Positions 1 to 64,000 of a stretch of 64,000 bases of DNA are shown here, in pieces. A program made the translations under genes and the position numbers. Every line of letters starts with the position of its first letter. Positions within the stretch are counted from its first letter, which is position 1. The notes beneath the pieces are model-generated. The model was not told the origin of the DNA, did not search any database, and saw nothing but the letters and a program-made list of their open reading frames with translations. The stretch lies in the NCBI RefSeq assembly GCF_003610735.1, contig NZ_RAQM01000011.1, positions 1 through 64,000 on the forward strand, given 5' to 3'. Source of the stretch: Tenacibaculum lutimaris (GTDB lineage: Bacteria; Bacteroidota; Bacteroidia; Flavobacteriales; Flavobacteriaceae).

Positions 1-84
1 TGACGAAATCTAGGTTTCAACGTATAACATAACCTTACTCTACGCTTTTTTCTTTCTGATTTATATTACTAAATTTAAACAATT

Positions 85-216
85 GCTAACTTAAGACGTA
101 TAACAACAATTGCGGCTTCGTGTCCTGCGGACACAACCGCGCAAGCACAAAAGTCGGTAATTTTAGCTATCTTAGTTTCAAACCAATCCGCAACTGATTG
201 TTATACAAACCCGTTA
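85..216. repeat. attC-like imperfect inverted-repeat element downstream of holA
   Basis: Two arms at 98-115 (beginning GTATAACAA) and 188-206 (ending TTGTTATAC) are near-perfect reverse complements apart from an inserted base and a mismatch. An outer pair, TAAC (87-90) and GTTA (213-216), sits 6-7 nt outside them. The interior is GC-richer than its surroundings and holds a small hairpin around 121-135 (TGTCC/GGACA). The outer right box contains the holA stop codon. A further GTATAAC lies at 22-28. Two nested box pairs around a foldable centre resemble an integron attC site or a dispersed flavobacterial repeat. No integrase or cassette is visible, so the identity is inferred. Confidence 0.5.
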
Positions 217-1215
217 ATGCAAAATCTTAAACAGTAATTCTTTTAAAATATTAGCATGGGTTTGGTTGGCTCCTACTCCTTTGCTCTTTACATCAGCATC
301 ACGTAGTAAAGCAATAATTTGTGATACTTTTCGCATCGGGTAATTACGGGCAGCGTTTACATAGTCGTCTACAAAATAAGGGTTTACCCCTAAGTTTTTA
401 GCTACCGAAGCTTTCGATTTGTCTTTTAATCCATGGTACATTAATAACTGTGTAAAAAAGCTATTTAGTAAGGAAATGGTCATTACCAACGGATTGTTCT
501 TTGGGTTCTGGGCAAAATAATTGATGATTCTGTTCGCTTTCACCACATCTCGCTGTCCTACAGCTTTACGCAACTCAAAATTGTTAAAGTCTTTAGAAAT
601 CCCTATGTTCTCTTCAATATGCTTATCGGTAATAATGGTTTCCGCAGGCAATACTGAGGTTAGTTTATCTAATTCGTTGCTAATCTTGCTCAGGTCAGTT
701 CCTAAAAACTCCACCAACATTTGTGCAGCTTTCGGTTCTATGTTAAACTTTTTTCCGCCCAACACCTGACGTATCCAATCGGCTACTTGGTTATCATACA
801 GCTTTTTACTTTCGTAAATAAGTCCACTTTTTGCTATGGCTTTGTACGCCTTTTTACGTTTATCGAGCTTTTTGTATTTGTAGTTAAACACCAATACGGT
901 ACTCGGTTGCGGATTGGCAGCATACGACTCTATTTTATCAATCGTACGGCTTAAATCTTGAGCTTCTTTAACAATAATCACCTGCTTTTCTGCCATCATC
1001 GGAAAACGTTTTGCCGACGATACAATTTCCTCTATCGACACATCTCGACCGTACATAACTACTTGATTGAACCCTTTTTCAGATTCATCTAACACATTAT
1101 CTTCAATGTAATCTGAGATTTTATCGATGTAATACGGTTCTTCTCCCATTAAAAAATAAATGGGTTTAATGTTGCCTCCTTTTATATCGGATATGATAGA
1201 TTTAATTTCGTTCAT
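214..1215 (-). CDS. holA: DNA polymerase III delta subunit
   Basis: This 333-residue protein matches the HolA family, the clamp-loader subunit that opens the sliding clamp during chromosomal replication. The N-terminal part has the typical opening (PIYFLMGEEPYYID, about residues 18-31) and degenerate Walker-like region, followed by the segment YLxxQVADWI-like around 140 and a helical C-terminal domain (ELDKL near 180, then the alpha-helical collar domain). Length is normal for Bacteroidetes. The start has a clear Met (MNEIKSII) and lies divergent to the repeat region at 1258-1520. The stop codon falls inside the right end of the attC-like element at 85-216. Family assignment is secure; the clamp-loader role is known for the family rather than shown here. 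Confidence 0.93.
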   Translation of the reverse strand: MNEIKSIISDIKGGNIKPIYFLMGEEPYYIDKISDYIEDNVLDESEKGFNQVVMYGRDVSIEEIVSSAKRFPMMAEKQVIIVKEAQDLSRTIDKIESYAANPQPSTVLVFNYKYKKLDKRKKAYKAIAKSGLIYESKKLYDNQVADWIRQVLGGKKFNIEPKAAQMLVEFLGTDLSKISNELDKLTSVLPAETIITDKHIEENIGISKDFNNFELRKAVGQRDVVKANRIINYFAQNPKNNPLVMTISLLNSFFTQLLMYHGLKDKSKASVAKNLGVNPYFVDDYVNAARNYPMRKVSQIIALLRDADVKSKGVGANQTHANILKELLFKILH

Positions 1216-1257
1216 GTGTCTTTCTTCTACCTTCTTCTTGGTGTTGTTATTTTAAAT

Positions 1258-1520
1258 GTTGTAGCGAGGAGTGGCTTTGTTTCTTCGAGAAAAAGATTGC
1301 TTCGCTTTCACTCGCAATGACGATTACTATAATGTCATAGCGAGGAGTGATATCGACGTGGCTATCTCACTCTCGACAAACAGATTGCTTCGCTTTCACT
1401 CGCAATGACGATTACTATAACGTCATAGCGAGGAGTGATATCGACGTGGCTATCTCATTCAACGGAGTAGCTCCGTGTTTAAGATCTCTCACATTCCGCG
1501 CTGCTTCAGTTCGAGATGAC
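1258..1520. repeat. Cluster of three dispersed GTCATnGCGAG...CAATGAC palindromic repeats, two in tandem
   Basis: The 366-nt gap between holA and the HsdR-N gene holds no gene but three repeat copies: about 1258-1321, 1334-1409 and 1422-1520. Each begins with GTCATAGCGAGGAG or a variant and ends with CTCGCAATGAC or TCGAGATGAC, so each copy can fold on itself. Copies 2 and 3 share a block of about 49 nt (starting at 1321 and 1409, one mismatch seen) with an 88-nt period, a recent local tandem duplication. Related copies lie at 2583-2811, 40204-40232 and, in frame, inside menD at 43923-43949. An open frame at 1347-1541 is only the repeat being read. Confidence 0.85.
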
Positions 1521-1569
1521 AATAATGTTTTGTCACAGTAAACAACGAAAAAATAACTTATAATTTTCT

Positions 1570-1577
1570 TACTTTTG
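1570..1577 (+). promoter_or_regulatory. -7 box TACTTTTG of the HsdR-N gene
   Basis: TACTTTTG fits the Bacteroidetes -7 consensus TAnnTTTG. It ends 4 nt before the ATG at 1582, which would make the transcript leaderless or nearly so. No convincing TTTG -33 box is present at the expected distance. Confidence 0.5.
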
Positions 1578-1581
1578 GGTT

Positions 1582-2025
1582 ATGCAAAAGCTCAACCTTC
1601 CTAGCTATACATTCAAGCTCAAAAGTAACGAAAATAAGACGCTTATTTTTGATAATTTGAGAAAAAAATATATGGTATTAACTCCTGAGGAATGGGTACG
1701 TCAGCATTTTGTTCAGTGGTTAATTCAAGAAAAAAACTATCCTGTTTCGCTTATTGCTATTGAAAAACAATTGGTTATCAACAACCTTAAAAAGCGTACC
1801 GATATTGTGATTTTTGCTTCAGACGGACATCCGAATATTATTGTAGAATGTAAGGCTCCGCATATAAAAATAACGCAAGATACCTTTGATCAAATTGCAC
1901 GTTATAACTTAAAGCTCAATGCCGATTACCTCATCGTTACCAACGGACTACAACACTTTTTTTGTATGCTCGATAAAGAGAAGGAAACCTATGTGTTTTT
2001 AAGAGATATTCCTGAGTACCAATAA
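1582..2025 (+). CDS. Stand-alone HsdR N-terminal nuclease-fold protein
   Basis: The 147-residue protein corresponds to the N-terminal domain of type I restriction enzyme R subunits (HSDR_N families), with no helicase domain after it. The PD-(D/E)xK core is visible: an Asp in KKRTDIVIF (about residues 71-79) and the ExK pair in IIVECKAP (about 89-96), followed by the conserved Gln/Tyr region QIARYNLKL. The fold is that of a Mg-dependent nuclease. No hsdM or hsdS is nearby, so this is not a restriction-modification system. In Flavobacteria such stand-alone genes commonly sit beside holA (recollection of synteny). The downstream nucleotidyltransferase-like gene starts 6 nt after the stop and may be co-transcribed. 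Cellular role unknown. Confidence 0.8.
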   Translation: MQKLNLPSYTFKLKSNENKTLIFDNLRKKYMVLTPEEWVRQHFVQWLIQEKNYPVSLIAIEKQLVINNLKKRTDIVIFASDGHPNIIVECKAPHIKITQDTFDQIARYNLKLNADYLIVTNGLQHFFCMLDKEKETYVFLRDIPEYQ

Positions 2026-2030
2026 GCTTT

Positions 2031-2579
2031 ATGAAAACAGATTTTACTACTGAACTGGTAACTATTATTAAGAGCGATACTTGGATGCTTAGTATTCTTG
2101 AAGCTGTTCGTAGCCTACACCTTCACGATTGTTGGATTGGTGCTGGTTTTGTTAGAAATAAAATTTGGGATTATAAACACAATAGTAAAAGAACTTCTTT
2201 AAACGATATTGATGTTATTTATTTTGATGAAAGCGACATTACTAAGATTCGTGAATTAGCTTTTAAAGAACAGCTCAAAACAATGAATCCCACTGTGAAT
2301 TGGTCGGTAAAAAATCAAGCTAGGATGCATCTTCGAAATGGTCATTCACCTTATAAAAATTGTTACAAAGCTATTTCTTACTGGCCCGAAACAGCTACTG
2401 CCATTGCTGTTCATTTAAACACAAATAATCAAATAGAATTTATTGCTCCGCATGGCTTAGACGATTTATTTAACCTTGTGGTTAAACCTACTCCTAATTT
2501 TGATTTGACAACGTATCGTAACAGAATTACATACAAAGGATGGAAAGATGCTTGGGAGAAGTTAGTTATTGAAAAGTAA
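2031..2579 (+). CDS. Nucleotidyltransferase-fold protein (PF06042-like)
   Basis: The 182-residue protein resembles the NTP_transf_6/DUF925 family. Recognisable segments are GAGFVRNKIWD (about residues 37-47), the acidic motif NDIDVIYFD (about 58-66) that supplies the metal-binding Asp pair of the nucleotidyltransferase fold, and VKNQARMHLRNG (about 93-104). These proteins are usually annotated as nucleotidyltransferases but the nucleotide and acceptor are not known. It follows the HsdR-N gene with a 6-nt gap and is followed by a dispersed repeat cluster at 2583-2811, so the pair forms a small island bounded by repeats on both sides. No signal peptide or membrane segment. Confidence 0.75.
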   Translation: MKTDFTTELVTIIKSDTWMLSILEAVRSLHLHDCWIGAGFVRNKIWDYKHNSKRTSLNDIDVIYFDESDITKIRELAFKEQLKTMNPTVNWSVKNQARMHLRNGHSPYKNCYKAISYWPETATAIAVHLNTNNQIEFIAPHGLDDLFNLVVKPTPNFDLTTYRNRITYKGWKDAWEKLVIEK

Positions 2580-2582
2580 GGA

Positions 2583-2811
2583 ATACTCTCCTCGTGAGAT
2601 TTCTCACATTCGTTCGAAATGACAAGAACAAATATTATTTTGAAGGAGATAACGACTGAGAAATCTTAAACATAAAAATTACTCTCCTTATGGGATTCCT
2701 CCTCGTACCTCGTTCGGAATAACGGAAACGCGAAACGTCATAGCGAAGAATGATAATGACGTGGTTATCTTACTCTCTATAAAAAGATTGCTTCGTTCCT
2801 CTCGCAATGAC
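2583..2811. repeat. Second cluster of dispersed palindromic repeats
   Basis: The 296-nt gap before the glycosyltransferase contains a half-type copy ending TTCGAAATGAC (about 2583-2623), a degenerate copy (about 2690-2724) and a full copy (2737-2811, GTCATAGCGAAG to CTCGCAATGAC). They belong to the same family as those at 1258-1520. Reading through the last copy gives a spurious N-terminal extension on the glycosyltransferase gene. Confidence 0.8.
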
Positions 2812-2862
2812 GAAACACAGAATGACTTGTTCTTTTTTAACATGGATTTCATTTTTAAACTG

Positions 2863-2870
2863 TAAATTTG
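2863..2870 (+). promoter_or_regulatory. -7 box TAAATTTG of the glycosyltransferase gene
   Basis: TAAATTTG matches TAnnTTTG and ends 5 nt before the TTG start codon at 2876. This supports the internal TTG rather than the upstream ATG at 2807, which would lie ahead of the transcription start. Confidence 0.5.
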
Positions 2871-2875
2871 TCGTC

Positions 2876-3874
2876 TTGAAAACAGCTATCGTCATATTAA
2901 ACTGGAATGGAAAAAAATTGCTTGAGCAGTTTTTACCTTCTGTCGTGAATTTTAGTTCTGAAGAAGCGGAAGTATATGTCGCTGACAATGCTTCTACGGA
3001 TGATTCTATTGAATTTATTAAGCTGCATTTTCCTACTGTTAAGATTGTAAAAAATACCGAAAACGGTGGTTATGCAAAAGGTTACAACGACGCATTACAA
3101 CATATTGATGCTGATGTATATTGTTTGGTAAATTCTGATATTGAAGTTACCAAGAATTGGTTAACTCCTATTATTGATACTTTTAAGAAAGAAGCTAACA
3201 CTGCGATTATTCAACCAAAGATTTTAGATTTTAAAGATAAATCGAAGTTTGAATATGCTGGTGCTGGTGGTGGCTTTATTGATGCTTTTGGATACCCGTA
3301 TTGTCGTGGTCGTTTGTTTAGCGATTTAGAAACTGATAACGGACAGTTTAACGATACTTCTGAAATTTTTTGGGCATCGGGAGCTTGCTTTTTTATTCGT
3401 TCAGAAGTTTTTCATCAACTCAACGGTTTTGATGAAGACTTTTTTGCACATCAAGAAGAAATTGATTTGTGCTGGCGTGCTAAAAACAGTGGACATACTA
3501 TAAAGTACGTTGGAGCTTCAACTGTATATCATGTAGGTGGTGCTACATTGGATACTTTAAACCCTAGAAAAACGTTTTTAAATTTCAGGAATAGTTTACT
3601 CAACTTGGTTAAAAACTTACCTTCTACAAAATTGTTTCCAATCATTTTTTCTCGTTTGATCTTAGACGGTTTGGCAAGCCTTAAATTTTTATTAGAAGGA
3701 AAACCTAATCATTTGTTTGCTATTTTAAAAGCTCATTTTAGTTTTTATATGCATCTTCCTAAGTTCATAAAAAAGAGAAATGAATCTCCTAAAAAATCAA
3801 ACTACTACGAACACAAGTCTATAGTTTGGCAGTATTACGCTAAAGGAAGGAAGGAATTTACTGAACTACGTTAA
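2876..3874 (+). CDS. Family 2 glycosyltransferase
   Basis: This 332-residue protein is a GT-A fold, GT2 family glycosyltransferase of the rhamnosyltransferase-like type. It opens with KTAIVILNWNG, then DNASTDDS (nucleotide-binding), ENGGYAKGYN, and VNSDIE as the DxD-like motif. Later EEIDLCWRAK is the ED-box region that carries the catalytic base. The C-terminal 80 residues are basic and amphipathic, suggesting membrane association. It probably adds a sugar to a surface polysaccharide or lipid-linked glycan; donor and acceptor cannot be told. I chose the TTG at 2876 because the conserved domain starts there and the 23 upstream codons from ATG 2807 come partly from a dispersed repeat. The 3' end overlaps the convergent ceramidase-like gene by 9 nt. 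Confidence 0.85.
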   Translation: MKTAIVILNWNGKKLLEQFLPSVVNFSSEEAEVYVADNASTDDSIEFIKLHFPTVKIVKNTENGGYAKGYNDALQHIDADVYCLVNSDIEVTKNWLTPIIDTFKKEANTAIIQPKILDFKDKSKFEYAGAGGGFIDAFGYPYCRGRLFSDLETDNGQFNDTSEIFWASGACFFIRSEVFHQLNGFDEDFFAHQEEIDLCWRAKNSGHTIKYVGASTVYHVGGATLDTLNPRKTFLNFRNSLLNLVKNLPSTKLFPIIFSRLILDGLASLKFLLEGKPNHLFAILKAHFSFYMHLPKFIKKRNESPKKSNYYEHKSIVWQYYAKGRKEFTELR

Positions 3875-4534
3875 TTCTTGTTCATCTTTATAGATATAAT
3901 ATAATAGGAAGAAGACTGCAATTCCGCCGAAAGTATGCCATAACCAGTGCGTTCCCATAGGTAGTAACTCTACTTTATTATCCATAGTTCTAAATAGTAA
4001 CGCTATTCCAAACACCATTCCTCCATACATTATATACTTTACGTTTTTCCAATGTGTTTTGTAAGCATACCAAATTAACGGAGTTATTACTGCAAATGCT
4101 GTTACTGCATATCCAAACGATGTTCTATATCCTGAAGGTATTGATAAAAATCTTGGTAAAACGGATACTAAAAGTATAGCTACAATTATTGCTAATCGTT
4201 GCCACCATTTCTTTTTAACTTTTCCTATGAAATAAATAATAGCTCCTAAACATACAATCATAATAGGAACCCAATCTAACAACAACCAAAACTCATGACT
4301 TCGTGTTCCGTGAAACATGGTACCTCCTATCCAACTGATAAATATTACTGGAATGGCAAACAGAAAAAATGGGTATTGTTTAGGGTTTTGATAAACTCTT
4401 CTTCCGAAGTAAATCAATAACATTATAAAAACAAGGTTGCTAAATGTATTGAAAGGTTCAACAGGTAACCTACCTGCTATGGTTTCTTGATATATTGGTC
4501 CGCTGTCGTTAGGGAATCTATCCAGTAAAAACAT
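3866..4534 (-). CDS. Ceramidase-like (CREST superfamily) membrane protein
   Basis: The 222-residue protein has about seven predicted membrane segments and the residues of alkaline-ceramidase/CREST hydrolases: a His and Asp pair in GGTMFHGTRSHEFWLLLDW (about residues 70-88) and a late His pair in GTHWLWHTFGG (about 193-203). In this superfamily a Ser, an Asp and three His build a zinc site within the membrane that hydrolyses amide bonds. Bacteroidetes make sphingolipid-like or sulfonolipid amides, so a lipid amidase role is plausible, but substrate is inference. It is convergent with the glycosyltransferase and overlaps its end by 9 nt. It lies 86 nt downstream of the Sua5-like gene's end on the same strand. 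Confidence 0.7.
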   Translation of the reverse strand: MFLLDRFPNDSGPIYQETIAGRLPVEPFNTFSNLVFIMLLIYFGRRVYQNPKQYPFFLFAIPVIFISWIGGTMFHGTRSHEFWLLLDWVPIMIVCLGAIIYFIGKVKKKWWQRLAIIVAILLVSVLPRFLSIPSGYRTSFGYAVTAFAVITPLIWYAYKTHWKNVKYIMYGGMVFGIALLFRTMDNKVELLPMGTHWLWHTFGGIAVFFLLYYIYKDEQELT

Positions 4535-4620
4535 ATATCCTTTTTTCTATCTTTACTAAGATAAGAATTGTGTTTTTAAATGGAAAGTGATTTTTTTAAA
4601 ATCTAAACTAAGCCTTACTA

Positions 4621-5241
4621 TTACAAAATATCTAAACTTCCTTTTCCTTCACGAAGTACTTCTGGCTCATCTGTTGTTAAATCGATTACCGTAGACGCAT
4701 GATTATCTCCGTACCCACCATCAATAACAACATCAACAATATTTTGCCATTTCTCGAAGATTAATTCAGGATCTGTAGTATACTCTAACACTTCGTCTTC
4801 ATCATAAATAGAAGTAGATACTATTGGGTTACCTAAAGCGGCCACAATAGCCCTAGCAATATTATTATCAGGCACACGTATACCTACCGTTTTACGTTTT
4901 TTATATGCTTTTGGCAAGGTATTACTACCAGGCAATACAAAAGTATACGGTCCTGGTAATGCCCTTTTTAATATTTTATACGTAGCCGTATCTATCTGTT
5001 TTACATAGTCTGACAAATGACTTAAGTCATTACATACAAACGAAAAGTCTGCTTTTTCAGGTTTTATTCCCTTAATTTTTGCAACTTTTGCTAAAGCTTT
5101 GGCATTTGTAATATCACAACCTAACCCGTAAACCGTATCTGTTGGATAAATTATTACCCCTCCATTTTGTAAAATTTTTACAATTTTTTCTATCTCTTTA
5201 GGGTTCGGGTTGTCGTTATATAACTTTATAAATTGTGCCAT
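4621..5241 (-). CDS. L-threonylcarbamoyladenylate synthase family protein (Sua5/YciO/YrdC)
   Basis: The 206-residue protein is a YrdC-domain protein. It has the typical GGVIIYPTDTVYGLGCD (about residues 27-43), KxR-type region KRKTVGIRVPDN (about 114-125) and the P-rich ALPGPYTFVLPG segment. The family makes threonylcarbamoyl-AMP from Thr, bicarbonate and ATP, the first step of tRNA t6A37 synthesis; tsaD, the transfer enzyme, is at 57259. The sequence looks closer to the YciO branch, whose role as the true TsaC is less certain, so I leave the symbol blank. The upstream gene ends only 3 nt before the start, so the two are in one operon from the promoter at 5766-5773. Confidence 0.8.
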   Translation of the reverse strand: MAQFIKLYNDNPNPKEIEKIVKILQNGGVIIYPTDTVYGLGCDITNAKALAKVAKIKGIKPEKADFSFVCNDLSHLSDYVKQIDTATYKILKRALPGPYTFVLPGSNTLPKAYKKRKTVGIRVPDNNIARAIVAALGNPIVSTSIYDEDEVLEYTTDPELIFEKWQNIVDVVIDGGYGDNHASTVIDLTTDEPEVLREGKGSLDIL

Positions 5242-5244
5242 GGC

Positions 5245-5745
5245 TTAGTAATTGTCAAAATCAAAATCGTCTAAACTTTCAAAATCATTAAACTCATCGT
5301 CAAACTCATCATCTAAATCTGTAGAAAGATCCTCTGCTTTAAACTCCTTTTCTGGAGCTTCTTCTGGAATTTGTCCGATTGATAATATCATTTTTGTTTC
5401 GGTAACAGCTTCATCAGACTGCTCTATTACCTCTACATAGAAGGTCCACATTTGTAAGAAATCATACACGTAAATTAATTTATCATTCATATTCGGCAAA
5501 GTTTCATTCAACATACAAGTTGCCATTGACACTCCTTCACCTGCTTCTGACATATTAAATAGTGGAATTTCTTCTCCTTGATTCCAATCTTCATCGGTAC
5601 GGTAAAAAGAAGCCATTTCTTGTCCGTTAAAACCAAACGCTTTTGCAATATCAAAGTGTAGGTTTTCTAACGATGTTTTTTCATTTACCAATAGGGTTCT
5701 TATTACATCTTCTTTCGTATCTAAAATTACGCGTACTTTATACAT
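5245..5745 (-). CDS. pRiA4b ORF-3-like protein
   Basis: The 166-residue protein has the fold of plasmid pRiA4b ORF-3-like / IS1096 TnpR-like proteins (PF07929): MYKVRVILD, then DIAKAFGFNGQEMASFY and a DKLIYVYDFLQMWTFYVEV segment typical of the family. The C-terminal 40 residues are extremely acidic (Asp/Glu/Phe rich, ending DDFDFDNY). Function is unknown; in Bacteroidetes it is a chromosomal core-like gene rather than a transposon passenger. The start is the Met at 5745: the longer frame from 5838 would run through the promoter palindrome at 5766-5783 and through the start of the divergent gene. It is followed with a 3-nt gap by the Sua5-like gene. Confidence 0.7.
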   Translation of the reverse strand: MYKVRVILDTKEDVIRTLLVNEKTSLENLHFDIAKAFGFNGQEMASFYRTDEDWNQGEEIPLFNMSEAGEGVSMATCMLNETLPNMNDKLIYVYDFLQMWTFYVEVIEQSDEAVTETKMILSIGQIPEEAPEKEFKAEDLSTDLDDEFDDEFNDFESLDDFDFDNY

Positions 5746-5765
5746 TCTATCATTTTTATTCAATG

Positions 5766-5783
5766 CAAAAATACGTATTTTTG
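5766..5783. promoter_or_regulatory. Back-to-back divergent -7 boxes forming a perfect palindrome
   Basis: The 18 nt CAAAAATACGTATTTTTG is a perfect palindrome. Read on the plus strand its right half is TATTTTTG (5776-5783), a -7 box for the thioesterase-menF operon (ATG 5804). Read on the minus strand its left half is TATTTTTG (5773-5766), a -7 box for the pRiA4b-like and Sua5-like operon (ATG 5745). Each start codon lies about 20 nt beyond its box. Confidence 0.65.
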
Positions 5784-5803
5784 GGTGATAATTTTTAGTA
5801 ACA

Positions 5804-6220
5804 ATGCACAAGCAAGAATCTCTTATAATCTTAAACAACTACAATAAAAACACCTTAATGGAAACTTTAGAAATAGAGTTTGTTGATTTAGGAGATGATT
5901 TTATTACAGCAAAGATGCCTGTAACTCCTAAAGTACATCAGCCTTATGGAATATTACACGGCGGAGCAACAGCTGCCCTAGCTGAATCGGTAGGTAGTTG
6001 TGCTTCTGCTTTTTTCTTAAGAGATTCTTCTAAAATTGTAAAAGGAATTGAATTAAGCATCAATCATATCAAAAGTAAGCGAGAAGGACATGTTTTTGCT
6101 ACTGCTAAAGCTATTCATAAAGGTAGAACTACACATTTATGGGAAGTCAGAATTGTTGATGAGGATGATAATTTGATTTCACTTTGTAAGATTACCAATA
6201 TTGTTTTAGATAAACAGTAG
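5804..6220 (+). CDS. Hotdog-fold thioesterase, candidate DHNA-CoA thioesterase
   Basis: The 138-residue protein is a PaaI/YdiI-type hotdog thioesterase. The signature GILHGGATAALAES (about residues 48-61) carries the conserved HGG on the central helix and the catalytic acidic residue (Glu) after it. Single-domain hotdog proteins of this type cleave acyl- or aryl-CoA. Because the isochorismate synthase gene menF is in the same operon, a role as the 1,4-dihydroxy-2-naphthoyl-CoA thioesterase (MenI) of menaquinone synthesis is a reasonable inference; other aryl-CoA substrates remain possible. The stop codon is followed by the hydrolase ATG after a single base, so the operon is tightly coupled. 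It starts the plus-strand unit from the palindromic promoter. Confidence 0.8.
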   Translation: MHKQESLIILNNYNKNTLMETLEIEFVDLGDDFITAKMPVTPKVHQPYGILHGGATAALAESVGSCASAFFLRDSSKIVKGIELSINHIKSKREGHVFATAKAIHKGRTTHLWEVRIVDEDDNLISLCKITNIVLDKQ

Positions 6221-6221
6221 C

Positions 6222-7073
6222 ATGAAATTGCTAAAGAAAATCTTAAAAATTGTTGGAGTTACTCTCTTTGTGCTCTTTCTTATTTTGTATTATTTATTCT
6301 GGAATTTTTCTGCTCCAAAATCTGATACAAAAGTACTTGAAAAGTTTTCGGATAGTTCTCACACTCCTATACTCACCTATGAAAACTTTAAAGGATTTGA
6401 ATATAGAAAACTTTCCATCATAAAAGACACGACTTTACCTACACTCGTTTTTGTTCATGGAACCATCGGATCTTCTACTGATTTCGTAAAATATATGAAA
6501 GACAGTGTATTGCTTAGTAAAGCAAATATGATTTCATACGACAGGATTGGTTATAATTATCAAGATAAAAACCCTGCTCAAGAAAGTATTGCTTTTGAAC
6601 GTGATATGTTAAAGAGTATCTTACAAGATTATAACCCCAACAAAACAATACTAGTAGGCTACTCTTATGGCGGCCCTATTGCTTTGGCTATACAACAAAA
6701 AATTCGAAAAGTGATTTTATTGGCTCCAGCAGTGTATAGCGAAATAGAACCTATGCCATGGTCTTTAAATCTATATAAGTGGAAGCTTACTCGATGGTTG
6801 GTTCCACCTATTTGGCAAGAAGCTAGCAGAGAAAAGTTATCTCATAAACAAGATTTACAACATTTTGAAAACAACTGGAATTCTACTCCTAACAACATAG
6901 TAAGCATTCATGGAACCAATGATTGGATTGTTCCTTTTGAAAACTCTTTATTTTTAAAAGAACGGTTTCCTAAAAATCAGTTTGAGTTAATTAGCATTCC
7001 TGATGCTGGCCATGGATTTATTTGGAGTAAATTTGACACGATTAAACAACACTTAATACAACAACTAGATTGA
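6222..7073 (+). CDS. Membrane-anchored alpha/beta hydrolase
   Basis: The 283-residue protein begins with a single membrane segment (about residues 5-28) after a basic start, so it is a signal-anchor or secreted protein. The catalytic triad of the alpha/beta hydrolase fold is visible: nucleophile Ser in LVGYSYGG (about 145-152), Asp in GTNDWIVPF (about 231-239), and His in DAGHGF (about 262-267). The oxyanion motif is VFVHGTIGSS. It lies between a thioesterase and menF, overlapping the latter, but the membrane anchor argues against it being MenH, which is cytosolic. The substrate is unknown. The two flanking genes are joined to it by 1 nt and by a 4-nt overlap. Confidence 0.75.
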   Translation: MKLLKKILKIVGVTLFVLFLILYYLFWNFSAPKSDTKVLEKFSDSSHTPILTYENFKGFEYRKLSIIKDTTLPTLVFVHGTIGSSTDFVKYMKDSVLLSKANMISYDRIGYNYQDKNPAQESIAFERDMLKSILQDYNPNKTILVGYSYGGPIALAIQQKIRKVILLAPAVYSEIEPMPWSLNLYKWKLTRWLVPPIWQEASREKLSHKQDLQHFENNWNSTPNNIVSIHGTNDWIVPFENSLFLKERFPKNQFELISIPDAGHGFIWSKFDTIKQHLIQQLD

Positions 7074-8107
7074 GTATTTTTTCAAACATAAAAGAAACTT
7101 TAGACAAACAATTACCTTTTGTTACGTATAGAAAACCTAACTGTTCTACAATTAAGGGATGGTTTCAACAGAATAATAACTTAATTACCTCGAAAGATTA
7201 TAGTGAAAGTGGATTTATTTTTGCTCCGTTTGATAGTAGAGAAAAAGCTATTCTAATTCCTGAAAATCAATCTACTTATTTTGAAGAGAAAGTAAATATT
7301 GATCATATTTCTTCTAATAATACAAATTACAGTTCTGATACAGCTTCCGAAGAAAATCACATTCAACTAGTTAAAAAAGGGATAGCTGCTATTAAAAACC
7401 AGAAGTTTAAAAAAGTGGTGCTTTCTAGAAAAGAAAAAGTTGAATTACTAGATTTCAACCTTATTGAAACTTTTCAAAAACTATTAAATAGTTATCCTAC
7501 AGCTTTTGTATATGTTTGGTACCACCCAAAAGTTGGCTTATGGTTAGGAGCTACTCCTGAAACTTTGGTTAGCATCAAAGACACAAACTTTACGACTATG
7601 TCTTTGGCAGGAACACAAGTTTATAATGACACTACCAATGTTATTTGGCAAACTAAAGAAATAGAAGAACAACAATTTGTTACCGATTATATTACAGACA
7701 AGCTTATAAATTATTGCTCAGAAATTACCACCTCTAATACCGAAACTATTAGAGCAGGAAATTTACTTCATTTAAGAACCCTTATTAATGGTACATTAAA
7801 AACAGATAATGCTACTTTAATAAACAGTTTACATCCTACTCCTGCTGTTTGTGGAATGCCTTTAGAAGCATCCAAACAGTTTATATTGGATAATGAAAAC
7901 TACCATAGAAGCTTTTATACAGGCTTTTTAGGAGAACTAAACATAAACGACAAAGAAAGTAATTTGTTTGTAAATCTTCGTTGTATGGAAGTTTCTAATA
8001 AAGTTGTATACATTTATGTTGGTGGTGGAATTACACGCGACAGTAATCCTGTAAAAGAATGGCAAGAAACGGTTGCAAAAACAACTACCATGAAAAAAGT
8101 TTTATAA
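7070..8107 (+). CDS. menF: Isochorismate synthase
   Basis: The 345-residue protein is a chorismate-binding enzyme converting chorismate to isochorismate, the first step of menaquinone synthesis. Family motifs: KKVVLSRKEKV (about residues 112-122), WLGATPETLVS (catalytic Glu region), SLAGTQ, EEQQFVTDYI (metal/acid-base Glu), HPTPAVCGMP and the C-terminal GGGITRDSNPVKEW. The latter two favour isochorismate synthase over anthranilate synthase. The start is TTG at 7070, overlapping the hydrolase stop as TTGA, so translation is probably coupled. menB (40263) and menD (42852) are elsewhere in the window. EntC-type siderophore use is less likely with no siderophore genes around. Confidence 0.85.
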   Translation: MSIFSNIKETLDKQLPFVTYRKPNCSTIKGWFQQNNNLITSKDYSESGFIFAPFDSREKAILIPENQSTYFEEKVNIDHISSNNTNYSSDTASEENHIQLVKKGIAAIKNQKFKKVVLSRKEKVELLDFNLIETFQKLLNSYPTAFVYVWYHPKVGLWLGATPETLVSIKDTNFTTMSLAGTQVYNDTTNVIWQTKEIEEQQFVTDYITDKLINYCSEITTSNTETIRAGNLLHLRTLINGTLKTDNATLINSLHPTPAVCGMPLEASKQFILDNENYHRSFYTGFLGELNINDKESNLFVNLRCMEVSNKVVYIYVGGGITRDSNPVKEWQETVAKTTTMKKVL

Positions 8108-8211
8108 GAAAAACAACTATCTGATAAAATACTTTAGCTCAAACACAACATAACCCATTGAAATTCAGTTTTTTTTATTATATTTAGGAGAACTCAAAAA
8201 CTAGCTTTCCT

Positions 8212-8343
8212 ATGAAACAAAAATTACTTAGGATTAGCCAGCGTGAAGATAAACTTAATAGTAGAGTAGGTAGAACTTTAACTTATAAGCAGCTGGTTGA
8301 ATTCGCATCAAAACTACCAAACAAAATAAAATCACTTATGTAA
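8212..8343 (+). CDS. Small 43-residue protein, unknown
   Basis: An ATG at 8212 opens a 43-codon frame, basic (MKQKLLRISQ... ending KIKSLM), with no membrane segment and a charged helical composition. It is flanked upstream by a TATATTTAG box resembling -7 (about 8180) and downstream, 6 nt after the stop, by a strong hairpin at 8350-8387. This layout of promoter-like box, short frame and terminator supports a real gene or a small RNA. No family is recognised. It is 104 nt after menF. It could instead be the leader part of an untranslated transcript. Confidence 0.45.
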   Translation: MKQKLLRISQREDKLNSRVGRTLTYKQLVEFASKLPNKIKSLM

Positions 8344-8349
8344 AAAGTA

Positions 8350-8387
8350 AAAAACCACCAATTGCTGTGCAACAACTGGCGGTTTTT
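8350..8387. terminator. Intrinsic terminator, bidirectional
   Basis: A 15-bp stem (8350-8364 with 8373-8387) ends in TTTTT on the plus strand, giving a terminator for the small gene at 8212. On the minus strand the two A/C mismatches become G-U pairs and the T-run lies ahead, so it may also end transcription from the DUF3276 gene. Confidence 0.75.
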
Positions 8388-8431
8388 CTAGTGTAAATTG
8401 AATTTGAATTGATTTTTTTCATGCACAAACC

Positions 8432-8469
8432 AAACTCTAAACACAAATTATAATTTGTGTTTAGGGTTT
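8432..8469. repeat. 38-bp near-perfect palindrome
   Basis: Two 19-nt arms (8432-8450 and 8451-8469) are reverse complements with one mismatch, centred on ACAAATTA/TAATTTGT. It lies 23 nt past the end of the DUF3276 gene. It lacks a clean T-run, so it may be a 3' stabilising hairpin or a weak terminator. Confidence 0.7.
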
Positions 8470-8492
8470 ATACAAACAGTTATCTTCTGTTT

Positions 8493-8855
8493 TTAAATAT
8501 CATCAAAAGAAACATCAGTAAAACTTTCTGTAGAAGTAGCCTCTGTAGCTATACCTTCTTCTTTCTTATAGTCTTTTTGGTGACGCTCACTAATTACTTC
8601 AGAACCTTTTTCGTTTACTATAAAGTCTGTTGCTTTGTTCAACATTTCTGCAAAATCAGTAAAGTCTTCTTTATATAAGTAAATTTTATGTTTCTGATAA
8701 TGGAAAGATCCATCATCGTGAGTGAATTTTTTACTCTCAGTTACTGTTAAATAATAATCATCTGCCTTTGTAGATCTAACGTCAAAAAAATACGTTCTTC
8801 TTCCTGCTCTTAAAACTTGTGAAAAAATTTCTTCTTGTTCTACTCTCTCGCTCAT
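8493..8855 (-). CDS. DUF3276 PUR-alpha-like nucleic-acid-binding protein
   Basis: The 120-residue protein belongs to the DUF3276 family, the Bacteroidetes/spirochaete PUR-domain proteins related to Borrelia BpuR. Typical segments are EIFSQVLRAGRRTYFFDVRST (quoted in part: VLRAGRRTYFFDVR, about residues 14-27), YYLTVTESKK and HKIYLYKEDF; about residues 10-90 form a single PUR repeat that dimerises. The C-terminal tail is acidic and disordered (EATSTESFTDVSFDDI). Family members bind single-stranded DNA and RNA and have been implicated in gene regulation in Borrelia; the role here is inferred. The abundant conserved gene has its own leader region (8856-8934). Confidence 0.85.
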   Translation of the reverse strand: MSERVEQEEIFSQVLRAGRRTYFFDVRSTKADDYYLTVTESKKFTHDDGSFHYQKHKIYLYKEDFTDFAEMLNKATDFIVNEKGSEVISERHQKDYKKEEGIATEATSTESFTDVSFDDI

Positions 8856-8934
8856 AATTCGCTTTAAATAATAGTTGTTTACTTAAAATTTCTCAACAAA
8901 TCTAACAAAATATTTGACTTGGCAATACGAATTG

Positions 8935-10689
8935 CTATATTTCTTTTTCTAAAAGTTGTTGTTCATAAAGGTCTTTATAGTATCCTTTTTCCTTTATTAA
9001 TTGATTATGAACACCTTGTTGAATTATCTTTCCGCTATCTAATACGATAATTTTATCGGCATTTTTTGCTGAAGATACCCTGTGGCTAATAATTATTGTG
9101 GTTTTATCGCTAGAAACTCGCTCTAAATTAGATAAAATTCGTTCTTCTGTCTCGGTATCAACAGCTGATAAACAATCATCAAAGATTAAAATTTTTGGAT
9201 CTTTAATAATCGCTCTTGCTATAGAGGTTCGTTGCTTCTGACCTCCTGATAATGTTACTCCTCTCTCTCCTAAAATAGTTTTATAACCTTCTTTAAAATC
9301 TATAATATTCTCGTGAATTACAGCATTTTTGGCTGCTTCAATAATTTCTTCTTCAGTAGCATCTTCTTTACCAAATTTGATGTTATTTTCTATGGTATCT
9401 GAAAATAAAAATGGTTCTTGTGGCACAAATCCTATTTGGTTTCTTACATCGTATAAATTACAAGTTGTAATATCTTCCCCATCTATAAACACTGTTCCCT
9501 CAGTAGTATCGTACAATCGCGATATCAAATTAATAATAGTAGATTTTCCACTTCCTGTTTTACCCAATATTGCTAAAGTTTCTCCTTTATCAACCTTAAA
9601 ACTCACATCTTTTAATGCTGTAATATTAGTATCTTCATAAGTTAAAGAAACATGTTTAAACTCTATCTCTCCTTCTATCTCCGTCGTTCCTTCATTTGTA
9701 TTTTGTATTTCAGGAACATGCTGTAAAAACTCATTAATTCTTTCTTGAGAAGCTTCTGCTTGCTGAATCATAGAAGTAACCCAACCTACAACGGCAACTG
9801 GCCAGGTTAAAATATTTACATACATAACAAATGCTCCTATGGCTCCTACTTGTATCTCTCCATTGATATACAATGTTCCTCCAACATATAATACAATAAT
9901 ATTACTAATCCCGATTAACAAAATCATTAAAGGAAAAAATAGTGCTTGTACTTTATATAAATCAATATTCTTTTCTTTGTTAGCATCAGCTAAATCATCA
10001 AAGTTTTTGATTACTGCATTTTCAATAGCATACGATTTTACTACGTTAATACCTGAAAAAAACTCTTGATTAAATGTTGTTAACTTCGATAAATATTGTT
10101 GAACAATGGTACTTCTTTTATTTATCTGCTTACTCAACACAAAAATAGATACCGATAAAACTGGAAACGGTATCATGGTGTATAAAGTTAGTTTTGGAGA
10201 AATTGCATACATCTGGGTAAAACCAATTACGAAAGATACTAGCATGTTTAAAGAATACATGATAGAAGGACCAACATACATACGCACCTTAGACACATCT
10301 TCGCTAATACGGTTCATTAAATCCCCCGTTCTATTTTGCTTGTAAAAATTAAGAGATAATCGCTGATATTGCTGATAAATCTCATTCTTTAGGTCAAATT
10401 CAATCATTCGTGACATTACAATGATAGTTTGACGCATTAAAAAAGTAAAGAAACCACCCAATAAAGTTACTCCAATTATCAGTAAAATGTTGTTTAGTAA
10501 AATACTTTTCACTTCCGACAACTCTGTTATTTTTCCTAACTGATAGTCTTCTACCACATTAAGCGAATCACCAACAAAATCGGGGATTCTTAGTGTAAAT
10601 ATTTTTGCTAGAACTGTTATAAAAATCCCTAACAATAACCTCCACTTATACTTTATGAAATACTTATTTAAATGCTGTAATGCTTTCAA
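8935..10689 (-). CDS. ABC transporter, fused permease and ATPase (exporter type)
   Basis: The 584-residue half-transporter has six membrane segments in residues 1-310 and a nucleotide-binding domain after about 335. NBD motifs are Walker A GKTGSGKST, Q-loop QEPFLF, signature LSGGQKQR, Walker B ILIFDDCLSAVD and H-loop SHR. The first Asp-Asp-Cys in place of the usual DEP after Walker B is common in MsbA/MdlB-type proteins, though an Asp stands where the catalytic Glu normally is (FDDCLS), so ATP hydrolysis by a homodimer may be low and a partner half-transporter may be needed. Substrate cannot be told; multidrug or lipid export is usual for the type. Confidence 0.85.
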   Translation of the reverse strand: MKALQHLNKYFIKYKWRLLLGIFITVLAKIFTLRIPDFVGDSLNVVEDYQLGKITELSEVKSILLNNILLIIGVTLLGGFFTFLMRQTIIVMSRMIEFDLKNEIYQQYQRLSLNFYKQNRTGDLMNRISEDVSKVRMYVGPSIMYSLNMLVSFVIGFTQMYAISPKLTLYTMIPFPVLSVSIFVLSKQINKRSTIVQQYLSKLTTFNQEFFSGINVVKSYAIENAVIKNFDDLADANKEKNIDLYKVQALFFPLMILLIGISNIIVLYVGGTLYINGEIQVGAIGAFVMYVNILTWPVAVVGWVTSMIQQAEASQERINEFLQHVPEIQNTNEGTTEIEGEIEFKHVSLTYEDTNITALKDVSFKVDKGETLAILGKTGSGKSTIINLISRLYDTTEGTVFIDGEDITTCNLYDVRNQIGFVPQEPFLFSDTIENNIKFGKEDATEEEIIEAAKNAVIHENIIDFKEGYKTILGERGVTLSGGQKQRTSIARAIIKDPKILIFDDCLSAVDTETEERILSNLERVSSDKTTIIISHRVSSAKNADKIIVLDSGKIIQQGVHNQLIKEKGYYKDLYEQQLLEKEI

Positions 10690-10760
10690 CCTTACTTTTT
10701 TATAAAAATTTAACTTAAAAAAGGGCTCTTGTTAAAGATACCATAATTGAGCTCTCTTTT

Positions 10761-10792
10761 TTTGCTTTTGTTTTAACGATTTCTTACTTTTG
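10761..10792 (+). promoter_or_regulatory. Promoter of the leucine-type dehydrogenase gene
   Basis: TTTG at 10761-10764 followed after 20 nt by TACTTTTG at 10785-10792 fits the Bacteroidetes TTTG-N19-21-TAnnTTTG promoter. It overlaps the upstream ATG at 10792, showing that the real start is the ATG at 10846. Confidence 0.75.
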
Positions 10793-10845
10793 TGCTCGAA
10801 TTTTTGAGATTGCTTAAATTATCTCAAATTAAAAAACTAAAACAA

Positions 10846-11946
10846 ATGACATCAGAAATCATTGATACTAAAGATCTTAAGAACGACCCTGTGTTTGGTC
10901 AATTATCTTTTGACAATCACGAGCAGATCGTTTTTTGCAACGACGAAGATACAGGTTTAAAAGCAATTATTGGTATTCACAACACAACTTTAGGACCTGC
11001 TTTAGGAGGTACAAGAATGTGGCAATATAAAAGTGAATGGGAAGCTTTAAATGATGTATTACGTTTGTCTCGTGGTATGACTTATAAGTCTGCTGTTACT
11101 GGTTTAAACCTTGGTGGTGGTAAAGCAGTTATTATTGGTGATGCTAAAACTCAAAAAAATGACGCGTTAATGCGTAAATTTGGTGAGTTTGTTAACTCTT
11201 TAAGCGGAAAATATATTACTGCTGAAGATGTTGGGATGGAAACTCGTGATATGGACGTTATTCGTGAAGTAACTCCACACGTTACTGGTGTTTCTGAAGC
11301 AATTGGCGGATCTGGAAATCCTTCTCCTGTAACTGCTTACGGAGTATATATGGGTATGAAAGCTGCTGCTAAATATAAATTCGGTACCGATAACTTAGAC
11401 GGTAAAAAAGTATTAGTACAGGGTGTTGGTCACGTAGGCGAAACTTTAGTTAAGCATATTACTGACGAAGGTGCTCAAGTTATCTTAAACGATATTAACG
11501 AAGCTCGTTTAGAAGAATTAAGCAAGAAATATGGTGCTAAAGTAGTTTTAGGAAACGATATTTTTGGTTTAGACCTTGATATATATGCTCCTTGTGCTTT
11601 AGGTGCTACTCTTAACGATGAAAGCATTGCTCAATTAAAAGCTAAAGTAATTGCTGGTGCTGCCAACAACCAATTAGCTAACGAATTAAAGCATGGTATG
11701 ATGTTAAAAGAAAGAGGAATAGCTTATGCTCCTGATTTCTTAATCAATGCAGGTGGTATTATCAATGTATATGCAGAAGTTGAAGGTTACGACAAAGCTG
11801 AAAGCTTAAAGAGAACAGAAAACATCTACAACACTACATTAGAAATTTTCAATTTATCAGAAAAAGAAAATATCACTACACATCAAGCTGCTTTCAATAT
11901 TGCACAAGCAAGAATTGATGCTCGCAAAAAAGAGCAAAATAGCTAG
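10846..11946 (+). CDS. Glu/Leu/Phe/Val dehydrogenase (leucine-dehydrogenase type)
   Basis: The 366-residue enzyme interconverts a branched-chain or other amino acid with its 2-oxo acid using NAD and ammonia. Motifs: GPALGGTRM and the catalytic Lys in NLGGGKAVI (about residues 90-98), the second Lys/Asp region TAEDVGM, and the Rossmann motif VQGVGHVGE (about 194-202). The length (about 360) and sequence fit leucine dehydrogenase (ldh/bcd) rather than the longer glutamate dehydrogenases. The start is the ATG at 10846 because the upstream ATG at 10792 overlaps the promoter -7 box. In Bacteroidetes it supplies branched-chain oxo acids for iso-branched fatty acids (inference). A terminator follows at 11976. 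Confidence 0.88.
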   Translation: MTSEIIDTKDLKNDPVFGQLSFDNHEQIVFCNDEDTGLKAIIGIHNTTLGPALGGTRMWQYKSEWEALNDVLRLSRGMTYKSAVTGLNLGGGKAVIIGDAKTQKNDALMRKFGEFVNSLSGKYITAEDVGMETRDMDVIREVTPHVTGVSEAIGGSGNPSPVTAYGVYMGMKAAAKYKFGTDNLDGKKVLVQGVGHVGETLVKHITDEGAQVILNDINEARLEELSKKYGAKVVLGNDIFGLDLDIYAPCALGATLNDESIAQLKAKVIAGAANNQLANELKHGMMLKERGIAYAPDFLINAGGIINVYAEVEGYDKAESLKRTENIYNTTLEIFNLSEKENITTHQAAFNIAQARIDARKKEQNS

Positions 11947-11965
11947 ATAAAAAATAAAAAAGTTT

Positions 11966-12010
11966 TACTTTTGCAGAGCGTTAGAAATAGTTTCTATCGC
12001 TCTTTTTTTT
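11966..12010 (+). terminator. Terminator after the dehydrogenase, or attenuator ahead of nusB
   Basis: GAGCG...CGCTC with an inner AGAAA/TTTCT stem (11976-12002) is followed by eight T residues, a standard intrinsic terminator. It lies 30 nt after the dehydrogenase and 14 nt before nusB. A -7-like TACTTTTG sits directly before it at 11966-11973; if used, the hairpin would lie in the nusB leader. Confidence 0.7.
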
Positions 12011-12023
12011 AAAGTTCTTTAGA

Positions 12024-12962
12024 ATGATTAACAGAAGACATATTCGTGTTAAAGTAATGCAGTCGGTATATGCGATGCAACAATCGCACAGCGATGATTT
12101 AGTTAAGGAAGAAAAATTCTTAAAACACAGCATTCAAAAAATGTACGACCTGTACGTTTTAAATCTTCAATTATTAGTTGAAGTCCAAAAACTAGCTCAA
12201 AAAAGGATAGAGCTTTCAAAAAAGAAAATTCTTGCTACTAAAGAAGAACTTAATCCAAATACAAAATTTATTGACAACAAACTTTTAAACCAACTTAACG
12301 AAAGTGTAAGTTTAGAAGGGTATGTAGAGCTTAATAAATTAAACTATTGGGATCTTGACGATGAGTATGTAAAAATTTTGTTAGACGAATTACAAAAAAG
12401 TGACATCTACAAAAAGTACATGGATACAGTTGAAGATTCTTTTAATGTAGATCGTGCTTTTGTTATTGACTTTTTTAGAGAAATTGTAGCTCCTAACGAA
12501 AAAATAGCTGACTATTTTGAGGACAAAATGATTTCTTGGGTTGATGATATACCGTTTGTAAACACTTGGGTATTAAAAACTCTAAACAAACAAAAAGCCA
12601 ATAAACCTTTTATTTTAGGTAGTTTATATAAAGATAGCGAAGATCAAGCCTTTGTATCCAACTTATTTAACAAAACTGTGTTAAATCAGCATAAGTACGA
12701 AGACGATATCAAAGAAAAAACACCTAACTGGGAAGCCGATAGAATAGCCGATATTGATATGATTATTATTAAAATGGCTATTACAGAATTTTTACACTTC
12801 CCTTCTATTCCTAGTAGAGTTTCTATTAACGAATATATTGAGTTAGCTAAAGACTATTCTACTAATAAAAGTGGTTACTTTATCAATGGTGTTTTAGACA
12901 AATTAGCTAAAGACTACCTTAGCTCAAATAAGATGGTAAAAATAGGTAGAGGATTATTATAA
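12024..12962 (+). CDS. nusB: Transcription antitermination factor NusB
   Basis: At 312 residues this is the long Bacteroidetes form of NusB, which binds boxA RNA with S10/NusE and promotes antitermination of rRNA operons. The conserved opening NRRHIRVKVMQSVYAM (residues 3-18) is at the very N-terminus, followed by a helical insertion typical of the phylum; the C-terminal half holds the NusB core (ILKMAITEFLHF-like segment MIIIKMAITEFLHF about residues 248-261, and INEYIELAKDYS about 272-283). It heads a group with the DUF1573 lipoprotein and yajC. A hairpin with a T-run lies immediately upstream at 11976-12010. Confidence 0.9.
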   Translation: MINRRHIRVKVMQSVYAMQQSHSDDLVKEEKFLKHSIQKMYDLYVLNLQLLVEVQKLAQKRIELSKKKILATKEELNPNTKFIDNKLLNQLNESVSLEGYVELNKLNYWDLDDEYVKILLDELQKSDIYKKYMDTVEDSFNVDRAFVIDFFREIVAPNEKIADYFEDKMISWVDDIPFVNTWVLKTLNKQKANKPFILGSLYKDSEDQAFVSNLFNKTVLNQHKYEDDIKEKTPNWEADRIADIDMIIIKMAITEFLHFPSIPSRVSINEYIELAKDYSTNKSGYFINGVLDKLAKDYLSSNKMVKIGRGLL

Positions 12963-12999
12963 AAATTAGTATTTTTACAACAAACAAAAATATTTTACA

Positions 13000-13467
13000 A
13001 TGAAGAAAATAGCAGTAGCATTAGCATTTGTTGTTTCAGCAGGAATGTTAGTTTCTTGTGGACAAAGTAATGCTTCATCAAAAGTAAAAAAAGAAAACGT
13101 TGAAAACGCAGAAAAAAGAGACAACACTATTAACCAAGGTGCTCCAGTAATTTCTTTTGACAAAGAAGAATTTGATTTCGGCACAGTTAAAGAAGGTGAG
13201 GTTGTTGAAACTACTTTCATCGTAACTAATACAGGTAAAAGCGATTTAATTATAACACATGCTCAACCATCATGTGGTTGTACCGTTCCTGAGTGGACAA
13301 AGGATCCAATTGCTCCGGGTGAAGCAGGTGAAATTAAAATCAGTTTCAATACTAGCGGAAGAACTAACAAACAATCAAAATCTGTTACGTTAACTACCAA
13401 TACTGAGAAAGGTAGAGAAATAATTAAGATTTCTGGTATGGTAACTCCTAAAAACAAAGACGCATAA
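13000..13467 (+). CDS. DUF1573 lipoprotein
   Basis: The 155-residue protein has a lipoprotein signal peptide with the lipobox cysteine at residue 20 (AGMLVSC) and a charged linker, then one DUF1573 beta-sandwich domain (about residues 47-150) with the typical DFGTVKEGEVV, FIVTNTGKSDL and SCGCTVPEW segments. DUF1573 is an Ig-like (HYDIN/ASPM/abnormal spindle-like) domain found in exported Bacteroidetes proteins; function is unknown. It sits between nusB and yajC: 37 nt after nusB, and its stop codon shares one base with the yajC start (TAATG), so it is probably translated together with YajC. Confidence 0.85.
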   Translation: MKKIAVALAFVVSAGMLVSCGQSNASSKVKKENVENAEKRDNTINQGAPVISFDKEEFDFGTVKEGEVVETTFIVTNTGKSDLIITHAQPSCGCTVPEWTKDPIAPGEAGEIKISFNTSGRTNKQSKSVTLTTNTEKGREIIKISGMVTPKNKDA

Positions 13468-13787
13468 TGTTTACTACCATTTTTTTACAAGCTAGTTCTC
13501 AAGAAAGCTTAATGAACATGCTTCCTTTTGTAGCTATGATTGCTGTTTTTTATTTTTTAATTATTCGCCCTCAAATGCGTCGTCAAAAAAAAGAAAAACA
13601 GTTTCAAACAGAAATTAAAAAAGGAGCTAAAATTGTTACCACAAGTGGTATTCATGGAAAAATAGTTGAAATTAATGATACTGACAATACGGTTTCTATC
13701 GAAACAGGCGCTGGTAAAATTAAGTTTGAGCGTTCAGCTATTTCTATGGAACTAAGCAAAAAATATAGTGCTGAAAGTAAAAACTAA
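13467..13787 (+). CDS. yajC: Preprotein translocase subunit YajC
   Basis: The 106-residue protein has a single N-terminal membrane segment (about residues 16-35, MLPFVAMIAVFYFLIIRPQ) followed by the conserved basic RRQKKEK region and a small cytosolic beta domain with KIVTTSGIHGKI and the closing IKFERSAIS. YajC associates with SecDF at the Sec translocon. The ATG overlaps the DUF1573 stop by one base. A perfect palindromic terminator follows at 13805-13834. secDF is not adjacent here. Confidence 0.92.
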   Translation: MFTTIFLQASSQESLMNMLPFVAMIAVFYFLIIRPQMRRQKKEKQFQTEIKKGAKIVTTSGIHGKIVEINDTDNTVSIETGAGKIKFERSAISMELSKKYSAESKN

Positions 13788-13804
13788 CAGTAATACACTT
13801 ATAT

Positions 13805-13834
13805 AAAAAAGTGAGCTAATTAGCTCACTTTTTT
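13805..13834. terminator. Intrinsic terminator after yajC
   Basis: A perfect 18-nt palindrome (GTGAGCTAATTAGCTCAC, 13811-13828) is flanked by A6 and T6, so it can act on both strands. It closes the nusB-DUF1573-yajC unit. Confidence 0.9.
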
Positions 13835-13868
13835 GTTTTTTATGTAGATTGCGTCAATATTTATTTAT

Positions 13869-14798
13869 TTGAAAAAAAACTTCAACATACCTAAAACCTT
13901 TTTTGGCTTTTTAATTGCCTCCGTATTTTTTTGGCTACTTATAAACCTATCAAAAGAGTACAACGCAGAGGTAGAATATGACATTGAATATACTCAACTA
14001 CCTCAACAAAAAACATTAATTGAAGCTCCTTTTAACAAACTAACTTTAAATGTAAAAAGCAGTGGCTATAATTTATTAATGTCAAGCATTAACCATAAAC
14101 CAATCATACTACAATTAGATAAAGCAACTAAAGAAAAAGGAAATAACTATTATTTTTTATCCAAAAATCTTCTTCCTGAAATACAACATCAATTAAAATC
14201 CGGTATTGAGTTGAATAGTATTATAGTAGATACTATCCCTTTAAAAATAGGGTTGTTAAGCTCTAAAAAAGTTCCGTTAAAACCTAACGTAAACATTTCT
14301 TTTCAGTTAGGATATGGCCTTTCAAAACCCTTAACCCTTACCCCAGATAGTATTTTAATTTCTGGTAATGAAACTGATGTAAAAAAAGTAGAGTTTCTAA
14401 ATCTTGATAGTGCTACTTTAGAAAACATATCTAAAAACACAAATATTACTTCTTCTATTATATTTCCTGAAGGTGTTCAAATCAAAACAAACTATAAGTC
14501 AGCAAACATTGAATTATTAGTAGACAAATTCACTGAAGGTGAAATAGAAGTGCCTGTACTTGTTAAAAATGCTCCAAAAGGAATTAATATTTTCCCTAAA
14601 AAAGTAAAAATAATTTATAAAGTGGGCCTAAAAAATTTCAACGAAATTACTCCTGATTTATTTAAAATAGAATGTGATTATTTAGAAACTGAAAATAAAG
14701 AGCTAAACTACTTAACTCCTAAACTTAAGAGTTCTCCTAATTTAGCTACGGTGCTAAGAATAGTACCTGATAAAATTGACTTTTTAATTTACGAATGA
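13869..14798 (+). CDS. YbbR-like protein
   Basis: The 309-residue protein has one N-terminal membrane segment (FFGFLIASVFFWLLINLS, about residues 10-27) and three YbbR-type beta repeats in the outer part, recognisable from VPLKPNVNISFQLGYG and EIEVPVLVKNAPKG. YbbR proteins in Firmicutes (CdaR) regulate the diadenylate cyclase; in Flavobacteria the gene usually precedes coaE, as here, and no cyclase is adjacent. The start is TTG at 13869. The stop overlaps closely with the next start (1 nt gap to coaE at 14800), so the two are one operon. Function here is not known. Confidence 0.8.
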   Translation: MKKNFNIPKTFFGFLIASVFFWLLINLSKEYNAEVEYDIEYTQLPQQKTLIEAPFNKLTLNVKSSGYNLLMSSINHKPIILQLDKATKEKGNNYYFLSKNLLPEIQHQLKSGIELNSIIVDTIPLKIGLLSSKKVPLKPNVNISFQLGYGLSKPLTLTPDSILISGNETDVKKVEFLNLDSATLENISKNTNITSSIIFPEGVQIKTNYKSANIELLVDKFTEGEIEVPVLVKNAPKGINIFPKKVKIIYKVGLKNFNEITPDLFKIECDYLETENKELNYLTPKLKSSPNLATVLRIVPDKIDFLIYE

Positions 14799-14799
14799 T

Positions 14800-15390
14800 A
14801 TGGTAGTAGGTTTAACAGGTGGAATTGGTAGCGGAAAATCTACCATTTTAAAAATGTTTTCTGAGTTTAAAAACATCGCTATTTACATGGCTGATGATGA
14901 AGCTAAGAAGCTTATGCATACTTCACCCGAAATCAAAACTCGATTAGTTTCTGAATTTGGAAAAGACACCTATATCAATAATGAATTAAACAGACCTTAT
15001 TTGGCTTCTATTGTTTTTAAAAACAAAGAAAAATTAGCCTTACTAAACTCTATTGTTCATCCCGTTGTAAATGAGCATCTACAAAATTTTATCAAGCAAA
15101 ATTCTGATAAAGCTTATATTTTATATGAAAATGCAATACTTTTTGAAAACGAAAGCGACGCTTTTTGCGATAAAATTATTACTGTTACTGCTCCTGAAGA
15201 AGTTAGAATTAACCGAGTTGTAAAAAGAGACAACTCTACTATTGAAGAAGTAAAAAACAGAATGAAAAACCAATGGAGTGTTATTAAAAAAACACTTCAA
15301 TCAAACTATATTATTGATAATAAAACACTTAAACATTCTAAAGAACAAGTGTTAAAAATCCATAATTCTTTAACAAAAAGAACTGTATAA
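14800..15390 (+). CDS. coaE: Dephospho-CoA kinase
   Basis: The 196-residue P-loop kinase phosphorylates the 3' hydroxyl of dephospho-CoA, the last step of CoA synthesis. The Walker A GLTGGIGSGKST (about residues 4-15), ADDEAKKLM (acceptor-binding Asp), NRPYLASIVF, and the LID segment with RVVKRDNSTIEEVKNRM are present. Length is normal. It follows the YbbR-like gene by one base and ends 110 nt before the histidine kinase. Assignment is secure. Confidence 0.93.
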   Translation: MVVGLTGGIGSGKSTILKMFSEFKNIAIYMADDEAKKLMHTSPEIKTRLVSEFGKDTYINNELNRPYLASIVFKNKEKLALLNSIVHPVVNEHLQNFIKQNSDKAYILYENAILFENESDAFCDKIITVTAPEEVRINRVVKRDNSTIEEVKNRMKNQWSVIKKTLQSNYIIDNKTLKHSKEQVLKIHNSLTKRTV

Positions 15391-15499
15391 TTTACGCTTT
15401 GCTAACTTTAAATGTTAAAATTTCCTTAATTTTACAATAACTTTGTTAATCTAAGTTAAAACATTATATCTCTAACTTTTATTAATTTATTTTTGAATA

Positions 15500-17068
15500 A
15501 TGGGTAAGAAAATCTTTATTCTCATTGTTGTTTTAATGAGTATTTCTTTAATAGGAATTATCTCTATTCAAGTGTATTGGATAAAAGATGCTATAAAGAA
15601 CAAACAACAGCAATTTAAAAATAATGTAACAATTGCTTTAGCTCGTACCTCTGAAAATATTAAAGAGAGAGAATACCAAGAGTTTGAGCAAAATTATAAA
15701 GATTATTTCGATAGTAACAAATTTAGAACTGATGCCGAAATAAAAACATTTCTTTTTCAACAGGTTGATACTGTTAGTAAGAAGAAATTTTCTTTTGGTA
15801 GTACCATTTTAGAAGAAAGCACTAAAATTCCAGGAGAATTTGTTGATAATGATTCTATTATTATCAAACGTTACTCTGGTAAAGAAGACATCTTCTTTTC
15901 TCAGGTAATAAAATCAGAAAACAAAGATTTTAAACCCTATTTAAACGAAAGCCGTTATTCTGTTTTTAGAAACTATCCTAATTGGAATGATAAAGAGATA
16001 GCTTATGCTTTTCGTCAAAGTAAAAATATTTTTATTCCTATTCATCAACGAATAAGTAATAAAGAGTTAAGCAACAGATTAAAAGAGGAGTTCGCTAAAA
16101 TGAACATTACTCAAGATTTTAAGTATGTTGTTTATGAAGATGGATTAGCAACACAATTAAGATCAGGATATTTTAACATACAACCAGAAGATATTAATTA
16201 TCCTCTGTTAGAAGATGAAGAAGGAAATAGTAAATATAAATTATACGTAAAGTTTCCTGACAAGCGAAAAAACTTGTTATCAGGAATGATAAAGGTATTA
16301 ATACTATCTCTATTTTTTATAGGTATAATTATTGCAGCTTTTTCAACATCGTTATACCAATTAATACGTCAAAAGAAGATTTCTGAAATAAAAACAGATT
16401 TCATCAACAATATGACACACGAGTTTAAAACACCTATTGCAACCATCAATCTTGCTTTAGATGCTATTAAAAACCCAAAAATCATATCTGACGAAGAAAA
16501 AGTAAAACGATACGTGCAAATGATTCGCGATGAAAACAAACGTATGCACGGGCAAGTTGAAAATGTATTACGAATTTCAAGACTTGAAAAAAACCAACTT
16601 GAAATTAACAAAGACGCAGTTGACATGCATGATATTATTGAAGAAGCTATTGAGCACATTCAATTATTGATTGATGATAAAAAAGGAAGTGTTTCTACAC
16701 ATTTTCAAGCTATTTCAACAGAGGTTTTAGGAAACCAATTCCACTTAACCAATGTTATTGTCAACATGTTAGAAAACGCTATAAAATACTCAGAAAACGC
16801 ACCAAAAATTGATGTGTTTACTGAGAGTACAAATAAATACTTTATCATTAAAATAAAAGATGAGGGTATTGGAATGAGCAAAAATGCTCAAAAATACGTG
16901 TTTGATAAATTTTATAGAGAACACAAAGGAAACATACACAACGTAAAAGGTCATGGTTTGGGGCTAGCCTATGTAAAAGAAATCATAGACAGCCACCAAG
17001 GTACCGTTCACGTTGAGAGTGAAAAAGGCAAAGGAAGCACGTTTACAGTTAAATTACCATTAATATAA
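15500..17068 (+). CDS. Sensor histidine kinase (RprX-like)
   Basis: The 522-residue protein has a membrane segment at about residues 5-25, a sensory region of about 230 residues outside the cytoplasm, a second membrane segment at about 260-282, and then HisKA and HATPase_c domains. The phosphorylated His is in NNMTHEFKTPIA (about 304-315). N-box MLENAIKYSEN, G1 DEGIGMS and G2 GHGLGLAYVKEI are complete. The companion response regulator starts 11 nt downstream. The pair resembles Bacteroides RprX/RprY. The signal is unknown; the sensor region shows no named domain. Confidence 0.88.
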   Translation: MGKKIFILIVVLMSISLIGIISIQVYWIKDAIKNKQQQFKNNVTIALARTSENIKEREYQEFEQNYKDYFDSNKFRTDAEIKTFLFQQVDTVSKKKFSFGSTILEESTKIPGEFVDNDSIIIKRYSGKEDIFFSQVIKSENKDFKPYLNESRYSVFRNYPNWNDKEIAYAFRQSKNIFIPIHQRISNKELSNRLKEEFAKMNITQDFKYVVYEDGLATQLRSGYFNIQPEDINYPLLEDEEGNSKYKLYVKFPDKRKNLLSGMIKVLILSLFFIGIIIAAFSTSLYQLIRQKKISEIKTDFINNMTHEFKTPIATINLALDAIKNPKIISDEEKVKRYVQMIRDENKRMHGQVENVLRISRLEKNQLEINKDAVDMHDIIEEAIEHIQLLIDDKKGSVSTHFQAISTEVLGNQFHLTNVIVNMLENAIKYSENAPKIDVFTESTNKYFIIKIKDEGIGMSKNAQKYVFDKFYREHKGNIHNVKGHGLGLAYVKEIIDSHQGTVHVESEKGKGSTFTVKLPLI

Positions 17069-17079
17069 AAGATTAAGGA

Positions 17080-17778
17080 ATGGGGAGTAAAAAAATATTA
17101 TTAGTAGAAGACGATCCAAATTTTGGAACAGTTCTTAAAGATTATTTAGCGCTTAACGATTATAATGTTACACATGCTAAAGATGGAATCGATGGTTTAA
17201 TCATGTTTAAAAATGCAGAATACGATTTGTGTATTTTAGATGTTATGATGCCTCGTAAAGATGGTTTTTCTTTAGCTGAAGACATTCGTGCTACAAACAA
17301 AGAAATTCCAATTATATTTTTAACTGCTAAAACATTAAAAGAAGATGTTTTAAAAGGATACCAAGTTGGAGCTGATGATTATTTAAATAAACCTTTCGAT
17401 TCAGAAGTTTTATTACACAAAATCAAAGCTATTTTACAACGTAAAGAAACTGAAAAAACAAATGATAGTGATGAGTTCGAATTCAAAATTGGCGGATTTG
17501 ACTTTAACTCTAAGTTACGTCACTTATCTTACAAAGGTGGAGAACCTCAAAAATTATCACCTAAAGAGAGTAAATTATTACGCATGTTAGCCATTCATAA
17601 AAATGACTTAATGCCACGTGAATTAGCGTTGACAAAAATTTGGCGAGATGATAACTATTTTACTTCTCGTAGTATGGATGTATACATTGCAAAACTTCGT
17701 AAGTATTTGAAGAATGATGAAAATGTAGAAATTTTAAATATACATGGTGAAGGATTTAGATTGATTGACAACAAATAA
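17080..17778 (+). CDS. OmpR-family response regulator (RprY-like)
   Basis: The 232-residue protein has a receiver domain (acidic pair VEDD about residues 9-12, phospho-acceptor Asp in CILDVMMP about 53-60, Thr in FLTAKT, Lys in NKPFD) and a C-terminal winged-helix DNA-binding domain (LSPKESKLLRML, then SRSMDVYIAKLRKYL and INIHGEGF-like NIHGEGFRL). It is the partner of the kinase 11 nt upstream. It is similar to Bacteroides RprY. Regulated genes cannot be told. A 13-bp hairpin terminator follows at 17797. Confidence 0.9.
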   Translation: MGSKKILLVEDDPNFGTVLKDYLALNDYNVTHAKDGIDGLIMFKNAEYDLCILDVMMPRKDGFSLAEDIRATNKEIPIIFLTAKTLKEDVLKGYQVGADDYLNKPFDSEVLLHKIKAILQRKETEKTNDSDEFEFKIGGFDFNSKLRHLSYKGGEPQKLSPKESKLLRMLAIHKNDLMPRELALTKIWRDDNYFTSRSMDVYIAKLRKYLKNDENVEILNIHGEGFRLIDNK

Positions 17779-17796
17779 TATCATTTTAAATAAATA

Positions 17797-17827
17797 AAAA
17801 AAGCTTAGGATTTACCTAAGCTTTTTT
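17797..17827. terminator. Bidirectional intrinsic terminator
   Basis: AAAAAAGCTTAGG (to 17809) pairs perfectly with CCTAAGCTTTTTT (from 17815), loop ATTTA. It separates the response regulator gene from the convergent lipoprotein gene. Confidence 0.9.
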
Positions 17828-17849
17828 CTTATCTAATCTATTTATTTTT

Positions 17850-18383
17850 CTATCTAGGCTCTAATGATTCTTCAATAGTACTGTACTTTCCTTTATAACT
17901 TCCTGTCGCTACACTACCGTTAATTCTTTTCACTTTAAAGTCTAATGAAATGTTAGTTTCATTAATTGAATTTATAGTTAAAGTAACTTCATCTCCAGTT
18001 TCATACTCCATTAACAATTGCTCATTATTGTATTCTCCTAAAAATTCTCCATTAGTCATAAACTCATACCATAAACTGTTTGTTGTATAAGTTTTTGAAG
18101 TTAAACTTTCATCACGAACAGCAATTGAAAAGAAATCTACCTCAGTTAAAGCTACACCTGAGTTTCGAGCAGCTTCTATATCTTGTTCAGTAATATTCAT
18201 TAAATGTAAAAATACAGAAGGTGTATCTCCTTTAATAAATTTTTCTACCATAATTGATTCAATCGGATAATTTTTTCCTTCAATTATAAATTGATTTGGT
18301 GTTTCTTGAACATCATCAGATGAACAACTTACATAAAAAACAGTTGTTAAGATAATTGCTAATAAGTAGTTTATTTTTTTCAT
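17850..18383 (-). CDS. Small lipoprotein, unknown function
   Basis: The 177-residue protein has a lipoprotein signal peptide (KKINYLLAIILTTVFYVSC) and lipobox Cys at about residue 20, followed by SSDD, a typical flavobacterial lipoprotein tether region. The rest is predicted beta-rich (repeated EYETGDEVTLTINSINE, ISLDFKVKRINGSVATGSYKG), compatible with a lipocalin-like or DUF-type fold found in many lineage-specific exported proteins. No family name can be given. The start is the Met at 18383: the longer frame from 18401 overlaps the -7 box at 18403-18410. Confidence 0.65.
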   Translation of the reverse strand: MKKINYLLAIILTTVFYVSCSSDDVQETPNQFIIEGKNYPIESIMVEKFIKGDTPSVFLHLMNITEQDIEAARNSGVALTEVDFFSIAVRDESLTSKTYTTNSLWYEFMTNGEFLGEYNNEQLLMEYETGDEVTLTINSINETNISLDFKVKRINGSVATGSYKGKYSTIEESLEPR

Positions 18384-18402
18384 AATAATATAATTTGACA
18401 TG

Positions 18403-18410
18403 CAAAACTA
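18403..18410 (-). promoter_or_regulatory. -7 box TAGTTTTG of the lipoprotein gene
   Basis: On the minus strand TAGTTTTG (18410-18403) lies 19 nt before the ATG at 18383. No clear -33 element. Confidence 0.45.
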
Positions 18411-18480
18411 CCTTTATTTTAAACCATCTAGTTAAGTTTACTTCTGAACAACCTTTAATTCTTTCTAAAAAGCCATGTTT

Positions 18481-18488
18481 TACTTTTG
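18481..18488 (+). promoter_or_regulatory. -7 box TACTTTTG of the ABC transporter operon
   Basis: TACTTTTG fits TAnnTTTG and lies 45 nt before the ATG at 18534. It is oriented divergently from the lipoprotein promoter at 18403-18410. Confidence 0.45.
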
Positions 18489-18533
18489 AATCATTTTCTG
18501 TTACTTTTTTTATACATTGTAACAATAATTTGA

Positions 18534-19472
18534 ATGAGTCGTCAAATACATATAATCAACAAAAATCAAAAAAGCTTGGAAACAATTTTATCTATACAAA
18601 ACCTCGATAAAAAATACGGAAAAGTTCATGCGGTAAACAACCTCTCTTTTGATATTCAAAAAGGAAATGTTTACGGAATATTAGGTCCTAACGGAAGTGG
18701 AAAATCAACCACTTTAGGTATAATTTTAAATGTAGTTAACAAAACCTCAGGAAATTTTAGCTGGTTTGACGGTAAATTATCTACTCATGAAGCTTTAAAA
18801 AAGGTAGGTGCCATTATTGAACGCCCTAATTTTTATCCTTACATGACAGCTGTTCAAAACTTACAACTTATCTGTAAAATAAAAGGCGTTTCGTATGATA
18901 AAATTGAAGAAAAACTAAAAATTGTAAATCTTTACGAACGTAGAAACAGTAAGTTTAGAACATATTCTTTAGGAATGAAGCAGCGCTTAGCAATTGCTTC
19001 TGCCCTATTAAACGATCCTGAAATATTAATTTTAGACGAACCTACAAACGGATTAGATCCACAAGGAATTCACGAAATCCGTCAAATTATCAAAGAAATT
19101 GCCCAAAATGGTACAACTATTTTACTTGCTTCGCATTTACTAGATGAAGTAGAAAAAGTATGCTCTCATGTGGTGGTTATAAGAAATGGAGTAAAACTAT
19201 ACAGCGGTAGAGTTGATGAAATGACCGCTTCGAATGGATTTTTCGAGCTACAAGCTGATGACCAAAACAAGCTTAAACAACTTTTAGAAAGTCACTCTTC
19301 AATAGGTACTATTAACAGTGAAAATGGAGTTTTAATTGCGAATTTATCTTCTGAATTGTCTGCTTCTGAAATTAATAAATTTCTATTTGACAACGGAATT
19401 TCACTTTCGCATTTAGTAAAACGCAAACCTAGTTTAGAGCAACAATTCTTAGACCTTACCAACAACCAATAA
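18534..19472 (+). CDS. ABC-2 type transporter ATPase
   Basis: The 312-residue ATP-binding protein has Walker A GPNGSGKST, Q-loop around IIERPNFYP, signature YSLGMKQRL, Walker B EILILDEPTNGLDPQG and switch His in ASHLLDEV. The C-terminal 80 residues follow the pattern of DrrA/BcrA-type ATPases with a regulatory extension. The next gene, 10 nt downstream, is its permease. Substrate is unknown. The first 16 residues before ETILSIQNLDKKYG are unusual for the family, so the true start could be slightly internal, but no internal Met is available. Confidence 0.85.
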   Translation: MSRQIHIINKNQKSLETILSIQNLDKKYGKVHAVNNLSFDIQKGNVYGILGPNGSGKSTTLGIILNVVNKTSGNFSWFDGKLSTHEALKKVGAIIERPNFYPYMTAVQNLQLICKIKGVSYDKIEEKLKIVNLYERRNSKFRTYSLGMKQRLAIASALLNDPEILILDEPTNGLDPQGIHEIRQIIKEIAQNGTTILLASHLLDEVEKVCSHVVVIRNGVKLYSGRVDEMTASNGFFELQADDQNKLKQLLESHSSIGTINSENGVLIANLSSELSASEINKFLFDNGISLSHLVKRKPSLEQQFLDLTNNQ

Positions 19473-19481
19473 ACTTACAAC

Positions 19482-20330
19482 ATGCTACGACTTTTAACTA
19501 TAGAATTACATAAATTAAAATATAACAGAGCTAGTAAAGTTCTTTCAATTATTTATTTCGCCCTATTAACATCTATTGCTTTAATCGCTGCAATAAAATT
19601 TGATATAGGTCCAATTAAATTCCACTTAGCAGAACAAGGTATTTTCAACTTCCCATACATCTGGCATTTTAACACATACATAGCTGCTATTTTTAAATTT
19701 TTCTTACTGTTAGTTATTGTTTCTATGATGGCTAATGAGTACAGCTATAAAACTTTAAAACAAAACTTAATTGATGGTTTAAGCAAAAAAGAATTTATTC
19801 TTTCTAAGTTTTACACTGTTATTGCTTTCGCTTTTGTTTCTACACTTTTTGTATTTATTGTTTCATTGATTCTTGGCGCTGTTTATTCAGATTTTAATGA
19901 AATTTCTATTATTTTTTCAGATTTAGATTACCTATTTGCTTTTTTCATAAAACTATTAGGTTTTTTCTCTTTTGGTTTATTCTTAGGTATATTAATTAAA
20001 CGATCAGCTTTTGCAGTAGCAGCCATGATTGTTTGGCTAATCGTTGAAAGTTTAATTAAAGGATACTTGTATTGGACTTTTAGAAATATAAAAACAGGAA
20101 CTGATGAAGCGGTAAACGGTATCATGCAATTTTTCCCTTTAGAATCAATGGCTAATTTAATTAAAGAACCTTTTACTAGGTTAGGAGCGGTAAAATCGGT
20201 TGCTAGTCAAATAGGAGAAAACTTTACCAAAGACTACTCTGTTAGCTTATTCAACATAACAATTGTATTAATTTGGACAGCTATTTTTATTTATTCATCA
20301 TATGCCTTGTTAAAAAAACGAGATTTATAG
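19482..20330 (+). CDS. ABC-2 type transporter permease
   Basis: The 282-residue protein has six predicted membrane segments with the N-terminal amphipathic start LRLLTIELHKLKYNRASK and a large first outer loop, typical of ABC-2 permeases of the DrrB/YhfP type (ABC2_membrane_4). It is 10 nt downstream of the ATPase and has no other partner, so the two are taken as one exporter. Substrate unknown. Confidence 0.8.
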   Translation: MLRLLTIELHKLKYNRASKVLSIIYFALLTSIALIAAIKFDIGPIKFHLAEQGIFNFPYIWHFNTYIAAIFKFFLLLVIVSMMANEYSYKTLKQNLIDGLSKKEFILSKFYTVIAFAFVSTLFVFIVSLILGAVYSDFNEISIIFSDLDYLFAFFIKLLGFFSFGLFLGILIKRSAFAVAAMIVWLIVESLIKGYLYWTFRNIKTGTDEAVNGIMQFFPLESMANLIKEPFTRLGAVKSVASQIGENFTKDYSVSLFNITIVLIWTAIFIYSSYALLKKRDL

Positions 20331-20378
20331 AGGGTTTTATGTAATTTAGTTGTTTTATCTATACTAAAATCTATTTAA

Positions 20379-23234
20379 ATGGTAAAACAACTACTTTTTA
20401 TCTTTCTTTGTATAACCTCACTTTCTATTTATAGTCAAAAAGAAGCCAATGTTTGGTATTTCGGAAACAATGCTGGTATTGATTTTAATGGAACTCCAAT
20501 CGCCTTGACAGATGGCTCTTTAAATACCGAAGAAGGTTGTTCTACTATTTCAGATGAAGATGGGAATCTTTTATTTTATTCTGATGGAATTAAAGTATGG
20601 ACAAAGAACCATGAATTAATGAGGTACTCTAATGGTCAGCTTGCTAATAATTTACAAGGAAACCCATCAAGTTCTCAATCTGGTTTAATTGTACCTGCAC
20701 CAGAGAATAAAAATATCTACTACATCTTCACAGTAGGAACCGATTATATTCCTAATAATTCAGGATACCCTAGAAATCCTGGTTTTAATTTTTACACCGT
20801 TGATGTAACAAAAGGAAATGGAGGAGAAATTATAGCAGGTCCTATTAACCTTTCTAATAACAGAGATAGAGAGTGGTCTGAAAAAGTTACCGCTGTTCAA
20901 GGAAAAGACTGTACTGAAATTTGGGTTTTATCTATCGTTGAAAATTCTTTTTATGCCTATAAAGTTGATAAAAATGGAGTAGATTATTTAAATCCCATAA
21001 TTTCTAGATCTTCTTATACACCTGATGATAAAAGAGGGTACATAAAAGTTTCCCCTGATGGCTCAAAAATAGCTTTAGCTGATTTTACAGCAGGACAAGG
21101 TATAGGAAGTGGCCGACTAGTATTATATGATTTTGATAATATTACAGGTAGAATTACTTCTTCAGGTGATCTATTAACTACTCCTTCTATCGATGGTGTA
21201 CCTTATGGTGTTGAATTTTCTCCACAGTCAACTAAACTCTATGCTTCTTTATTTATTCCTCCTTTTACCTTTAATATTCTTCAATTCGACTTACTTGATA
21301 GAGATGTAGCGCTAACAAAAGCTCAAATATGGAGAGGATCTGGATATAGAGGTGCTTTACAATTAGCTTCTGATGGAAAAATATATAGTTCCATTCCTGA
21401 TAAGTCATATTTAGGTGCTATTGAAAATCCGGATGAAAATGCTAATAATGTAGTATATAAACCTGTTGCAATTAATTTAGGTAGAGGAACAACCACACAA
21501 GGGTTACCTCCATTTATACAATCTTTTTTTGCTCCTATTAAGTTACTCAACGCTAACTCTAATGTAGTGTTAAGTAACACAAATCAAGTATTTTGTATAG
21601 GAGACAGCTACGAAATAGTTCCTGAAATTAATAATCCTAACGATATTTACACATGGTCAAAGGACGGGATAGTAATAGCGAACACAAGAACACTAACTGT
21701 AGATAACACTAATTTTGGAAGCGGTTTATACGAAGTTAAAATAGAGTCTAATTCGTATTGCAAAAAAACATATACAGGTAAAGTTCAAGTTACATTCGAA
21801 CCTAAACCCCTAATCAATACAATTCCACCTTATATCCAATGTGATTTTGATAATAATCATCATGACGGATACACAGCCTTTAACCTTGAACTTTTAGAAG
21901 CTTCTTTAGTTGACAACTCTTCTAATGTTTCAATAGATTTTTTTGAAACTTCAGATATTAACTTCTCAAGACCTTTAAATAAGAGTAATTACATCAATTC
22001 GGTAGCCACTTATCACTCATTAACTATTAAAGTAACTAACAATACTACTAAGTGTTATCAAACTCAAATTATCGAATTACAAGTAAACCCAACAGGATTA
22101 GACATTTATTCTGATGAACATATTAGTGAATTAGACCAAAACGCATCAAACCCTGATGCCAAATTTAGTATCGGTACAGGTAATGGCTTTTTTGATTTCT
22201 CAATCAAAACTCAAAAAATAATTAATAATTCTGGAGGTTCATTATCTGAAGTTACTCACGATTTTCAATATTACAGAACTACAGAAGATGCAACCTTACA
22301 AATAAACCAAATTCTTCCTCCTTATGAAGATGATTTATTTACTAATAATTCTAATGTCTATGTAAGGATTTCTAACAAAGGGGCAACATCTTGCGAAACT
22401 GTTGGTAATTTTAAAATACTTATAGAAAAACTACCTATTCCACAAGGAAACCTTAATGGGGAAATTTTATGTGTAGATAACCCTAGATTAAGTCCTCAAC
22501 CTCATACTATAGCTTTAAATGCTGATACTGGTATTATCTCAGATTCTTATAAATGGTACTTTAACGGTCAATTAATTCCTAATAAAACGTCAGCTGTATA
22601 CAACGCAAATTCAGCTGGTGAGTATAGAGTTGAAGCATATAGGGTACACCCTGATATTACTACTCCTCTAATGGGATATAATACATTTTTTGTTAAAGAA
22701 TCTAACCAAGCGTTGATTGTAAATATTAAATCAGTAGACGATCAAGATAATCCAGACAGTAATAAGATTGAAATTACTGTTGATGGATTAGGAGACTATG
22801 AATACGCTTTAAATAGTACAAATGTCAGTGATTTTAGTAAGGGTAATGAGAACCTTACATACACTTTTACTAATATTCCTCCTGGACTAAACTCAATTTC
22901 TATTAGAGACAGAAATGGATGTGGAGTTACTACATCTAACAAAATTTCAACTATTTATTTTCAACGTCATTTTACCCCTAATGGAGATGGATATTTTGAC
23001 ACTTGGAAAGTATTAGGAGTTGATAATGACTATTACGATATTGTTAAAGTCCAAATTTTTAATCGTTTTGGAAAATTGGTTAGCGAAATCACTGATAAAA
23101 ATCATCCTGGTTGGGACGGTGTATACAATGGCACTACCCTACCTACTAATGATTATTGGTACAATGCAGAATTGATAGATAAAAGTGGAAAAACTCGAAA
23201 AAAAACAGGACATTTTTCATTGATTAGAAAGTAA
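20379..23234 (+). CDS. Large T9SS type B cargo protein (gliding-motility-associated C-terminal domain)
   Basis: The 951-residue protein has a signal peptide (residues 1-19, ending IYSQ), an N-terminal propeller-like region with repeated motifs such as VWYFGNNAGIDF and LLFYSDGIKVW, an Ig-like region around residues 395-470, and a CHU_C type-IX-secretion C-terminal domain (about 865-951: RHFTPNGDGYFDTW, NRFGKLV, GWDGVYNG, closing KKTGHFSLIRK). That domain directs export through the outer membrane by the type IX secretion system. The extracellular function is not known. It starts 48 nt after the permease gene and may be a separate unit. Confidence 0.88.
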   Translation: MVKQLLFIFLCITSLSIYSQKEANVWYFGNNAGIDFNGTPIALTDGSLNTEEGCSTISDEDGNLLFYSDGIKVWTKNHELMRYSNGQLANNLQGNPSSSQSGLIVPAPENKNIYYIFTVGTDYIPNNSGYPRNPGFNFYTVDVTKGNGGEIIAGPINLSNNRDREWSEKVTAVQGKDCTEIWVLSIVENSFYAYKVDKNGVDYLNPIISRSSYTPDDKRGYIKVSPDGSKIALADFTAGQGIGSGRLVLYDFDNITGRITSSGDLLTTPSIDGVPYGVEFSPQSTKLYASLFIPPFTFNILQFDLLDRDVALTKAQIWRGSGYRGALQLASDGKIYSSIPDKSYLGAIENPDENANNVVYKPVAINLGRGTTTQGLPPFIQSFFAPIKLLNANSNVVLSNTNQVFCIGDSYEIVPEINNPNDIYTWSKDGIVIANTRTLTVDNTNFGSGLYEVKIESNSYCKKTYTGKVQVTFEPKPLINTIPPYIQCDFDNNHHDGYTAFNLELLEASLVDNSSNVSIDFFETSDINFSRPLNKSNYINSVATYHSLTIKVTNNTTKCYQTQIIELQVNPTGLDIYSDEHISELDQNASNPDAKFSIGTGNGFFDFSIKTQKIINNSGGSLSEVTHDFQYYRTTEDATLQINQILPPYEDDLFTNNSNVYVRISNKGATSCETVGNFKILIEKLPIPQGNLNGEILCVDNPRLSPQPHTIALNADTGIISDSYKWYFNGQLIPNKTSAVYNANSAGEYRVEAYRVHPDITTPLMGYNTFFVKESNQALIVNIKSVDDQDNPDSNKIEITVDGLGDYEYALNSTNVSDFSKGNENLTYTFTNIPPGLNSISIRDRNGCGVTTSNKISTIYFQRHFTPNGDGYFDTWKVLGVDNDYYDIVKVQIFNRFGKLVSEITDKNHPGWDGVYNGTTLPTNDYWYNAELIDKSGKTRKKTGHFSLIRK

Positions 23235-23288
23235 AAGCTCCTAAATAAATTAGAATAAATACGGATGGTTTTTCACACAAACTATCCG

Positions 23289-23296
23289 TATTTTTG
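23289..23296 (+). promoter_or_regulatory. -7 box TATTTTTG of uvrB
   Basis: TATTTTTG matches TAnnTTTG and ends 4 nt before the uvrB ATG at 23301. As the N-terminus there aligns with other UvrB proteins, the mRNA is probably leaderless. Confidence 0.6.
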
Positions 23297-23300
23297 TTGA

Positions 23301-25289
23301 ATGAACTTTGAATTACACTCAGAATTTAAACCTACAGGAGATCAACCACAGGCGATTAAACAATTAGCTAACGGAATTTTAGCCGACGAAAGATATCAAA
23401 CACTTTTAGGTGTTACGGGGTCTGGTAAAACTTTTTCAGTAGCCAATGTTGTTGCTGAAGTCAATCGTCCAACATTAGTATTGGCTCATAACAAAACCTT
23501 AGCTGCCCAATTGTATTCTGAGTTCAAGCAGTTCTTTCCAAACAATGCTGTAGAGTATTTCGTTTCATATTATGATTACTACCAACCAGAAGCTTATATT
23601 CCTGTAACAGGAACCTATATTGAAAAAGACTTATCTATCAATGATGAAATAGAACGCTTACGAATTAGCACCTCTTCTTCCCTACTTTCAGGGCGTCGAG
23701 ATGTGTTAGTAGTAGCCTCGGTATCTTGTTTGTATGGTATTGGAAATCCGACTGAATTCAAAAAGAATGTCATCACTATTGAAGTTCATCAACAAATTTC
23801 TCGTACCAAATTTTTACATAGGTTAGTAACAAGTTTATATGCACGTACTGAAGTTGAAGTAAAAAGTGGAACGTTTAAAGTAAAAGGTGATGTGGTTACT
23901 ATTTATCCTTCCTATGGTGAAAACGGTTATCGAGTTCACTTTTTTGGAGATGAAATAGAAGAAATTGAAACCTTCGATATTGAAACCAACGAAGTTCTTA
24001 CGCGATTAGACAAGCTGAATATTTATCCAGCTAACTTATTTGTAACCTCACCTGACATACTACAAAACGCCATTCATCAAATTCAGGAGGATATGGTAAA
24101 ACAGGTAGATTATTTTAAAGAAATAGGAAAACATTTAGAAGCAAAACGTTTACAAGAGCGTACCGAATTCGACTTAGAAATGATTCGTGAGTTAGGTTAT
24201 TGCTCTGGAATCGAAAATTATTCTCGTTACTTAGACGGAAGAGAAGCGGGTACCCGACCTTTCTGCTTGTTAGATTATTTTCCTGATGACTACTTGATGG
24301 TGATTGATGAAAGTCATGTTACCGTACCCCAAGTACACGCGATGTACGGTGGTGATAGAAGTCGTAAAGAAAACTTAGTAGAATACGGATTCCGACTACC
24401 TGCTGCAATGGATAACCGTCCATTAAAGTTTGAAGAGTTCGAAGCTTTACAAAACCAAGTAATCTACGTTTCTGCAACACCAGCAGATTATGAATTACAA
24501 AAAACCGAAGGTTTATTTGTAGAACAAGTTATTCGACCAACAGGACTGTTAGATCCTGAAATTGAAATCCGTCCGAGTTTAAATCAAATTGATGATTTAA
24601 TTGAAGAAATTCAGATTCGTGTAGAAAAAGATGAGCGTACTTTGGTAACTACCTTAACCAAGCGTATGGCTGAGGAATTAGCTAAATACTTAACTAGAAT
24701 TCAAGTACGTTGCCGTTATATACACTCTGATGTAGACACCTTAGAACGTGTAGAAATTATGCAAGATCTACGTAAAGGTTTATTTGATGTGTTAATTGGA
24801 GTAAATCTACTTCGTGAAGGATTAGACTTACCAGAAGTTTCCTTAGTTGCTATTTTAGATGCTGATAAAGAAGGTTTTTTACGTTCACACCGTTCGTTAA
24901 CACAAACTGTGGGGCGTGCTGCTCGTAACGTAAACGGAAAAGCGATTATGTATGCGGATAAAATTACCAACAGTATGCAACTCACTATTGACGAGACCAA
25001 TCGTAGACGTGAAAAACAAATCAATTACAATACAGCTCATGGGATCACTCCAAAGCAAATCAATAAAAAGATTGACAACACGCTATCTAAAAATGCTATT
25101 ACCTCATATCATTATGATAATGTGGCACAAAAAGCTGCTGAACAAGAATTAGAATACCTACCTAAACAAGAAATAGAAAAACGTATTCGTACCAAACGCA
25201 AGCAAATGGAAGAAGCTGCTAAAGCACTAGACTTTTTAGTAGCAGCACAACTCCGTGATGAGATTGAGGTTTTGAAAGAAAATTTGTAA
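23301..25289 (+). CDS. uvrB: Excinuclease ABC subunit B
   Basis: The 662-residue UvrB is the damage-verification helicase of nucleotide excision repair. All landmarks are present: NFELHSEFKPTGDQPQAI opening, Walker A GVTGSGKTF (about residues 39-47), the beta-hairpin region YDYYQPEAYIP, DESH box (about 337-340), helicase motifs LREGLDLPEVS and TVGRAARN, and a C-terminal UVR domain (about 625-660) that binds UvrC. Length is typical. The start fits the family exactly. Downstream is a short spacer and a convergent unknown gene. Confidence 0.96.
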   Translation: MNFELHSEFKPTGDQPQAIKQLANGILADERYQTLLGVTGSGKTFSVANVVAEVNRPTLVLAHNKTLAAQLYSEFKQFFPNNAVEYFVSYYDYYQPEAYIPVTGTYIEKDLSINDEIERLRISTSSSLLSGRRDVLVVASVSCLYGIGNPTEFKKNVITIEVHQQISRTKFLHRLVTSLYARTEVEVKSGTFKVKGDVVTIYPSYGENGYRVHFFGDEIEEIETFDIETNEVLTRLDKLNIYPANLFVTSPDILQNAIHQIQEDMVKQVDYFKEIGKHLEAKRLQERTEFDLEMIRELGYCSGIENYSRYLDGREAGTRPFCLLDYFPDDYLMVIDESHVTVPQVHAMYGGDRSRKENLVEYGFRLPAAMDNRPLKFEEFEALQNQVIYVSATPADYELQKTEGLFVEQVIRPTGLLDPEIEIRPSLNQIDDLIEEIQIRVEKDERTLVTTLTKRMAEELAKYLTRIQVRCRYIHSDVDTLERVEIMQDLRKGLFDVLIGVNLLREGLDLPEVSLVAILDADKEGFLRSHRSLTQTVGRAARNVNGKAIMYADKITNSMQLTIDETNRRREKQINYNTAHGITPKQINKKIDNTLSKNAITSYHYDNVAQKAAEQELEYLPKQEIEKRIRTKRKQMEEAAKALDFLVAAQLRDEIEVLKENL

Positions 25290-25342
25290 GTGAACTTAGA
25301 TAAATTCTAACCCAAAAAAACAGATTTGATTCTAAATAAAAA

Positions 25343-25906
25343 TTAATTCTCACTTCCCCAAGGAGCAGTTGGTGTATCAATTTCTGTAGTTAAATCAAAC
25401 TTTACAGAAAATAATCTATCTGTTCCTATTCTACGTAAATTATATGTAAAACTTGTTTCATCAATCGTAACCCACCAAACATTATTAGAAGCATACGAAA
25501 TTAAATCGGCTGTATATCTATCCGCTGGAAAAAACTGAATATTAGGTAATCCCATGTTGGGGTTAACCCCTCCGTATTGCGTAATTTTATCTTCAGTACC
25601 ATCTTTATGTCGATGATCGTGTTTTAGCTTAATTAATTTATCGGAGCTCATAGTAAAAACCCAAGTACGAGATTTATCTTCACCTACAAAAAAAGGTATT
25701 CTAATCGTATTCTCTTCACAAGAGCGAACATGCATTACTAATTTTTCTCCTGTAAAACCATCTCCCTCTTTTCCTCCTGCTGTTATTGTTCCTTCAAAAG
25801 CTTTTCCGCAATGAGTTTTTAGTTTATTCCAAAATAATTCAGAATTCGTTTTTTCTTGTGCTATTAACTGTAAAGGAAGTAAAATAAGGATTAATAATTT
25901 TCTCAT
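25343..25906 (-). CDS. Secreted protein of unknown function
   Basis: The 187-residue protein has a cleavable signal peptide (residues 1-16, ending LIAQ) and a predicted beta-rich domain with CGKAFEGTI (about 33-41), MHVRSCEENTIRIPFFVGEDKSRTWV (quoted in part: IRIPFFVGEDKSRTWV) and a terminal YNLRRIGTDRLFSVKFDLT. Two Cys in the mature part may form a disulfide. The strand-turn layout resembles a small lipocalin-like fold, but I recognise no named family. It is convergent with uvrB and lies past the sucC terminator, so it has its own promoter. Confidence 0.6.
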   Translation of the reverse strand: MRKLLILILLPLQLIAQEKTNSELFWNKLKTHCGKAFEGTITAGGKEGDGFTGEKLVMHVRSCEENTIRIPFFVGEDKSRTWVFTMSSDKLIKLKHDHRHKDGTEDKITQYGGVNPNMGLPNIQFFPADRYTADLISYASNNVWWVTIDETSFTYNLRRIGTDRLFSVKFDLTTEIDTPTAPWGSEN

Positions 25907-25938
25907 TGTATGCTATTTATGTTTTAGCAAGATAAAAC

Positions 25939-25968
25939 AAAAAACCTCACTTTTCAGTGAGGTTTTTT
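25939..25968. terminator. Intrinsic terminator of sucC
   Basis: AAAAAACCTCAC pairs with GTGAGGTTTTTT (loop TTTTCA). On the minus strand the T-run follows the stem and lies 30 nt beyond the sucC stop. It could act on both strands. Confidence 0.9.
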
Positions 25969-25998
25969 AATATATTACTAAGAATTAATTAAAAAGTT

Positions 25999-27195
25999 TT
26001 AAGCGCTTAAAACTTCTTGTACTTTATCAGCTGCTTCTTGGAACTCAGTAGCTGAGATAATTTCCATTCCGCTGTTGTCTATTAATTCTTTTGCTTCTTT
26101 AGCATTTGTTCCTTGTAAACGAGCAATAATAGGCACATTAATTTTGTCACCCATGTTTTTGTAAGCATCTACAATACCTTGTGCCACACGGTCACAACGA
26201 ACGATACCTCCAAAAATGTTTACTAAGATAGCTTTTACGTTAGGATCTTTTAAAATGATTCCGAAAGCAGTTTCAACACGTTGTGCATCAGCAGTACCAC
26301 CAACATCTAAGAAGTTAGCTGGCTCACCTCCTGCTTGCTTAATTAAATCCATAGTTCCCATTGCTAAACCAGCTCCGTTTACCATACATCCAACGTTACC
26401 ATCTAAATCTACATAGTTTAATCCTGCAGCGTTTGCTTCAACTTCGATTGGATTTTCTTCACGTAAATCACGCATTTCTGCATAATCTTTGTGACGGTAT
26501 AAAGCATTGTCATCTAAAGTAACCTTAGCATCAACAGCCATGATTTTATCATCAGATGTTTTTAATACTGGGTTAATTTCAAACATCGAAGAATCAGACT
26601 TGATGTATGCAGTATATAAAGCAGTAACAAACTTTACCATTTCTTTTAAAGCCCCACCGCTTAAACCTAAGTTAAAAGCAATTTTACGAGCTTGGAAAGG
26701 TAATAATCCTGTTCCTGGATCAATTTCTTCTGTAAAAATTAAGTGTGGAGTTTCTTCTGCCACAGTTTCAATATCCATACCTCCTTCAGTAGAGTACATA
26801 ATCATGTTTCTACCTGTAGCACGGTTTAATAAAACTGACATATAAAATTCATCTGGCTCACTATCACCAGGATAATATACATCCTCAGCAATTAACACTT
26901 GGTTAACTAACTTACCTTCTGCTGAAGTTTGAGGAGTTACTAACATCATTCCTAAAATGTCATCAGCAATACTTTTTACCTCATCTAAGTTTTTAGCTAA
27001 CTTAACACCACCACCTTTTCCACGACCACCTGCGTGTACTTGAGCTTTGATTACATGCCAACCAGTACCTGTTTCTTCTGTTAATTTCTTCGCTGCTTCA
27101 ACAGCTTCTTCTGGAGTATTTGCAACAATTCCACGTTGAATACGAACGCCAAAACTGCTTAATATTTCTTTACCTTGATATTCGTGTAAGTTCAT
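25999..27195 (-). CDS. sucC: Succinyl-CoA synthetase beta subunit (ADP-forming)
   Basis: The 398-residue subunit pairs with SucD to make succinate and ATP from succinyl-CoA in the TCA cycle. It has the ATP-grasp N-terminal half (NLHEYQGKEIL opening, KAQVHAGGRGKGGGV for nucleotide binding), the SMFEINP metal-binding segment, and the CoA-ligase C-terminal domain (GNVGCMVNGAGLAMGTMD, then NIFGGIVRCD). I take the Met at 27195, which gives the family's normal N-terminus; the upstream Met at 27222 falls on the -7 box at 27220-27227. sucD is not in the window. Confidence 0.93.
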   Translation of the reverse strand: MNLHEYQGKEILSSFGVRIQRGIVANTPEEAVEAAKKLTEETGTGWHVIKAQVHAGGRGKGGGVKLAKNLDEVKSIADDILGMMLVTPQTSAEGKLVNQVLIAEDVYYPGDSEPDEFYMSVLLNRATGRNMIMYSTEGGMDIETVAEETPHLIFTEEIDPGTGLLPFQARKIAFNLGLSGGALKEMVKFVTALYTAYIKSDSSMFEINPVLKTSDDKIMAVDAKVTLDDNALYRHKDYAEMRDLREENPIEVEANAAGLNYVDLDGNVGCMVNGAGLAMGTMDLIKQAGGEPANFLDVGGTADAQRVETAFGIILKDPNVKAILVNIFGGIVRCDRVAQGIVDAYKNMGDKINVPIIARLQGTNAKEAKELIDNSGMEIISATEFQEAADKVQEVLSA

Positions 27196-27219
27196 TAGAT
27201 ATGAATTTTTAAAGTCGAA

Positions 27220-27227
27220 CAAAAATA
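27220..27227 (-). promoter_or_regulatory. -7 box TATTTTTG of sucC
   Basis: On the minus strand TATTTTTG (27227-27220) precedes the sucC ATG (27195) by 24 nt. No convincing -33 box was found. Confidence 0.55.
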
Positions 27228-27437
27228 CAAATTCAATTTATAATACCTTATAATTTGTACTTTAATTTATGATTAAAATCAATTTTATTTAATTTCCATT
27301 TTTACATTTTTTTAACATTTAAGCATGTAACATTCTTTTTTTTAACAGGTCTTTACTGTAATTAACATGATTTTGTGATTTATTTACCCTAATCATAATA
27401 ATTTAGCTAAACAACTAATTCTATATCTCAATCAACT

Positions 27438-29936
27438 ATGCTTAAAGTTTTAGCATTTATTACAACCTGTTTCTTCTTTATAGGAGTTACAAATGCCCAA
27501 ACCATTAACCAAAACAGAAAAAAACTAGACGTTATACGCGTAGATTCACCTCCCAAAATTGACGGAAAATTAGATGATGCTGCTTGGAAAAATGTTTCTG
27601 CTGCTAAAGATTTTGTTATGATGCGTCCTGATAATGGGAAACCTGAACCCGATACGCATAAAACAGAAGTTAAATTGGTGTACGATGACAACGCTATTTA
27701 CATCAGTGCGAAAATGTATGATCCTGAGCCTTCTAAAATACCAGCTGAATTTACAAACAGAGACAATATTGGTAACAGCGATTTCTTCTTAATAACCATT
27801 AATCCTAATGACGACGGACAAAACCCTTTTGAATTTTTAGTTACCAGTTCTGGTGCACAAGCAGATTCGAAAGTATCTAACGGAAACGAAGATTTTAATT
27901 GGAGTGCCGTTTGGGAAAGCGATATAAGTATTAACGATGATTCTTGGGTGGTTGAGATGAAAATTCCATATAGAGCTTTACGTTTTGCCAATGTTCCTGT
28001 ACAATCTTGGGGAATTAACTATCACAGAAAAGTATTAAACTTAAATGCTCAATTTACTTGGAACCATATTGATAATCAACAAGGAAACTGGACGCAATAT
28101 GATGGTTTGTATGAAAACTTCACCAATATAAAACCTCCTACTCGATTGAACTTTTATCCCTACGCATCAGCAACTGTAACTACTTCAGACGGCAACACTG
28201 ACTTTGACTGGAGTGTGGGTATGGACGTAAAATATGGGATTACTGAAAATTTCACACTTGACGCTACTTTAATTCCTGATTTTAGTCAAGTAGGTTTTGA
28301 CAATGTCACCTTAAATCTAGGTCCTTTCGAACAACAATTCACAGAACAACGTCAATTTTTTACTGAAGGAACGGAACTATTTAGTAAGGGAAATTTATTT
28401 TATTCAAGAAGAATTGGTTCTAGACCTATCGATCAATTTTCTAATGAACGTAAAAATGATGATGAATTCATCAACGGTAAAAAAGTGAATGATAAAGTAA
28501 TTGATGTTCCAGAAAAAGTTCAAATGCTTAATGCTATTAAAATATCTGGTAGAACCAAAGGTGGTTTAGGTGTTGGTTTTTTTAATGCTATAACTGAAAA
28601 AACAGAAGCTACCGTTGAAAGAACTGAGCAAACTATTAACGGATTAGATACCATTAGTAATATTAGTACTTATAAAACTACAGTAAACCCGTTCTCTAAC
28701 TATAATATAATGGTATTAGACCAACAATTTAACCAAAACTCATCAATAACCTTAATTAATACCAACGTAACTCGTGATGGTCGATTTAGAGATGCCAATG
28801 TAACTGGATTATTATGGCACGTAGAAGACAAAAAAAGTAGATACAATATAGATGGTAGTTTTAAAATGAGTAACATTTCTGATGATGAAAAAAACCCTAA
28901 TACAGGATATACTTTTGATACTAGTATAGGAAAACAATCAGGAAACTGGCGTGGAGAAATTGGATATAATTTCGAAAATAAAGACTACAACCCTAATGAC
29001 ATGGGAATTCTTTTCAGCAATAATGAACAAACCATTTATGGGTTTGTTGGTTACCGTTTGTTAAAACCAAAAGGAATATTCAATAATTATGGTGTTAACT
29101 TATATTACAACATCAACTTTTTACACAATCCAGGAACTTATACAGGTACCAATGGGGGACTTTCTTTTTGGGCAGACACTAAAAATAGATTTAGCTTTGG
29201 AGGAAATTTAAACTATCGTACCGAAGAAAAGGATTTCTTTGAACCTAGAGTAGGAAGTACTAGCGGAATTTACTTTAAAAGACCTGAACAATTAAATATA
29301 AATCACTGGGGATCTAGTGACTACAGAAAAAAGCTAGCTCTTGATTATGATTTCTGGTACACGTTTCATAGAGAAACCATAAGCGATATTAACCAAATAA
29401 GTTATGGTTTCGGAATAAGACCTAGATACCGGTTCAATAATCAATTTTCTTTAATTTATGGTTTAAACTACAACAAGTATGAAAACCAATTTGGGTATGT
29501 AAATAACGATGACGATGCTATTTATTTTGGACAACGTGATTGGACTTCATACAACAACTCTTTAACTGGTAAATATACATTCAACACAAAATCGGCAGTA
29601 TCATTATCATTTAGACACAATTGGAGTAAAGTTCCATATCAAAATCAATTTTATAGTTTAGATCAAACTAACGGAGAACTAAATCAAAGTAGCTATCAAG
29701 GAGATCATGATAAAAACTTTAATAGTTGGAATTTAGACGTAAATTACCAATGGCAATTTGCACCTGGTAGCCAATTAATTGCTTTTTACAGAAATTCTAT
29801 CTTTGGCTCAAACGGTCATGCAAAACACGGTTTCTTTAAAAATTTAGATCGCCTTTTTGATGAGAAACATCAGCATACATTTTCTGTTCGATTGGTATAT
29901 TTTATCGATTACAACAACATTAAAAACATATTTTAA
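27438..29936 (+). CDS. DUF5916 outer-membrane protein with CBM9-like domain
   Basis: The 832-residue protein has a signal peptide (residues 1-20, ending TNAQ), then a family-9 carbohydrate-binding-like domain (about 35-215: DSPPKIDGKLDDAAW, VKLVYDDNAIYISAKMYD, ISINDDSWVVEMKIPYRAL) and a DUF5916 region to the end whose alternating strands and final aromatic residues suggest an outer-membrane beta-barrel. Such proteins are common in marine Flavobacteria, and some are thought to act in polysaccharide or hydrocarbon-surface handling; no role is proven. A hairpin terminator follows at 29958. The 242-nt gap upstream is AT-rich with no other gene seen. Confidence 0.82.
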   Translation: MLKVLAFITTCFFFIGVTNAQTINQNRKKLDVIRVDSPPKIDGKLDDAAWKNVSAAKDFVMMRPDNGKPEPDTHKTEVKLVYDDNAIYISAKMYDPEPSKIPAEFTNRDNIGNSDFFLITINPNDDGQNPFEFLVTSSGAQADSKVSNGNEDFNWSAVWESDISINDDSWVVEMKIPYRALRFANVPVQSWGINYHRKVLNLNAQFTWNHIDNQQGNWTQYDGLYENFTNIKPPTRLNFYPYASATVTTSDGNTDFDWSVGMDVKYGITENFTLDATLIPDFSQVGFDNVTLNLGPFEQQFTEQRQFFTEGTELFSKGNLFYSRRIGSRPIDQFSNERKNDDEFINGKKVNDKVIDVPEKVQMLNAIKISGRTKGGLGVGFFNAITEKTEATVERTEQTINGLDTISNISTYKTTVNPFSNYNIMVLDQQFNQNSSITLINTNVTRDGRFRDANVTGLLWHVEDKKSRYNIDGSFKMSNISDDEKNPNTGYTFDTSIGKQSGNWRGEIGYNFENKDYNPNDMGILFSNNEQTIYGFVGYRLLKPKGIFNNYGVNLYYNINFLHNPGTYTGTNGGLSFWADTKNRFSFGGNLNYRTEEKDFFEPRVGSTSGIYFKRPEQLNINHWGSSDYRKKLALDYDFWYTFHRETISDINQISYGFGIRPRYRFNNQFSLIYGLNYNKYENQFGYVNNDDDAIYFGQRDWTSYNNSLTGKYTFNTKSAVSLSFRHNWSKVPYQNQFYSLDQTNGELNQSSYQGDHDKNFNSWNLDVNYQWQFAPGSQLIAFYRNSIFGSNGHAKHGFFKNLDRLFDEKHQHTFSVRLVYFIDYNNIKNIF

Positions 29937-29957
29937 AAGGGGAATTATTTATTGTTT

Positions 29958-29999
29958 GAAATCGGATAGGCTTTTAAAGTCTATCTGATTTCTTTTTTA
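29958..29999 (+). terminator. Intrinsic terminator after the DUF5916 gene
   Basis: GAAATCGGATAG (29958-29969) pairs with CTATCTGATTTC (29981-29992) through a CTTTTAAAG-type inner stem, followed by six T residues. Confidence 0.85.
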
Positions 30000-30026
30000 T
30001 ACATTCGTTACTTTGAAAATTACCTA

Positions 30027-30689
30027 ATGATTGTTGCTAAAAATATTCATAGACACTACGGAGATGTTGAAATCTTAAAAGGAGTAAATCTTCATATAAA
30101 AAAAGGAGAAATTGTTGCTATTGTTGGTCCGTCAGGAGCTGGAAAAACTACCTTGCTTCAAATTTTAGGCACCCTAGATAAACCTTTGAAAGATAAAAAC
30201 TATGAATTACTTGTTAATGGAGTTTCAATCAAAGATTTAAAAGATAAAGAAGTCTCTTCTTTCAGAAACAAACACATCGGATTTATCTTTCAGTTTCATC
30301 AGTTATTGCCTGAGTTTACAGCTTTAGAAAATGTTTGTATCCCTGCATTTATAGGAGGAAAAGGAAAAGTAGAAACCGAAAAAAGAGCCAAAGAATTACT
30401 AGCCTTTTTAGGGTTATCACATAGAGAAAATCACAAGCCTAATGAGCTTTCTGGTGGTGAGCAACAACGCGTAGCTGTTGCTAGAGCATTGATAAATGAG
30501 CCTTCTGTTATTTTTGCAGATGAACCATCAGGAAACCTTGATTCTACCTCAGCAAAAAACTTACACGAATTATTTTTTAAGCTACGTGATGAGTTTGGAC
30601 AAACCTTTGTGTTAGTTACACATAACAAAGAATTAGCACAAATGGCCGATAGAACACTTACAATGAAAGACGGTATTATAGTTGAATAA
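30027..30689 (+). CDS. LolD-like ABC transporter ATPase
   Basis: The 220-residue ATPase has Walker [11 protein letters not shown]-loop [16 protein letters not shown] (the sequence typical of LolD/MacB-type ATPases), signature [15 protein letters not shown], Walker [14 protein letters not shown] and H-loop THN. It is closest to LolD, which powers release of lipoproteins from the inner membrane through LolCE; no lolCE gene is adjacent, so partner genes are elsewhere. A weak -7-like TTACTTTG is at 30009-30016. It is followed by the CPBP protease gene at 30742. Confidence 0.82.
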
Positions 30690-30741
30690 TGTAACGTTTT
30701 TAAGTTTCTATATACCTATAGTATAAAATACATCTAAAACT

Positions 30742-31296
30742 ATGCAAGAAACTTTTTACGAGCTTATCAACTATTTAAAAAATCCTATTTTAGAAAAAGA
30801 TGCCAATCAAGATACTTTATATCGGTTTCAAAAATTCTTACATCTTTTAATAATAAGTATAGTAACCGCAATGGTTAGTTTGGCTTTAATAGGTCTTGTT
30901 GACAAACTTGAATTAGTTAATTTAGCTGAAGATCATAAAGCAGAAGAACTATTTAAGTCTCTTCCTAAAATTGTAGTTTTTTTCTTAGCTGTTATTCTTG
31001 CTCCTTTGCTCGAAGAAACTTTTTTTAGAGCTCCTCTTACAGCTTTTAAAAAAGGAAAACAATTTAAAATTGCTTTTTATGTTTTCGCTGTTCTATTTGG
31101 TTTTGTACATATTAGTAATTATCAAATTTCTACAAACGTATTATTACTTTCTCCTATTTTAGTGTTACCTCAAACGTTATTAGGATTCTATTTAGGCTTT
31201 ATTCGTGTTCGCTTTGGCTTACTTTGGGCAATGGCACTACATGCTGTTTATAATGGAGTTTTTATAGGAGCTAGTTTTTTAGGAGATTTAATGTAA
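30742..31296 (+). CDS. CPBP family intramembrane metalloprotease
   Basis: The 184-residue membrane protein carries the three motifs of CPBP/CAAX-type proteases: EETFFR (about residues 94-99), FVHISN (about 119-124), and HAVYN (about 173-177), supplying Glu, Arg, and His for the intramembrane metal site. There are about four or five membrane segments. Bacterial CPBPs are involved in prenyl-type processing, bacteriocin immunity or anti-sigma cleavage, and no substrate is clear here. The TIGR02757 gene starts 1 nt after its stop, so the two are co-transcribed. Confidence 0.82.
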   Translation: MQETFYELINYLKNPILEKDANQDTLYRFQKFLHLLIISIVTAMVSLALIGLVDKLELVNLAEDHKAEELFKSLPKIVVFFLAVILAPLLEETFFRAPLTAFKKGKQFKIAFYVFAVLFGFVHISNYQISTNVLLLSPILVLPQTLLGFYLGFIRVRFGLLWAMALHAVYNGVFIGASFLGDLM

Positions 31297-31297
31297 G

Positions 31298-32062
31298 ATG
31301 AACAAAAAAGAACTAAAAGAATTTTTAGACGAAAAGGTTATACAATATAATAATCCAGATTTTATTGATAGTGATCCCATTCAAATTCCACATCAATTTT
31401 CGGTAAAAGAAGATATTGAAATTGCTGGTTTTTTAGCTGCAACTATTGCTTGGGGAAACCGTAAAATGATTATTAACAACTCCCATAAAATGATGGATTT
31501 AATGGGAAATTCTCCGTACGATTTTGTCCTCAATCATTCTGAAGAAGATTTAGCTGATTTTGACGGATTTGTACACCGAACGTTTAATGCTGATGATTTT
31601 AAGCTCTTTGTTCAATCGTTAAAAAACATCTACCAAAATCATGGCGGATTAGAAGCTGTGTTACAACCAAAAGATAATGCCGATAATTATCAGCATGCTA
31701 TTCATAACTTTAAACAAGTATTTTTTGAAATTCCACACCAATCAAGAACTTTAAAGCATGTTTCTGACCCTTTAAAAGGTTCTGCATCCAAAAGAATTAA
31801 CATGTTTTTACGTTGGATGGTTCGTGATAATACAACTGGAGTCGATTTAGGTATTTGGAAAACACATTCTCCAGCGCATTTACACTGTCCGCTAGATGTA
31901 CATACAGGAAATATTGCTCGAAAATTAAAAATTCTTACTAGAAAACAAAACGATTGGAAAGCCATTCAAGAACTTGATGTAACTCTAAGAAAGTTTGATA
32001 AAAAAGATCCTGTTAAGTATGATTTTGCCTTATTTGGCCTAGGTGTTTTTGAAAAATTTTAG
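31298..32062 (+). CDS. TIGR02757 (DUF2400) family protein
   Basis: The 254-residue protein belongs to TIGR02757/DUF2400, a conserved but uncharacterised family of Bacteroidetes, spirochaetes and others. Typical segments: EDIEIAGFLAATIAWGNRK (quoted partly: AGFLAATIAWGNRKMI), FNADDFKLFVQSLKN, RINMFLRWMVRD, and WKTHSPAHLHCPLDVHTGN, ending YDFALFGLGV. The family resembles helix-hairpin-helix DNA glycosylases in its central core, but without a biochemical assignment. It starts 1 nt after the CPBP protease and its end overlaps a GTG of the PAS protein reading frame. Confidence 0.8.
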   Translation: MNKKELKEFLDEKVIQYNNPDFIDSDPIQIPHQFSVKEDIEIAGFLAATIAWGNRKMIINNSHKMMDLMGNSPYDFVLNHSEEDLADFDGFVHRTFNADDFKLFVQSLKNIYQNHGGLEAVLQPKDNADNYQHAIHNFKQVFFEIPHQSRTLKHVSDPLKGSASKRINMFLRWMVRDNTTGVDLGIWKTHSPAHLHCPLDVHTGNIARKLKILTRKQNDWKAIQELDVTLRKFDKKDPVKYDFALFGLGVFEKF

Positions 32063-32093
32063 TTTTACTAAAAAAAGTAGTTATTTAGTAGGT

Positions 32094-32654
32094 ATGAAAA
32101 ATAGTTTTGATAAAATGATGTCTTTAGATATTTATGTATCAAATTTAGACAAAGAAGAATACGTTAAAATTGCTGATAACCTTAATCCTTCATCTAAAAA
32201 AAGTATAAACCTTTTAAGTTGGGGAATTCAAGACTTATTTATTGAAAAAGAACTATACAGTGACTTAAAACTTATAAAAACATTTTCAAAAAGCTTCAAC
32301 TGGAAAAATAACATTACATCTATAATAAAAGAAAACGATTATGAATCTTTAGTTCTTACCGATATACAAAAGAAAATAATTTGGGTAAGTGATGGTTTTA
32401 CCAAAATGACGGGCTACGAAAAAGAATTTGCATTAAACAAAACCCCACACTTTTTACAAGGAGAAAAAACAAAGGAAACTACTAGAAAAAGAATTCAAAC
32501 AAAACTTTTAAAAGGAAAACCATTTAAAGATGTAATCATTAATTACAGAAAAGATAAATCTACCTATAAATGTGAACTATACATAATTCCGCTACATAAT
32601 AAAGACAACTCGGAAATCACACATTTTTTAGCTTTAGAAAAAGAAGTGGTTTAA
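32094..32654 (+). CDS. PAS protein with a LOV-like core lacking the photoactive cysteine
   Basis: The 186-residue protein has a helical N-terminal third and a PAS domain in about residues 78-180. The core follows the LOV layout: FTKMTGY, then the segment where LOV photoreceptors have GxNCRFLQG here reading NKTPHFLQGEKT, then INYRKDKSTYKCELYIIPL. The flavin-adduct Cys is replaced and the Arg is missing, so flavin photochemistry of the LOV type is not expected, although flavin or another ligand could still bind. No kinase, cyclase or DNA-binding output domain follows. I choose the ATG at 32094; a GTG at 32043 would overlap the upstream gene by 20 nt. Confidence 0.75.
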   Translation: MKNSFDKMMSLDIYVSNLDKEEYVKIADNLNPSSKKSINLLSWGIQDLFIEKELYSDLKLIKTFSKSFNWKNNITSIIKENDYESLVLTDIQKKIIWVSDGFTKMTGYEKEFALNKTPHFLQGEKTKETTRKRIQTKLLKGKPFKDVIINYRKDKSTYKCELYIIPLHNKDNSEITHFLALEKEVV

Positions 32655-32665
32655 GCTTTAAGCAA

Positions 32666-33049
32666 ATGCAAACATTTATTCACTACTTTTTACATTTTGG
32701 TTTCCCTGTAATTATAGCCTATCTATTTTTTAAAAATAACTGGAAAAAAATTGCGCTATTACTACTTGCTACCATGTTGGTAGATGTAGATCACTTATTA
32801 GCAAGTCCTATATTTGATCCTAACCGATGTAGTTTTGGTTTTCACATATTCCATTCCTACTATGCAATAGGACTGTATGTTATCTTACTATTTTTAAAAA
32901 GACCTTATAACATTATCGGTTTAGGGTTGCTACTACACATGCTAACCGATTTTATCGATTGTTTATTTATGTATAACGCCTGTAGCTCTTGCTTAGAAAA
33001 TTCCCCAGCAAAAAATTTATTAGAATCAATAAGCAAATTACTTTTTTAA
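32666..33049 (+). CDS. DUF6122 membrane protein
   Basis: The 127-residue protein fits DUF6122, a small membrane family of Bacteroidetes distantly like YdjM/metal-dependent membrane hydrolases: four membrane segments and the polar residues LVDVDHLLA (about residues 38-46), FHIFHSYYAIG (about 59-69) and LLHMLTDFIDC (about 91-101), a His/Asp set that could bind a metal. Function is unknown. It starts 12 nt after the PAS gene and its 3' end overlaps the convergent DPH6-like gene by 12 nt. Confidence 0.78.
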   Translation: MQTFIHYFLHFGFPVIIAYLFFKNNWKKIALLLLATMLVDVDHLLASPIFDPNRCSFGFHIFHSYYAIGLYVILLFLKRPYNIIGLGLLLHMLTDFIDCLFMYNACSSCLENSPAKNLLESISKLLF

Positions 33050-33796
33050 CAGTAAATCACAGTACCAAAAACTTCTATCATAGTTTTTAGTGGTGCTTTC
33101 CTCTTTTTTCTTAGTTTTCTTTGAATCTTGATAACAATTGTCATCATCACTTTTATGCAAAGTATACGATTTCAACACCTTCTCTCCTATTTCAAACTCC
33201 ACAGGTTTCTTAAAAATAGGTCCGTCATAACAAAAGGTATGAAACTCACCATTTTCTCCGCAAACATCTACTCCTTCAGGAAGCTCATTGATAAAGTCTT
33301 CATCAATAACTCTCCCTACAAACTCTTCTCCTAATAATTTTGCATTCACACAAACAGTGATTGTTTTAAAACCTAAGGCTAAAAACTCACGAAGTAACTC
33401 TTTTGTATCTTGTTTCCATAACGGATACACACCTGTAATTCCTACTTCTTGCAGTTTCGAATCACGATACGCTCTTAAATCCTCTAAAAAAACATCTCCA
33501 AAAATACCATTTACAAGCCCTGAATCTTTTAACTCAGCCGTTTTCTCCTTCATTCTCTGGTTATACAAATCCATAGTAACCTCAGCAGGAAAATATATTT
33601 TTTCTAAAGGAATACCAATACCTTCAGCCTGAGCATCTAACAAGTCTTCATGCAACCCATGCATTGAAACACGTTGGTAATCTTGATTTACATTCGTTAT
33701 CAATTTTTGCACATCGTATTCTTTTTGTTGCAATATTTTGTACAATGCTAATGAAGAGTCTTTTCCTGAACTCCAGTTAAAATAGGCTTTTTTCAT
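33038..33796 (-). CDS. Diphthine-ammonia-ligase-like PP-loop ATPase (DPH6/DUF71)
   Basis: The 252-residue protein has the PP-loop NWSSGKDSSLALYK (about residues 6-19) and the ATP-binding-domain-4 motifs INGIFGDVFLEDLRAYRD and the ENGEFHTFCYDGPIF closing of this family. In archaea and eukaryotes the enzyme finishes diphthamide on EF2; bacteria lack diphthamide, so the substrate is different and unknown (some members act in B12-related or thiamine-like metabolism). The C-terminal part after about 205 is a lysine-rich linker and a final SFWYCDLL segment. I use the Met at 33796: an upstream Met at 33811 overlaps the rimO terminator. The 3' end overlaps the DUF6122 gene by 12 nt. Confidence 0.8.
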   Translation of the reverse strand: MKKAYFNWSSGKDSSLALYKILQQKEYDVQKLITNVNQDYQRVSMHGLHEDLLDAQAEGIGIPLEKIYFPAEVTMDLYNQRMKEKTAELKDSGLVNGIFGDVFLEDLRAYRDSKLQEVGITGVYPLWKQDTKELLREFLALGFKTITVCVNAKLLGEEFVGRVIDEDFINELPEGVDVCGENGEFHTFCYDGPIFKKPVEFEIGEKVLKSYTLHKSDDDNCYQDSKKTKKKEESTTKNYDRSFWYCDLLLKK

Positions 33797-33810
33797 ATGA
33801 CAAATATGCA

Positions 33811-33836
33811 TAAAAAAACCTGCATTTCGCAGGTTT
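33811..33836 (-). terminator. Intrinsic terminator of rimO
   Basis: On the minus strand AAACCTGC (from 33836) pairs with GCAGGTTT (to 33816), loop GAAAT, followed by T7. It lies 5 nt after the rimO stop codon. Confidence 0.9.
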
Positions 33837-33840
33837 GATT

Positions 33841-35193
33841 TTATTTCTTCTTTTGGTTTAAAGGAACTGGTCTTTCTTGTTTTACTACCGGTTTTCCGTG
33901 TAAATCAAAATCACCTGCATCAAAAATTTCTATATCAATAAACTCTCCTAGTTTAATATAATATTCACGTGCATCAACAATTACGTCATTATCTACATCT
34001 GGTGAATCAAACTCGGTACGTCCGTAATAATACTCTCCATCTTTTCTATCGAATAAACATTTGAACGTCTTTCCTATTTTCTCTTGATTCAATTCCCAAG
34101 AAATTTGAGACTGCACTTCCATAATTTCATTTACACGTCTGAATTTTACATCAGCAGGAACATCATCTTCTAAAACATACGCTCCTGTATTTTCTTCGTG
34201 TGAATATTCAAAAGCACCTAAGCGCTCAAAACGCATTTCTTCTACCCAATCTTTTAACTCTTGAAACTGCTCTTCTGTTTCTCCTGGATATCCAACAATC
34301 AATGTTGTACGAATTGCCATATTTGGCACTGCTTCTCGGAATTTATGAATCAATGAAGTCGTTTTTTCATGCGTTGTACCACGTTTCATCGATTTTAAAA
34401 TCTCTGTATTGATGTGCTGTAATGGTATGTCTAAATAATTACAAACTTTTGGTTCGTTCTTCATTACTTCTAATACATCCATTGGAAAGCCAGTTGGAAA
34501 GGCATAGTGTAAACGAATCCATTCAATTCCATCAACTTTTACCAACTCTTTTAGTAAATCTGCTAAGGCACGTTTTTTATAAATATCTAATCCGTAATAG
34601 GTTAAATCTTGAGCGATTAGCATGATTTCCTTAATCCCTTTTTCAGCCAACTTCGTAGCTTCTGTAACCAGATCTTCTATAGGAGTAGAAACATGTTTAC
34701 CACGCATTAACGGAATGGCACAAAACGAACACGGACGATCACATCCTTCTGCTATTTTTAAATACGCATAATGATCTGGGGTCGTTGTTAAACGTTCACC
34801 AATTAACTCATGCTTATAATCTGCTTCCAACACCTTTAACAAGTTTGGTAAATCGTGTGTACCAAAATACTGATCTACATTAGTAATTTCAGCTTCTAAA
34901 TCTGGCTTGTAACGTTCACTTAAACAACCCGTAACAAACACTTTATCTACTTCACCTTCTTCTTTCTTTTGTGCATAGTGTAAAATAGTTTCCACACTTT
35001 CTTCTTTAGCTTTACCAATAAAACCGCAGGTGTTGATTACTACGATATTCCCTTCATCATTTTCATCTTCATGAACCACCTCTTTACCATTGGCTTTTAA
35101 CTGCCCCATTAACACTTCACTATCGTAAACGTTTTTTGAGCAACCTAAAGTAACTACGTTGATTTTGTTTTGTTTTGTTGTTTTAGTACGCAT
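33841..35193 (-). CDS. rimO: Ribosomal protein S12 methylthiotransferase
   Basis: The 450-residue radical-SAM enzyme adds a methylthio group to the conserved Asp of ribosomal protein uS12. Three domains are visible: UPF0004 N-terminal (LGCSKNVYDSEVL, NTCGFIGKAKEES, TGCLSERY with its three Cys binding one cluster), radical SAM with the CxxxCxxC in CDRPCSFC (about residues 149-156), and a TRAM domain at the C-terminus (about 375-440). The sequence MRGKHVSTP after the cluster is RimO-like rather than MiaB-like. A strong hairpin terminator follows the gene. Confidence 0.93.
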   Translation of the reverse strand: MRTKTTKQNKINVVTLGCSKNVYDSEVLMGQLKANGKEVVHEDENDEGNIVVINTCGFIGKAKEESVETILHYAQKKEEGEVDKVFVTGCLSERYKPDLEAEITNVDQYFGTHDLPNLLKVLEADYKHELIGERLTTTPDHYAYLKIAEGCDRPCSFCAIPLMRGKHVSTPIEDLVTEATKLAEKGIKEIMLIAQDLTYYGLDIYKKRALADLLKELVKVDGIEWIRLHYAFPTGFPMDVLEVMKNEPKVCNYLDIPLQHINTEILKSMKRGTTHEKTTSLIHKFREAVPNMAIRTTLIVGYPGETEEQFQELKDWVEEMRFERLGAFEYSHEENTGAYVLEDDVPADVKFRRVNEIMEVQSQISWELNQEKIGKTFKCLFDRKDGEYYYGRTEFDSPDVDNDVIVDAREYYIKLGEFIDIEIFDAGDFDLHGKPVVKQERPVPLNQKKK

Positions 35194-35496
35194 ATTGTAA
35201 AAAAAATTCGGAGTGCAAATATACGCTTTAATTCAGGTTTTTAGGTAGTTTAAACCCTTAAAATTAGTTTGATTCTTAACATACTTTATTGAACTTAATT
35301 ATCTTACAGTTAATCGTTGAAACGAAAGATATCTTAACTATTTGTAGCATAATACTCCCCATTTGTTGTAGCCATCCTAAAACACCTCATAAACTTATTA
35401 ACACTTATTAATCAACATGTTAAAAAGTTAAATTCTAAATATCACAAAAAATAGCGAACTTGTAGATTATAAATCTAATATTTTATAAAAAAGACT
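35194..35496. other. AT-rich intergenic region upstream of the three-gene cassette
   Basis: No gene is seen in this 303-nt stretch. It separates the divergent rimO from the small cassette. A 15-nt palindrome, TAGATTATAAATCTA (35463-35477), lies 19 nt before the first ATG (35497) and could be an operator. Just upstream, TTG at about 35460 followed by a TAATATTTT-like box at about 35476 gives a weak candidate promoter overlapping the palindrome. Confidence 0.5.
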
Positions 35497-35628
35497 ATGG
35501 GAATTAAACCAGGACCAAAAAGAATAGCAAAATCAACAGGTAAACCTGACAGACGCCAAAGAGACAACAAAAGTACCCAAGGAAACACACCTTCCTTAAA
35601 ACCTCACAAACATAAAAAAGGAGACTAA
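35497..35628 (+). CDS. Small basic peptide (43 aa) of the two-TM cassette
   Basis: A 43-codon frame begins at ATG 35497 (opening MGIKPGPKRIAKSTGK) and ends at TAA 35628. About a third of the residues are Lys, Arg or His, with many Gly, Pro, Asn and no hydrophobic stretch, so it is probably a disordered nucleic-acid- or protein-binding peptide. It ends 8 nt before the next start. AAGGAG at 35617-35622 lies 14 nt before that start, unusual in a phylum that rarely uses Shine-Dalgarno signals. No family is recognised. Retained as a gene because of its tight placement at the head of the cassette. Confidence 0.6.
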   Translation: MGIKPGPKRIAKSTGKPDRRQRDNKSTQGNTPSLKPHKHKKGD

Positions 35629-35636
35629 TAAAAATT

Positions 35637-36128
35637 ATGAGAAATAGAATATGGACAGAATTAACTCAATCAAAGCATAATATCGAATTTGCTTCATTAT
35701 ATTCTGACCGACAAAGGTTTATTTTAAGGATTTTTAACATGGGAATTCTAGCTTTTTCATCTGCTGGAATTATGGGGTGGAAAATATGGGAAAGCCTTCC
35801 GCTTATTGCCTGCTTCGTAATTGCTTGTATTTCATTATTGAGATTACTACAACCTCATTTGATTATGAATGAAAAGCAATTAAAAAACCTTGATGATATT
35901 CACAGGTTTTATGCCGATTATTATAACAAAATTGAAAAATTGTGGTATGATTTTGAATCAGATAGAATGAACGAAGAACAAGCAACAAATACCTTTTTTA
36001 GACTTAAAAAACTAGAAACTGATATTAATCCAATAGTAGCTGAAACTATTAGAAGCAAACCTAAAGGAATTGTAAAGAAATGTAAAAAGAATTCAGACGA
36101 ATATTTTAATCAAGTATTTAACATATAA
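35637..36128 (+). CDS. Two-TM protein, SLATT-like
   Basis: The 163-residue protein has a polar N-terminal helix (residues 1-27), two membrane segments (about 28-47 and 53-71) with a short turn, and a long cytosolic helical region (about 75-160, e.g. KQLKNLDDIHRFYADYYNK and KKLETDINPIVAE). This layout resembles the SLATT domain, a two-TM effector unit often linked to nucleotide-signalling and conflict systems; the resemblance is by topology and composition only and was not tested by search. It sits between two tiny peptide genes, with spacings of 8 and 4 nt, so the three are almost certainly one transcript. No CD-NTase, SLOG or reverse transcriptase partner is adjacent. Confidence 0.75.
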   Translation: MRNRIWTELTQSKHNIEFASLYSDRQRFILRIFNMGILAFSSAGIMGWKIWESLPLIACFVIACISLLRLLQPHLIMNEKQLKNLDDIHRFYADYYNKIEKLWYDFESDRMNEEQATNTFFRLKKLETDINPIVAETIRSKPKGIVKKCKKNSDEYFNQVFNI

Positions 36129-36132
36129 TATT

Positions 36133-36267
36133 ATGGCAAAACAATCAAATAACAGACCACAAGGGAGACCTACAAATAATCCGAATAGCAATCCTAAACC
36201 TAAGAGTAACAACAGTATGCCACGTTATCAGGCACCACCTCCACCGCCTCCTAAAAAAAATGATTAA
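36133..36267 (+). CDS. Small proline/asparagine-rich peptide (44 aa)
   Basis: A 44-codon frame from ATG 36133 to TAA 36267 begins MAKQSNNRPQGRPTNN and ends with a run of six Pro followed by KKND. It is basic, disordered and rich in Pro, Asn and Lys, without hydrophobic stretch. It starts 4 nt after the two-TM protein and is followed at 36286-36313 by a terminator. Its position and tight spacing support a real third member of the cassette. Poly-proline tracts can bind SH3-like domains or stall ribosomes; which applies here is unknown. Confidence 0.6.
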   Translation: MAKQSNNRPQGRPTNNPNSNPKPKSNNSMPRYQAPPPPPPKKND

Positions 36268-36285
36268 AAATACGCAAACATAAAA

Positions 36286-36313
36286 AACTTCCAATTTGGG
36301 AGTTATATTTTTA
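36286..36313 (+). terminator. Candidate terminator of the three-gene cassette
   Basis: AACTTCC (36286-36292) pairs with GGGAGTT (36298-36304, one G-U pair), loop AATTT, followed by ATATTTTTA. It lies 18 nt past the last peptide gene. Confidence 0.6.
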
Positions 36314-36320
36314 TACTAAG

Positions 36321-36340
36321 ATTCCTACCTACACAGGAAT
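36321..36340. repeat. dRS3-like 20-bp inverted repeat
   Basis: ATTCCTACCTACACAGGAAT has ATTCCT/AGGAAT arms and is followed by GAC. It has the same length and layout as the copy at 44522-44541, and as the ATTCCC-N8-GGGAAT class known as dRS3 in Neisseria. It lies between the cassette terminator and the ftsY stop. Confidence 0.65.
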
Positions 36341-36349
36341 GACACTTAT

Positions 36350-37303
36350 CTATTTAAAAAAAGAATCTACAAATTCGTGTTTATTAAACACTTGTAAGTC
36401 ATCTATTCCTTCACCAACACCAATATATTTTACTGGGATTTGGAATTGGTCAGAAATACCAATTACTACTCCTCCTTTTGCTGTTCCGTCTAATTTAGTT
36501 ACTGCTAATGAAGTTACTTCCGTTGCTTTGGTAAATTGTTTTGCTTGTTCAAAAGCATTTTGACCTGTAGAACCGTCTAACACTAACAATACATCGTGTG
36601 GTGCATCTGGTACTACTTTTTGCATTACACGCTTAATCTTGGTTAACTCATTCATTAAGTTTACCTTATTGTGCAAACGCCCCGCAGTATCAATAATAAT
36701 TACATCTGCTCCTTGATTTACTCCTGATTGTACAGTATCGTACGCTACAGATGCTGGATCAGATCCCATTTCTTGACGTACAATTGGCACATCTGTTCTG
36801 TCTGCCCAAACTTGTAATTGATCAATTGCAGCAGCTCTAAACGTATCAGCTGCTCCTAAAACTACCTTTAAACCTTTCTTTTTAAATTGTGAAGCTAACT
36901 TACCAATAGTTGTTGTTTTTCCAACTCCATTTACTCCAACCACCATTAACACATAGGGTTTCGTATTTACTGGAATTATGAAATCGGTTTCATCACCAGT
37001 ATTGGTTTCTGATAATAAACCTGCAATTTCTTCTCGTAGAATTTGATTTAACTCATCGGTACCCAAATACTTATCACGAGATACTCTTTCTTCAATTCTA
37101 TCAATAATTTTCAGGGTAGTTTCTACTCCTACATCAGACGATACGAGCACTTCTTCTAAATTATCTAGCACATCATCATCTACCTTTGCTTTACCTGCAA
37201 CTGCTTTTGATAATTTAGAGAAAAAACTTGATTTGGTTTTTTCTAATCCTTTGTCTAAGGTTTCTTTTTTCTCTTTTGAGAAGATTTTCTTAAAAAAACT
37301 CAT
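36350..37303 (-). CDS. ftsY: Signal recognition particle receptor FtsY
   Basis: The 317-residue GTPase is the SRP receptor that brings ribosomes with nascent membrane proteins to the Sec translocon. After a short basic A-region (residues 1-40) come the N domain and the G domain with G1 GVNGVGKTTT (about 123-132), GAADTFRAAAIDQL, DTAGRLHNKVNLM (about 206-218) and TKLDGTAKGG (about 275-284). Length is short as in Bacteroidetes and other FtsY proteins lacking the long acidic A domain. It ends near the terminator that also bounds the three-gene cassette. Confidence 0.95.
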   Translation of the reverse strand: MSFFKKIFSKEKKETLDKGLEKTKSSFFSKLSKAVAGKAKVDDDVLDNLEEVLVSSDVGVETTLKIIDRIEERVSRDKYLGTDELNQILREEIAGLLSETNTGDETDFIIPVNTKPYVLMVVGVNGVGKTTTIGKLASQFKKKGLKVVLGAADTFRAAAIDQLQVWADRTDVPIVRQEMGSDPASVAYDTVQSGVNQGADVIIIDTAGRLHNKVNLMNELTKIKRVMQKVVPDAPHDVLLVLDGSTGQNAFEQAKQFTKATEVTSLAVTKLDGTAKGGVVIGISDQFQIPVKYIGVGEGIDDLQVFNKHEFVDSFFK

Positions 37304-37433
37304 TGTTAAATTTTATAATCGCTACTATAGGTTAAAAACTATACCATTTAATTTATACGGTCAAATTGTCATTATATTGTTGCCTTTCCAATAAAATCTT
37401 AAACTATGCTAAAGATTTGAGACTGTCAAATAT

Positions 37434-37470
37434 AAAAAAAGCTACTCTCTAATGAAAGTAGCTTTTCTTT
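37434..37470 (-). terminator. Intrinsic terminator of the rpmB-rpmG-DUF4295 operon
   Basis: AAAAGCTACT pairs with AGTAGCTTTT, loop CTCTAATGAA; the minus-strand T-run (T7) lies beyond the stem. It is 17 nt past the DUF4295 stop. Confidence 0.85.
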
Positions 37471-37486
37471 AAACTGTATACAAGAA

Positions 37487-37639
37487 TTACTTTTTTGCAA
37501 AAAAGTCGTTTACTTGTGTTGGATCCATAATAGCTTCAACAAAAGTGTAAGCTCCTGATTTTGGAGACTTCACCATTTTGATAGCTTTGGTTAATCTTTT
37601 CGAACCTGTTTGTAACGTTGCTACTGATTTCTTTGCCAT
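37487..37639 (-). CDS. DUF4295 protein (50 aa)
   Basis: A 50-codon frame from ATG at 37639 to TAA at 37487 begins MAKKSVATLQTGSKRLTKAI and ends NDFFAKK. This is the DUF4295 family of Bacteroidetes, strongly basic and always beside the L28/L33 genes. From memory, members of this family have been found bound to the Flavobacterium ribosome as an extra large-subunit protein (bL38), a detail I cannot verify here. It lies 28 nt after the rpmG stop and is followed by the operon terminator. Confidence 0.85.
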   Translation of the reverse strand: MAKKSVATLQTGSKRLTKAIKMVKSPKSGAYTFVEAIMDPTQVNDFFAKK

Positions 37640-37666
37640 TTTAATTAAAGTTTACGCCGTAGCTAA

Positions 37667-37849
37667 TTATTTAATTTCTTTATGAACTGTCATCTTCTTT
37701 AAGATTGGATTAAATTTCTTTAATTCCATTCTATCAGGAGTATTCTTTTTGTTCTTTGTTGTAATATAACGAGAAGTTCCTGGTTGTCCAGAAGCTTTGT
37801 GCTCAGTACACTCTAAAATTACTTGAACTCTGTTTCCTTTTTTTGCCAT
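37667..37849 (-). CDS. rpmG: Ribosomal protein bL33
   Basis: The 60-residue protein is bL33 ([20 protein letters not shown] opening, [24 protein letters not shown] core). It has only one Cys, so it is the zinc-free form. Preceded by rpmB and followed by the DUF4295 gene on the same strand, it is part of the operon from the promoter at 38183-38190. Large ribosomal subunit protein near the E site. Confidence 0.96.
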
Positions 37850-37877
37850 CTCTCTAAAATTTTATCTAAGTAAGGAA

Positions 37878-38117
37878 TTATTTAGTTAAGAAACCGTTAG
37901 CTCTTGCTTCTTTAATAACCGCAGAGATTCCTTTTTTATTAATATTTTTTAATGCAGAAGCAGATACTTTTAAAGTAATCCATTTATCTTCTTCTGGAAT
38001 ATAAAAACGCTTAGTCATTAAATTAGCGTTAAATCTTCTTTTAGTTCTATTTAAAGCGTGAGATACATTGTTACCTACCATCGCTTTTTTTCCTGTTAAT
38101 TCACAAACTCTAGACAT
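37878..38117 (-). CDS. rpmB: Ribosomal protein bL28
   Basis: The 79-residue protein is bL28 (SRVCELTGKKAMVGNNVSHA opening, RRFNANLMTKRFYIPEEDKWITLKVS core quoted in part: KRRFNANLMTKRFYIPEED). I take the Met at 38117, giving the normal family length; the upstream in-frame Met at 38168 adds 17 residues from the leader, which follows the -7 box at 38183-38190. Gene order rpmB-rpmG-DUF4295 is conserved in Bacteroidetes. Confidence 0.95.
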   Translation of the reverse strand: MSRVCELTGKKAMVGNNVSHALNRTKRRFNANLMTKRFYIPEEDKWITLKVSASALKNINKKGISAVIKEARANGFLTK

Positions 38118-38182
38118 CTTCTTGACAGTTTTTAGTGTTATTTCTAAACGAGGTGCAAATTTATGCATTTTAATTCATTGCA

Positions 38183-38190
38183 CAAAAATA
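38183..38190 (-). promoter_or_regulatory. -7 box TATTTTTG of the rpmB operon
   Basis: On the minus strand TATTTTTG (38190-38183) precedes the rpmB ATG by 65 nt, leaving a leader of about 58 nt that could carry regulation. Confidence 0.6.
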
Positions 38191-38282
38191 TTCTCGATTA
38201 AATTTTAAATTATTTTAATCCATTCAAAACTTAGGTTCAGCATCTAACCTATTTGGAAGCGTAACGGGCGCAAAAATACTAA

Positions 38283-39527
38283 TTATTTTAATATGTTTGC
38301 TTGTAAAAGTTCTAAAGATTTAGTTACCGTTCTATTGATTACTTTTTCTCTAGGTTGCCCAAAGTTAAACTCTTGTACTTCTACTCTATTTTTACTAGCA
38401 ATAGCAATATATACCAAACCAACACTCTTGTCATTATGATCGGTCGTTGGCCCAGCATTTCCTGTTACAGCTATTGCATAATCTGTTTGCAGTTTTTCTA
38501 AACATCCTTTTGCCATTGCTGAAGCTACTTCTTTACTTACCACAGTAAATTTCTCAATCGTTTCTTTTGAAACTCCTAATAATTGTTGCTTTAAGGTAGC
38601 TGTATATGTTACAAAACCTCCCATAAAATAATTGGAAGCTCCTGGTACAGAAACTATAGTTGATGCTATTTTACCTCCTGTTAAACTTTCGGCGGTTGCT
38701 ACTGTTTTTCCGTGTTGTTGTAGCAGTTTCCCTACTTCTTTTTCTAGTGAAGTCTCATTATCATCTCCAACTATAATCTCAGGGATTAAAACATATAATG
38801 CAGCAACTTGCTTCTCCATCTCTTTTGCTAACAACTCTTCATTATTCCCTTTCGCTGACAAACGCAAACGAACACTTCCGAAAGATGGCAAATAAGCCAA
38901 TTTTATAAAATCAGGTAAATTGTCTTCCCAGTCAGAAATTCTTTCAGCAATAATTGTTTCTCCTGTACCAACAGTCATAATTGTTCTATGTGAAATAAAT
39001 GGTAATTTAAAAGTAGACTGCAACTTAGGCAGTACACTATACTTCATTAACCCTTTCATTTCATAAGGAACTCCTGGAAGTGATACAAAAACCGTATTGT
39101 TTTCGTAAAACCACATTCCAGGTGCCGTTCCTAAACGATTCATTAATAATGTTGCTTTTGATGGAAGCTGTGCTTGGTACTTCTGAATTTCGTTGAACGG
39201 GTGATTAACTTTTTTGAATATATTTTTAATATTATCGACCACCTCTGGGTATTCAATAATCTTATCGTCTTGAAAATATTCAGCAATTGTTTTTTTTGTG
39301 ATATCGTCTCTGGTAGGACCTAATCCTCCAGTTATTATCACAATATCTGCTCTACTTTCAGCTTCTTTTAACGCATTTAATATGTGTTGTTTTTCATCCT
39401 GAATTGAAGAGATTTGATAAACCGAAATTCCAATTTTATTAAGTTCTTGACCAATCCATTGAGAATTGGTGTCTACAATTTGTCCGATAAGAATTTCATC
39501 TCCTATCGTAATGATTTCTGCATTCAT
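38283..39527 (-). CDS. cinA: CinA-family nicotinamide-nucleotide amidohydrolase
   Basis: The 414-residue two-domain protein has an N-terminal MoaB/Mog-like domain (EIITIGDEILIGQIVDTNS opening, ITGGLGPTRDD, PGMWF) and a C-terminal CinA deamidase domain (about 255-410: TVATAESLTGG, TYTATLKQQLLGV, AVTGNAGP, GLVYIAIA). CinA enzymes repair or salvage pyridine nucleotides by deamidating NMN; earlier annotation as a competence protein came from co-transcription in Streptococcus. It follows the FAH-family gene's terminator at 39537-39563 and ends upstream of the rpmB promoter region. Confidence 0.9.
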   Translation of the reverse strand: MNAEIITIGDEILIGQIVDTNSQWIGQELNKIGISVYQISSIQDEKQHILNALKEAESRADIVIITGGLGPTRDDITKKTIAEYFQDDKIIEYPEVVDNIKNIFKKVNHPFNEIQKYQAQLPSKATLLMNRLGTAPGMWFYENNTVFVSLPGVPYEMKGLMKYSVLPKLQSTFKLPFISHRTIMTVGTGETIIAERISDWEDNLPDFIKLAYLPSFGSVRLRLSAKGNNEELLAKEMEKQVAALYVLIPEIIVGDDNETSLEKEVGKLLQQHGKTVATAESLTGGKIASTIVSVPGASNYFMGGFVTYTATLKQQLLGVSKETIEKFTVVSKEVASAMAKGCLEKLQTDYAIAVTGNAGPTTDHNDKSVGLVYIAIASKNRVEVQEFNFGQPREKVINRTVTKSLELLQANILK

Positions 39528-39536
39528 TTATATATC

Positions 39537-39563
39537 TAAAAAAGAATCCCGCCGAAGCGGGAT
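39537..39563 (-). terminator. Intrinsic terminator of the FAH gene
   Basis: On the minus strand ATCCCGC-TTCG-GCGGGAT is followed by TTCTTTTTT, a GC-rich stem with a UUCG tetraloop and T-run, just past the FAH gene stop at 39569 and before the cinA start. Confidence 0.93.
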
Positions 39564-39568
39564 ATATT

Positions 39569-40177
39569 TTATTTTACTTTTATTTGAAAAGCTTGTTTTC
39601 CTTCAATCGTTCCTGTTAAAATGTCATTCTCTACCACTTTACCAACACCTGCTGGTGTGCCTGTAAAAATGATATCTCCTTTTTTTAGGGTAAAATATTG
39701 TGATACATAACTAATCAATTCGTCAATTTTCCACAACATATTAGAGGTATTTCCATCTTGCACCACCTCATCATTCTTTTGTAACTGAAAAGAAATATTC
39801 TCTAAATCGAATTCTTCTTTTGGATAAAATTCGCCAACAATTGCGCTACCATCAAAAGCCTTTGCCTTTTCCCATGGTAACCCTTTTTCTTTGCATTGTG
39901 CTTGTACATCTCGTGCAGTAAAATCAATTCCTAGCCCAACAGTATCATAGTACTTATGTGCAAATTTTGGAGAAATATGTTTTCCTACTTTATTAATTTT
40001 CACCAATACTTCCACTTCATAATGCACATCATTTGAAAAAGGTGGAATGAAAAATGGCATTTTCTTAGGAAGAATAGCCGAATCTGGCTTTAAGAAAACC
40101 ACTGGGTTTTCTGGTCTTTCATTTGCTAATTCTTCTATATGTTTTGCGTAATTACGCCCTATACAAATTATTTTCAA
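39569..40177 (-). CDS. FAH-family hydrolase (acylpyruvase type)
   Basis: The 202-residue protein is a single-domain fumarylacetoacetate-hydrolase-fold enzyme: KIICIGRNYAKHIEE opening, VHYEVEVLVKINK with the metal-binding Glu pair (about residues 51-63), LGIDFTARDVQ, and GDIIFTGTPAGVG near the end. Such YcgM-type enzymes hydrolyse acylpyruvates or decarboxylate oxaloacetate in a metal-dependent reaction. The exact substrate is unknown. It is between cinA and menB on the minus strand but separated from menB by a repeat at 40204-40260. Confidence 0.83.
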   Translation of the reverse strand: MKIICIGRNYAKHIEELANERPENPVVFLKPDSAILPKKMPFFIPPFSNDVHYEVEVLVKINKVGKHISPKFAHKYYDTVGLGIDFTARDVQAQCKEKGLPWEKAKAFDGSAIVGEFYPKEEFDLENISFQLQKNDEVVQDGNTSNMLWKIDELISYVSQYFTLKKGDIIFTGTPAGVGKVVENDILTGTIEGKQAFQIKVK

Positions 40178-40203
40178 TGTTGATTTGTTTTTACGTTTGA
40201 CTT

Positions 40204-40260
40204 AGAAATTTCTCACTTTCGTTCGAAATGACAACCTACAACTGATAACTGATAACTGAT
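40204..40260. repeat. Dispersed repeat half-copy and AACTGAT tandem repeat
   Basis: 40204-40232 carries the TTCGAAATGAC end of the dispersed palindromic family seen at 1258-1520. It is followed by three exact copies of AACTGAT (40240-40260), ending two bases before the menB stop. Confidence 0.75.
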
Positions 40261-40262
40261 TT

Positions 40263-41102
40263 TTAAGGTATCCAAGTTTTAGGGAAATTTGGCTTACGTT
40301 TTTCTAAAAACGCATCACGTCCTTCTTTAGCTTCATCTGTCATATAAGCTAAACGAGTTACTTCTCCTGCAAAGACTTGTTGTCCTACCATTCCGTCGTC
40401 CGTTAAATTCATTGCGAACTTTAACATTTTAATAGAAGTTGGTGATTTTGCTAAGATTTCTTGTGCCCAATCAAAAGCTGTTTGCTCTAACTCGTCATGA
40501 GGAATTACTGCATTTACCATTCCCATTTCATAAGCTTCTTGTGCTGAGTAATTTCTTCCTAAGAAAAAGATTTCACGAGCTTTTTTTTGCCCAACCATTT
40601 TCGCTAAATATGCCGATCCATAACCTGCATCAAATGAAGTTACATCAGCATCGGTTTGTTTAAAAATAGCGTGCTCTTTACTCGCTAAGGTTAAATCGCA
40701 AGTTACGTGTAAACTATGTCCGCCACCTACAGCCCAACCAGGAACTACACAAATTACTGCTTTTGGCATAAAACGGATTAAACGTTGCACTTCTAATATA
40801 TTTAATCGGTGGTAACCATCATCTCCAACATATCCTTGATGTCCACGTGCGTTTTGATCTCCTCCAGAGCAAAAACTCCAAACTCCATCTTTAGTTGATG
40901 GTCCTTCTGCTGATAATAATACAACTCCGATATTGGTATCTTCGTGAGCATCATGAAAAGCATCTAATAACTCAGACGTAGTTTTAGGACGAAATGCATT
41001 ACGCACATTTGGTCTGTTAAACGCTATTCTTGCTACATTATGTGATTTTTTATAGGTAATATCTTCGTATTCTTTGGCAACTTTCCAATCTGGTTGTATC
41101 AT
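40263..41102 (-). CDS. menB: 1,4-Dihydroxy-2-naphthoyl-CoA synthase
   Basis: The 279-residue crotonase-fold enzyme closes the ring of O-succinylbenzoyl-CoA in menaquinone synthesis. Signature segments: FNRPNVRNAFRPKTTSEL (about residues 28-45), oxyanion region SFCSGGDQNARG (about 76-87), VPGWAVGGGHSLH, and FDAGYGSAYLAKMVGQKKAR in which the Asp supplies the catalytic carboxylate and Tyr the ring-closure acid. Length is normal. The promoter is 41134-41141. menF (7070) and menD (42852) are separate, so the men genes are scattered in this region. Confidence 0.95.
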   Translation of the reverse strand: MIQPDWKVAKEYEDITYKKSHNVARIAFNRPNVRNAFRPKTTSELLDAFHDAHEDTNIGVVLLSAEGPSTKDGVWSFCSGGDQNARGHQGYVGDDGYHRLNILEVQRLIRFMPKAVICVVPGWAVGGGHSLHVTCDLTLASKEHAIFKQTDADVTSFDAGYGSAYLAKMVGQKKAREIFFLGRNYSAQEAYEMGMVNAVIPHDELEQTAFDWAQEILAKSPTSIKMLKFAMNLTDDGMVGQQVFAGEVTRLAYMTDEAKEGRDAFLEKRKPNFPKTWIP

Positions 41103-41133
41103 AATTTTAAAATATTGTCGTTATTTAGATGTA

Positions 41134-41141
41134 CAAAAATA
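41134..41141 (-). promoter_or_regulatory. -7 box TATTTTTG of menB
   Basis: On the minus strand TATTTTTG (41141-41134) precedes the menB ATG at 41102 by 31 nt. It matches the consensus perfectly. Confidence 0.55.
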
Positions 41142-41196
41142 ACATAATAACTTTATTTTTCTTTTCTATATTTGAACGATATAATTTACCCCTAGT

Positions 41197-42438
41197 ATGA
41201 AACAACTATATTTATTATTTACCGTATTAATTAGCACTAATCTTTTTTCTCAAAAAATCATTTCTCAAAAAGTTAACTCTGAAGAATTAAGTGGAAGTAG
41301 AAATGTTAAAATTTATATTCCTCAAGGTTATGATGTAGACGAGACTACTAATTATCCATTAGCAATTGTATTAGGAGACGAGTATCTTTTTGATTTATAT
41401 GTAGGAAATGCAAAACTGTATGCTAATGTAGATAAAGCTCCTAGACAAATTGTTGTTGGGATTGATATGAAAAACACTTATGGTAAAGATATATCAATAA
41501 TACCTGCTAACAATGCCTTAACAACTTCTGGGGCACATTTTTTCAACTTTATAAAACATGAGTTAATTCCTTTTATGGAAGGTAATTTTAGAACTTCTCC
41601 TTTTATGACAATTGTAGGTGAAGGTAAAGCGGCTAACTTTTTAACTCATTATTTAAAAGATGAGCAACCTATTTTTAACTCGCTTATTTGTATTACTCCA
41701 GAGTTTCCTCAATTTGCACCAGCTATTTTAGAATCTTATTCTTTAAGCAGATTAGGTTCTATAGATAATACTTACTTTTTATACACTAGTAACAATAAAA
41801 AATATATAGACTCTAAGCAATACAATTTATTTAGTGAAATTAAAACACTATTAACTTCTTACGAAGCTAAAAACTTGCATATTAATTTTGATGAATTCCC
41901 TAATGCTCCTAACCATTTAGCTGTTATTGCCGAAACTATTCCAAGAGCATTCAATCAAATGTTTGCTTTGTATTCAAAAATCACTAAAGAGGAATTTGAA
42001 GCAAACGTTAAAGACTTAGCTCCGCTAGATGCTATTAAATATGTAGAGAAGAAATACTTAGATATTCAATATTTATATGGATCTAATTTAAATGTTCGTT
42101 TGGATGATATTTTTGTTATTGAAGACATAGTAATTGACAGACAAGACGGTGATTATCTTAGAGTTTTAGGTGACTTTGTTATGATAAAATATCCAGACTC
42201 ACACATGGGAGATTTTTACATTGGTAAGTATTATGAGCTAGGAAAAGAATATGAAAAAGCTGATTTTTATTACAAAGCTGCTTATGGAAAAATGGATCCT
42301 TCAAATCCTAATGCAGATGCTTTTTACGAAAACATTAAACGTGTAAACGATTTAATGAAAACAGAAAAGAAAGAAAATCCTACTGAAGAAATAAACGAAA
42401 ATCAGAATGAAGAGCAACAAGAAGAAGGTCAAGAATAG
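41197..42438 (+). CDS. Secreted esterase-fold protein lacking the nucleophile Ser
   Basis: The 413-residue protein has a signal peptide (residues 1-19, ending LFSQ), then an alpha/beta hydrolase fold of the esterase-D/enterochelin-esterase type: NVKIYIPQGYD (about 35-45), YPLAIVLGDEYLFD, PRQIVVGIDM and the His of NAPNHLAVIAE (about 242-252). Where the nucleophile elbow should read GxSxGG it reads IVGEGKAANF (about 142-151), so no Ser is available and hydrolysis is not expected. The C-terminal half has TPR-like helices (DFYIGKYYELGKEYEKADFYYKAAYG) and an acidic Glu/Gln/Asn tail. It is convergent with the S1-domain gene, only 1 nt apart. Confidence 0.75.
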   Translation: MKQLYLLFTVLISTNLFSQKIISQKVNSEELSGSRNVKIYIPQGYDVDETTNYPLAIVLGDEYLFDLYVGNAKLYANVDKAPRQIVVGIDMKNTYGKDISIIPANNALTTSGAHFFNFIKHELIPFMEGNFRTSPFMTIVGEGKAANFLTHYLKDEQPIFNSLICITPEFPQFAPAILESYSLSRLGSIDNTYFLYTSNNKKYIDSKQYNLFSEIKTLLTSYEAKNLHINFDEFPNAPNHLAVIAETIPRAFNQMFALYSKITKEEFEANVKDLAPLDAIKYVEKKYLDIQYLYGSNLNVRLDDIFVIEDIVIDRQDGDYLRVLGDFVMIKYPDSHMGDFYIGKYYELGKEYEKADFYYKAAYGKMDPSNPNADAFYENIKRVNDLMKTEKKENPTEEINENQNEEQQEEGQE

Positions 42439-42439
42439 G

Positions 42440-42850
42440 TTATTTTAACACTATTCTATCCTCTTCTAATTCAATCATTTTATTTTTATACAAACTACCA
42501 ATAGCTCTCTTGAATGCTTTTTTACTCATTTGTAAGTGAAATTTAATTGATTCAGGAGAGCTTTTATCTGTCAATAACAAAAAACCTTTCTCTTCTAACT
42601 TTCGTAAAACTTTATCTACATCAGAATCAATTACATTCTTAAAACCTTGCGGACGTAACGATACATCTATCTTTTCGTCTTCACGTATCTTTTTTACGTA
42701 ACCAACAGTACGCATTCCTTCTTCTACATCACTAAAAACCTCATTGTTATATAACAACCCTTCATACGATTCATTAATTAAAACCGTATAACCTAAAGCT
42801 GTTTGAACTCCAATAACTAAATCTACCTTATCTCCTTCTTTTAATTCCAT
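42440..42850 (-). CDS. S1-domain plus winged-helix protein, short CvfB-like
   Basis: The 136-residue protein has an S1-like RNA-binding domain at about residues 5-65 (KVDLVIGVQTALGYTVLINESYEGLLY, quoted in part: ALGYTVLINESYEGLLYNN) and a C-terminal winged-helix-like segment (about 75-135: VLRKLEEKGFLLLTDKSSPESI, MSKKAFKRAIGSLYKNKMI). It corresponds to the C-terminal half of CvfB, a virulence-associated RNA-binding protein of Firmicutes with several S1 domains, and in Flavobacteria the short form looks normal. It begins 1 nt after menD and is its likely partner in transcription; a link to menaquinone is not implied. Confidence 0.78.
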   Translation of the reverse strand: MELKEGDKVDLVIGVQTALGYTVLINESYEGLLYNNEVFSDVEEGMRTVGYVKKIREDEKIDVSLRPQGFKNVIDSDVDKVLRKLEEKGFLLLTDKSSPESIKFHLQMSKKAFKRAIGSLYKNKMIELEEDRIVLK

Positions 42851-42851
42851 C

Positions 42852-44504
42852 TTATAAGTTTTTAAAATAGTTCTTTAAAACTACGTCATTTATTTCTTTT
42901 GGAGTAAATATCTCCATTATTTTTGGTTGCTCTGTTTCAACATAAAACTCATTTAACTCTTCATTCAACTCTTTTAAAGCTGCCACCTGAACATATTCAA
43001 AACCATACATTCTTGCCAAATGTTCTGCTGTTAAGTTGTGAGGCGTTTCAAAATAATCTGCCGCATTCGTCTTTAGTGGTCCAGGAATAAACCTAAAAAT
43101 ACCACCTCCTGCATTGTTTAATATTATAATTCTAAAATTCTTCGGAATATTGGTATTCCACAAAGCATTACTATCGTAAAAGAAGCTTAAATCTCCAGTA
43201 ATAAACGTTGTTGGTTTCTCATCAGTAAACGCTGCGCCTACAGCAGTACTTGTACTACCATCTATACCACTTGTTCCTCTATTACAAAACACTCTTAAGG
43301 TAGAATTCACATCGAATAATTGAGAATATCGAATCGTAGAACTGTTACTAATTTGCAACTGAGATTCATTAGGAAGTTTTTCTAAAATCGCTTCAAATAC
43401 TTTTAAATCTGAATACTCACAGTTTTGCAAATATGCTTCGTGTTTCTCAACTCTTAAACTCTTTTCTTTTAACCATTTTTGCTGATAATCACTTCCAATA
43501 CCTTCACTCTTCACTGATAACGCTGTTAAAAATTCAACAGGATTTGTTTGAACAAACTCCGACAAACAATGATAGGTATCCATCGCTTTTAACTCATCGA
43601 CATGCCAATGGTGATTTGGTGGCGACTTTCGTAAAAGTTGTTTAATTTTCTTAGAAATTACCATTCCTCCTAAAGTTACTAATACTTCAGGTTTAAATTC
43701 CTCAAACTCTTCAGAAGACAAAGGAAAAATCAACTTATCAATACTATTGATAAACTTCGGATGATATATATTAGAAGTCGTTTCAGTTAAAACTATTACA
43801 GAATCATCTTCTGCATACTTCAATAAAACCTTTTGTAATTCAACATCAGGAAAACTACTTCCTACTAAAATCATTTTTTTAGTTGAAACATTCCAAATAG
43901 AAGCTAATTTTTCTAAATCAAAAGATTGTTTTGTTTCACTCGAAATGACATTTGAAAAATTAAAAGATTGTAATTCTTCTACCGTTTCATATAAAGGCTC
44001 ATCAAACGGAACATTGACATGTACTGGTCCCTTCTTGTTAATCGCAGTTTGTATTGCTTTTGTCAACAAGTCAGAGTTATTTTTTAACTGATTCTCTTCT
44101 TCAATCAAATTCGCTGAGAACAAAATATGATTTTCAAACACATTTTCTTGACGGATCGTTTGTCCGTCTCCAATATCAATTAAATGTTTTGGTCTATCCG
44201 CAGAAATTACTATTAACGGAATTTGACTATAATATGCCTCTGCGATTGCAGGATAATAGTTTAATAAAGCTGAACCTGAAGAACATGTAATTACTACAGG
44301 TTTTTGAGTTTGTTGCGCTATTCCTAACGCAAAAAAAGCAGCACAACGCTCATCAACAACACTTAATGCGTTTGTTTTTGGATGATTTGAAAATCCGACA
44401 GTAAGTGGTGCGTTACGAGAACCTGGAGAAATAACCACAGTATCAACATCAAATTCATGACATGCAGTAATAACAAGTTGTGCGAGTTCTTTTTTTGGGT
44501 ACAT
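42852..44504 (-). CDS. menD: SEPHCHC synthase (menaquinone)
   Basis: The 550-residue ThDP-dependent enzyme joins 2-oxoglutarate and isochorismate in menaquinone synthesis. It has MYPKKELAQLVITACHE opening, the ISPGSRNAPLTVG and DERCAAFFALG (ThDP activation Glu) segments of the N-terminal PYR domain, and a C-terminal PP domain with ITGDLSFFYDSNAL (GDx motif) and NNAGGGIFRF. The start is the Met at 44504. The 14-residue extension from 44546 (MSFPRKRESH...) comes from a repeat at 44522-44541. A second repeat, read in frame, forms residues VISSETKQS at 43949-43923. menB and menF are separate; the S1 gene follows directly. Confidence 0.93.
   Translation of the reverse strand: MYPKKELAQLVITACHEFDVDTVVISPGSRNAPLTVGFSNHPKTNALSVVDERCAAFFALGIAQQTQKPVVITCSSGSALLNYYPAIAEAYYSQIPLIVISADRPKHLIDIGDGQTIRQENVFENHILFSANLIEEENQLKNNSDLLTKAIQTAINKKGPVHVNVPFDEPLYETVEELQSFNFSNVISSETKQSFDLEKLASIWNVSTKKMILVGSSFPDVELQKVLLKYAEDDSVIVLTETTSNIYHPKFINSIDKLIFPLSSEEFEEFKPEVLVTLGGMVISKKIKQLLRKSPPNHHWHVDELKAMDTYHCLSEFVQTNPVEFLTALSVKSEGIGSDYQQKWLKEKSLRVEKHEAYLQNCEYSDLKVFEAILEKLPNESQLQISNSSTIRYSQLFDVNSTLRVFCNRGTSGIDGSTSTAVGAAFTDEKPTTFITGDLSFFYDSNALWNTNIPKNFRIIILNNAGGGIFRFIPGPLKTNAADYFETPHNLTAEHLARMYGFEYVQVAALKELNEELNEFYVETEQPKIMEIFTPKEINDVVLKNYFKNL
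43923..43949 (-). repeat. Dispersed repeat half-copy read in frame in menD
   Basis: The 27 nt correspond on the minus strand to GTCATTTCGAGTGAAACAAA and the following CAATCT, nearly identical to the arm at 1382-1409, and are in frame as nine codons (VISSETKQS). They lie between the PYR domain and the middle domain of MenD, where an insertion would be tolerated. Confidence 0.7.
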
Positions 44505-44521
44505 ATCTTTTAAAAAATGAG

Positions 44522-44541
44522 ATTCCCGCTTTCGCGGGAAT
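44522..44541. repeat. dRS3-like 20-bp inverted repeat upstream of menD
   Basis: ATTCCCGCTTTCGCGGGAAT is a perfect 8-bp inverted repeat with TTTC loop, matching the ATTCCC-N8-GGGAAT (dRS3-like) class. It is flanked by AGATT- and TGAC-like ends typical of the dispersed family. It lies in the leader of menD and yields the spurious peptide FPRKRES when read. Confidence 0.8.
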
Positions 44542-44569
44542 GACAAAATACTAAAACCAACTTTGTTGA

Positions 44570-45223
44570 TTAGTTTCCTTTCTTATAATCTGCTAAAAAT
44601 TTAGCTAAACCAATATCTGTTAATGGGTGCTTTAATAATCCTTCAATTGCGCTTAAAGGTCCAGTCATAACATCGGCTCCTATTTTAGCACAATCAATTA
44701 CGTGCATTGTGTGACGTACTGATGCTGCCAATATTTGTGTATCAAACAAATAGTTATCATAAATCTGACGAATTTCTGAAATTAAATTTAATCCATCTGT
44801 AGAAATATCATCTAAACGACCAATAAATGGAGACACGTAAGTTGCTCCTGCCTTTGCTGCTAATAATGCTTGACCTGCTGAAAACACAAGAGTTACATTT
44901 GTTTTAATTCCTTTATCAGAAAAATATTTACACGCTTTAATACCATCAGCAATCATTGGTAATTTTACCACAATTTGAGGATGTAATGCAGCTAACGCTT
45001 CACCTTCTTTTATCATACTATCAAAATCAGTAGCAATTACCTCAGCAGAAACATCTCCTTCTACTATTTCGCAAATTGCTTTGTAGTGATTGATAATGTT
45101 ATCTTCTCCTGTTATTCCTTCTTTAGCCATTAATGACGGATTTGTTGTTACTCCGTCTAAAATACCTAAAGCCTGTGCTTCTCTAATTTGATCTAAGTTA
45201 GCTGTATCAATAAAAAATTTCAT
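44570..45223 (-). CDS. fsa: Transaldolase-like fructose-6-phosphate aldolase
   Basis: The 217-residue protein is a small transaldolase/FSA-type enzyme (TIM barrel): [13 protein letters not shown] opening, [14 protein letters not shown], and the Schiff-base Lys in IVVKLPM (about residue 85), then [19 protein letters not shown]. Proteins of this length group with TalC/FSA; some bacterial members are genuine transaldolases acting in the pentose phosphate pathway, so the reaction is not settled. Start at Met 45223 gives the family's normal N-terminus; an upstream Met at 45277 adds 18 residues without homology. A hairpin at 45294-45314 upstream may end the SDR gene. Confidence 0.86.
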
Positions 45224-45348
45224 CTGTATATTTATTATGTAGTTGTGTTCTAATTTTTGAATTCTACGAGAGTACAACTCTCTTTAAAACAACGCATAAA
45301 ACAATATTTTATGCCGTAATTTTCTTTAATTACTAATCTTCTGCGAAT

Positions 45349-46149
45349 TTACAATTTATAATGATTCATTAGTAATTTTTCATAAACTTTATCAGGTAAG
45401 ATTCTTTTTAATACAATTGAAAATTTCTCCATAAATCCACCAACTTTATAGTGAATTTTAGGATTCTTATTTTCAATGATTTTATAAATTGCTTCTGCCA
45501 TAAGTATTGGGTCTGCTCCCGAATCAACATGAGCATCCATTAAAGCTAAATTTTCAGCATATTTTTCTTTGTAAGCAGAATTTTCAAAAACAGGTGTATG
45601 GTATCTTCCCGCAGCAATATTCGTGGCAAAATCTCCTGGAGCTACGTTTACAACCTTAATTCCGAAGCTTTTTACCTCCATACTCAACGCTTCTGTTACT
45701 AACTCTAACGCTCCTTTACTTGCAGAATAAATCCCTCTAAAAGGTAACCCCATGTACCCTGCGATTGATGTTGTATTAATAATCGTTCCTGATTGTTGCT
45801 TTCGCATATAAGGTAATACTTCTTTAACTACATCAATTACTCCAAAGAAGTTTGTATTAAAATTATCTTTTATTTCTTCTGTTGGAGTATCTTCAATAGG
45901 ACCTGTAATTCCTTTTCCTGCATTGTTTATTAACACATCAATCTTTCCTTCAGCAGTAATTACTTCTTCTACAGCTTTCTTTATCGATTCTTGATTAGTT
46001 ACATCTAATGCTACCATTTGAAACGGAGTAGTTATTTTTTGAGGATTTCTACTTGTTCCGTAAATTTTAAATCCTCTATCATGTAAATAAGTAGCAATTG
46101 ATTTTCCTATTCCTGAAGAAGCTCCTGTTATGAAAACTATTTTTGACAT
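45349..46149 (-). CDS. Short-chain dehydrogenase/reductase
   Basis: The 266-residue classical SDR has the NAD(P)-binding TGASSGIGK (about residues 7-15), ALDV, NNAGKG, the catalytic Ser in NTTSIAG and YxxxK in YSASKGALELV (about 151-161), and the downstream APGDFAT motif. TGxxxGIG and the basic TSRNP after strand 2 favour NADPH. Substrate unknown; the C-terminal helices suggest the sphingosine-reductase-like or retinol-type branch. The start at 46149 removes 13 residues of a longer frame from 46188 that lacks homology. Confidence 0.83.
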   Translation of the reverse strand: MSKIVFITGASSGIGKSIATYLHDRGFKIYGTSRNPQKITTPFQMVALDVTNQESIKKAVEEVITAEGKIDVLINNAGKGITGPIEDTPTEEIKDNFNTNFFGVIDVVKEVLPYMRKQQSGTIINTTSIAGYMGLPFRGIYSASKGALELVTEALSMEVKSFGIKVVNVAPGDFATNIAAGRYHTPVFENSAYKEKYAENLALMDAHVDSGADPILMAEAIYKIIENKNPKIHYKVGGFMEKFSIVLKRILPDKVYEKLLMNHYKL

Positions 46150-46241
46150 TCTTGTAATTTTAAGCAAATATCTTAAAGTTGCCTCCAATAAAAAAACTTT
46201 AAAACTTATCTTAGCGTTTTATCCCATCAAGAACAAACACT

Positions 46242-47903
46242 ATGCATAATTCTTTATCAGTTTTTATGACATCTTTGGCAATATTAATTGCTGGATGTTC
46301 TTCTTCTACTGCTCAAAAAAGCACATCGTTATTTTCTAAAAGTGAAACATTTACACGCCAAGATTCTTTGCGTGGTTCTATTACTCCAGAAAGATCGTGG
46401 TGGGACTTAACATATTACCACCTTAATGTAGCTGTGAATCCTGATAAAAAATTTATTAAAGGAAAAAACACTGTACAATATAAAGTTTTAAAACCTCATC
46501 AAGTTTTACAAATAGACTTGCAACCTCCTTTAAAAATTACCAAAGCGATTCAAAATAATGAAGAGCTAAAAGTTGTTTCTGAAGGTAATGCACATTTTAT
46601 TCAACTGAAATCTCCGCAAAAAGAAGGAGCTATAAATTCTGTTGATGTGTATTACGAAGGAAATCCTAAAGAAGCGATTAGAGCTCCTTGGGATGGTGGT
46701 TTTTCTTGGAAAAAAGATAGTAATGGAAATCATTTTGTTGCTACTTCATGTCAAGGATTAGGAGCTAGTGTTTGGTGGCCAAACAAAGACCATATGTACG
46801 ACGAAGTGGATAGTATGGCGATTAGTGTTCGTATACCTAAAAACTTAATGGATGTTTCTAATGGGCGTTTACGAAATATTGAACAACATAATGATAACAC
46901 AACCACCTACCATTGGTTTGTTGATAATCCGATTAACAATTACGGAGTAAATGTAAATATTGGAGATTATGTGCATTTTTCTGAGAAATACCAAGGTGAA
47001 GATGGAGAGTTAGACATGAATTATTATGTGTTACGTGACAATCTTAAAAAAGCCAAAAAGCAGTTTAAAGATGCTCCTAAGATGATGAAAGCTTTTGAAC
47101 ATTGGTTTGGTAAATATCCCTTTTATGAAGATGGTTTTAAACTAGTAGAAGTTCCGTACTTAGGAATGGAACATCAAAGTTCAGTTACTTACGGAAATCA
47201 ATATAAAAATGGGTATTTAGGTAGAGATTTATCTGGAACTGGTTGGGGATTAAAATTTGACTTTATTATTATTCACGAAGCTGGTCATGAATGGTTTGCT
47301 AACAATATTACCAATGTAGACATTGCTGATATGTGGATTCATGAAAGTTTTACAGCTTACTCTGAAAACTTGTTCTTAGATTACTATTACGGAAAAAAAG
47401 CGTCTGCTGAATATGTTATTGGAACACGAAGTTCTATTCAAAATGACAAACCAATTATTGGACATTACAATGTTAATAATGAAGGTTCTGGAGATATGTA
47501 TTACAAAGGAGCTAATATGTTACACACCATTCGTCAATTGGTAAACGATGATGAAAAATGGCGTCAAATTTTACGTGGTTTAAATGCTGATTTTTACCAT
47601 AAAACAGTAACTACCCAAGAAATTGAACAATACATGATTGATAAATCAGGTATTGATTTAAGTAAAGTATTCGATCAATATTTACGTACGGTGAAGATTC
47701 CTGAGTTAGAGTATACAATTGAAAACAATACCTTAAAATATCGCTGGAATAATGTTGTTAAAGGTTTTAATATGCCTGTAAAGGTAATTATTGATGGAAA
47801 GGTTGAATTGATAAACCCTACTGAGAATTGGCAAACAAAAACTATGAAAGCAAGTTCTATTAAAATTGACAAGAACTATTACATAAACTCTAAATCCGTT
47901 TAA
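46242..47903 (+). CDS. M1 family metallopeptidase, lipoprotein
   Basis: The 553-residue enzyme is an M1 aminopeptidase-like zinc protease. It has a lipoprotein signal peptide (Cys at about residue 19, AGCSSS), an N-terminal beta domain (WWDLTYYHLNVAVNPDKKF), the exopeptidase-site motif GMEHQS (about 309-314, in place of GAMEN) and the zinc site HEAGHEWF plus a downstream Glu in HESF (about residues 347-370). It lacks the usual C-terminal ERAP1-like domain, as seen in shorter Bacteroidetes members. It is probably exported and attached to the outer membrane, taking part in peptide digestion. A bidirectional terminator follows. Confidence 0.87.
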   Translation: MHNSLSVFMTSLAILIAGCSSSTAQKSTSLFSKSETFTRQDSLRGSITPERSWWDLTYYHLNVAVNPDKKFIKGKNTVQYKVLKPHQVLQIDLQPPLKITKAIQNNEELKVVSEGNAHFIQLKSPQKEGAINSVDVYYEGNPKEAIRAPWDGGFSWKKDSNGNHFVATSCQGLGASVWWPNKDHMYDEVDSMAISVRIPKNLMDVSNGRLRNIEQHNDNTTTYHWFVDNPINNYGVNVNIGDYVHFSEKYQGEDGELDMNYYVLRDNLKKAKKQFKDAPKMMKAFEHWFGKYPFYEDGFKLVEVPYLGMEHQSSVTYGNQYKNGYLGRDLSGTGWGLKFDFIIIHEAGHEWFANNITNVDIADMWIHESFTAYSENLFLDYYYGKKASAEYVIGTRSSIQNDKPIIGHYNVNNEGSGDMYYKGANMLHTIRQLVNDDEKWRQILRGLNADFYHKTVTTQEIEQYMIDKSGIDLSKVFDQYLRTVKIPELEYTIENNTLKYRWNNVVKGFNMPVKVIIDGKVELINPTENWQTKTMKASSIKIDKNYYINSKSV

Positions 47904-47966
47904 AACTTCATATTCTATCAAATTTTGAACTTACAGTAGCCAAAAAACTTACTAAAAACTAAACAT

Positions 47967-48005
47967 AAAAAAAACTCGAACCTTTTAAAATTCGAGTTTT
48001 TTTTT
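47967..48005. terminator. Bidirectional intrinsic terminator
   Basis: AAACTCGAA and TTCGAGTTT form the stem (loop CCTTTTAAAA) with A-run before and T9 after. It separates the M1 peptidase gene from the convergent DUF349 gene. Confidence 0.93.
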
Positions 48006-48022
48006 ATGATTGCTAAATTATC

Positions 48023-49867
48023 TTAGTAATCTAATCTTTTTAAGTAGTCTAGTTTTTCTTGCCAAAGATCTAATTGGTCTTTGAAATCTTGAATTCCCTT
48101 ACGAACATTTTGCACTAAAGGATTATCTTCTGTAGCATTAGAAATAAAGCTTAAGTTATTTTCTAACTGTTGCATTTCGCGTACAGTTTCATCTATTTTC
48201 TTTCTAATAAAGAACTGTTCGCTATCTAGCTTTCTGTAATCTTCTTGTGCTAAATACGTATCAACAACACCTTTAAACTTCATCATTTCAATATCAATTC
48301 TACCCATATCTAGCTTGTCTAGATGTGCGTCCATTGCTTTATTAAACTTTTCATCTAAATGACGAGCATTTCTAGGTAAAGCTCCTAAATCTCTCCACTC
48401 TCCTAACACTCTTTCAACATCTTCTTCTGTTTTGATGTCTTCAGATTTTACCTGTTCAATATATTCTTTTTTAGCTTCTACGGTAGCTAATTGTTCTTTG
48501 TTTTGTTCATTTTTTAAGGCGTGTAATCTATCAAAATAGTGATTACAAGCATTTTTAAAACGTTTCCAAATATCATCAGAAAATTTTCTAGGTACATGTC
48601 CTATTTTTTTCCAATCTGATTGAATACGCTTCATTGTATTGGTTGTTTCATTCCAGTCCTCACTGTTTTTTAAACTTTCAGCTAGTTCAACCAATTCCAT
48701 TTTTCTTTTTAAGTTGTCATTCTGCGCACTTTTTTCATTTTTATAAAAAGCGTTTTTTGCAGTATTAAACTTTTTAGTCGCAGCTTTAAAATCCTGCCAA
48801 ACAGCTTCACTCTTGCTGTAAGGAAGTTTTCCTATATCGAAGTATTTTTTACGTAGTTTTTCTATTTCTACTATACTCTTTTGCCAATCGTTATGAGTTT
48901 TGTTCTTAGAAGTATCGTAAGCCTTAATTTCAGCTGCTACTGCCAATTTAGCATCGATCATTTCTTGGTACTTTGATTTTAGTTCTCTAAAGTACTGATG
49001 ACGCTTATCGTGTATTTTTTTGGTAGCTTCACTAAATTTACCCCAAACCTCTTCTCTATTTTCTTTTGCAACAGGCCCTACTTCTTCCTTCCATAAACGG
49101 TGTAACTCTTGTAACTCTTTAAAAGCTACATTTACATCCTCAATATCATTTAAAGCCTCTGCTCTTTCAATTAACCCTAACTTTTCTTCTAAATTATGTT
49201 TAAAATCAAGCTCTCTAAAATCTTTATTTAAATGCAATAAATCGTAAAAACGCTCTACGTGATGGTGATAGGTTCTCCAAGTATCATTATATTTTGTTTT
49301 AGGAACTGGACCAATGCTCTTCCAACGATTTTGAATTTCTTGAAAATCGTTATACATCGTTTTAGGATCAGCGTTTTCGATTAAACTCTTTAACTCTTCA
49401 ATTAAATTATTTCTTCTTTCTAAATTCTCTTTTAGTTGCTTTTCTAATTGAGAATAATACGCATCTCTTTTGGTTTTATATTCACCAAGTAATTTGTTGT
49501 ATTCTGTTTTTACAGGGCTAGAAAATTGAAAATCAATAGAATTACCACCTTCTGCTAAAAAAGCTTCTTTTTTCTTAGCAAGTAAAGCTCCAAACTTTGA
49601 GTTGAATGCTATTTTTAAAGCATCTACATTTGATTTTAATTGTTGAACTGGATAATCTTTTAATAATTTTTTTAATTCATCAACCAATTTTTCTAATTCC
49701 ATCGAATCATAATCAAGCATTGGAATTTCGTGCTTTTCGTCTGCTTTTTCAGATTCATTAGCTACCTCATTTTCTACTTCATTAACTGCATTTTCAGTTT
49801 CCTTACTCGCGTTGTTTTGTTCTTCTGTAACTGGGTTTTCTACTTTCTCTTCGTTATTTTCTAACAT
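48023..49867 (-). CDS. DUF349 repeat protein
   Basis: The 614-residue protein contains about five DUF349 repeats of around 70 residues, each with a W and an R/K-rich helix (FQEIQNRWKSIGPVPK, FKELQELHRLWKEEVGPV, VEIEKLRKKYFDIGKLP, MKRIQSDWKKIGHVPRK, and LGEWRDLGALPRNAR). The N-terminal 50 residues are acidic and low-complexity, and the rest is predicted coiled-coil. DUF349 proteins are conserved in Bacteroidetes and of unknown function; actinobacterial members may bind RNA or ribosomes. It is monocistronic, with the terminator at 47967 beyond its stop. Confidence 0.85.
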   Translation of the reverse strand: MLENNEEKVENPVTEEQNNASKETENAVNEVENEVANESEKADEKHEIPMLDYDSMELEKLVDELKKLLKDYPVQQLKSNVDALKIAFNSKFGALLAKKKEAFLAEGGNSIDFQFSSPVKTEYNKLLGEYKTKRDAYYSQLEKQLKENLERRNNLIEELKSLIENADPKTMYNDFQEIQNRWKSIGPVPKTKYNDTWRTYHHHVERFYDLLHLNKDFRELDFKHNLEEKLGLIERAEALNDIEDVNVAFKELQELHRLWKEEVGPVAKENREEVWGKFSEATKKIHDKRHQYFRELKSKYQEMIDAKLAVAAEIKAYDTSKNKTHNDWQKSIVEIEKLRKKYFDIGKLPYSKSEAVWQDFKAATKKFNTAKNAFYKNEKSAQNDNLKRKMELVELAESLKNSEDWNETTNTMKRIQSDWKKIGHVPRKFSDDIWKRFKNACNHYFDRLHALKNEQNKEQLATVEAKKEYIEQVKSEDIKTEEDVERVLGEWRDLGALPRNARHLDEKFNKAMDAHLDKLDMGRIDIEMMKFKGVVDTYLAQEDYRKLDSEQFFIRKKIDETVREMQQLENNLSFISNATEDNPLVQNVRKGIQDFKDQLDLWQEKLDYLKRLDY

Positions 49868-49953
49868 ATCTACAATGTTTAAGTTCCTTTGATTTAGATT
49901 ATAAAGATACGGATTCTAATATAATAGCAAATTTTATTTTCATTTTTAAAGAA

Positions 49954-50715
49954 TTAGTCTTCATTCCATATTTCCCAAGCTTTTTCAGCTTGAAGTTCTA
50001 ACATTTCTAATCCGTTTTTTATGGTTGCTCCTTTTTCTTTTCCTTTTTTCAAAAAAGTAGTTTCTGTTGGATTGTATATTAAATCGTATAATAAATGTTT
50101 ACTTGAAATAAATTCATAGGGAATATCAGGACAATTTTCTATATTCGGATGTGTTCCTAATGGTGTACAATTTACAATTAGGTGATATGAACTCATCATT
50201 TCTTCAGTAATATCACTATAAGAAATTTGCTTTTTCCCTTCTGGTGTTCTAGAAACTTGTTTGTATTTAATTTCTAAAGTTTCAAACACAAAAGCTACAG
50301 CTTTGGACGCTCCTCCTGTACCTAAAATCAATGCTTTTTTATGATTTTTTTTCAATAAAGGTTTTAATGACTTTTTAAACCCATATACATCAGTGTTATA
50401 CCCTTTCAACCTCCCTTTTTTGGAGATTTTTATAGTATTTACTGCTCCAACCTTCAATGCTTTTTTATCAATTCTATCTAAAAAATTAAAGACTTCTAAC
50501 TTATAAGGGATAGTTACATTCATCCCTTTTAATCTTTTTTTATTCTCTTTTATCTTTTGAGGAAGTTCATGTATTGATTGAATATCAAAATTGATATACT
50601 TATGATCTTCTAAGTCTAACTTTTCAAATTTTTTAGTAAAATATCCACGAGAAAATGAGTAGGAAATATTTTTCCCTACTAAAGCATATAAGTGCTTATT
50701 TTCTTTTTCTGTCAT
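49954..50715 (-). CDS. aroE: Shikimate dehydrogenase
   Basis: The 253-residue enzyme reduces 3-dehydroshikimate to shikimate with NADPH. Binding residues are visible: SYSFSRGYF (shikimate Ser pair), GMNVTIPYK (catalytic Lys, about residues 65-73), NTDVYGF (catalytic Asp), GTGGASKAV (nucleotide loop), NCTPLGT, YDLIYNP and LQAEKAWEIW at the end. The start is the Met at 50715, overlapping the upstream DUF368 gene by 20 nt; an upstream Met at 50724 is possible. Together with the two DUF368 genes it forms a minus-strand operon starting from tamB. Confidence 0.92.
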   Translation of the reverse strand: MTEKENKHLYALVGKNISYSFSRGYFTKKFEKLDLEDHKYINFDIQSIHELPQKIKENKKRLKGMNVTIPYKLEVFNFLDRIDKKALKVGAVNTIKISKKGRLKGYNTDVYGFKKSLKPLLKKNHKKALILGTGGASKAVAFVFETLEIKYKQVSRTPEGKKQISYSDITEEMMSSYHLIVNCTPLGTHPNIENCPDIPYEFISSKHLLYDLIYNPTETTFLKKGKEKGATIKNGLEMLELQAEKAWEIWNED

Positions 50716-51703
50716 AAAAATCAATAATTAAGATTAATGCGATTCCAATAATAATGAATCCTATTGAAACCCATGTTTCTTGATTGTTAAAATTAGGAAT
50801 AAACCTTTGGTAGTTTTCGATGATCTTATTCCCGTTCTGATCTAGTAAAAAAGAAGCTCCTTCGGTTTTGTATATTGTTTTTTTCCAAGGCCAAACAACT
50901 CCTAGAGATCCGGTAATAAACCCTATAATAATTGCTGTTACAATCTGATGCCATCTTTTTAACACATACCCTAACACATGTGAAATAGAAACTAATCCGA
51001 ATGCTGAACCCGCAGTAAAAACTGCTATTATTTTTAAGTATCTTACTTTAACCTCATCTTGTAACACCTCGAAATTACCCGAAATTAAATTCGTTATTAC
51101 GTGTCCTAAAACATTTACACTATCGACTAGTAATAACACATAATTCCCTAACAGTATTAAAATAAAAGATCCTGATAACCCTGGCAATGTCATTCCAGAA
51201 ACACCGATAATTCCGCACACAAACACAAACCATAAATTATCATTCTCTGTTGCTGGCGTCATAAAGCTAATAGAGATGCCTACTGCAACTCCAATTAGTA
51301 AACCTATTATTGTTTTAGGTTTCCAATCTCCAAAGTCTTTTGAAATGTAATAAATAGAACCTATAATCATTCCGAAGAACCATGACCAGACATATAACTC
51401 GTAATTTTTCAGAAAATAATCTAACACCAAAGAAACGCTAAAGTAACTAAACATACTTCCTGCCATTACCCATACTAAAAACTGTAGGTTGGTATAATTT
51501 GAAAAACTTTTAAATCTACCATTAAAAAGTAGTTTAAAAGCCTTACCATTTATTCTCTGAAATGTATAAATAAGTTCTTCATAAAACCCCATAACAAAGG
51601 CTACCATGCCACCAGAAACCCCAGGCACTTTATTAGCACCTCCCATGATTAGGCCTTTTAAAAAAAGATGGATTTTTTGTAGTAGCGTACGCTCTTTATA
51701 CAT
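50696..51703 (-). CDS. DUF368 membrane protein, second copy
   Basis: The 335-residue protein has about eight membrane segments with the two inverted-repeat signatures of DUF368: GGANKVPGVSGGMVAFVMG (about residues 20-38) and LPGLSGSFILILLGNY (about 170-185). DUF368 proteins (PopT type) have been shown to recycle undecaprenyl phosphate across the cytoplasmic membrane, so a lipid-carrier flippase is the likely role. It is a paralogue of the gene directly upstream (51737-52660) and longer by a C-terminal insert (LLDQNGNKIIENYQRF). It ends inside the start of aroE. Confidence 0.85.
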   Translation of the reverse strand: MYKERTLLQKIHLFLKGLIMGGANKVPGVSGGMVAFVMGFYEELIYTFQRINGKAFKLLFNGRFKSFSNYTNLQFLVWVMAGSMFSYFSVSLVLDYFLKNYELYVWSWFFGMIIGSIYYISKDFGDWKPKTIIGLLIGVAVGISISFMTPATENDNLWFVFVCGIIGVSGMTLPGLSGSFILILLGNYVLLLVDSVNVLGHVITNLISGNFEVLQDEVKVRYLKIIAVFTAGSAFGLVSISHVLGYVLKRWHQIVTAIIIGFITGSLGVVWPWKKTIYKTEGASFLLDQNGNKIIENYQRFIPNFNNQETWVSIGFIIIGIALILIIDFYDRKRK

Positions 51704-51736
51704 ATTGTTTGATTAGAACGCTAAGTTACTTATTTT

Positions 51737-52660
51737 CTATTGCTTTTTTACCGCTAATTTTTCTAGCATTAAAATTAGTCCAAACCCTAATAATGCTAGC
51801 ACTACTGAATACATTAACTGAGGATTTCCGTCGTAAGAAAAAGGTGAAATTGATAATTCATTAAACGGAACTTGTTCTCCATGTGAATTGGTACGATACG
51901 TTAACACTTTTTTCCATGGCCAAATTTTATTTAATGAACCAATAATAAAACCTGTTAACACTACCAATGTATAGTTTTTATAGTTTGCAAATAGATACTT
52001 TAAAACTCTTGAAAAAGATAACAACCCAATAATTGCTCCTAAAGCTACAACTGCTATCGTTGCTAAATCGCGGTTATTTACTGCTGCTAAAACAGGCTTA
52101 TATGCTCCTAAAAGCACCAAAATAAAGGATCCTGAAATACCTGGTAAAATCATCGCACAAATTGCAATTGCCCCTGCTAAGAACATAAACGGCATAGAAG
52201 AATGTTCAGAAACTAACGGATTTAATGTAGTGATATAATAAGCTACAATTGCCCCTACAATTAGTAAAACTCCTGATACCATATTCCATTGTGTCACTTG
52301 TTTTGCTATGTAAATAACGCTTGCTAATACCAATCCGAAGAAAAAAGACCACACTAAAATCGGATGATTCGTTAACAACCAAGATATTATTTTTGCCAAT
52401 GAAACTATACTGATAAAAATCCCTACCAAAAGAGAAGCTAAAAAATTACCATTAGCTTGTTTCCAAGCTGCTTTTATTCCTTCTTTTCTTAGTGTTTTTA
52501 ATAGCTTTAAGTTAATATTACTGATAGACCCCAGCAGTTCTTCATAAATTCCAGAAATAAATGCAATTGTACCTCCTGAAACTCCAGGAACAACATCAGC
52601 AGCTCCCATAGCCATTCCCTTCAACAAGATTACCATGTAATCCTTTATAGTTCTCGTCAT
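51737..52660 (-). CDS. DUF368 membrane protein, first copy
   Basis: The 307-residue protein carries AMGAADVVPGVSGGTIAFISG (quoted partly: MGAADVVPGVSGGTIAFI, about residues 17-34) and LPGISGSFILVLLGAYK (about 172-188), the paired DUF368 motifs. Family members of the PopT type return undecaprenyl phosphate to the inner leaflet of the cytoplasmic membrane. It is 33 nt upstream of the second copy, so the two are a tandem pair. It follows tamB with a 12-nt gap, suggesting a tamB-DUF368-DUF368-aroE transcript. Confidence 0.85.
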   Translation of the reverse strand: MTRTIKDYMVILLKGMAMGAADVVPGVSGGTIAFISGIYEELLGSISNINLKLLKTLRKEGIKAAWKQANGNFLASLLVGIFISIVSLAKIISWLLTNHPILVWSFFFGLVLASVIYIAKQVTQWNMVSGVLLIVGAIVAYYITTLNPLVSEHSSMPFMFLAGAIAICAMILPGISGSFILVLLGAYKPVLAAVNNRDLATIAVVALGAIIGLLSFSRVLKYLFANYKNYTLVVLTGFIIGSLNKIWPWKKVLTYRTNSHGEQVPFNELSISPFSYDGNPQLMYSVVLALLGFGLILMLEKLAVKKQ

Positions 52661-52672
52661 AAAATTATTTGG

Positions 52673-55600
52673 TTATTTTTTTTCTTTAGACTTAAAGTTA
52701 ATCAACCCTTTTTTCTTTTTTGGTTGAATACTGTCTTTTAGAGTATCTTTTTTTTCTCTTTTTTTATTTAGCCCTAATTTTCTTCCTAGGTGGCGCAAGT
52801 TATTAAAATTAACTTGATAAGAAATACCTACTCCTTGTGTATATCCTTCTTCTTCTGTAGAATATTGCACTTCATTTTGACGGTTAAAAACGGTACCTCT
52901 TAAATTTCCTTCTTCATTTAACAACACCTCAACTTTTACCTCACCTACAACACTTGTTTGGGTATTTGTCCCTACCGGAACACCAACCTTACCATTTACT
53001 AAAACCCTATCACTCAACCTAGTAGACACTGAAACATCTACTTGATCATCTGAATTAAGATTATCTACCTCACTTCTATCTCCTTGTGTATATCCTACTC
53101 CTAATTGAAACTTGCTTCCGTCACTATTTAACATATTTGTTAATATACTAGAAGCTATACCTGATGCTGTTCCTGTGATTCCAGAACTTGCACTATTTCC
53201 AATTGCATCAGCGTTATAGAATGTTCCAAAAGCTAACAAGAATGAGAAATGTTGCATTTTAGTATTTAAATCATTTTCATTCAGAATAAACTCCAATTCT
53301 GATGTTACTGTTGAATTCGCATTAGGTATCTTAATATCAAATTCTTGTGTTGAACTAAATAAACCTCCTGTAATTTTTGTGTATAAATCGATAGGAATTT
53401 TACGGTTAGAATTAATATTATCTAACAATTGTGCTGGATTTGCCTTAGTTCGGTATACTGCGGTAATATCTAATTCTGCATCGTAAGGGTCTCCATTCCA
53501 TGAAATAGTTCCTCCCTTTTGCACGATAAACGGTTTGGTAATTCCTGCGTATTTAAAATTATAAAAACCATTATCTACAGTGAAGTCTCCAAACATATTA
53601 AACTTACCTCGGGTATCTATATCTATAAATAAATTACCTTCTCCACTACCTTTTAGCTCGCTTCCTGAAACTTTGTCTATTACTACTTGTGCAACAGCAT
53701 CTTTAGTTACAGCTAGATTAAACCTTAAATCAAGACCTTTTATATCTCCAATAACCTTTTCTTTTACTCCTTCTTCTTCTCCTGTTTTAAATCGAATTAA
53801 CTTATAGTTATCTATTGTTTTAACATCGCTTAACGGAATTACAAATAAGGTACCTTTGTTTGTTTTTCCGTTAACCTCAATATCTAAATAGCTTGTAAGC
53901 CCTCTAATTTTTGCTTCTCCATTTAAAAAACCTGTTCCATAATACTGAGATTCTTCTGTTTCTTGTGTGTCTAACACCAATAAATTTTGAGTATTAATAT
54001 TAAAGTTTAAAGCCCAATCTTTAAAGTTTTGATGAGCAATACTTCCTGTTAAATCTCCTTGTGTTAAGTATTTTGTATCTTCAAGAATAATATCTTTAAA
54101 GATAAATTCTTGTCCATCTAACACTACATTAGAGTTTCCTTTTAAATCAAAATCTACGTTTAAATAAGAAAATCCTAATCCAGCATTTTCAAAATTAAGC
54201 TCTCCTTGTAAATCTGGACTACCTAAATAACCTCTTGCTGTAAAATCTCCTGTTACTTTTCCTCTTAATTTAGATAAAACATCTTCTCCTAAAGGGCTAA
54301 AAGCAGCTATATCATATTCTTTTAGATATATTTCTAAGTCTATTGTAGGTCTTTCTCCTGAAAAATCTACTCCTCCCGTTGCTGAAATACTTTTAGCGTT
54401 TTCATTTTCTAAAGTAAGATCAACTTTATAGTTTTCATAAGAGTTGTTTCCAGTAACATTTAAAGCTAGATTTCCTTGTGAGTAATCATTAATAAAAAAG
54501 TCTTCTATATATAGATTTCCTTTAGGTGCTATCGTTCCTTGTTCTTGCTTGTACTCTAGCTTTCCGTTTAACTTTCCATCTAACTTCAAACTATCTATAG
54601 GTTGTAAAAAACTTCCCAATTTTACTTTATTAAAATTGGCGCGTATATCTTTATAAGTACTATCTTTTACAATTCCTTTAAAATCTATTCGTTGTTCTCC
54701 AGACTTAAACATAAACGGACTTATGTTGAAATCGTCTTTTCTCAAGTCAAAAGCTACTTTATTGTTTTTATCATCGTTAGGATTCACAATCCAATCAAAC
54801 CCTCTGTAGTGTAGGGTTGATTTTTGAATTCCTACAACCGATTTTTGAAGTTCATTAATTGTGTAAAAGAAATCTAAATTGAAACTCTCAGCATAATCTT
54901 TACCTCCTTTAAAAACAGATTTAAAAAACAACGTATCATTTTGAGTACGGTTTAATAGATTCAGTTTTTCAATATTATAATACTTCGTATTAATCTTATT
55001 AGCTGTTAGATGGGTGTTATATAATGGATTTTTATTATCTAATCTTAAAACAACCCCTTCTATTATATTTTTATAAACGTTTATTTCAGGTGATTCAAAA
55101 GTAAGTTTTAAGGAGTTTTTATCAGAATTGATTCGTCCTTTTAATCGCGTATTACTACCTATTGAAATGTTAGGTAAAAAGATATCGATAATTTGATTGT
55201 AAATAGTAAAATCGAAATCTAAGAATTGATTTGGAGCAACTTCATGCGGACGATAGTTTGTATACACACTACCCAAAGCATTTTGAGCTATTGGTAATAA
55301 TTCTTCAAATGAAAATTTTCCTTTCAACTCTCCTTTAACAATATCTTCGGAATTTACTTCTATTGTTTTAATACTATCTTTTACCGATGAGTTTACTTCA
55401 AAACTCTTAAAAGGATAACTCTGTTTTTGGTTTGTATACACCAAGTTTTTAAACGTTGCCTTACCTACAATGTCATCAAAAGTGTTTCCTGAAATATTTA
55501 AATTAATGTCTCCCTTTAACACAGCAGTACTGTCTCTAGTAAATAGGTTTGTTTTTTTCAAATCAACTCTATCAACATTAGCTATAAAATCGAACTTATT

Positions 55601-57076
55601 TATTTCCGATGAAAAATCTGCTAACCCTTCAAACTTCAATTTAAAGTTATCATCTTCAGCAGTTAGCAAACCATCAAATTTTTTATTTTGAAATTGCCCG
55701 TTAACCAGTAAGTTCTTGTATTCATAATCATTAAAATACAAGCTAGTTACTTTTCCTATGATAATAGTATTTACATTCTCTACATTAAACCCGCTTCCGT
55801 TTACATCTGCTTTTAATGATACCGTTCCTAATACAGGATCGTTAGCAAAAACCCCTAAATCAAAGTTCTTAAACTCAATTTCACCAGTATACTCTGCTTC
55901 GTCTATATTATCTATGTTAGTTAATTGAAGATCAGAAATAGCAGTTCCTATTTCTGACTTTATCGACAGAGTCGCATCCATTTGATCTGGTGTTACTTTA
56001 ACCAAACCATTCATTGTAAAATTACCTAATCGCTGAAATTCAGTAGGTAATGTTTTTCCTAGTAGATTCGGAAGTACATTTCTTAACTGATAATAATTGG
56101 CTGTAAGATTTTCTAAATCTGCATCAAAAACAAAACCTCTATCTGTGTTAAAAGCATTAACAAAACCCATATCTCCAACAATTCGCATACCTCCTTTAGA
56201 ATGTATTCGGACATTGTTTGCACTAAAATTATTAAGAACTCCACTAATACCCCCACTTATATACAGAAAATCATTCCCTCCTATTTCATTATAGAGCTTA
56301 TTTAAGTCTTTAACTGATACCGTACTTTCTTGAAACTTTGCTTTAATTTTTACTTTATCATTAAAGTTCACGAAGTCTTTTCTGTCATAGGTGAATTTTA
56401 TGGCTGCTTGTAACTTGGTATTATTATCTGTTTCAAGTACTGTTTCAGCAAAATCCATAGATGATTTTGTGTAAGTAAAATTCGTTGATAGATTAGATAT
56501 ATTTATTCCTCTATTCTCAGTAAAATGTAGATTTCTAATTTTTGTAGAAACATCAGGTCCTACAATAGAAAAATCTTGTAACTCTCCCCCTCCATTGTAC
56601 GCTGCAAATTGAAGTAATTCGCTTTTATTCTCATCCATTAATTTAAAAGTCAAATCTTCCAATGAGATTTTTTCACTTTTTAAAATAAAAGGAGTTGCTA
56701 AACTATCTCTAGGTTTTCCATCTTCGAAACTTTCAACAAAAACAGACATGTTATCATTTTTCTCTCCTTTATAGGTTTTCATATAAAAATGAACTCCTGT
56801 TAAAGAGGCTTCACCTAAATCTACTTTATTATCTAATACTCGTTTTACATTTTCTAATGAAGTACTTAAGTTTTTAACAAAAATAAGGGTGTCTTTATGG
56901 TGGTCTCTTATCTCAATCTCTTTTAATTGAACCTTCCCTAACCAAGATAAATCTATTCGTTTTACAACAATATTGGTATTAAACTCTTTGTTTACCCAAT
57001 TTGTAGCTTGCTTTGCTAATTGGCTTTGCACAAAAGGAAGCGATAACAAAATAAAAAGCAAGAGTAGAAAAAGCAA
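52673..57076 (-). CDS. tamB: TamB-like translocation and assembly module protein
   Basis: At 1467 residues or slightly more, this is a TamB/AsmA-superfamily protein, a long beta-groove that carries phospholipids or outer-membrane proteins between membranes. The N-terminus is a signal anchor (LLLLFILLSLPFVQSQLAKQATNWVN), and the DUF490 C-terminal domain lies at about 1080-1440, ending in the typical GVGISYQVNFNNLRHLGRKLGLNK region. The marked start is TTG at 57076, but it falls inside the membrane segment. The frame stays open upstream for 18 more codons to a stop, coding IKRVGNIIGRILKYT, a basic n-region; no ATG or GTG is available, so an ATT at 57121 may be the start (see finding). Confidence 0.85.
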   Translation of the reverse strand: MLFLLLLFILLSLPFVQSQLAKQATNWVNKEFNTNIVVKRIDLSWLGKVQLKEIEIRDHHKDTLIFVKNLSTSLENVKRVLDNKVDLGEASLTGVHFYMKTYKGEKNDNMSVFVESFEDGKPRDSLATPFILKSEKISLEDLTFKLMDENKSELLQFAAYNGGGELQDFSIVGPDVSTKIRNLHFTENRGINISNLSTNFTYTKSSMDFAETVLETDNNTKLQAAIKFTYDRKDFVNFNDKVKIKAKFQESTVSVKDLNKLYNEIGGNDFLYISGGISGVLNNFSANNVRIHSKGGMRIVGDMGFVNAFNTDRGFVFDADLENLTANYYQLRNVLPNLLGKTLPTEFQRLGNFTMNGLVKVTPDQMDATLSIKSEIGTAISDLQLTNIDNIDEAEYTGEIEFKNFDLGVFANDPVLGTVSLKADVNGSGFNVENVNTIIIGKVTSLYFNDYEYKNLLVNGQFQNKKFDGLLTAEDDNFKLKFEGLADFSSEINKFDFIANVDRVDLKKTNLFTRDSTAVLKGDINLNISGNTFDDIVGKATFKNLVYTNQKQSYPFKSFEVNSSVKDSIKTIEVNSEDIVKGELKGKFSFEELLPIAQNALGSVYTNYRPHEVAPNQFLDFDFTIYNQIIDIFLPNISIGSNTRLKGRINSDKNSLKLTFESPEINVYKNIIEGVVLRLDNKNPLYNTHLTANKINTKYYNIEKLNLLNRTQNDTLFFKSVFKGGKDYAESFNLDFFYTINELQKSVVGIQKSTLHYRGFDWIVNPNDDKNNKVAFDLRKDDFNISPFMFKSGEQRIDFKGIVKDSTYKDIRANFNKVKLGSFLQPIDSLKLDGKLNGKLEYKQEQGTIAPKGNLYIEDFFINDYSQGNLALNVTGNNSYENYKVDLTLENENAKSISATGGVDFSGERPTIDLEIYLKEYDIAAFSPLGEDVLSKLRGKVTGDFTARGYLGSPDLQGELNFENAGLGFSYLNVDFDLKGNSNVVLDGQEFIFKDIILEDTKYLTQGDLTGSIAHQNFKDWALNFNINTQNLLVLDTQETEESQYYGTGFLNGEAKIRGLTSYLDIEVNGKTNKGTLFVIPLSDVKTIDNYKLIRFKTGEEEGVKEKVIGDIKGLDLRFNLAVTKDAVAQVVIDKVSGSELKGSGEGNLFIDIDTRGKFNMFGDFTVDNGFYNFKYAGITKPFIVQKGGTISWNGDPYDAELDITAVYRTKANPAQLLDNINSNRKIPIDLYTKITGGLFSSTQEFDIKIPNANSTVTSELEFILNENDLNTKMQHFSFLLAFGTFYNADAIGNSASSGITGTASGIASSILTNMLNSDGSKFQLGVGYTQGDRSEVDNLNSDDQVDVSVSTRLSDRVLVNGKVGVPVGTNTQTSVVGEVKVEVLLNEEGNLRGTVFNRQNEVQYSTEEEGYTQGVGISYQVNFNNLRHLGRKLGLNKKREKKDTLKDSIQPKKKKGLINFKSKEKK

Positions 57077-57149
57077 CGTGTACTTTAGTATTCTACCTAT
57101 GATGTTACCTACTCTTTTAATGATTTCCCTTTTTTACAATCCTAATAAA

Positions 57150-57157
57150 CAAAAGTA
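57150..57157 (-). promoter_or_regulatory. -7 box TACTTTTG of the tamB operon
   Basis: On the minus strand TACTTTTG (57157-57150) puts transcription start near 57143, upstream of both candidate tamB start codons. It is divergent from the tsaD promoter. Confidence 0.55.
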
Positions 57158-57230
57158 ATCAGCAAACTGCAAAAATGTTGCCTTATTTTAAAGAAATATT
57201 GATTTTAACGAAAATCTAACGTAATATCAA

Positions 57231-57238
57231 TATTTTTG
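57231..57238 (+). promoter_or_regulatory. -7 box TATTTTTG of tsaD
   Basis: TATTTTTG lies 20 nt before the TTG start codon at 57259 and matches the consensus fully. The leader is short. Confidence 0.6.
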
Positions 57239-57258
57239 TAGTCTAAATCCGAAATGAT

Positions 57259-58287
57259 TTGAGTAACGAAACTATTTATATTTTAGGAATTGAAAGCTCT
57301 TGTGACGACACAAGTGCCTCAGTAATTTGCAACGGAAAAGTACTAAGTAATGTTGTTGCTAACCAAGAAGTACATGCCAAATATGGTGGTGTAGTTCCTG
57401 AATTAGCTTCAAGAGCGCATCAACAAAACATAGTTCCTGTTGTACAACAAGCCATTGAGCAAGCAGGTATTACAAAACATGACTTAAATGCTATTGCTTT
57501 TACTCGCGGACCTGGACTCATGGGCTCTTTACTTGTTGGAACTTCTTTTGCTAAATCTCTAGCTTTAGGATTAAACATTCCTTTAATAGATGTAAATCAT
57601 ATGCAGGCACATATTTTAGCGCATTTTATTAATGAAGAAGATAGTAATATTCCTCCTTTTCCTTTTGTTTGTTTAACTATCAGTGGTGGACACACACAAA
57701 TCGTAAAAATTACCAATCATTTTGAGATGGAGATCCTAGGAGAGACCATTGATGATGCTGTTGGTGAGGCTTTTGATAAATCAGCTAAAATATTAGGTTT
57801 ACCTTATCCCGGCGGTCCTTTAATTGATAAATACGCACAATTAGGAAATCCTAAAGCTTTCAAATTTACGAAACCTAAAGTTGGGGATTTAGAATTTAGT
57901 TTTAGTGGTTTAAAAACAGGAATCTTATATTTTGTCCAAAAAAACACAAAAGAAAATCCTAACTTCATTAAAGAGAACTTACACGATATTTGTGCTTCTA
58001 TTCAATATACCATTATTGAAATCTTAATGGATAAACTAAAAAACACTGTAAAACAAACAGGTATCAAACGTATAGCAATAGCTGGGGGTGTTTCTGCCAA
58101 TTCTGAAATTAGAAAACGATTAACCACAGCCCAAAAATACTGGGGATGGACAACCTATATACCTAAATTTGAATACACCACAGATAATGCCGCTATGATT
58201 GCTATTGCTGGTTATTTAAAATACTTAAACAACGATTATTCTGATATTTCTGTAACTGCCCAAGCGCGTTTAAAAGTTACTGAATAA
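57259..58287 (+). CDS. tsaD: tRNA N6-adenosine threonylcarbamoyltransferase
   Basis: The 342-residue enzyme transfers the threonylcarbamoyl group to A37 of ANN-decoding tRNAs (t6A). Motifs: ILGIESSCDDTSAS (about residues 8-21), the metal-binding HMQAH (about 114-118), SGGHTQ, GEAFDKSAKILGLPYPGG and the late AGGVSANSEIR and TDNAAMIA. Start is TTG at 57259, giving a normal N-terminus; an ATG 5 nt upstream leads at once to a stop in another frame. The Sua5/YciO-type protein at 4621 could supply the substrate. The sulfatase gene follows after 19 nt. Confidence 0.95.
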   Translation: MSNETIYILGIESSCDDTSASVICNGKVLSNVVANQEVHAKYGGVVPELASRAHQQNIVPVVQQAIEQAGITKHDLNAIAFTRGPGLMGSLLVGTSFAKSLALGLNIPLIDVNHMQAHILAHFINEEDSNIPPFPFVCLTISGGHTQIVKITNHFEMEILGETIDDAVGEAFDKSAKILGLPYPGGPLIDKYAQLGNPKAFKFTKPKVGDLEFSFSGLKTGILYFVQKNTKENPNFIKENLHDICASIQYTIIEILMDKLKNTVKQTGIKRIAIAGGVSANSEIRKRLTTAQKYWGWTTYIPKFEYTTDNAAMIAIAGYLKYLNNDYSDISVTAQARLKVTE

Positions 58288-58306
58288 CCCTTTTATAGAT
58301 TAAAAT

Positions 58307-60160
58307 ATGAATAAATTTAAAAGTAGATTCCTTCTCAGCATTACCTATTATTTTTTATGGGTCATTTACTTCCTATTTGCTCGCTTTTTATTTTTAGTAT
58401 ATTATTACGAAAAAACTTCAGAACTAAGCTTCTTTACTACTTTAAAAACATTTGTGTATGGTATTAAGTTAGATTTTTCTTTTGCCGCTTATTTAGCAGC
58501 TATTCCTTTTTTTATTATTCTTTTTTCCATTTGGATTCCTAAAAAAATAACCAGCTACTTAATAAAAGGATATACATTTCCTATTATCCTAATTGTTAAC
58601 TTATTCATGCTAACCGATATTGCTCTATACAAATTTTGGGGAGTTCGTATTGATGTGACTGTACTTAACTATATCAATACCCCTAAAGCAATGTTAGCTT
58701 CAGTAAGCACATTACAATTAGTGGGTGGTATAATCATCTGGGTATTACTTTCTACTGCTACTATATATTTTTTCAACAAAGTATTAAACAAAGCGTTTAG
58801 CAAAGTGGTTAATGGTCATTTTGTTGAAGCTCCTGTGTTTCTTTTGTTAATTGGTAGTTTAATTGTTCCAATACGTGGTGGTTTTGCTAATATTCCAATA
58901 AACCAAAGTAATGTATATTTTTCTACTAATATGTTTGCTAATCATTCAGCAGTTAACTTCATTTGGAATTTCGCTAACACCATTAGTCACAAAACTGACG
59001 GTAAGAACCCATACATACACTACAAGCCTGATGTTGCTCAAAACATTATAAACAAAACTAAAAATCAACTTTTAACAGCTAGTACAGATTCTATTCTAAA
59101 CACACAAAAGCCTAATATAATTTTAATTATTTGGGAAAGCCTTTCTGCTAAAGCTGTGGGAGTTTTAGGCGGTGAATCTGATGTTACTAGTAACCTAAAT
59201 AAATTAGCCAAACAAGGTATTTTATTTACTAATTTTTATAGTAATGGAGATAGAACTGATAAAGGAATTCCTGCTATTTTAAGTGGTTATTACCCTCAGC
59301 CTACTAATAGTATTATGAAAATTCCTTATAAAGCTAGAAAACTACCAATGCTTACTACAGAAATGAAAAAACTAGGTTACAACACTAGCTTTTATTACGG
59401 TGGTGATAGTAACTTTGGAAATATGATTACCTATTTACGGAACGGTCAAATAGATAAAATTGTAGATGGAACTGAGTTTGATAAGGAAAATTGGAATTCA
59501 AAATGGGGAGCGCACGATCATATTTTTTTAGATCGATTTATGGAGGATTTATCTAACCCCACCCTTAAAGAACCTTTTTTTGAAATAGCACTAACCCTTA
59601 CTAGTCATGAACCCTATGAATTTCCCGATGAATATAAATTTGGAAAAAGCTCTGTAGAAAACTTATACAAAAGTGCTCAAGCATACACTGATAAAGCTAT
59701 AGGAAAGTTTATTAACGAGGCTAAAAAACAGTCTTGGTGGGATAATACTTTAATAATTATTTTATCTGACCACGGACATCCGCTTCCTAAACACAAAGGA
59801 TACTTTAACTCACCTATAAGATTTCAAATCCCTATGGTTTGGTTAGGAGGAGCCCTTAACAAAACAGGTGTTACTATAGACAATTTCAGTGCTCAAAGTG
59901 ATTTAGCATATACATTAACAGATATGTTAGGTGGAAATCCAGAGCAATTTCAGTTCGGAAAAAACATTTTTAATACTTCTGAAAACCAATACGCCCATTA
60001 TATATTTAACAAAGGCTTTGGTACAATTTCTAAAAATGGAACCTTTGTTTTTGATTATGTAAGTAATAAGCCCGTAATTAAAGAAGGAAACTACAAACCT
60101 TTAGACTCTTTAGGTAGAGCCATAAGTCAAGATGCATATCAAGATTTTTTAGATAAATAA
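58307..60160 (+). CDS. LTA-synthase-like membrane sulfatase
   Basis: The 617-residue protein has five N-terminal membrane segments (residues 1-200) and a periplasmic sulfatase/alkaline-phosphatase-fold domain (about 255-600). Metal-site residues: IIWESLSAKAVG (Glu), nucleophile Thr in GDRTDKGIPAIL (about 322-333), and LSDHGHPLPKHKGYF (Asp/His pair and His). Members of the LTA-synthase family transfer glycerol phosphate or other phospho-groups to lipid or glycan acceptors; Bacteroidetes lack lipoteichoic acid, so a phosphotransferase acting on lipid A, lipids or surface glycan is more likely. It follows tsaD by 19 nt and precedes the VanX-like gene. Confidence 0.85.
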   Translation: MNKFKSRFLLSITYYFLWVIYFLFARFLFLVYYYEKTSELSFFTTLKTFVYGIKLDFSFAAYLAAIPFFIILFSIWIPKKITSYLIKGYTFPIILIVNLFMLTDIALYKFWGVRIDVTVLNYINTPKAMLASVSTLQLVGGIIIWVLLSTATIYFFNKVLNKAFSKVVNGHFVEAPVFLLLIGSLIVPIRGGFANIPINQSNVYFSTNMFANHSAVNFIWNFANTISHKTDGKNPYIHYKPDVAQNIINKTKNQLLTASTDSILNTQKPNIILIIWESLSAKAVGVLGGESDVTSNLNKLAKQGILFTNFYSNGDRTDKGIPAILSGYYPQPTNSIMKIPYKARKLPMLTTEMKKLGYNTSFYYGGDSNFGNMITYLRNGQIDKIVDGTEFDKENWNSKWGAHDHIFLDRFMEDLSNPTLKEPFFEIALTLTSHEPYEFPDEYKFGKSSVENLYKSAQAYTDKAIGKFINEAKKQSWWDNTLIIILSDHGHPLPKHKGYFNSPIRFQIPMVWLGGALNKTGVTIDNFSAQSDLAYTLTDMLGGNPEQFQFGKNIFNTSENQYAHYIFNKGFGTISKNGTFVFDYVSNKPVIKEGNYKPLDSLGRAISQDAYQDFLDK

Positions 60161-60190
60161 ACGTTAATCTTTATTATTAAAAAATGATGT

Positions 60191-60232
60191 TAAAATCCAT
60201 TTCATTACATTTACCCTATGAAATGGATTTTA
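60191..60232. promoter_or_regulatory. Perfect 15-bp inverted repeat spanning the ddpX-like start
   Basis: TAAAATCCATTTCAT (60191-60205) is the exact reverse complement of ATGAAATGGATTTTA (60218-60232), which is the ATG and the next four codons of the dipeptidase gene. The 12-nt spacer contains TACATTTA (60206-60213), a -7-like box ending 4 nt before the ATG. Confidence 0.8.
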
Positions 60233-60883
60233 TCTTTATTTTTACTTATTTCCTTAGGAATTCAATCACAAAACCTACCTGAAGGCTTTTCATATATCAA
60301 TGATGTTTCACCAACAATACAGAGTGAACTAAGATATTGTTATAACAATAACTTCATGGGAGTTCCTGTTAATGGATATGAAGAAAACACACTTATAGCA
60401 ACTACTGCTACTGCTAAAGCTTTGAAAAAAGTTCAAGATGAATTGGCTTTGAAAAAGCTAGGTTTAAAAATTTACGATGCGTATCGTCCTCAAACAGCTG
60501 TTAACCATTTTGTAAAATGGGCTAGAGTAATGAGCGATACAATAATGAAAAAACAATATTATCCAGAGGTTAATAAACGTCACTTGTTCAAAAAAGGATA
60601 TATTTCTTCTAAATCTGGACATTCTAGGGGTAGTACTGTTGATCTTACCATTATCAATTTGGAAACTGGAGAAGAATTAGACATGGGGAGTCCATATGAT
60701 TTTTTTGGTGTTTCTTCCCATATCACTTATGAGAATCTTTCTGACCATCAAAAAGAAAATAGGCAATTACTGCAAACAGTAATGAAAAAACATGGTTTCA
60801 GATCTTACAGTAAAGAATGGTGGCATTTTACCTTAAGAGGTGAACCTTTTCCTAAAACTTTTTTCGATTTCCCTGTAAAATAA
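60218..60883 (+). CDS. M15 family D-Ala-D-Ala dipeptidase (VanX/DdpX-like)
   Basis: The 221-residue protein has a signal peptide (residues 1-18, ending IQSQ) and a peptidase M15D domain. Zinc and catalytic residues are in SGHSRGSTVDLTI (about 135-147, His and Asp) and KEWWHFTLRG (about 199-208, Glu and His), with the substrate Arg in YDAYRPQTA (about 86-94). Enzymes of this type hydrolyse D-Ala-D-Ala for cell-wall recycling or, in VanX, vancomycin resistance. The signal peptide points to periplasmic action, so cell-wall dipeptide recovery is more likely than resistance. A perfect inverted repeat covers its start codon. Confidence 0.87.
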   Translation: MKWILSLFLLISLGIQSQNLPEGFSYINDVSPTIQSELRYCYNNNFMGVPVNGYEENTLIATTATAKALKKVQDELALKKLGLKIYDAYRPQTAVNHFVKWARVMSDTIMKKQYYPEVNKRHLFKKGYISSKSGHSRGSTVDLTIINLETGEELDMGSPYDFFGVSSHITYENLSDHQKENRQLLQTVMKKHGFRSYSKEWWHFTLRGEPFPKTFFDFPVK

Positions 60884-60949
60884 CTAGTTTTAACTCTTAA
60901 ATTTATAGAGCCTCATAAAAATCGGCATTATAATTGTTAAGTTTTTTTA

Positions 60950-61624
60950 ATGAAGAAAATAATATCAACACTCGCAATCTTTATTTTATATAGTATAACA
61001 TCTAATGTTTTTGCTCAAATGGATGGTACAATAGGCAATAAAGAAAAGGAGAATACTTCCTTCGGAATTATTACTGCGCCTGCAAAAGAAGTTATTAAAC
61101 CTAAGAACTTAGATTTCAATAGTGATAGTGGTTTTAAAACTGCACATAACGACCTACAAAAAGAACTTGAAAAACAACGAGCTAAAAGTGAGTTTGAAAA
61201 TAAAGGAATTTTAACAAGAGCTAAAATTGCCGAAGAACAACACCTAAAAGCTTTTAAGCAAATAAATGGAATGTATCAATACCCTGTTATTGATCAAGAT
61301 TTAGGAAGTTTCAGAACAAAAAGTGGTAGTATCAATATTATTTGTAGAGATTACCAATATCCTGATGGAGACAGAGTAACCATCTATATAAATGGCGTAC
61401 CTGTTGTAAGTAACCTAACACTTAAACAACGTTATCAATCTTTTAATCTTCCTCTAGATGAAGGCATTAACACCATAAAAATTGTTGCCCTAAATCAAGG
61501 AACTTCTGGTCCTAATACTGCTGCTTTTAAAATTTACAATGATGCTGGTATGCTAATTTCATCAAATGAATGGAACTTAGCTACAGGAGCAAAAGCTACA
61601 ATCATTGTAGCAAAAGAAAAATAA
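60950..61624 (+). CDS. Secreted protein of unknown function
   Basis: The 224-residue protein has a signal peptide (residues 1-22, ending VFAQ), a charged, probably coiled-coil section in about residues 60-100 (LQKELEKQRAKSEFENKG) and a beta-rich C-terminal domain (about 115-224) with GDRVTIYINGVPVVSNLTLKQRY and LDEGINTIKIVALNQGTSGPNTAAF. The latter looks like an Ig-type sandwich with a DRVTIYxNG segment as in other Bacteroidetes exported proteins. No family is recognised. It lies between the dipeptidase and pdhA, with 66 and 127 nt on either side, so it is likely monocistronic. Confidence 0.65.
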   Translation: MKKIISTLAIFILYSITSNVFAQMDGTIGNKEKENTSFGIITAPAKEVIKPKNLDFNSDSGFKTAHNDLQKELEKQRAKSEFENKGILTRAKIAEEQHLKAFKQINGMYQYPVIDQDLGSFRTKSGSINIICRDYQYPDGDRVTIYINGVPVVSNLTLKQRYQSFNLPLDEGINTIKIVALNQGTSGPNTAAFKIYNDAGMLISSNEWNLATGAKATIIVAKEK

Positions 61625-61694
61625 ATCGTAAAAGTTCTAAAAAACTTATCATAACTTTTCACAATAACCCTTTTTTAAATTACTAAAAACTACT

Positions 61695-61702
61695 TACTTT
61701 TG
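61695..61702 (+). promoter_or_regulatory. -7 box TACTTTTG of the pdhA-pdhC operon
   Basis: TACTTTTG lies 49 nt before the pdhA ATG at 61752. A T-run at about 61671 stands at the -33 distance but lacks a G. Confidence 0.55.
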
Positions 61703-61751
61703 TAGCTACGTTTTGTAACAAACAAACTTTAAAATAAACAACTAATATATA

Positions 61752-62747
61752 ATGAAGAAAATCACCAAAGAAACCTATATCAACTGGTATAGAGATATGC
61801 TATTTTGGAGAAAGTTTGAAGATAAGCTAGCAGCAGTTTATATTCAACAAAAAGTAAGAGGTTTTTTACACTTATATAACGGTCAAGAGGCTGTTTTAGC
61901 AGGTTCATTACACGCAATGGATTTGACTAAAGATAAAATGATTACTGCATACCGTAACCACGTGCAACCAATTGGTATGGGTGAAGACCCTAAACGTGTT
62001 ATGGCAGAATTATATGGTAAAGCAACTGGTACTTCACATGGTATGGGTGGTTCAATGCATATTTTCTCTAAAGAGTACCGTTTCTATGGTGGTCACGGAA
62101 TTGTAGGTGGACAAATTCCTTTAGGTGCTGGTATTGCTTTTGGAGACAAATACAAAGGTAGCGACGCCGTTACTTTATGTTATTTTGGTGATGGAGCTGC
62201 TCGTCAAGGTTCTTTACATGAAACTTTTAACATGGCAATGAACTGGAAATTACCTGTAATATTTATTGTTGAAAACAATGGATATGCCATGGGTACTTCA
62301 GTTGAAAGAACTGCAAACCATACCGACATTTGGAAATTAGGTTTAGGGTACGAAATGCCTTGTGGACCTGTTGACGGAATGAACCCTATTAAAGTTGCCG
62401 AAGCTGTTGATGAAGCTATTCAAAGAGCTCGTCGTGGTGATGGACCAACTTTCTTAGAAATGAAAACGTATCGTTATAGAGGTCACTCTATGTCTGATGC
62501 ACAACATTACCGTACAAAAGAAGAAGTTGAAGAGTACAAAAAAATAGATCCTATCACTCAAGTTTTAGATATCATCAAAGAAAACAACTACGCTACTGAA
62601 GATGAAATCAAAGCAATTGATAAAGAAGTAAAAGATATGGTTAAAGAATGTGAACAATTTGCAGAAGATTCTCCATATCCAGAACTAAATCAATTATATG
62701 ATATGGTATACGAACAAGAAGATTATCCATTCATAAAATCTAAGTAA
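61752..62747 (+). CDS. pdhA: Pyruvate dehydrogenase E1 component, alpha subunit
   Basis: The 331-residue subunit decarboxylates pyruvate with thiamine diphosphate as the first step of acetyl-CoA formation. It carries the ThDP motif GDGAARQGSLHETFNMA to VENNGYAMGTS (about residues 159-191, GDG...NN), the YHN-like YRNHVQPIGMG, GGSMHIFSK and the conserved phosphorylation-type region YRYRGHSMSD. pdhC follows after 3 nt, so E1alpha and E2 are one unit; the E1 beta gene is not between them and must be elsewhere. Promoter at 61695. Confidence 0.93.
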   Translation: MKKITKETYINWYRDMLFWRKFEDKLAAVYIQQKVRGFLHLYNGQEAVLAGSLHAMDLTKDKMITAYRNHVQPIGMGEDPKRVMAELYGKATGTSHGMGGSMHIFSKEYRFYGGHGIVGGQIPLGAGIAFGDKYKGSDAVTLCYFGDGAARQGSLHETFNMAMNWKLPVIFIVENNGYAMGTSVERTANHTDIWKLGLGYEMPCGPVDGMNPIKVAEAVDEAIQRARRGDGPTFLEMKTYRYRGHSMSDAQHYRTKEEVEEYKKIDPITQVLDIIKENNYATEDEIKAIDKEVKDMVKECEQFAEDSPYPELNQLYDMVYEQEDYPFIKSK

Positions 62748-62750
62748 ACT

Positions 62751-64000
62751 ATGGCTACAATTATAAACATGCCTCGCTTAAGCGATACAATGGAAGAAGG
62801 AGTGGTAGCTTCTTGGTTAAAAAATGTAGGAGACAAAGTTGAAGAAGGTGATATTTTAGCTGAAATCGAAACAGATAAAGCTACAATGGAATTTGAATCT
62901 TTTCACGAAGGAACATTATTACATATCGGTGTTCAAGAGGGCGAAACAGCTCCTGTTGATAGTTTATTAGCTATTATTGGTGAAGAAGGAGAAGATTTTT
63001 CTTCATTATTAAATGGAAACACTTCTGCTCCTGCTGAAACAAAATCAACAGAAGAAACTAAAACTGAAGAGCCAAAAGCATCAAACACAAGCACTGATAT
63101 TCCTGAAGGAGTAAAGGTTGTTACTATGCCTCGTTTGAGTGATACTATGACTGAAGGTACTGTGGCTTCTTGGTTGAAAAAAGTAGGTGATAAAGTTGAA
63201 GAAGGTGATATTTTAGCTGAGATTGAAACTGATAAAGCTACGATGGAGTTTGAATCTTTCAACGAAGGAACTTTATTACATATCGGAGTTCAAGAAGGTG
63301 AAAGTGCTCCTGTAGATAGTTTATTAGCTATTATTGGTGAAGCTGGAACTGATGTTTCTTCATTAGTAGAAGCACATAAAGCAGGTACCTTAACAAGCTC
63401 AACTACTACTGAGAAACAAGAAGAAGCTCCTAAAGTAACAGAAGAAAAGAAAACAGAAACTGTAACTACTCCAGTAGCAACTGTATCAAATAATAACGGA
63501 GGAAGAATTTTCGCATCTCCTTTAGCAAAAAAAATAGCAAAGGATAAAGGAATCAATTTAGCAGACGTTAAAGGTTCTGGAGAAAATGGCCGTATCGTTA
63601 AAAAGGATGTAGAAAATTATACTCCAGCTGCAAAAGTTGAAGCACCTGTAGCTACAAGTACTGCTGCTACTCCATCAGCTGTAACTAATTTTGCTATTGC
63701 TGGCGAAGAAAACACTTCTGAAGTTAAGAATTCTCAAATGCGTAAAGCTATTGCTAAGGCATTAAGCAATTCTAAATTCTCTGCTCCTCACTTCTACTTA
63801 AATATTGAAGTAGACATGGACAATGCTATGGCTTCTCGTAAAACCATTAACGAAATTCCTGATACTAAAATATCTTTCAATGATATGGTAGTAAAAGCTT
63901 GTGCAATGGCATTGAAAAAGCATCCTCAAGTAAACACTAGCTGGACGGATAATGATACATTATTCCACAGTCACATTAACGTTGGTGTTGCTGTAGCAGT
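62751..64000 (+). CDS. pdhC: Pyruvate dehydrogenase E2 component (dihydrolipoamide acetyltransferase), partial
   Basis: The gene starts at ATG 62751, 3 nt after pdhA, and is open through the end of the window (416 codons visible). It has two lipoyl domains (about residues 3-80 and 122-200, each with the lipoyl Lys in ETDKATMEFES), a peripheral-subunit-binding domain (about 250-285: FASPLAKKIAKDKG, GSGENGRIVKKDVE) and the start of the acyltransferase core (MRKAIAKALSNSKFSAPHFYL and onward). It transfers acetyl groups to CoA within the complex. The two lipoyl domains are nearly identical (72 of 80 residues). The C-terminal catalytic HxxxD lies beyond the window. Confidence 0.95.
   Translation, partial: MATIINMPRLSDTMEEGVVASWLKNVGDKVEEGDILAEIETDKATMEFESFHEGTLLHIGVQEGETAPVDSLLAIIGEEGEDFSSLLNGNTSAPAETKSTEETKTEEPKASNTSTDIPEGVKVVTMPRLSDTMTEGTVASWLKKVGDKVEEGDILAEIETDKATMEFESFNEGTLLHIGVQEGESAPVDSLLAIIGEAGTDVSSLVEAHKAGTLTSSTTTEKQEEAPKVTEEKKTETVTTPVATVSNNNGGRIFASPLAKKIAKDKGINLADVKGSGENGRIVKKDVENYTPAAKVEAPVATSTAATPSAVTNFAIAGEENTSEVKNSQMRKAIAKALSNSKFSAPHFYLNIEVDMDNAMASRKTINEIPDTKISFNDMVVKACAMALKKHPQVNTSWTDNDTLFHSHINVGVAVA

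Follow-up and report, generated by a model that had tools for sequence, protein, structure and literature searches.

A single unit of a dispersed palindromic repeat lies in frame within menD of Tenacibaculum lutimaris

How short palindromes that lack a transposase spread through bacterial genomes, and whether they supply proteins with new peptide segments, is an old question that arose from Rickettsia, whose palindromic elements (RPE; about 150 bp) are summarised in part of a 2024 review of MITEs. According to passages of Di Nocera et al. 2013 (PMC3733652), the intragenic elements RPE-6 and RPE-4 of R. conorii correspond to short CGTC repeats, CGTC-tagged REPs occur in five phyla including Bacteroidetes, and their units can be intragenic and have no associated transposase. 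The same passages give one case, recB of two Xanthomonas species, in which different REPs occupy about the same site. Passages of RepRanger 2025 list two Flavobacterium species with predicted repeats and are silent on coding insertions, and the part of the open-licence literature that was searched yielded no account of palindromic repeats within coding sequences of Flavobacteriaceae.

Here we followed up the proposal, hereafter the original prediction, that a mobile palindromic repeat has entered menD of T. lutimaris at a tolerant linker. The stretch of DNA analysed, referred to as the window, is 64,000 nucleotides long, and its features are collected in Table 1. Read in the sense of the gene, the menD unit is GTCATTTCGAGTGAAACAAAACAATCT (27 nt), and it differs from the unit at 1382–1409 on the minus strand (GTCATTGCGAGTGAAAGCGAAGCAATCT), with which the original prediction had compared it, by three substitutions and one missing base. 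The proposed near-identity to the intergenic repeat therefore stands, while the description of the menD copy as one arm of that repeat does not: the 27 nt are a whole repeat unit, i.e. a monomer, and most intergenic copies consist of two such units and are thus dimers.

Table 1. Coordinates of the features discussed, in positions of the window.
Feature	Position	Strand	Basis
Intergenic unit of the same repeat, 28 nt	1294..1321	-	sequence
Intergenic dimer of two opposite units	1334..1409	.	sequence
Intergenic dimer	2737..2811	.	sequence, pattern
menD, with stop codon	42852..44504	-	domain and structure matches, ORF
Coil between PYR and middle domains, MenD residues 176–196	43917..43979	-	predicted structure, relatives' alignments
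One repeat unit, type A monomer, in-frame VISSETKQS, MenD residues 186–194	43923..43949	-	sequence, pattern, matrix
Second palindromic repeat type, ATTCCCGC-GAAA-GCGGGAAT, just upstream of menD	44521..44544	-	sequence

A 27-nt consensus, built with the menD copy in view, matched 13 places in the T. lutimaris genome with at most three mismatches (menD included), and its reversed control matched none; the unit at 2785–2811 (minus strand) in the third intergenic element lies one position off the 27-nt search pattern. With a weight matrix built without menD copies, the menD site scored 33.4 bits, the maximum over 500 codon-shuffled versions of menD being 11.6. None of the 12 copies outside menD is covered internally by a long ORF, as the frames found there are either at most 120 aa long or the start of a 363-aa frame, and 11 of the 12 have, by eye, a partner in the opposite orientation. 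Under a stricter count, one of 15 copies in this genome is inside a long ORF. Twelve two-unit elements of 68–86 nt were listed for the genome. Elsewhere in it, a stretch of about 1.3 kb (C1:546851-548106) holds seven right-arm matches, a local array of repeat dimers. Two further observations concern the window: a third repeat-like stretch, GTCATCTCGAACTGAAGCAGCGCGG...AGATCT, lies beside the intergenic dimers at 1482–1520 (minus strand), and the segments 62769–63011 and 63126–63368 are direct copies of 243 nt, 85% alike, at a spacing of 357.

The host gene was identified as menD by its three TPP-enzyme domains (TPP_enzyme_N at residues 6–115, TPP_enzyme_M_2 from residue 201 and TPP_enzyme_C at residues 393–531) and by the solved MenD chains 2x7j and 7tin, which are the closest to its product. 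In the structure predicted for this protein from an alignment of 25 rows, residues 176–196 are without helix or strand and directly precede the first helix of the middle domain (residues 197–206). The mean pLDDT is 68 for block 181–190, with 84 and 79 in the flanking blocks, and lower values occur elsewhere in the protein (48 for block 111–120; 49 and 46 for 471–490). The nine residues VISSETKQS thus lie between the PYR and middle domains, just as the original prediction had placed them, and the 27 nt are a dispersed repeat that is open and in frame, within a predicted interdomain coil. Translation probably starts at the ATG at 44504, the listed ORF beginning at a TTG at 44546. The second repeat type, which occurs at three places in the genome with at most three mismatches, would give rise to the N-terminus MSFPRKRES, which is probably spurious; indeed, the repeat before menD (44521–44546) opens a TTG-started MSFPRKRES... 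extension that a gene caller may annotate as the MenD N-terminus.

Across the clade we distinguished two types of unit, A (GTCATTGCGAG...GCAATCT) and B (GTCATTTCGAG...GAAATCT). Covariation, counted on 164 distinct units and compared with 500 shuffles, outlined a stem of five pairs, four of them covarying: pair 7-22 was kept in 153 units (shuffle maximum 98), 5-24 in 161 (144), 6-23 in 157 (147) and 8-21 in 154 (149), with the caveat that the units were gathered with two type models, which may inflate covariation. The nearly fixed pair 4-25 (A4-T25) had no covariation excess in these 164 units (150 against a shuffled mean of 150.4), and inner pairing was weak (11-18 in 80/164 units, shuffle maximum 68; 12-17 in 14/164). 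In the menD copy, two of the five stem pairs, 7-22 and 8-21, are mismatched, and we take this copy for a relict, by now ordinary coding sequence. Single units fold no better than shuffled sequences, as many of the latter were as good (64/200 for menD, 53/200 for consensus A and 149/200 for consensus B), and since this includes the consensus monomers the fold test does not discriminate for the menD copy. Dimers do fold better than shuffles (3/200 as good for a 68-nt dimer), and so does the segment 1260–1350 of the window (0/200). At gathering scores, Rfam had no match within the window. In another genome (G028, C1:3536964-3537597), four similar units are spaced 202–203 bases apart.

We next turn to the linker in related menD genes. 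A recognisable unit (>20 bits) was present in 17 of 100 distinct genes, always in frame 0, and all 17 bearers belong to the Tenacibaculum/Polaribacter clade. The fillings are of type A or B and come as monomers or dimers. Counted from the EPLY codons, monomers begin at +39 nt whatever their type and dimers at +24, i.e. five codons earlier, with second copies at +66; in T. adriaticum (L055), an A unit is followed by a B unit. The original prediction had expected the nine residues to be absent or variable in sister species. Contrary to this, the site is by no means filled in the species of the window alone: many sisters carry units there as well, and of different types. Linkers without a unit mostly measure 28–30 aa (a few up to 34), those with one unit 29–30 aa, and those with a dimer or two units 38–39 aa. 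Given that most unit-less sister linkers are equally long, the nine residues do not simply extend the protein, and since bearers of one unit have a MenD of ordinary length, menD itself displays no insertion as such. Of the proposed entry of a mobile repeat into a tolerant linker, the dispersed repeat and the coil therefore hold, and the simple addition does not. Judging from these sequences, the single menD units would fit replacement, or an old insertion with later loss of length, equally well, and menD may have been entered once or several times. Two relatives deserve separate mention. P. marinus MenD (L056) carries an extra B-like unit, VSTSAVENS, elsewhere, 132 nt before the end of the EPLY codons. 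The closest menD found, that of Tenacibaculum sp. L6 (L098, around 2030–2070), consists of two segments 88–91% identical to the menD of the window, lacks the unit and flanking bases, is 41 nt shorter overall and is shifted in frame; this gene looks broken, or its assembly wrong, which is odd for a gene expected to be needed.

The distribution of the unit was followed on a quick menD tree of 84 rows, made with the linker removed and leaving out L006 (a duplicate), L098 (frame-shifted), L114 (cut), L081 (the same gene as L040), identical genes, and rows below 57.5% identity except L110 and L112. All 17 bearers fell into one starred clade of 65 rows, comprising Tenacibaculum, Polaribacter and unplaced assemblies, and the 19 rows outside it (Lutibacter, Flavobacterium and unplaced assemblies) had no unit. 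Conservation of the nine residues in distant Bacteroidetes, which would have spoken for an ancestral motif instead of a dispersed repeat, was thus not seen in these 19 rows. Nine changes of presence are needed on the tree, at least five of them on starred branches and with gains and losses undistinguished, and presence is clustered (shuffled mean 15.8 changes, 0/500 as low as 9); L049 and L050, whose linkers hold repeat-like residues at 3.2 and -1.6 bits, were scored as absent, which inflates this number if theirs are decayed units. Among 16 bearers (L055, with both types, excluded), the type changes between A and B four times, and a starred clade of five near relatives, next to the menD of the window, has types A, A, B, B and B. 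Three genomes (G002, G008 and G018) had neither a menD unit nor, at the thresholds used and among the matches listed, any dispersed copy, and the repeat-rich genomes G015 (at least 47 matches) and G005 (at least 31) have menD without a unit.

To place menD among other genes, we examined the surroundings of dispersed copies in 15 genomes of the clade, for part of the matches listed. This gave at least 237 distinct copies (threshold >22 bits), a set into which eight menD loci from relatives were deliberately brought. At least 86 of these copies lie inside long ORFs, defined as ORFs of at least 180 aa with the copy at least 12 aa from either end. Among the matches listed, they belong to at least 36 gene families, of which at least 19 are represented in two or more genomes. 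With one of the 36 representatives unscanned, 31 of the 35 scanned matched a known protein family: type IA topoisomerase, MobA-like transferase, MoeB/ThiF-like, FAD monooxygenase-like, lipoyl acyltransferase, IcmF, MetG, PurL, RibD, GYDIA kinase, WaaA-like, LeuS, HisA, MetH, GltX-type synthetase, AMP-binding, PP-loop, ValS-type synthetase, DNA polymerase I, MurB, PyrD, RNB exonuclease, thymidine kinase and others. The names HisA, GltX and TilS, each backed by a Pfam domain match, are presumptive, as are those of MoeB, the monooxygenase and WaaA, for which the NCBIfam score was under the cut-off. The four scanned representatives without a family match were L203, L169, L206 and L213; some ORFs, and copies near an ORF start (L152, L205 and L280), may be spurious. 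The search for in-frame copies elsewhere that the original prediction had called for was thus fruitful, with dozens of genes in relatives and, in T. lutimaris itself, a dimer remnant, VVTNEKITSSQTPRND, at the third of three repeat-filled linkers of topoisomerase. These linkers hold type A in some genomes and type B in others, and the remnant means that at least two T. lutimaris genes, this one and menD, have repeat-derived codons.

Intragenic copies favour one reading frame. Frame 0 of the element strand (VISSxVEKS/VIAxExKQS) is used by 59 of the 86 copies and in 25 of the 36 families, as against 21% expected among stop-free frames, and by 51 of 78 copies when menD, all of whose copies in the set are in frame 0, is left aside. 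Asn precedes 28 of the 59 frame-0 intragenic copies, and a T is found at -1 in 86% of frame-0 copies compared with 54% of copies outside ORFs, a bias that possibly stems from target preference or from selection.

The hisA site offers the comparison that menD does not. In 23 of 30 genomes, that of T. lutimaris included, this site is empty and short, and in the other seven it is filled by monomers or dimers of different types, whose units stand in frame 0 in G015, G011 and G033, in frame +1 in G005 and G026, and in frame +2 in G013 and G020 (the matrix missed the G005 unit and the left one in G026, both of which were identified by eye). By alignment, hisA is a clean insertion of the kind that had been proposed for menD and does not appear there. 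The different frames at one site would call for independent insertions, or else for compensating indels each time.

Recurrence at fixed places extends well beyond hisA. Among the matches listed, 126 pairs of copies from different genomes share a gene; in 90 of them the two copies are no more than 12 alignment columns apart, and 32 of these 90 same-site pairs, from nine families, differ in type, 15 of the 32 being menD. By inspection, two further families, MobA-like and HisA, differ in orientation or frame, so that in 11 of the 19 multi-genome families the same place carries another type, frame or orientation between species. For 65 copies, mean identity was 0.749 to the same site in other genomes, 0.732 to other loci of the partner genomes and 0.774 to other loci of the own genome, in a comparison whose rows are not independent and whose alignment may pull repeats together into the "same site". 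Copies at one site are therefore not significantly more alike across species than copies at unrelated sites (p 0.20), and the own-genome value exceeds that for partner loci (p 8e-6; p 0.17 against the same site). For 57 of the 65 copies the best match is in their own genome, a count biased towards the own genome, where more copies are available, so that the mean identities are the fairer measure. This pattern is unlike that expected if each gene had received one old insertion and passed it on together with its sequence. It thus looks as though the repeats go on supplying proteins with small peptides at recurring positions. More specifically, a REP-like family may repeatedly re-occupy fixed positions in many housekeeping proteins, an ongoing turnover of coding DNA in which units are inserted at targeted sites or resident ones are converted, and copies at a shared place may track the host genome no less than the gene; to these two statements together we give slightly less than even credence.

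Taking these data together, we think it highly probable that the 27 nt in menD are a decayed single unit of a non-autonomous hairpin-type (REP/RPE-like) repeat of Tenacibaculum and Polaribacter, and that tolerant linkers have been refilled with it repeatedly. A unit would be copied into DNA by some enzyme. Insertions into genes would survive where the frame is kept, no stop is introduced and the site is an exposed linker; since a protein would offer few such tolerant places, the same ones would be hit or overwritten repeatedly. After insertion, a copy would drift as ordinary coding sequence and its stem would decay, as in the menD of the window, and the added peptide, if neutral as we suppose, is probably without function. 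Mobilisation by a RAYT was considered and is unsupported, as a Y1 transposase (PF01797) matched in 15 of 30 genomes and in neither the T. lutimaris genome nor eight others with at least five copies. No target-site duplication stood out among the 86 in-ORF copies (at k=4, at most two copies; counted without a shuffled control). Other points that weigh against this reading are the equal length of menD linkers with one unit and without, the unit-less menD genes of the repeat-rich genomes, the unvarying +39 register of menD monomers, and the folding of single consensus units, which is no better than that of shuffles.

The alternative that survives best is that menD was entered once, in the ancestor of the clade, and that this insertion was inherited vertically and followed by decay (giving ISMSSLDNS in Polaribacter) and by overwriting in place, through gene conversion or template switching from other copies, instead of by new insertions. 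It would explain why both monomer types start at the same codon (+39) and why a single unit makes little difference to linker length. It also gains from the unit-less Polaribacter genes, in which the best linker position is mostly in the same register and often ranks 1–7 of about 540 codon positions, a hint in the sequence that these linkers may be decayed units; these ranks, however, come from related Polaribacter and are not independent, and some are 10, 18 or 28. Moreover, dimers begin at +24, two menD genes carry two copies, and at hisA a single insertion would need compensating indels to account for the varying frames. We regard a single ancestral insertion as possible and rather doubt it. 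That the unit has been retained for use, whether as a beneficial peptide or as a hairpin in the mRNA that adjusts menD expression, seems quite unlikely: the strong preference for one frame (59/86) and the occupation of the same genes in several species would suit such a use, but tolerance also accounts for the frame preference, most relatives have no menD unit, and stem pairs 7-22 and 8-21 are mismatched in the copy of the window. Very unlikely, in our view, is an exchange of repeat types between species by homologous recombination of menD segments; the type does depart from the menD tree in places, but differences in type at one site recur in nine gene families, and copies at shared sites are closer to the other copies of their own genome than to other loci of the partner genomes. 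Finally, chance likeness or an ancestral linker sequence, for which it could be said that the linker is variable and little constrained, is barely conceivable and was ruled out in practice by the genome-wide pattern count, the matrix score (33.4 bits against at most 11.6 in shuffles) and the menD genes of relatives, where two repeat types match the same place in sisters and the rows outside the clade have no unit.

The menD of T. lutimaris is one case among many, with the same repeat in frame in numerous housekeeping genes such as those for topoisomerase, HisA, MetG, LeuS and PurL. The clade counts many sequenced and cultivated species, so that filled and empty protein sites can be compared directly, and different reading frames at one site serve as internal controls. 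For annotators, VISSEVEKS, VIANKVKQS and MSFPRKRES in proteins of this clade are to be taken as repeat DNA and not as family motifs.

Compared with the described systems, the menD repeat works like the palindromic elements of Rickettsia and shares part of the features of the CGTC-tagged REPs. With the former, as far as the published descriptions go, it has in common dispersed palindromes of which many lie in frame inside unrelated, functional-looking genes. Like them, it forms a dispersed intergenic family (12 places in its own genome besides menD) and is represented by in-frame insertions absent from orthologues, as seen at hisA and with 86 of 237 copies in ORFs. It differs from them in the phylum and in size, with units of 27 nt and dimers of mostly about 65–85 nt as opposed to the cited 150 bp or so, and in that the same protein sites hold different types and frames across species. 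With the GTAG REPs of REP/RAYT REPtrons it shares short palindromes that occur as monomers and dimers, but its tag is C/T-GTC and Y1_Tnp is missing from the T. lutimaris genome and the eight others named above. With the CGTC REPs, as portrayed in the cited passages, it shares this tag, described there as CGTC and often TGTC or CCTC (here CGTC in 55 and TGTC in 145 of 237 copies, where the first base alone counts as a test because the search patterns required GTC), a stem opening with AT, dimers, intragenic units and the lack of a dedicated transposase. Unlike in the CGTC REPs of those passages, the stem has five pairs and weak further pairing instead of 8–9 bp with a loop of 4–5, and the tail after the stem T is CT and then variable, as opposed to mostly CCA. 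CGTC REPs are there mostly HH dimers; what was seen in the T. lutimaris genome is twelve two-unit elements and, by eye, an opposite partner for 11 of the 12 copies outside menD. The second repeat type, just upstream of menD, fits by eye the stem and loop given for the CGTC REPs. Finally, whereas the same passages give one instance, recB, of different REPs at a shared site, such same-site occupancy is found here in many gene families.
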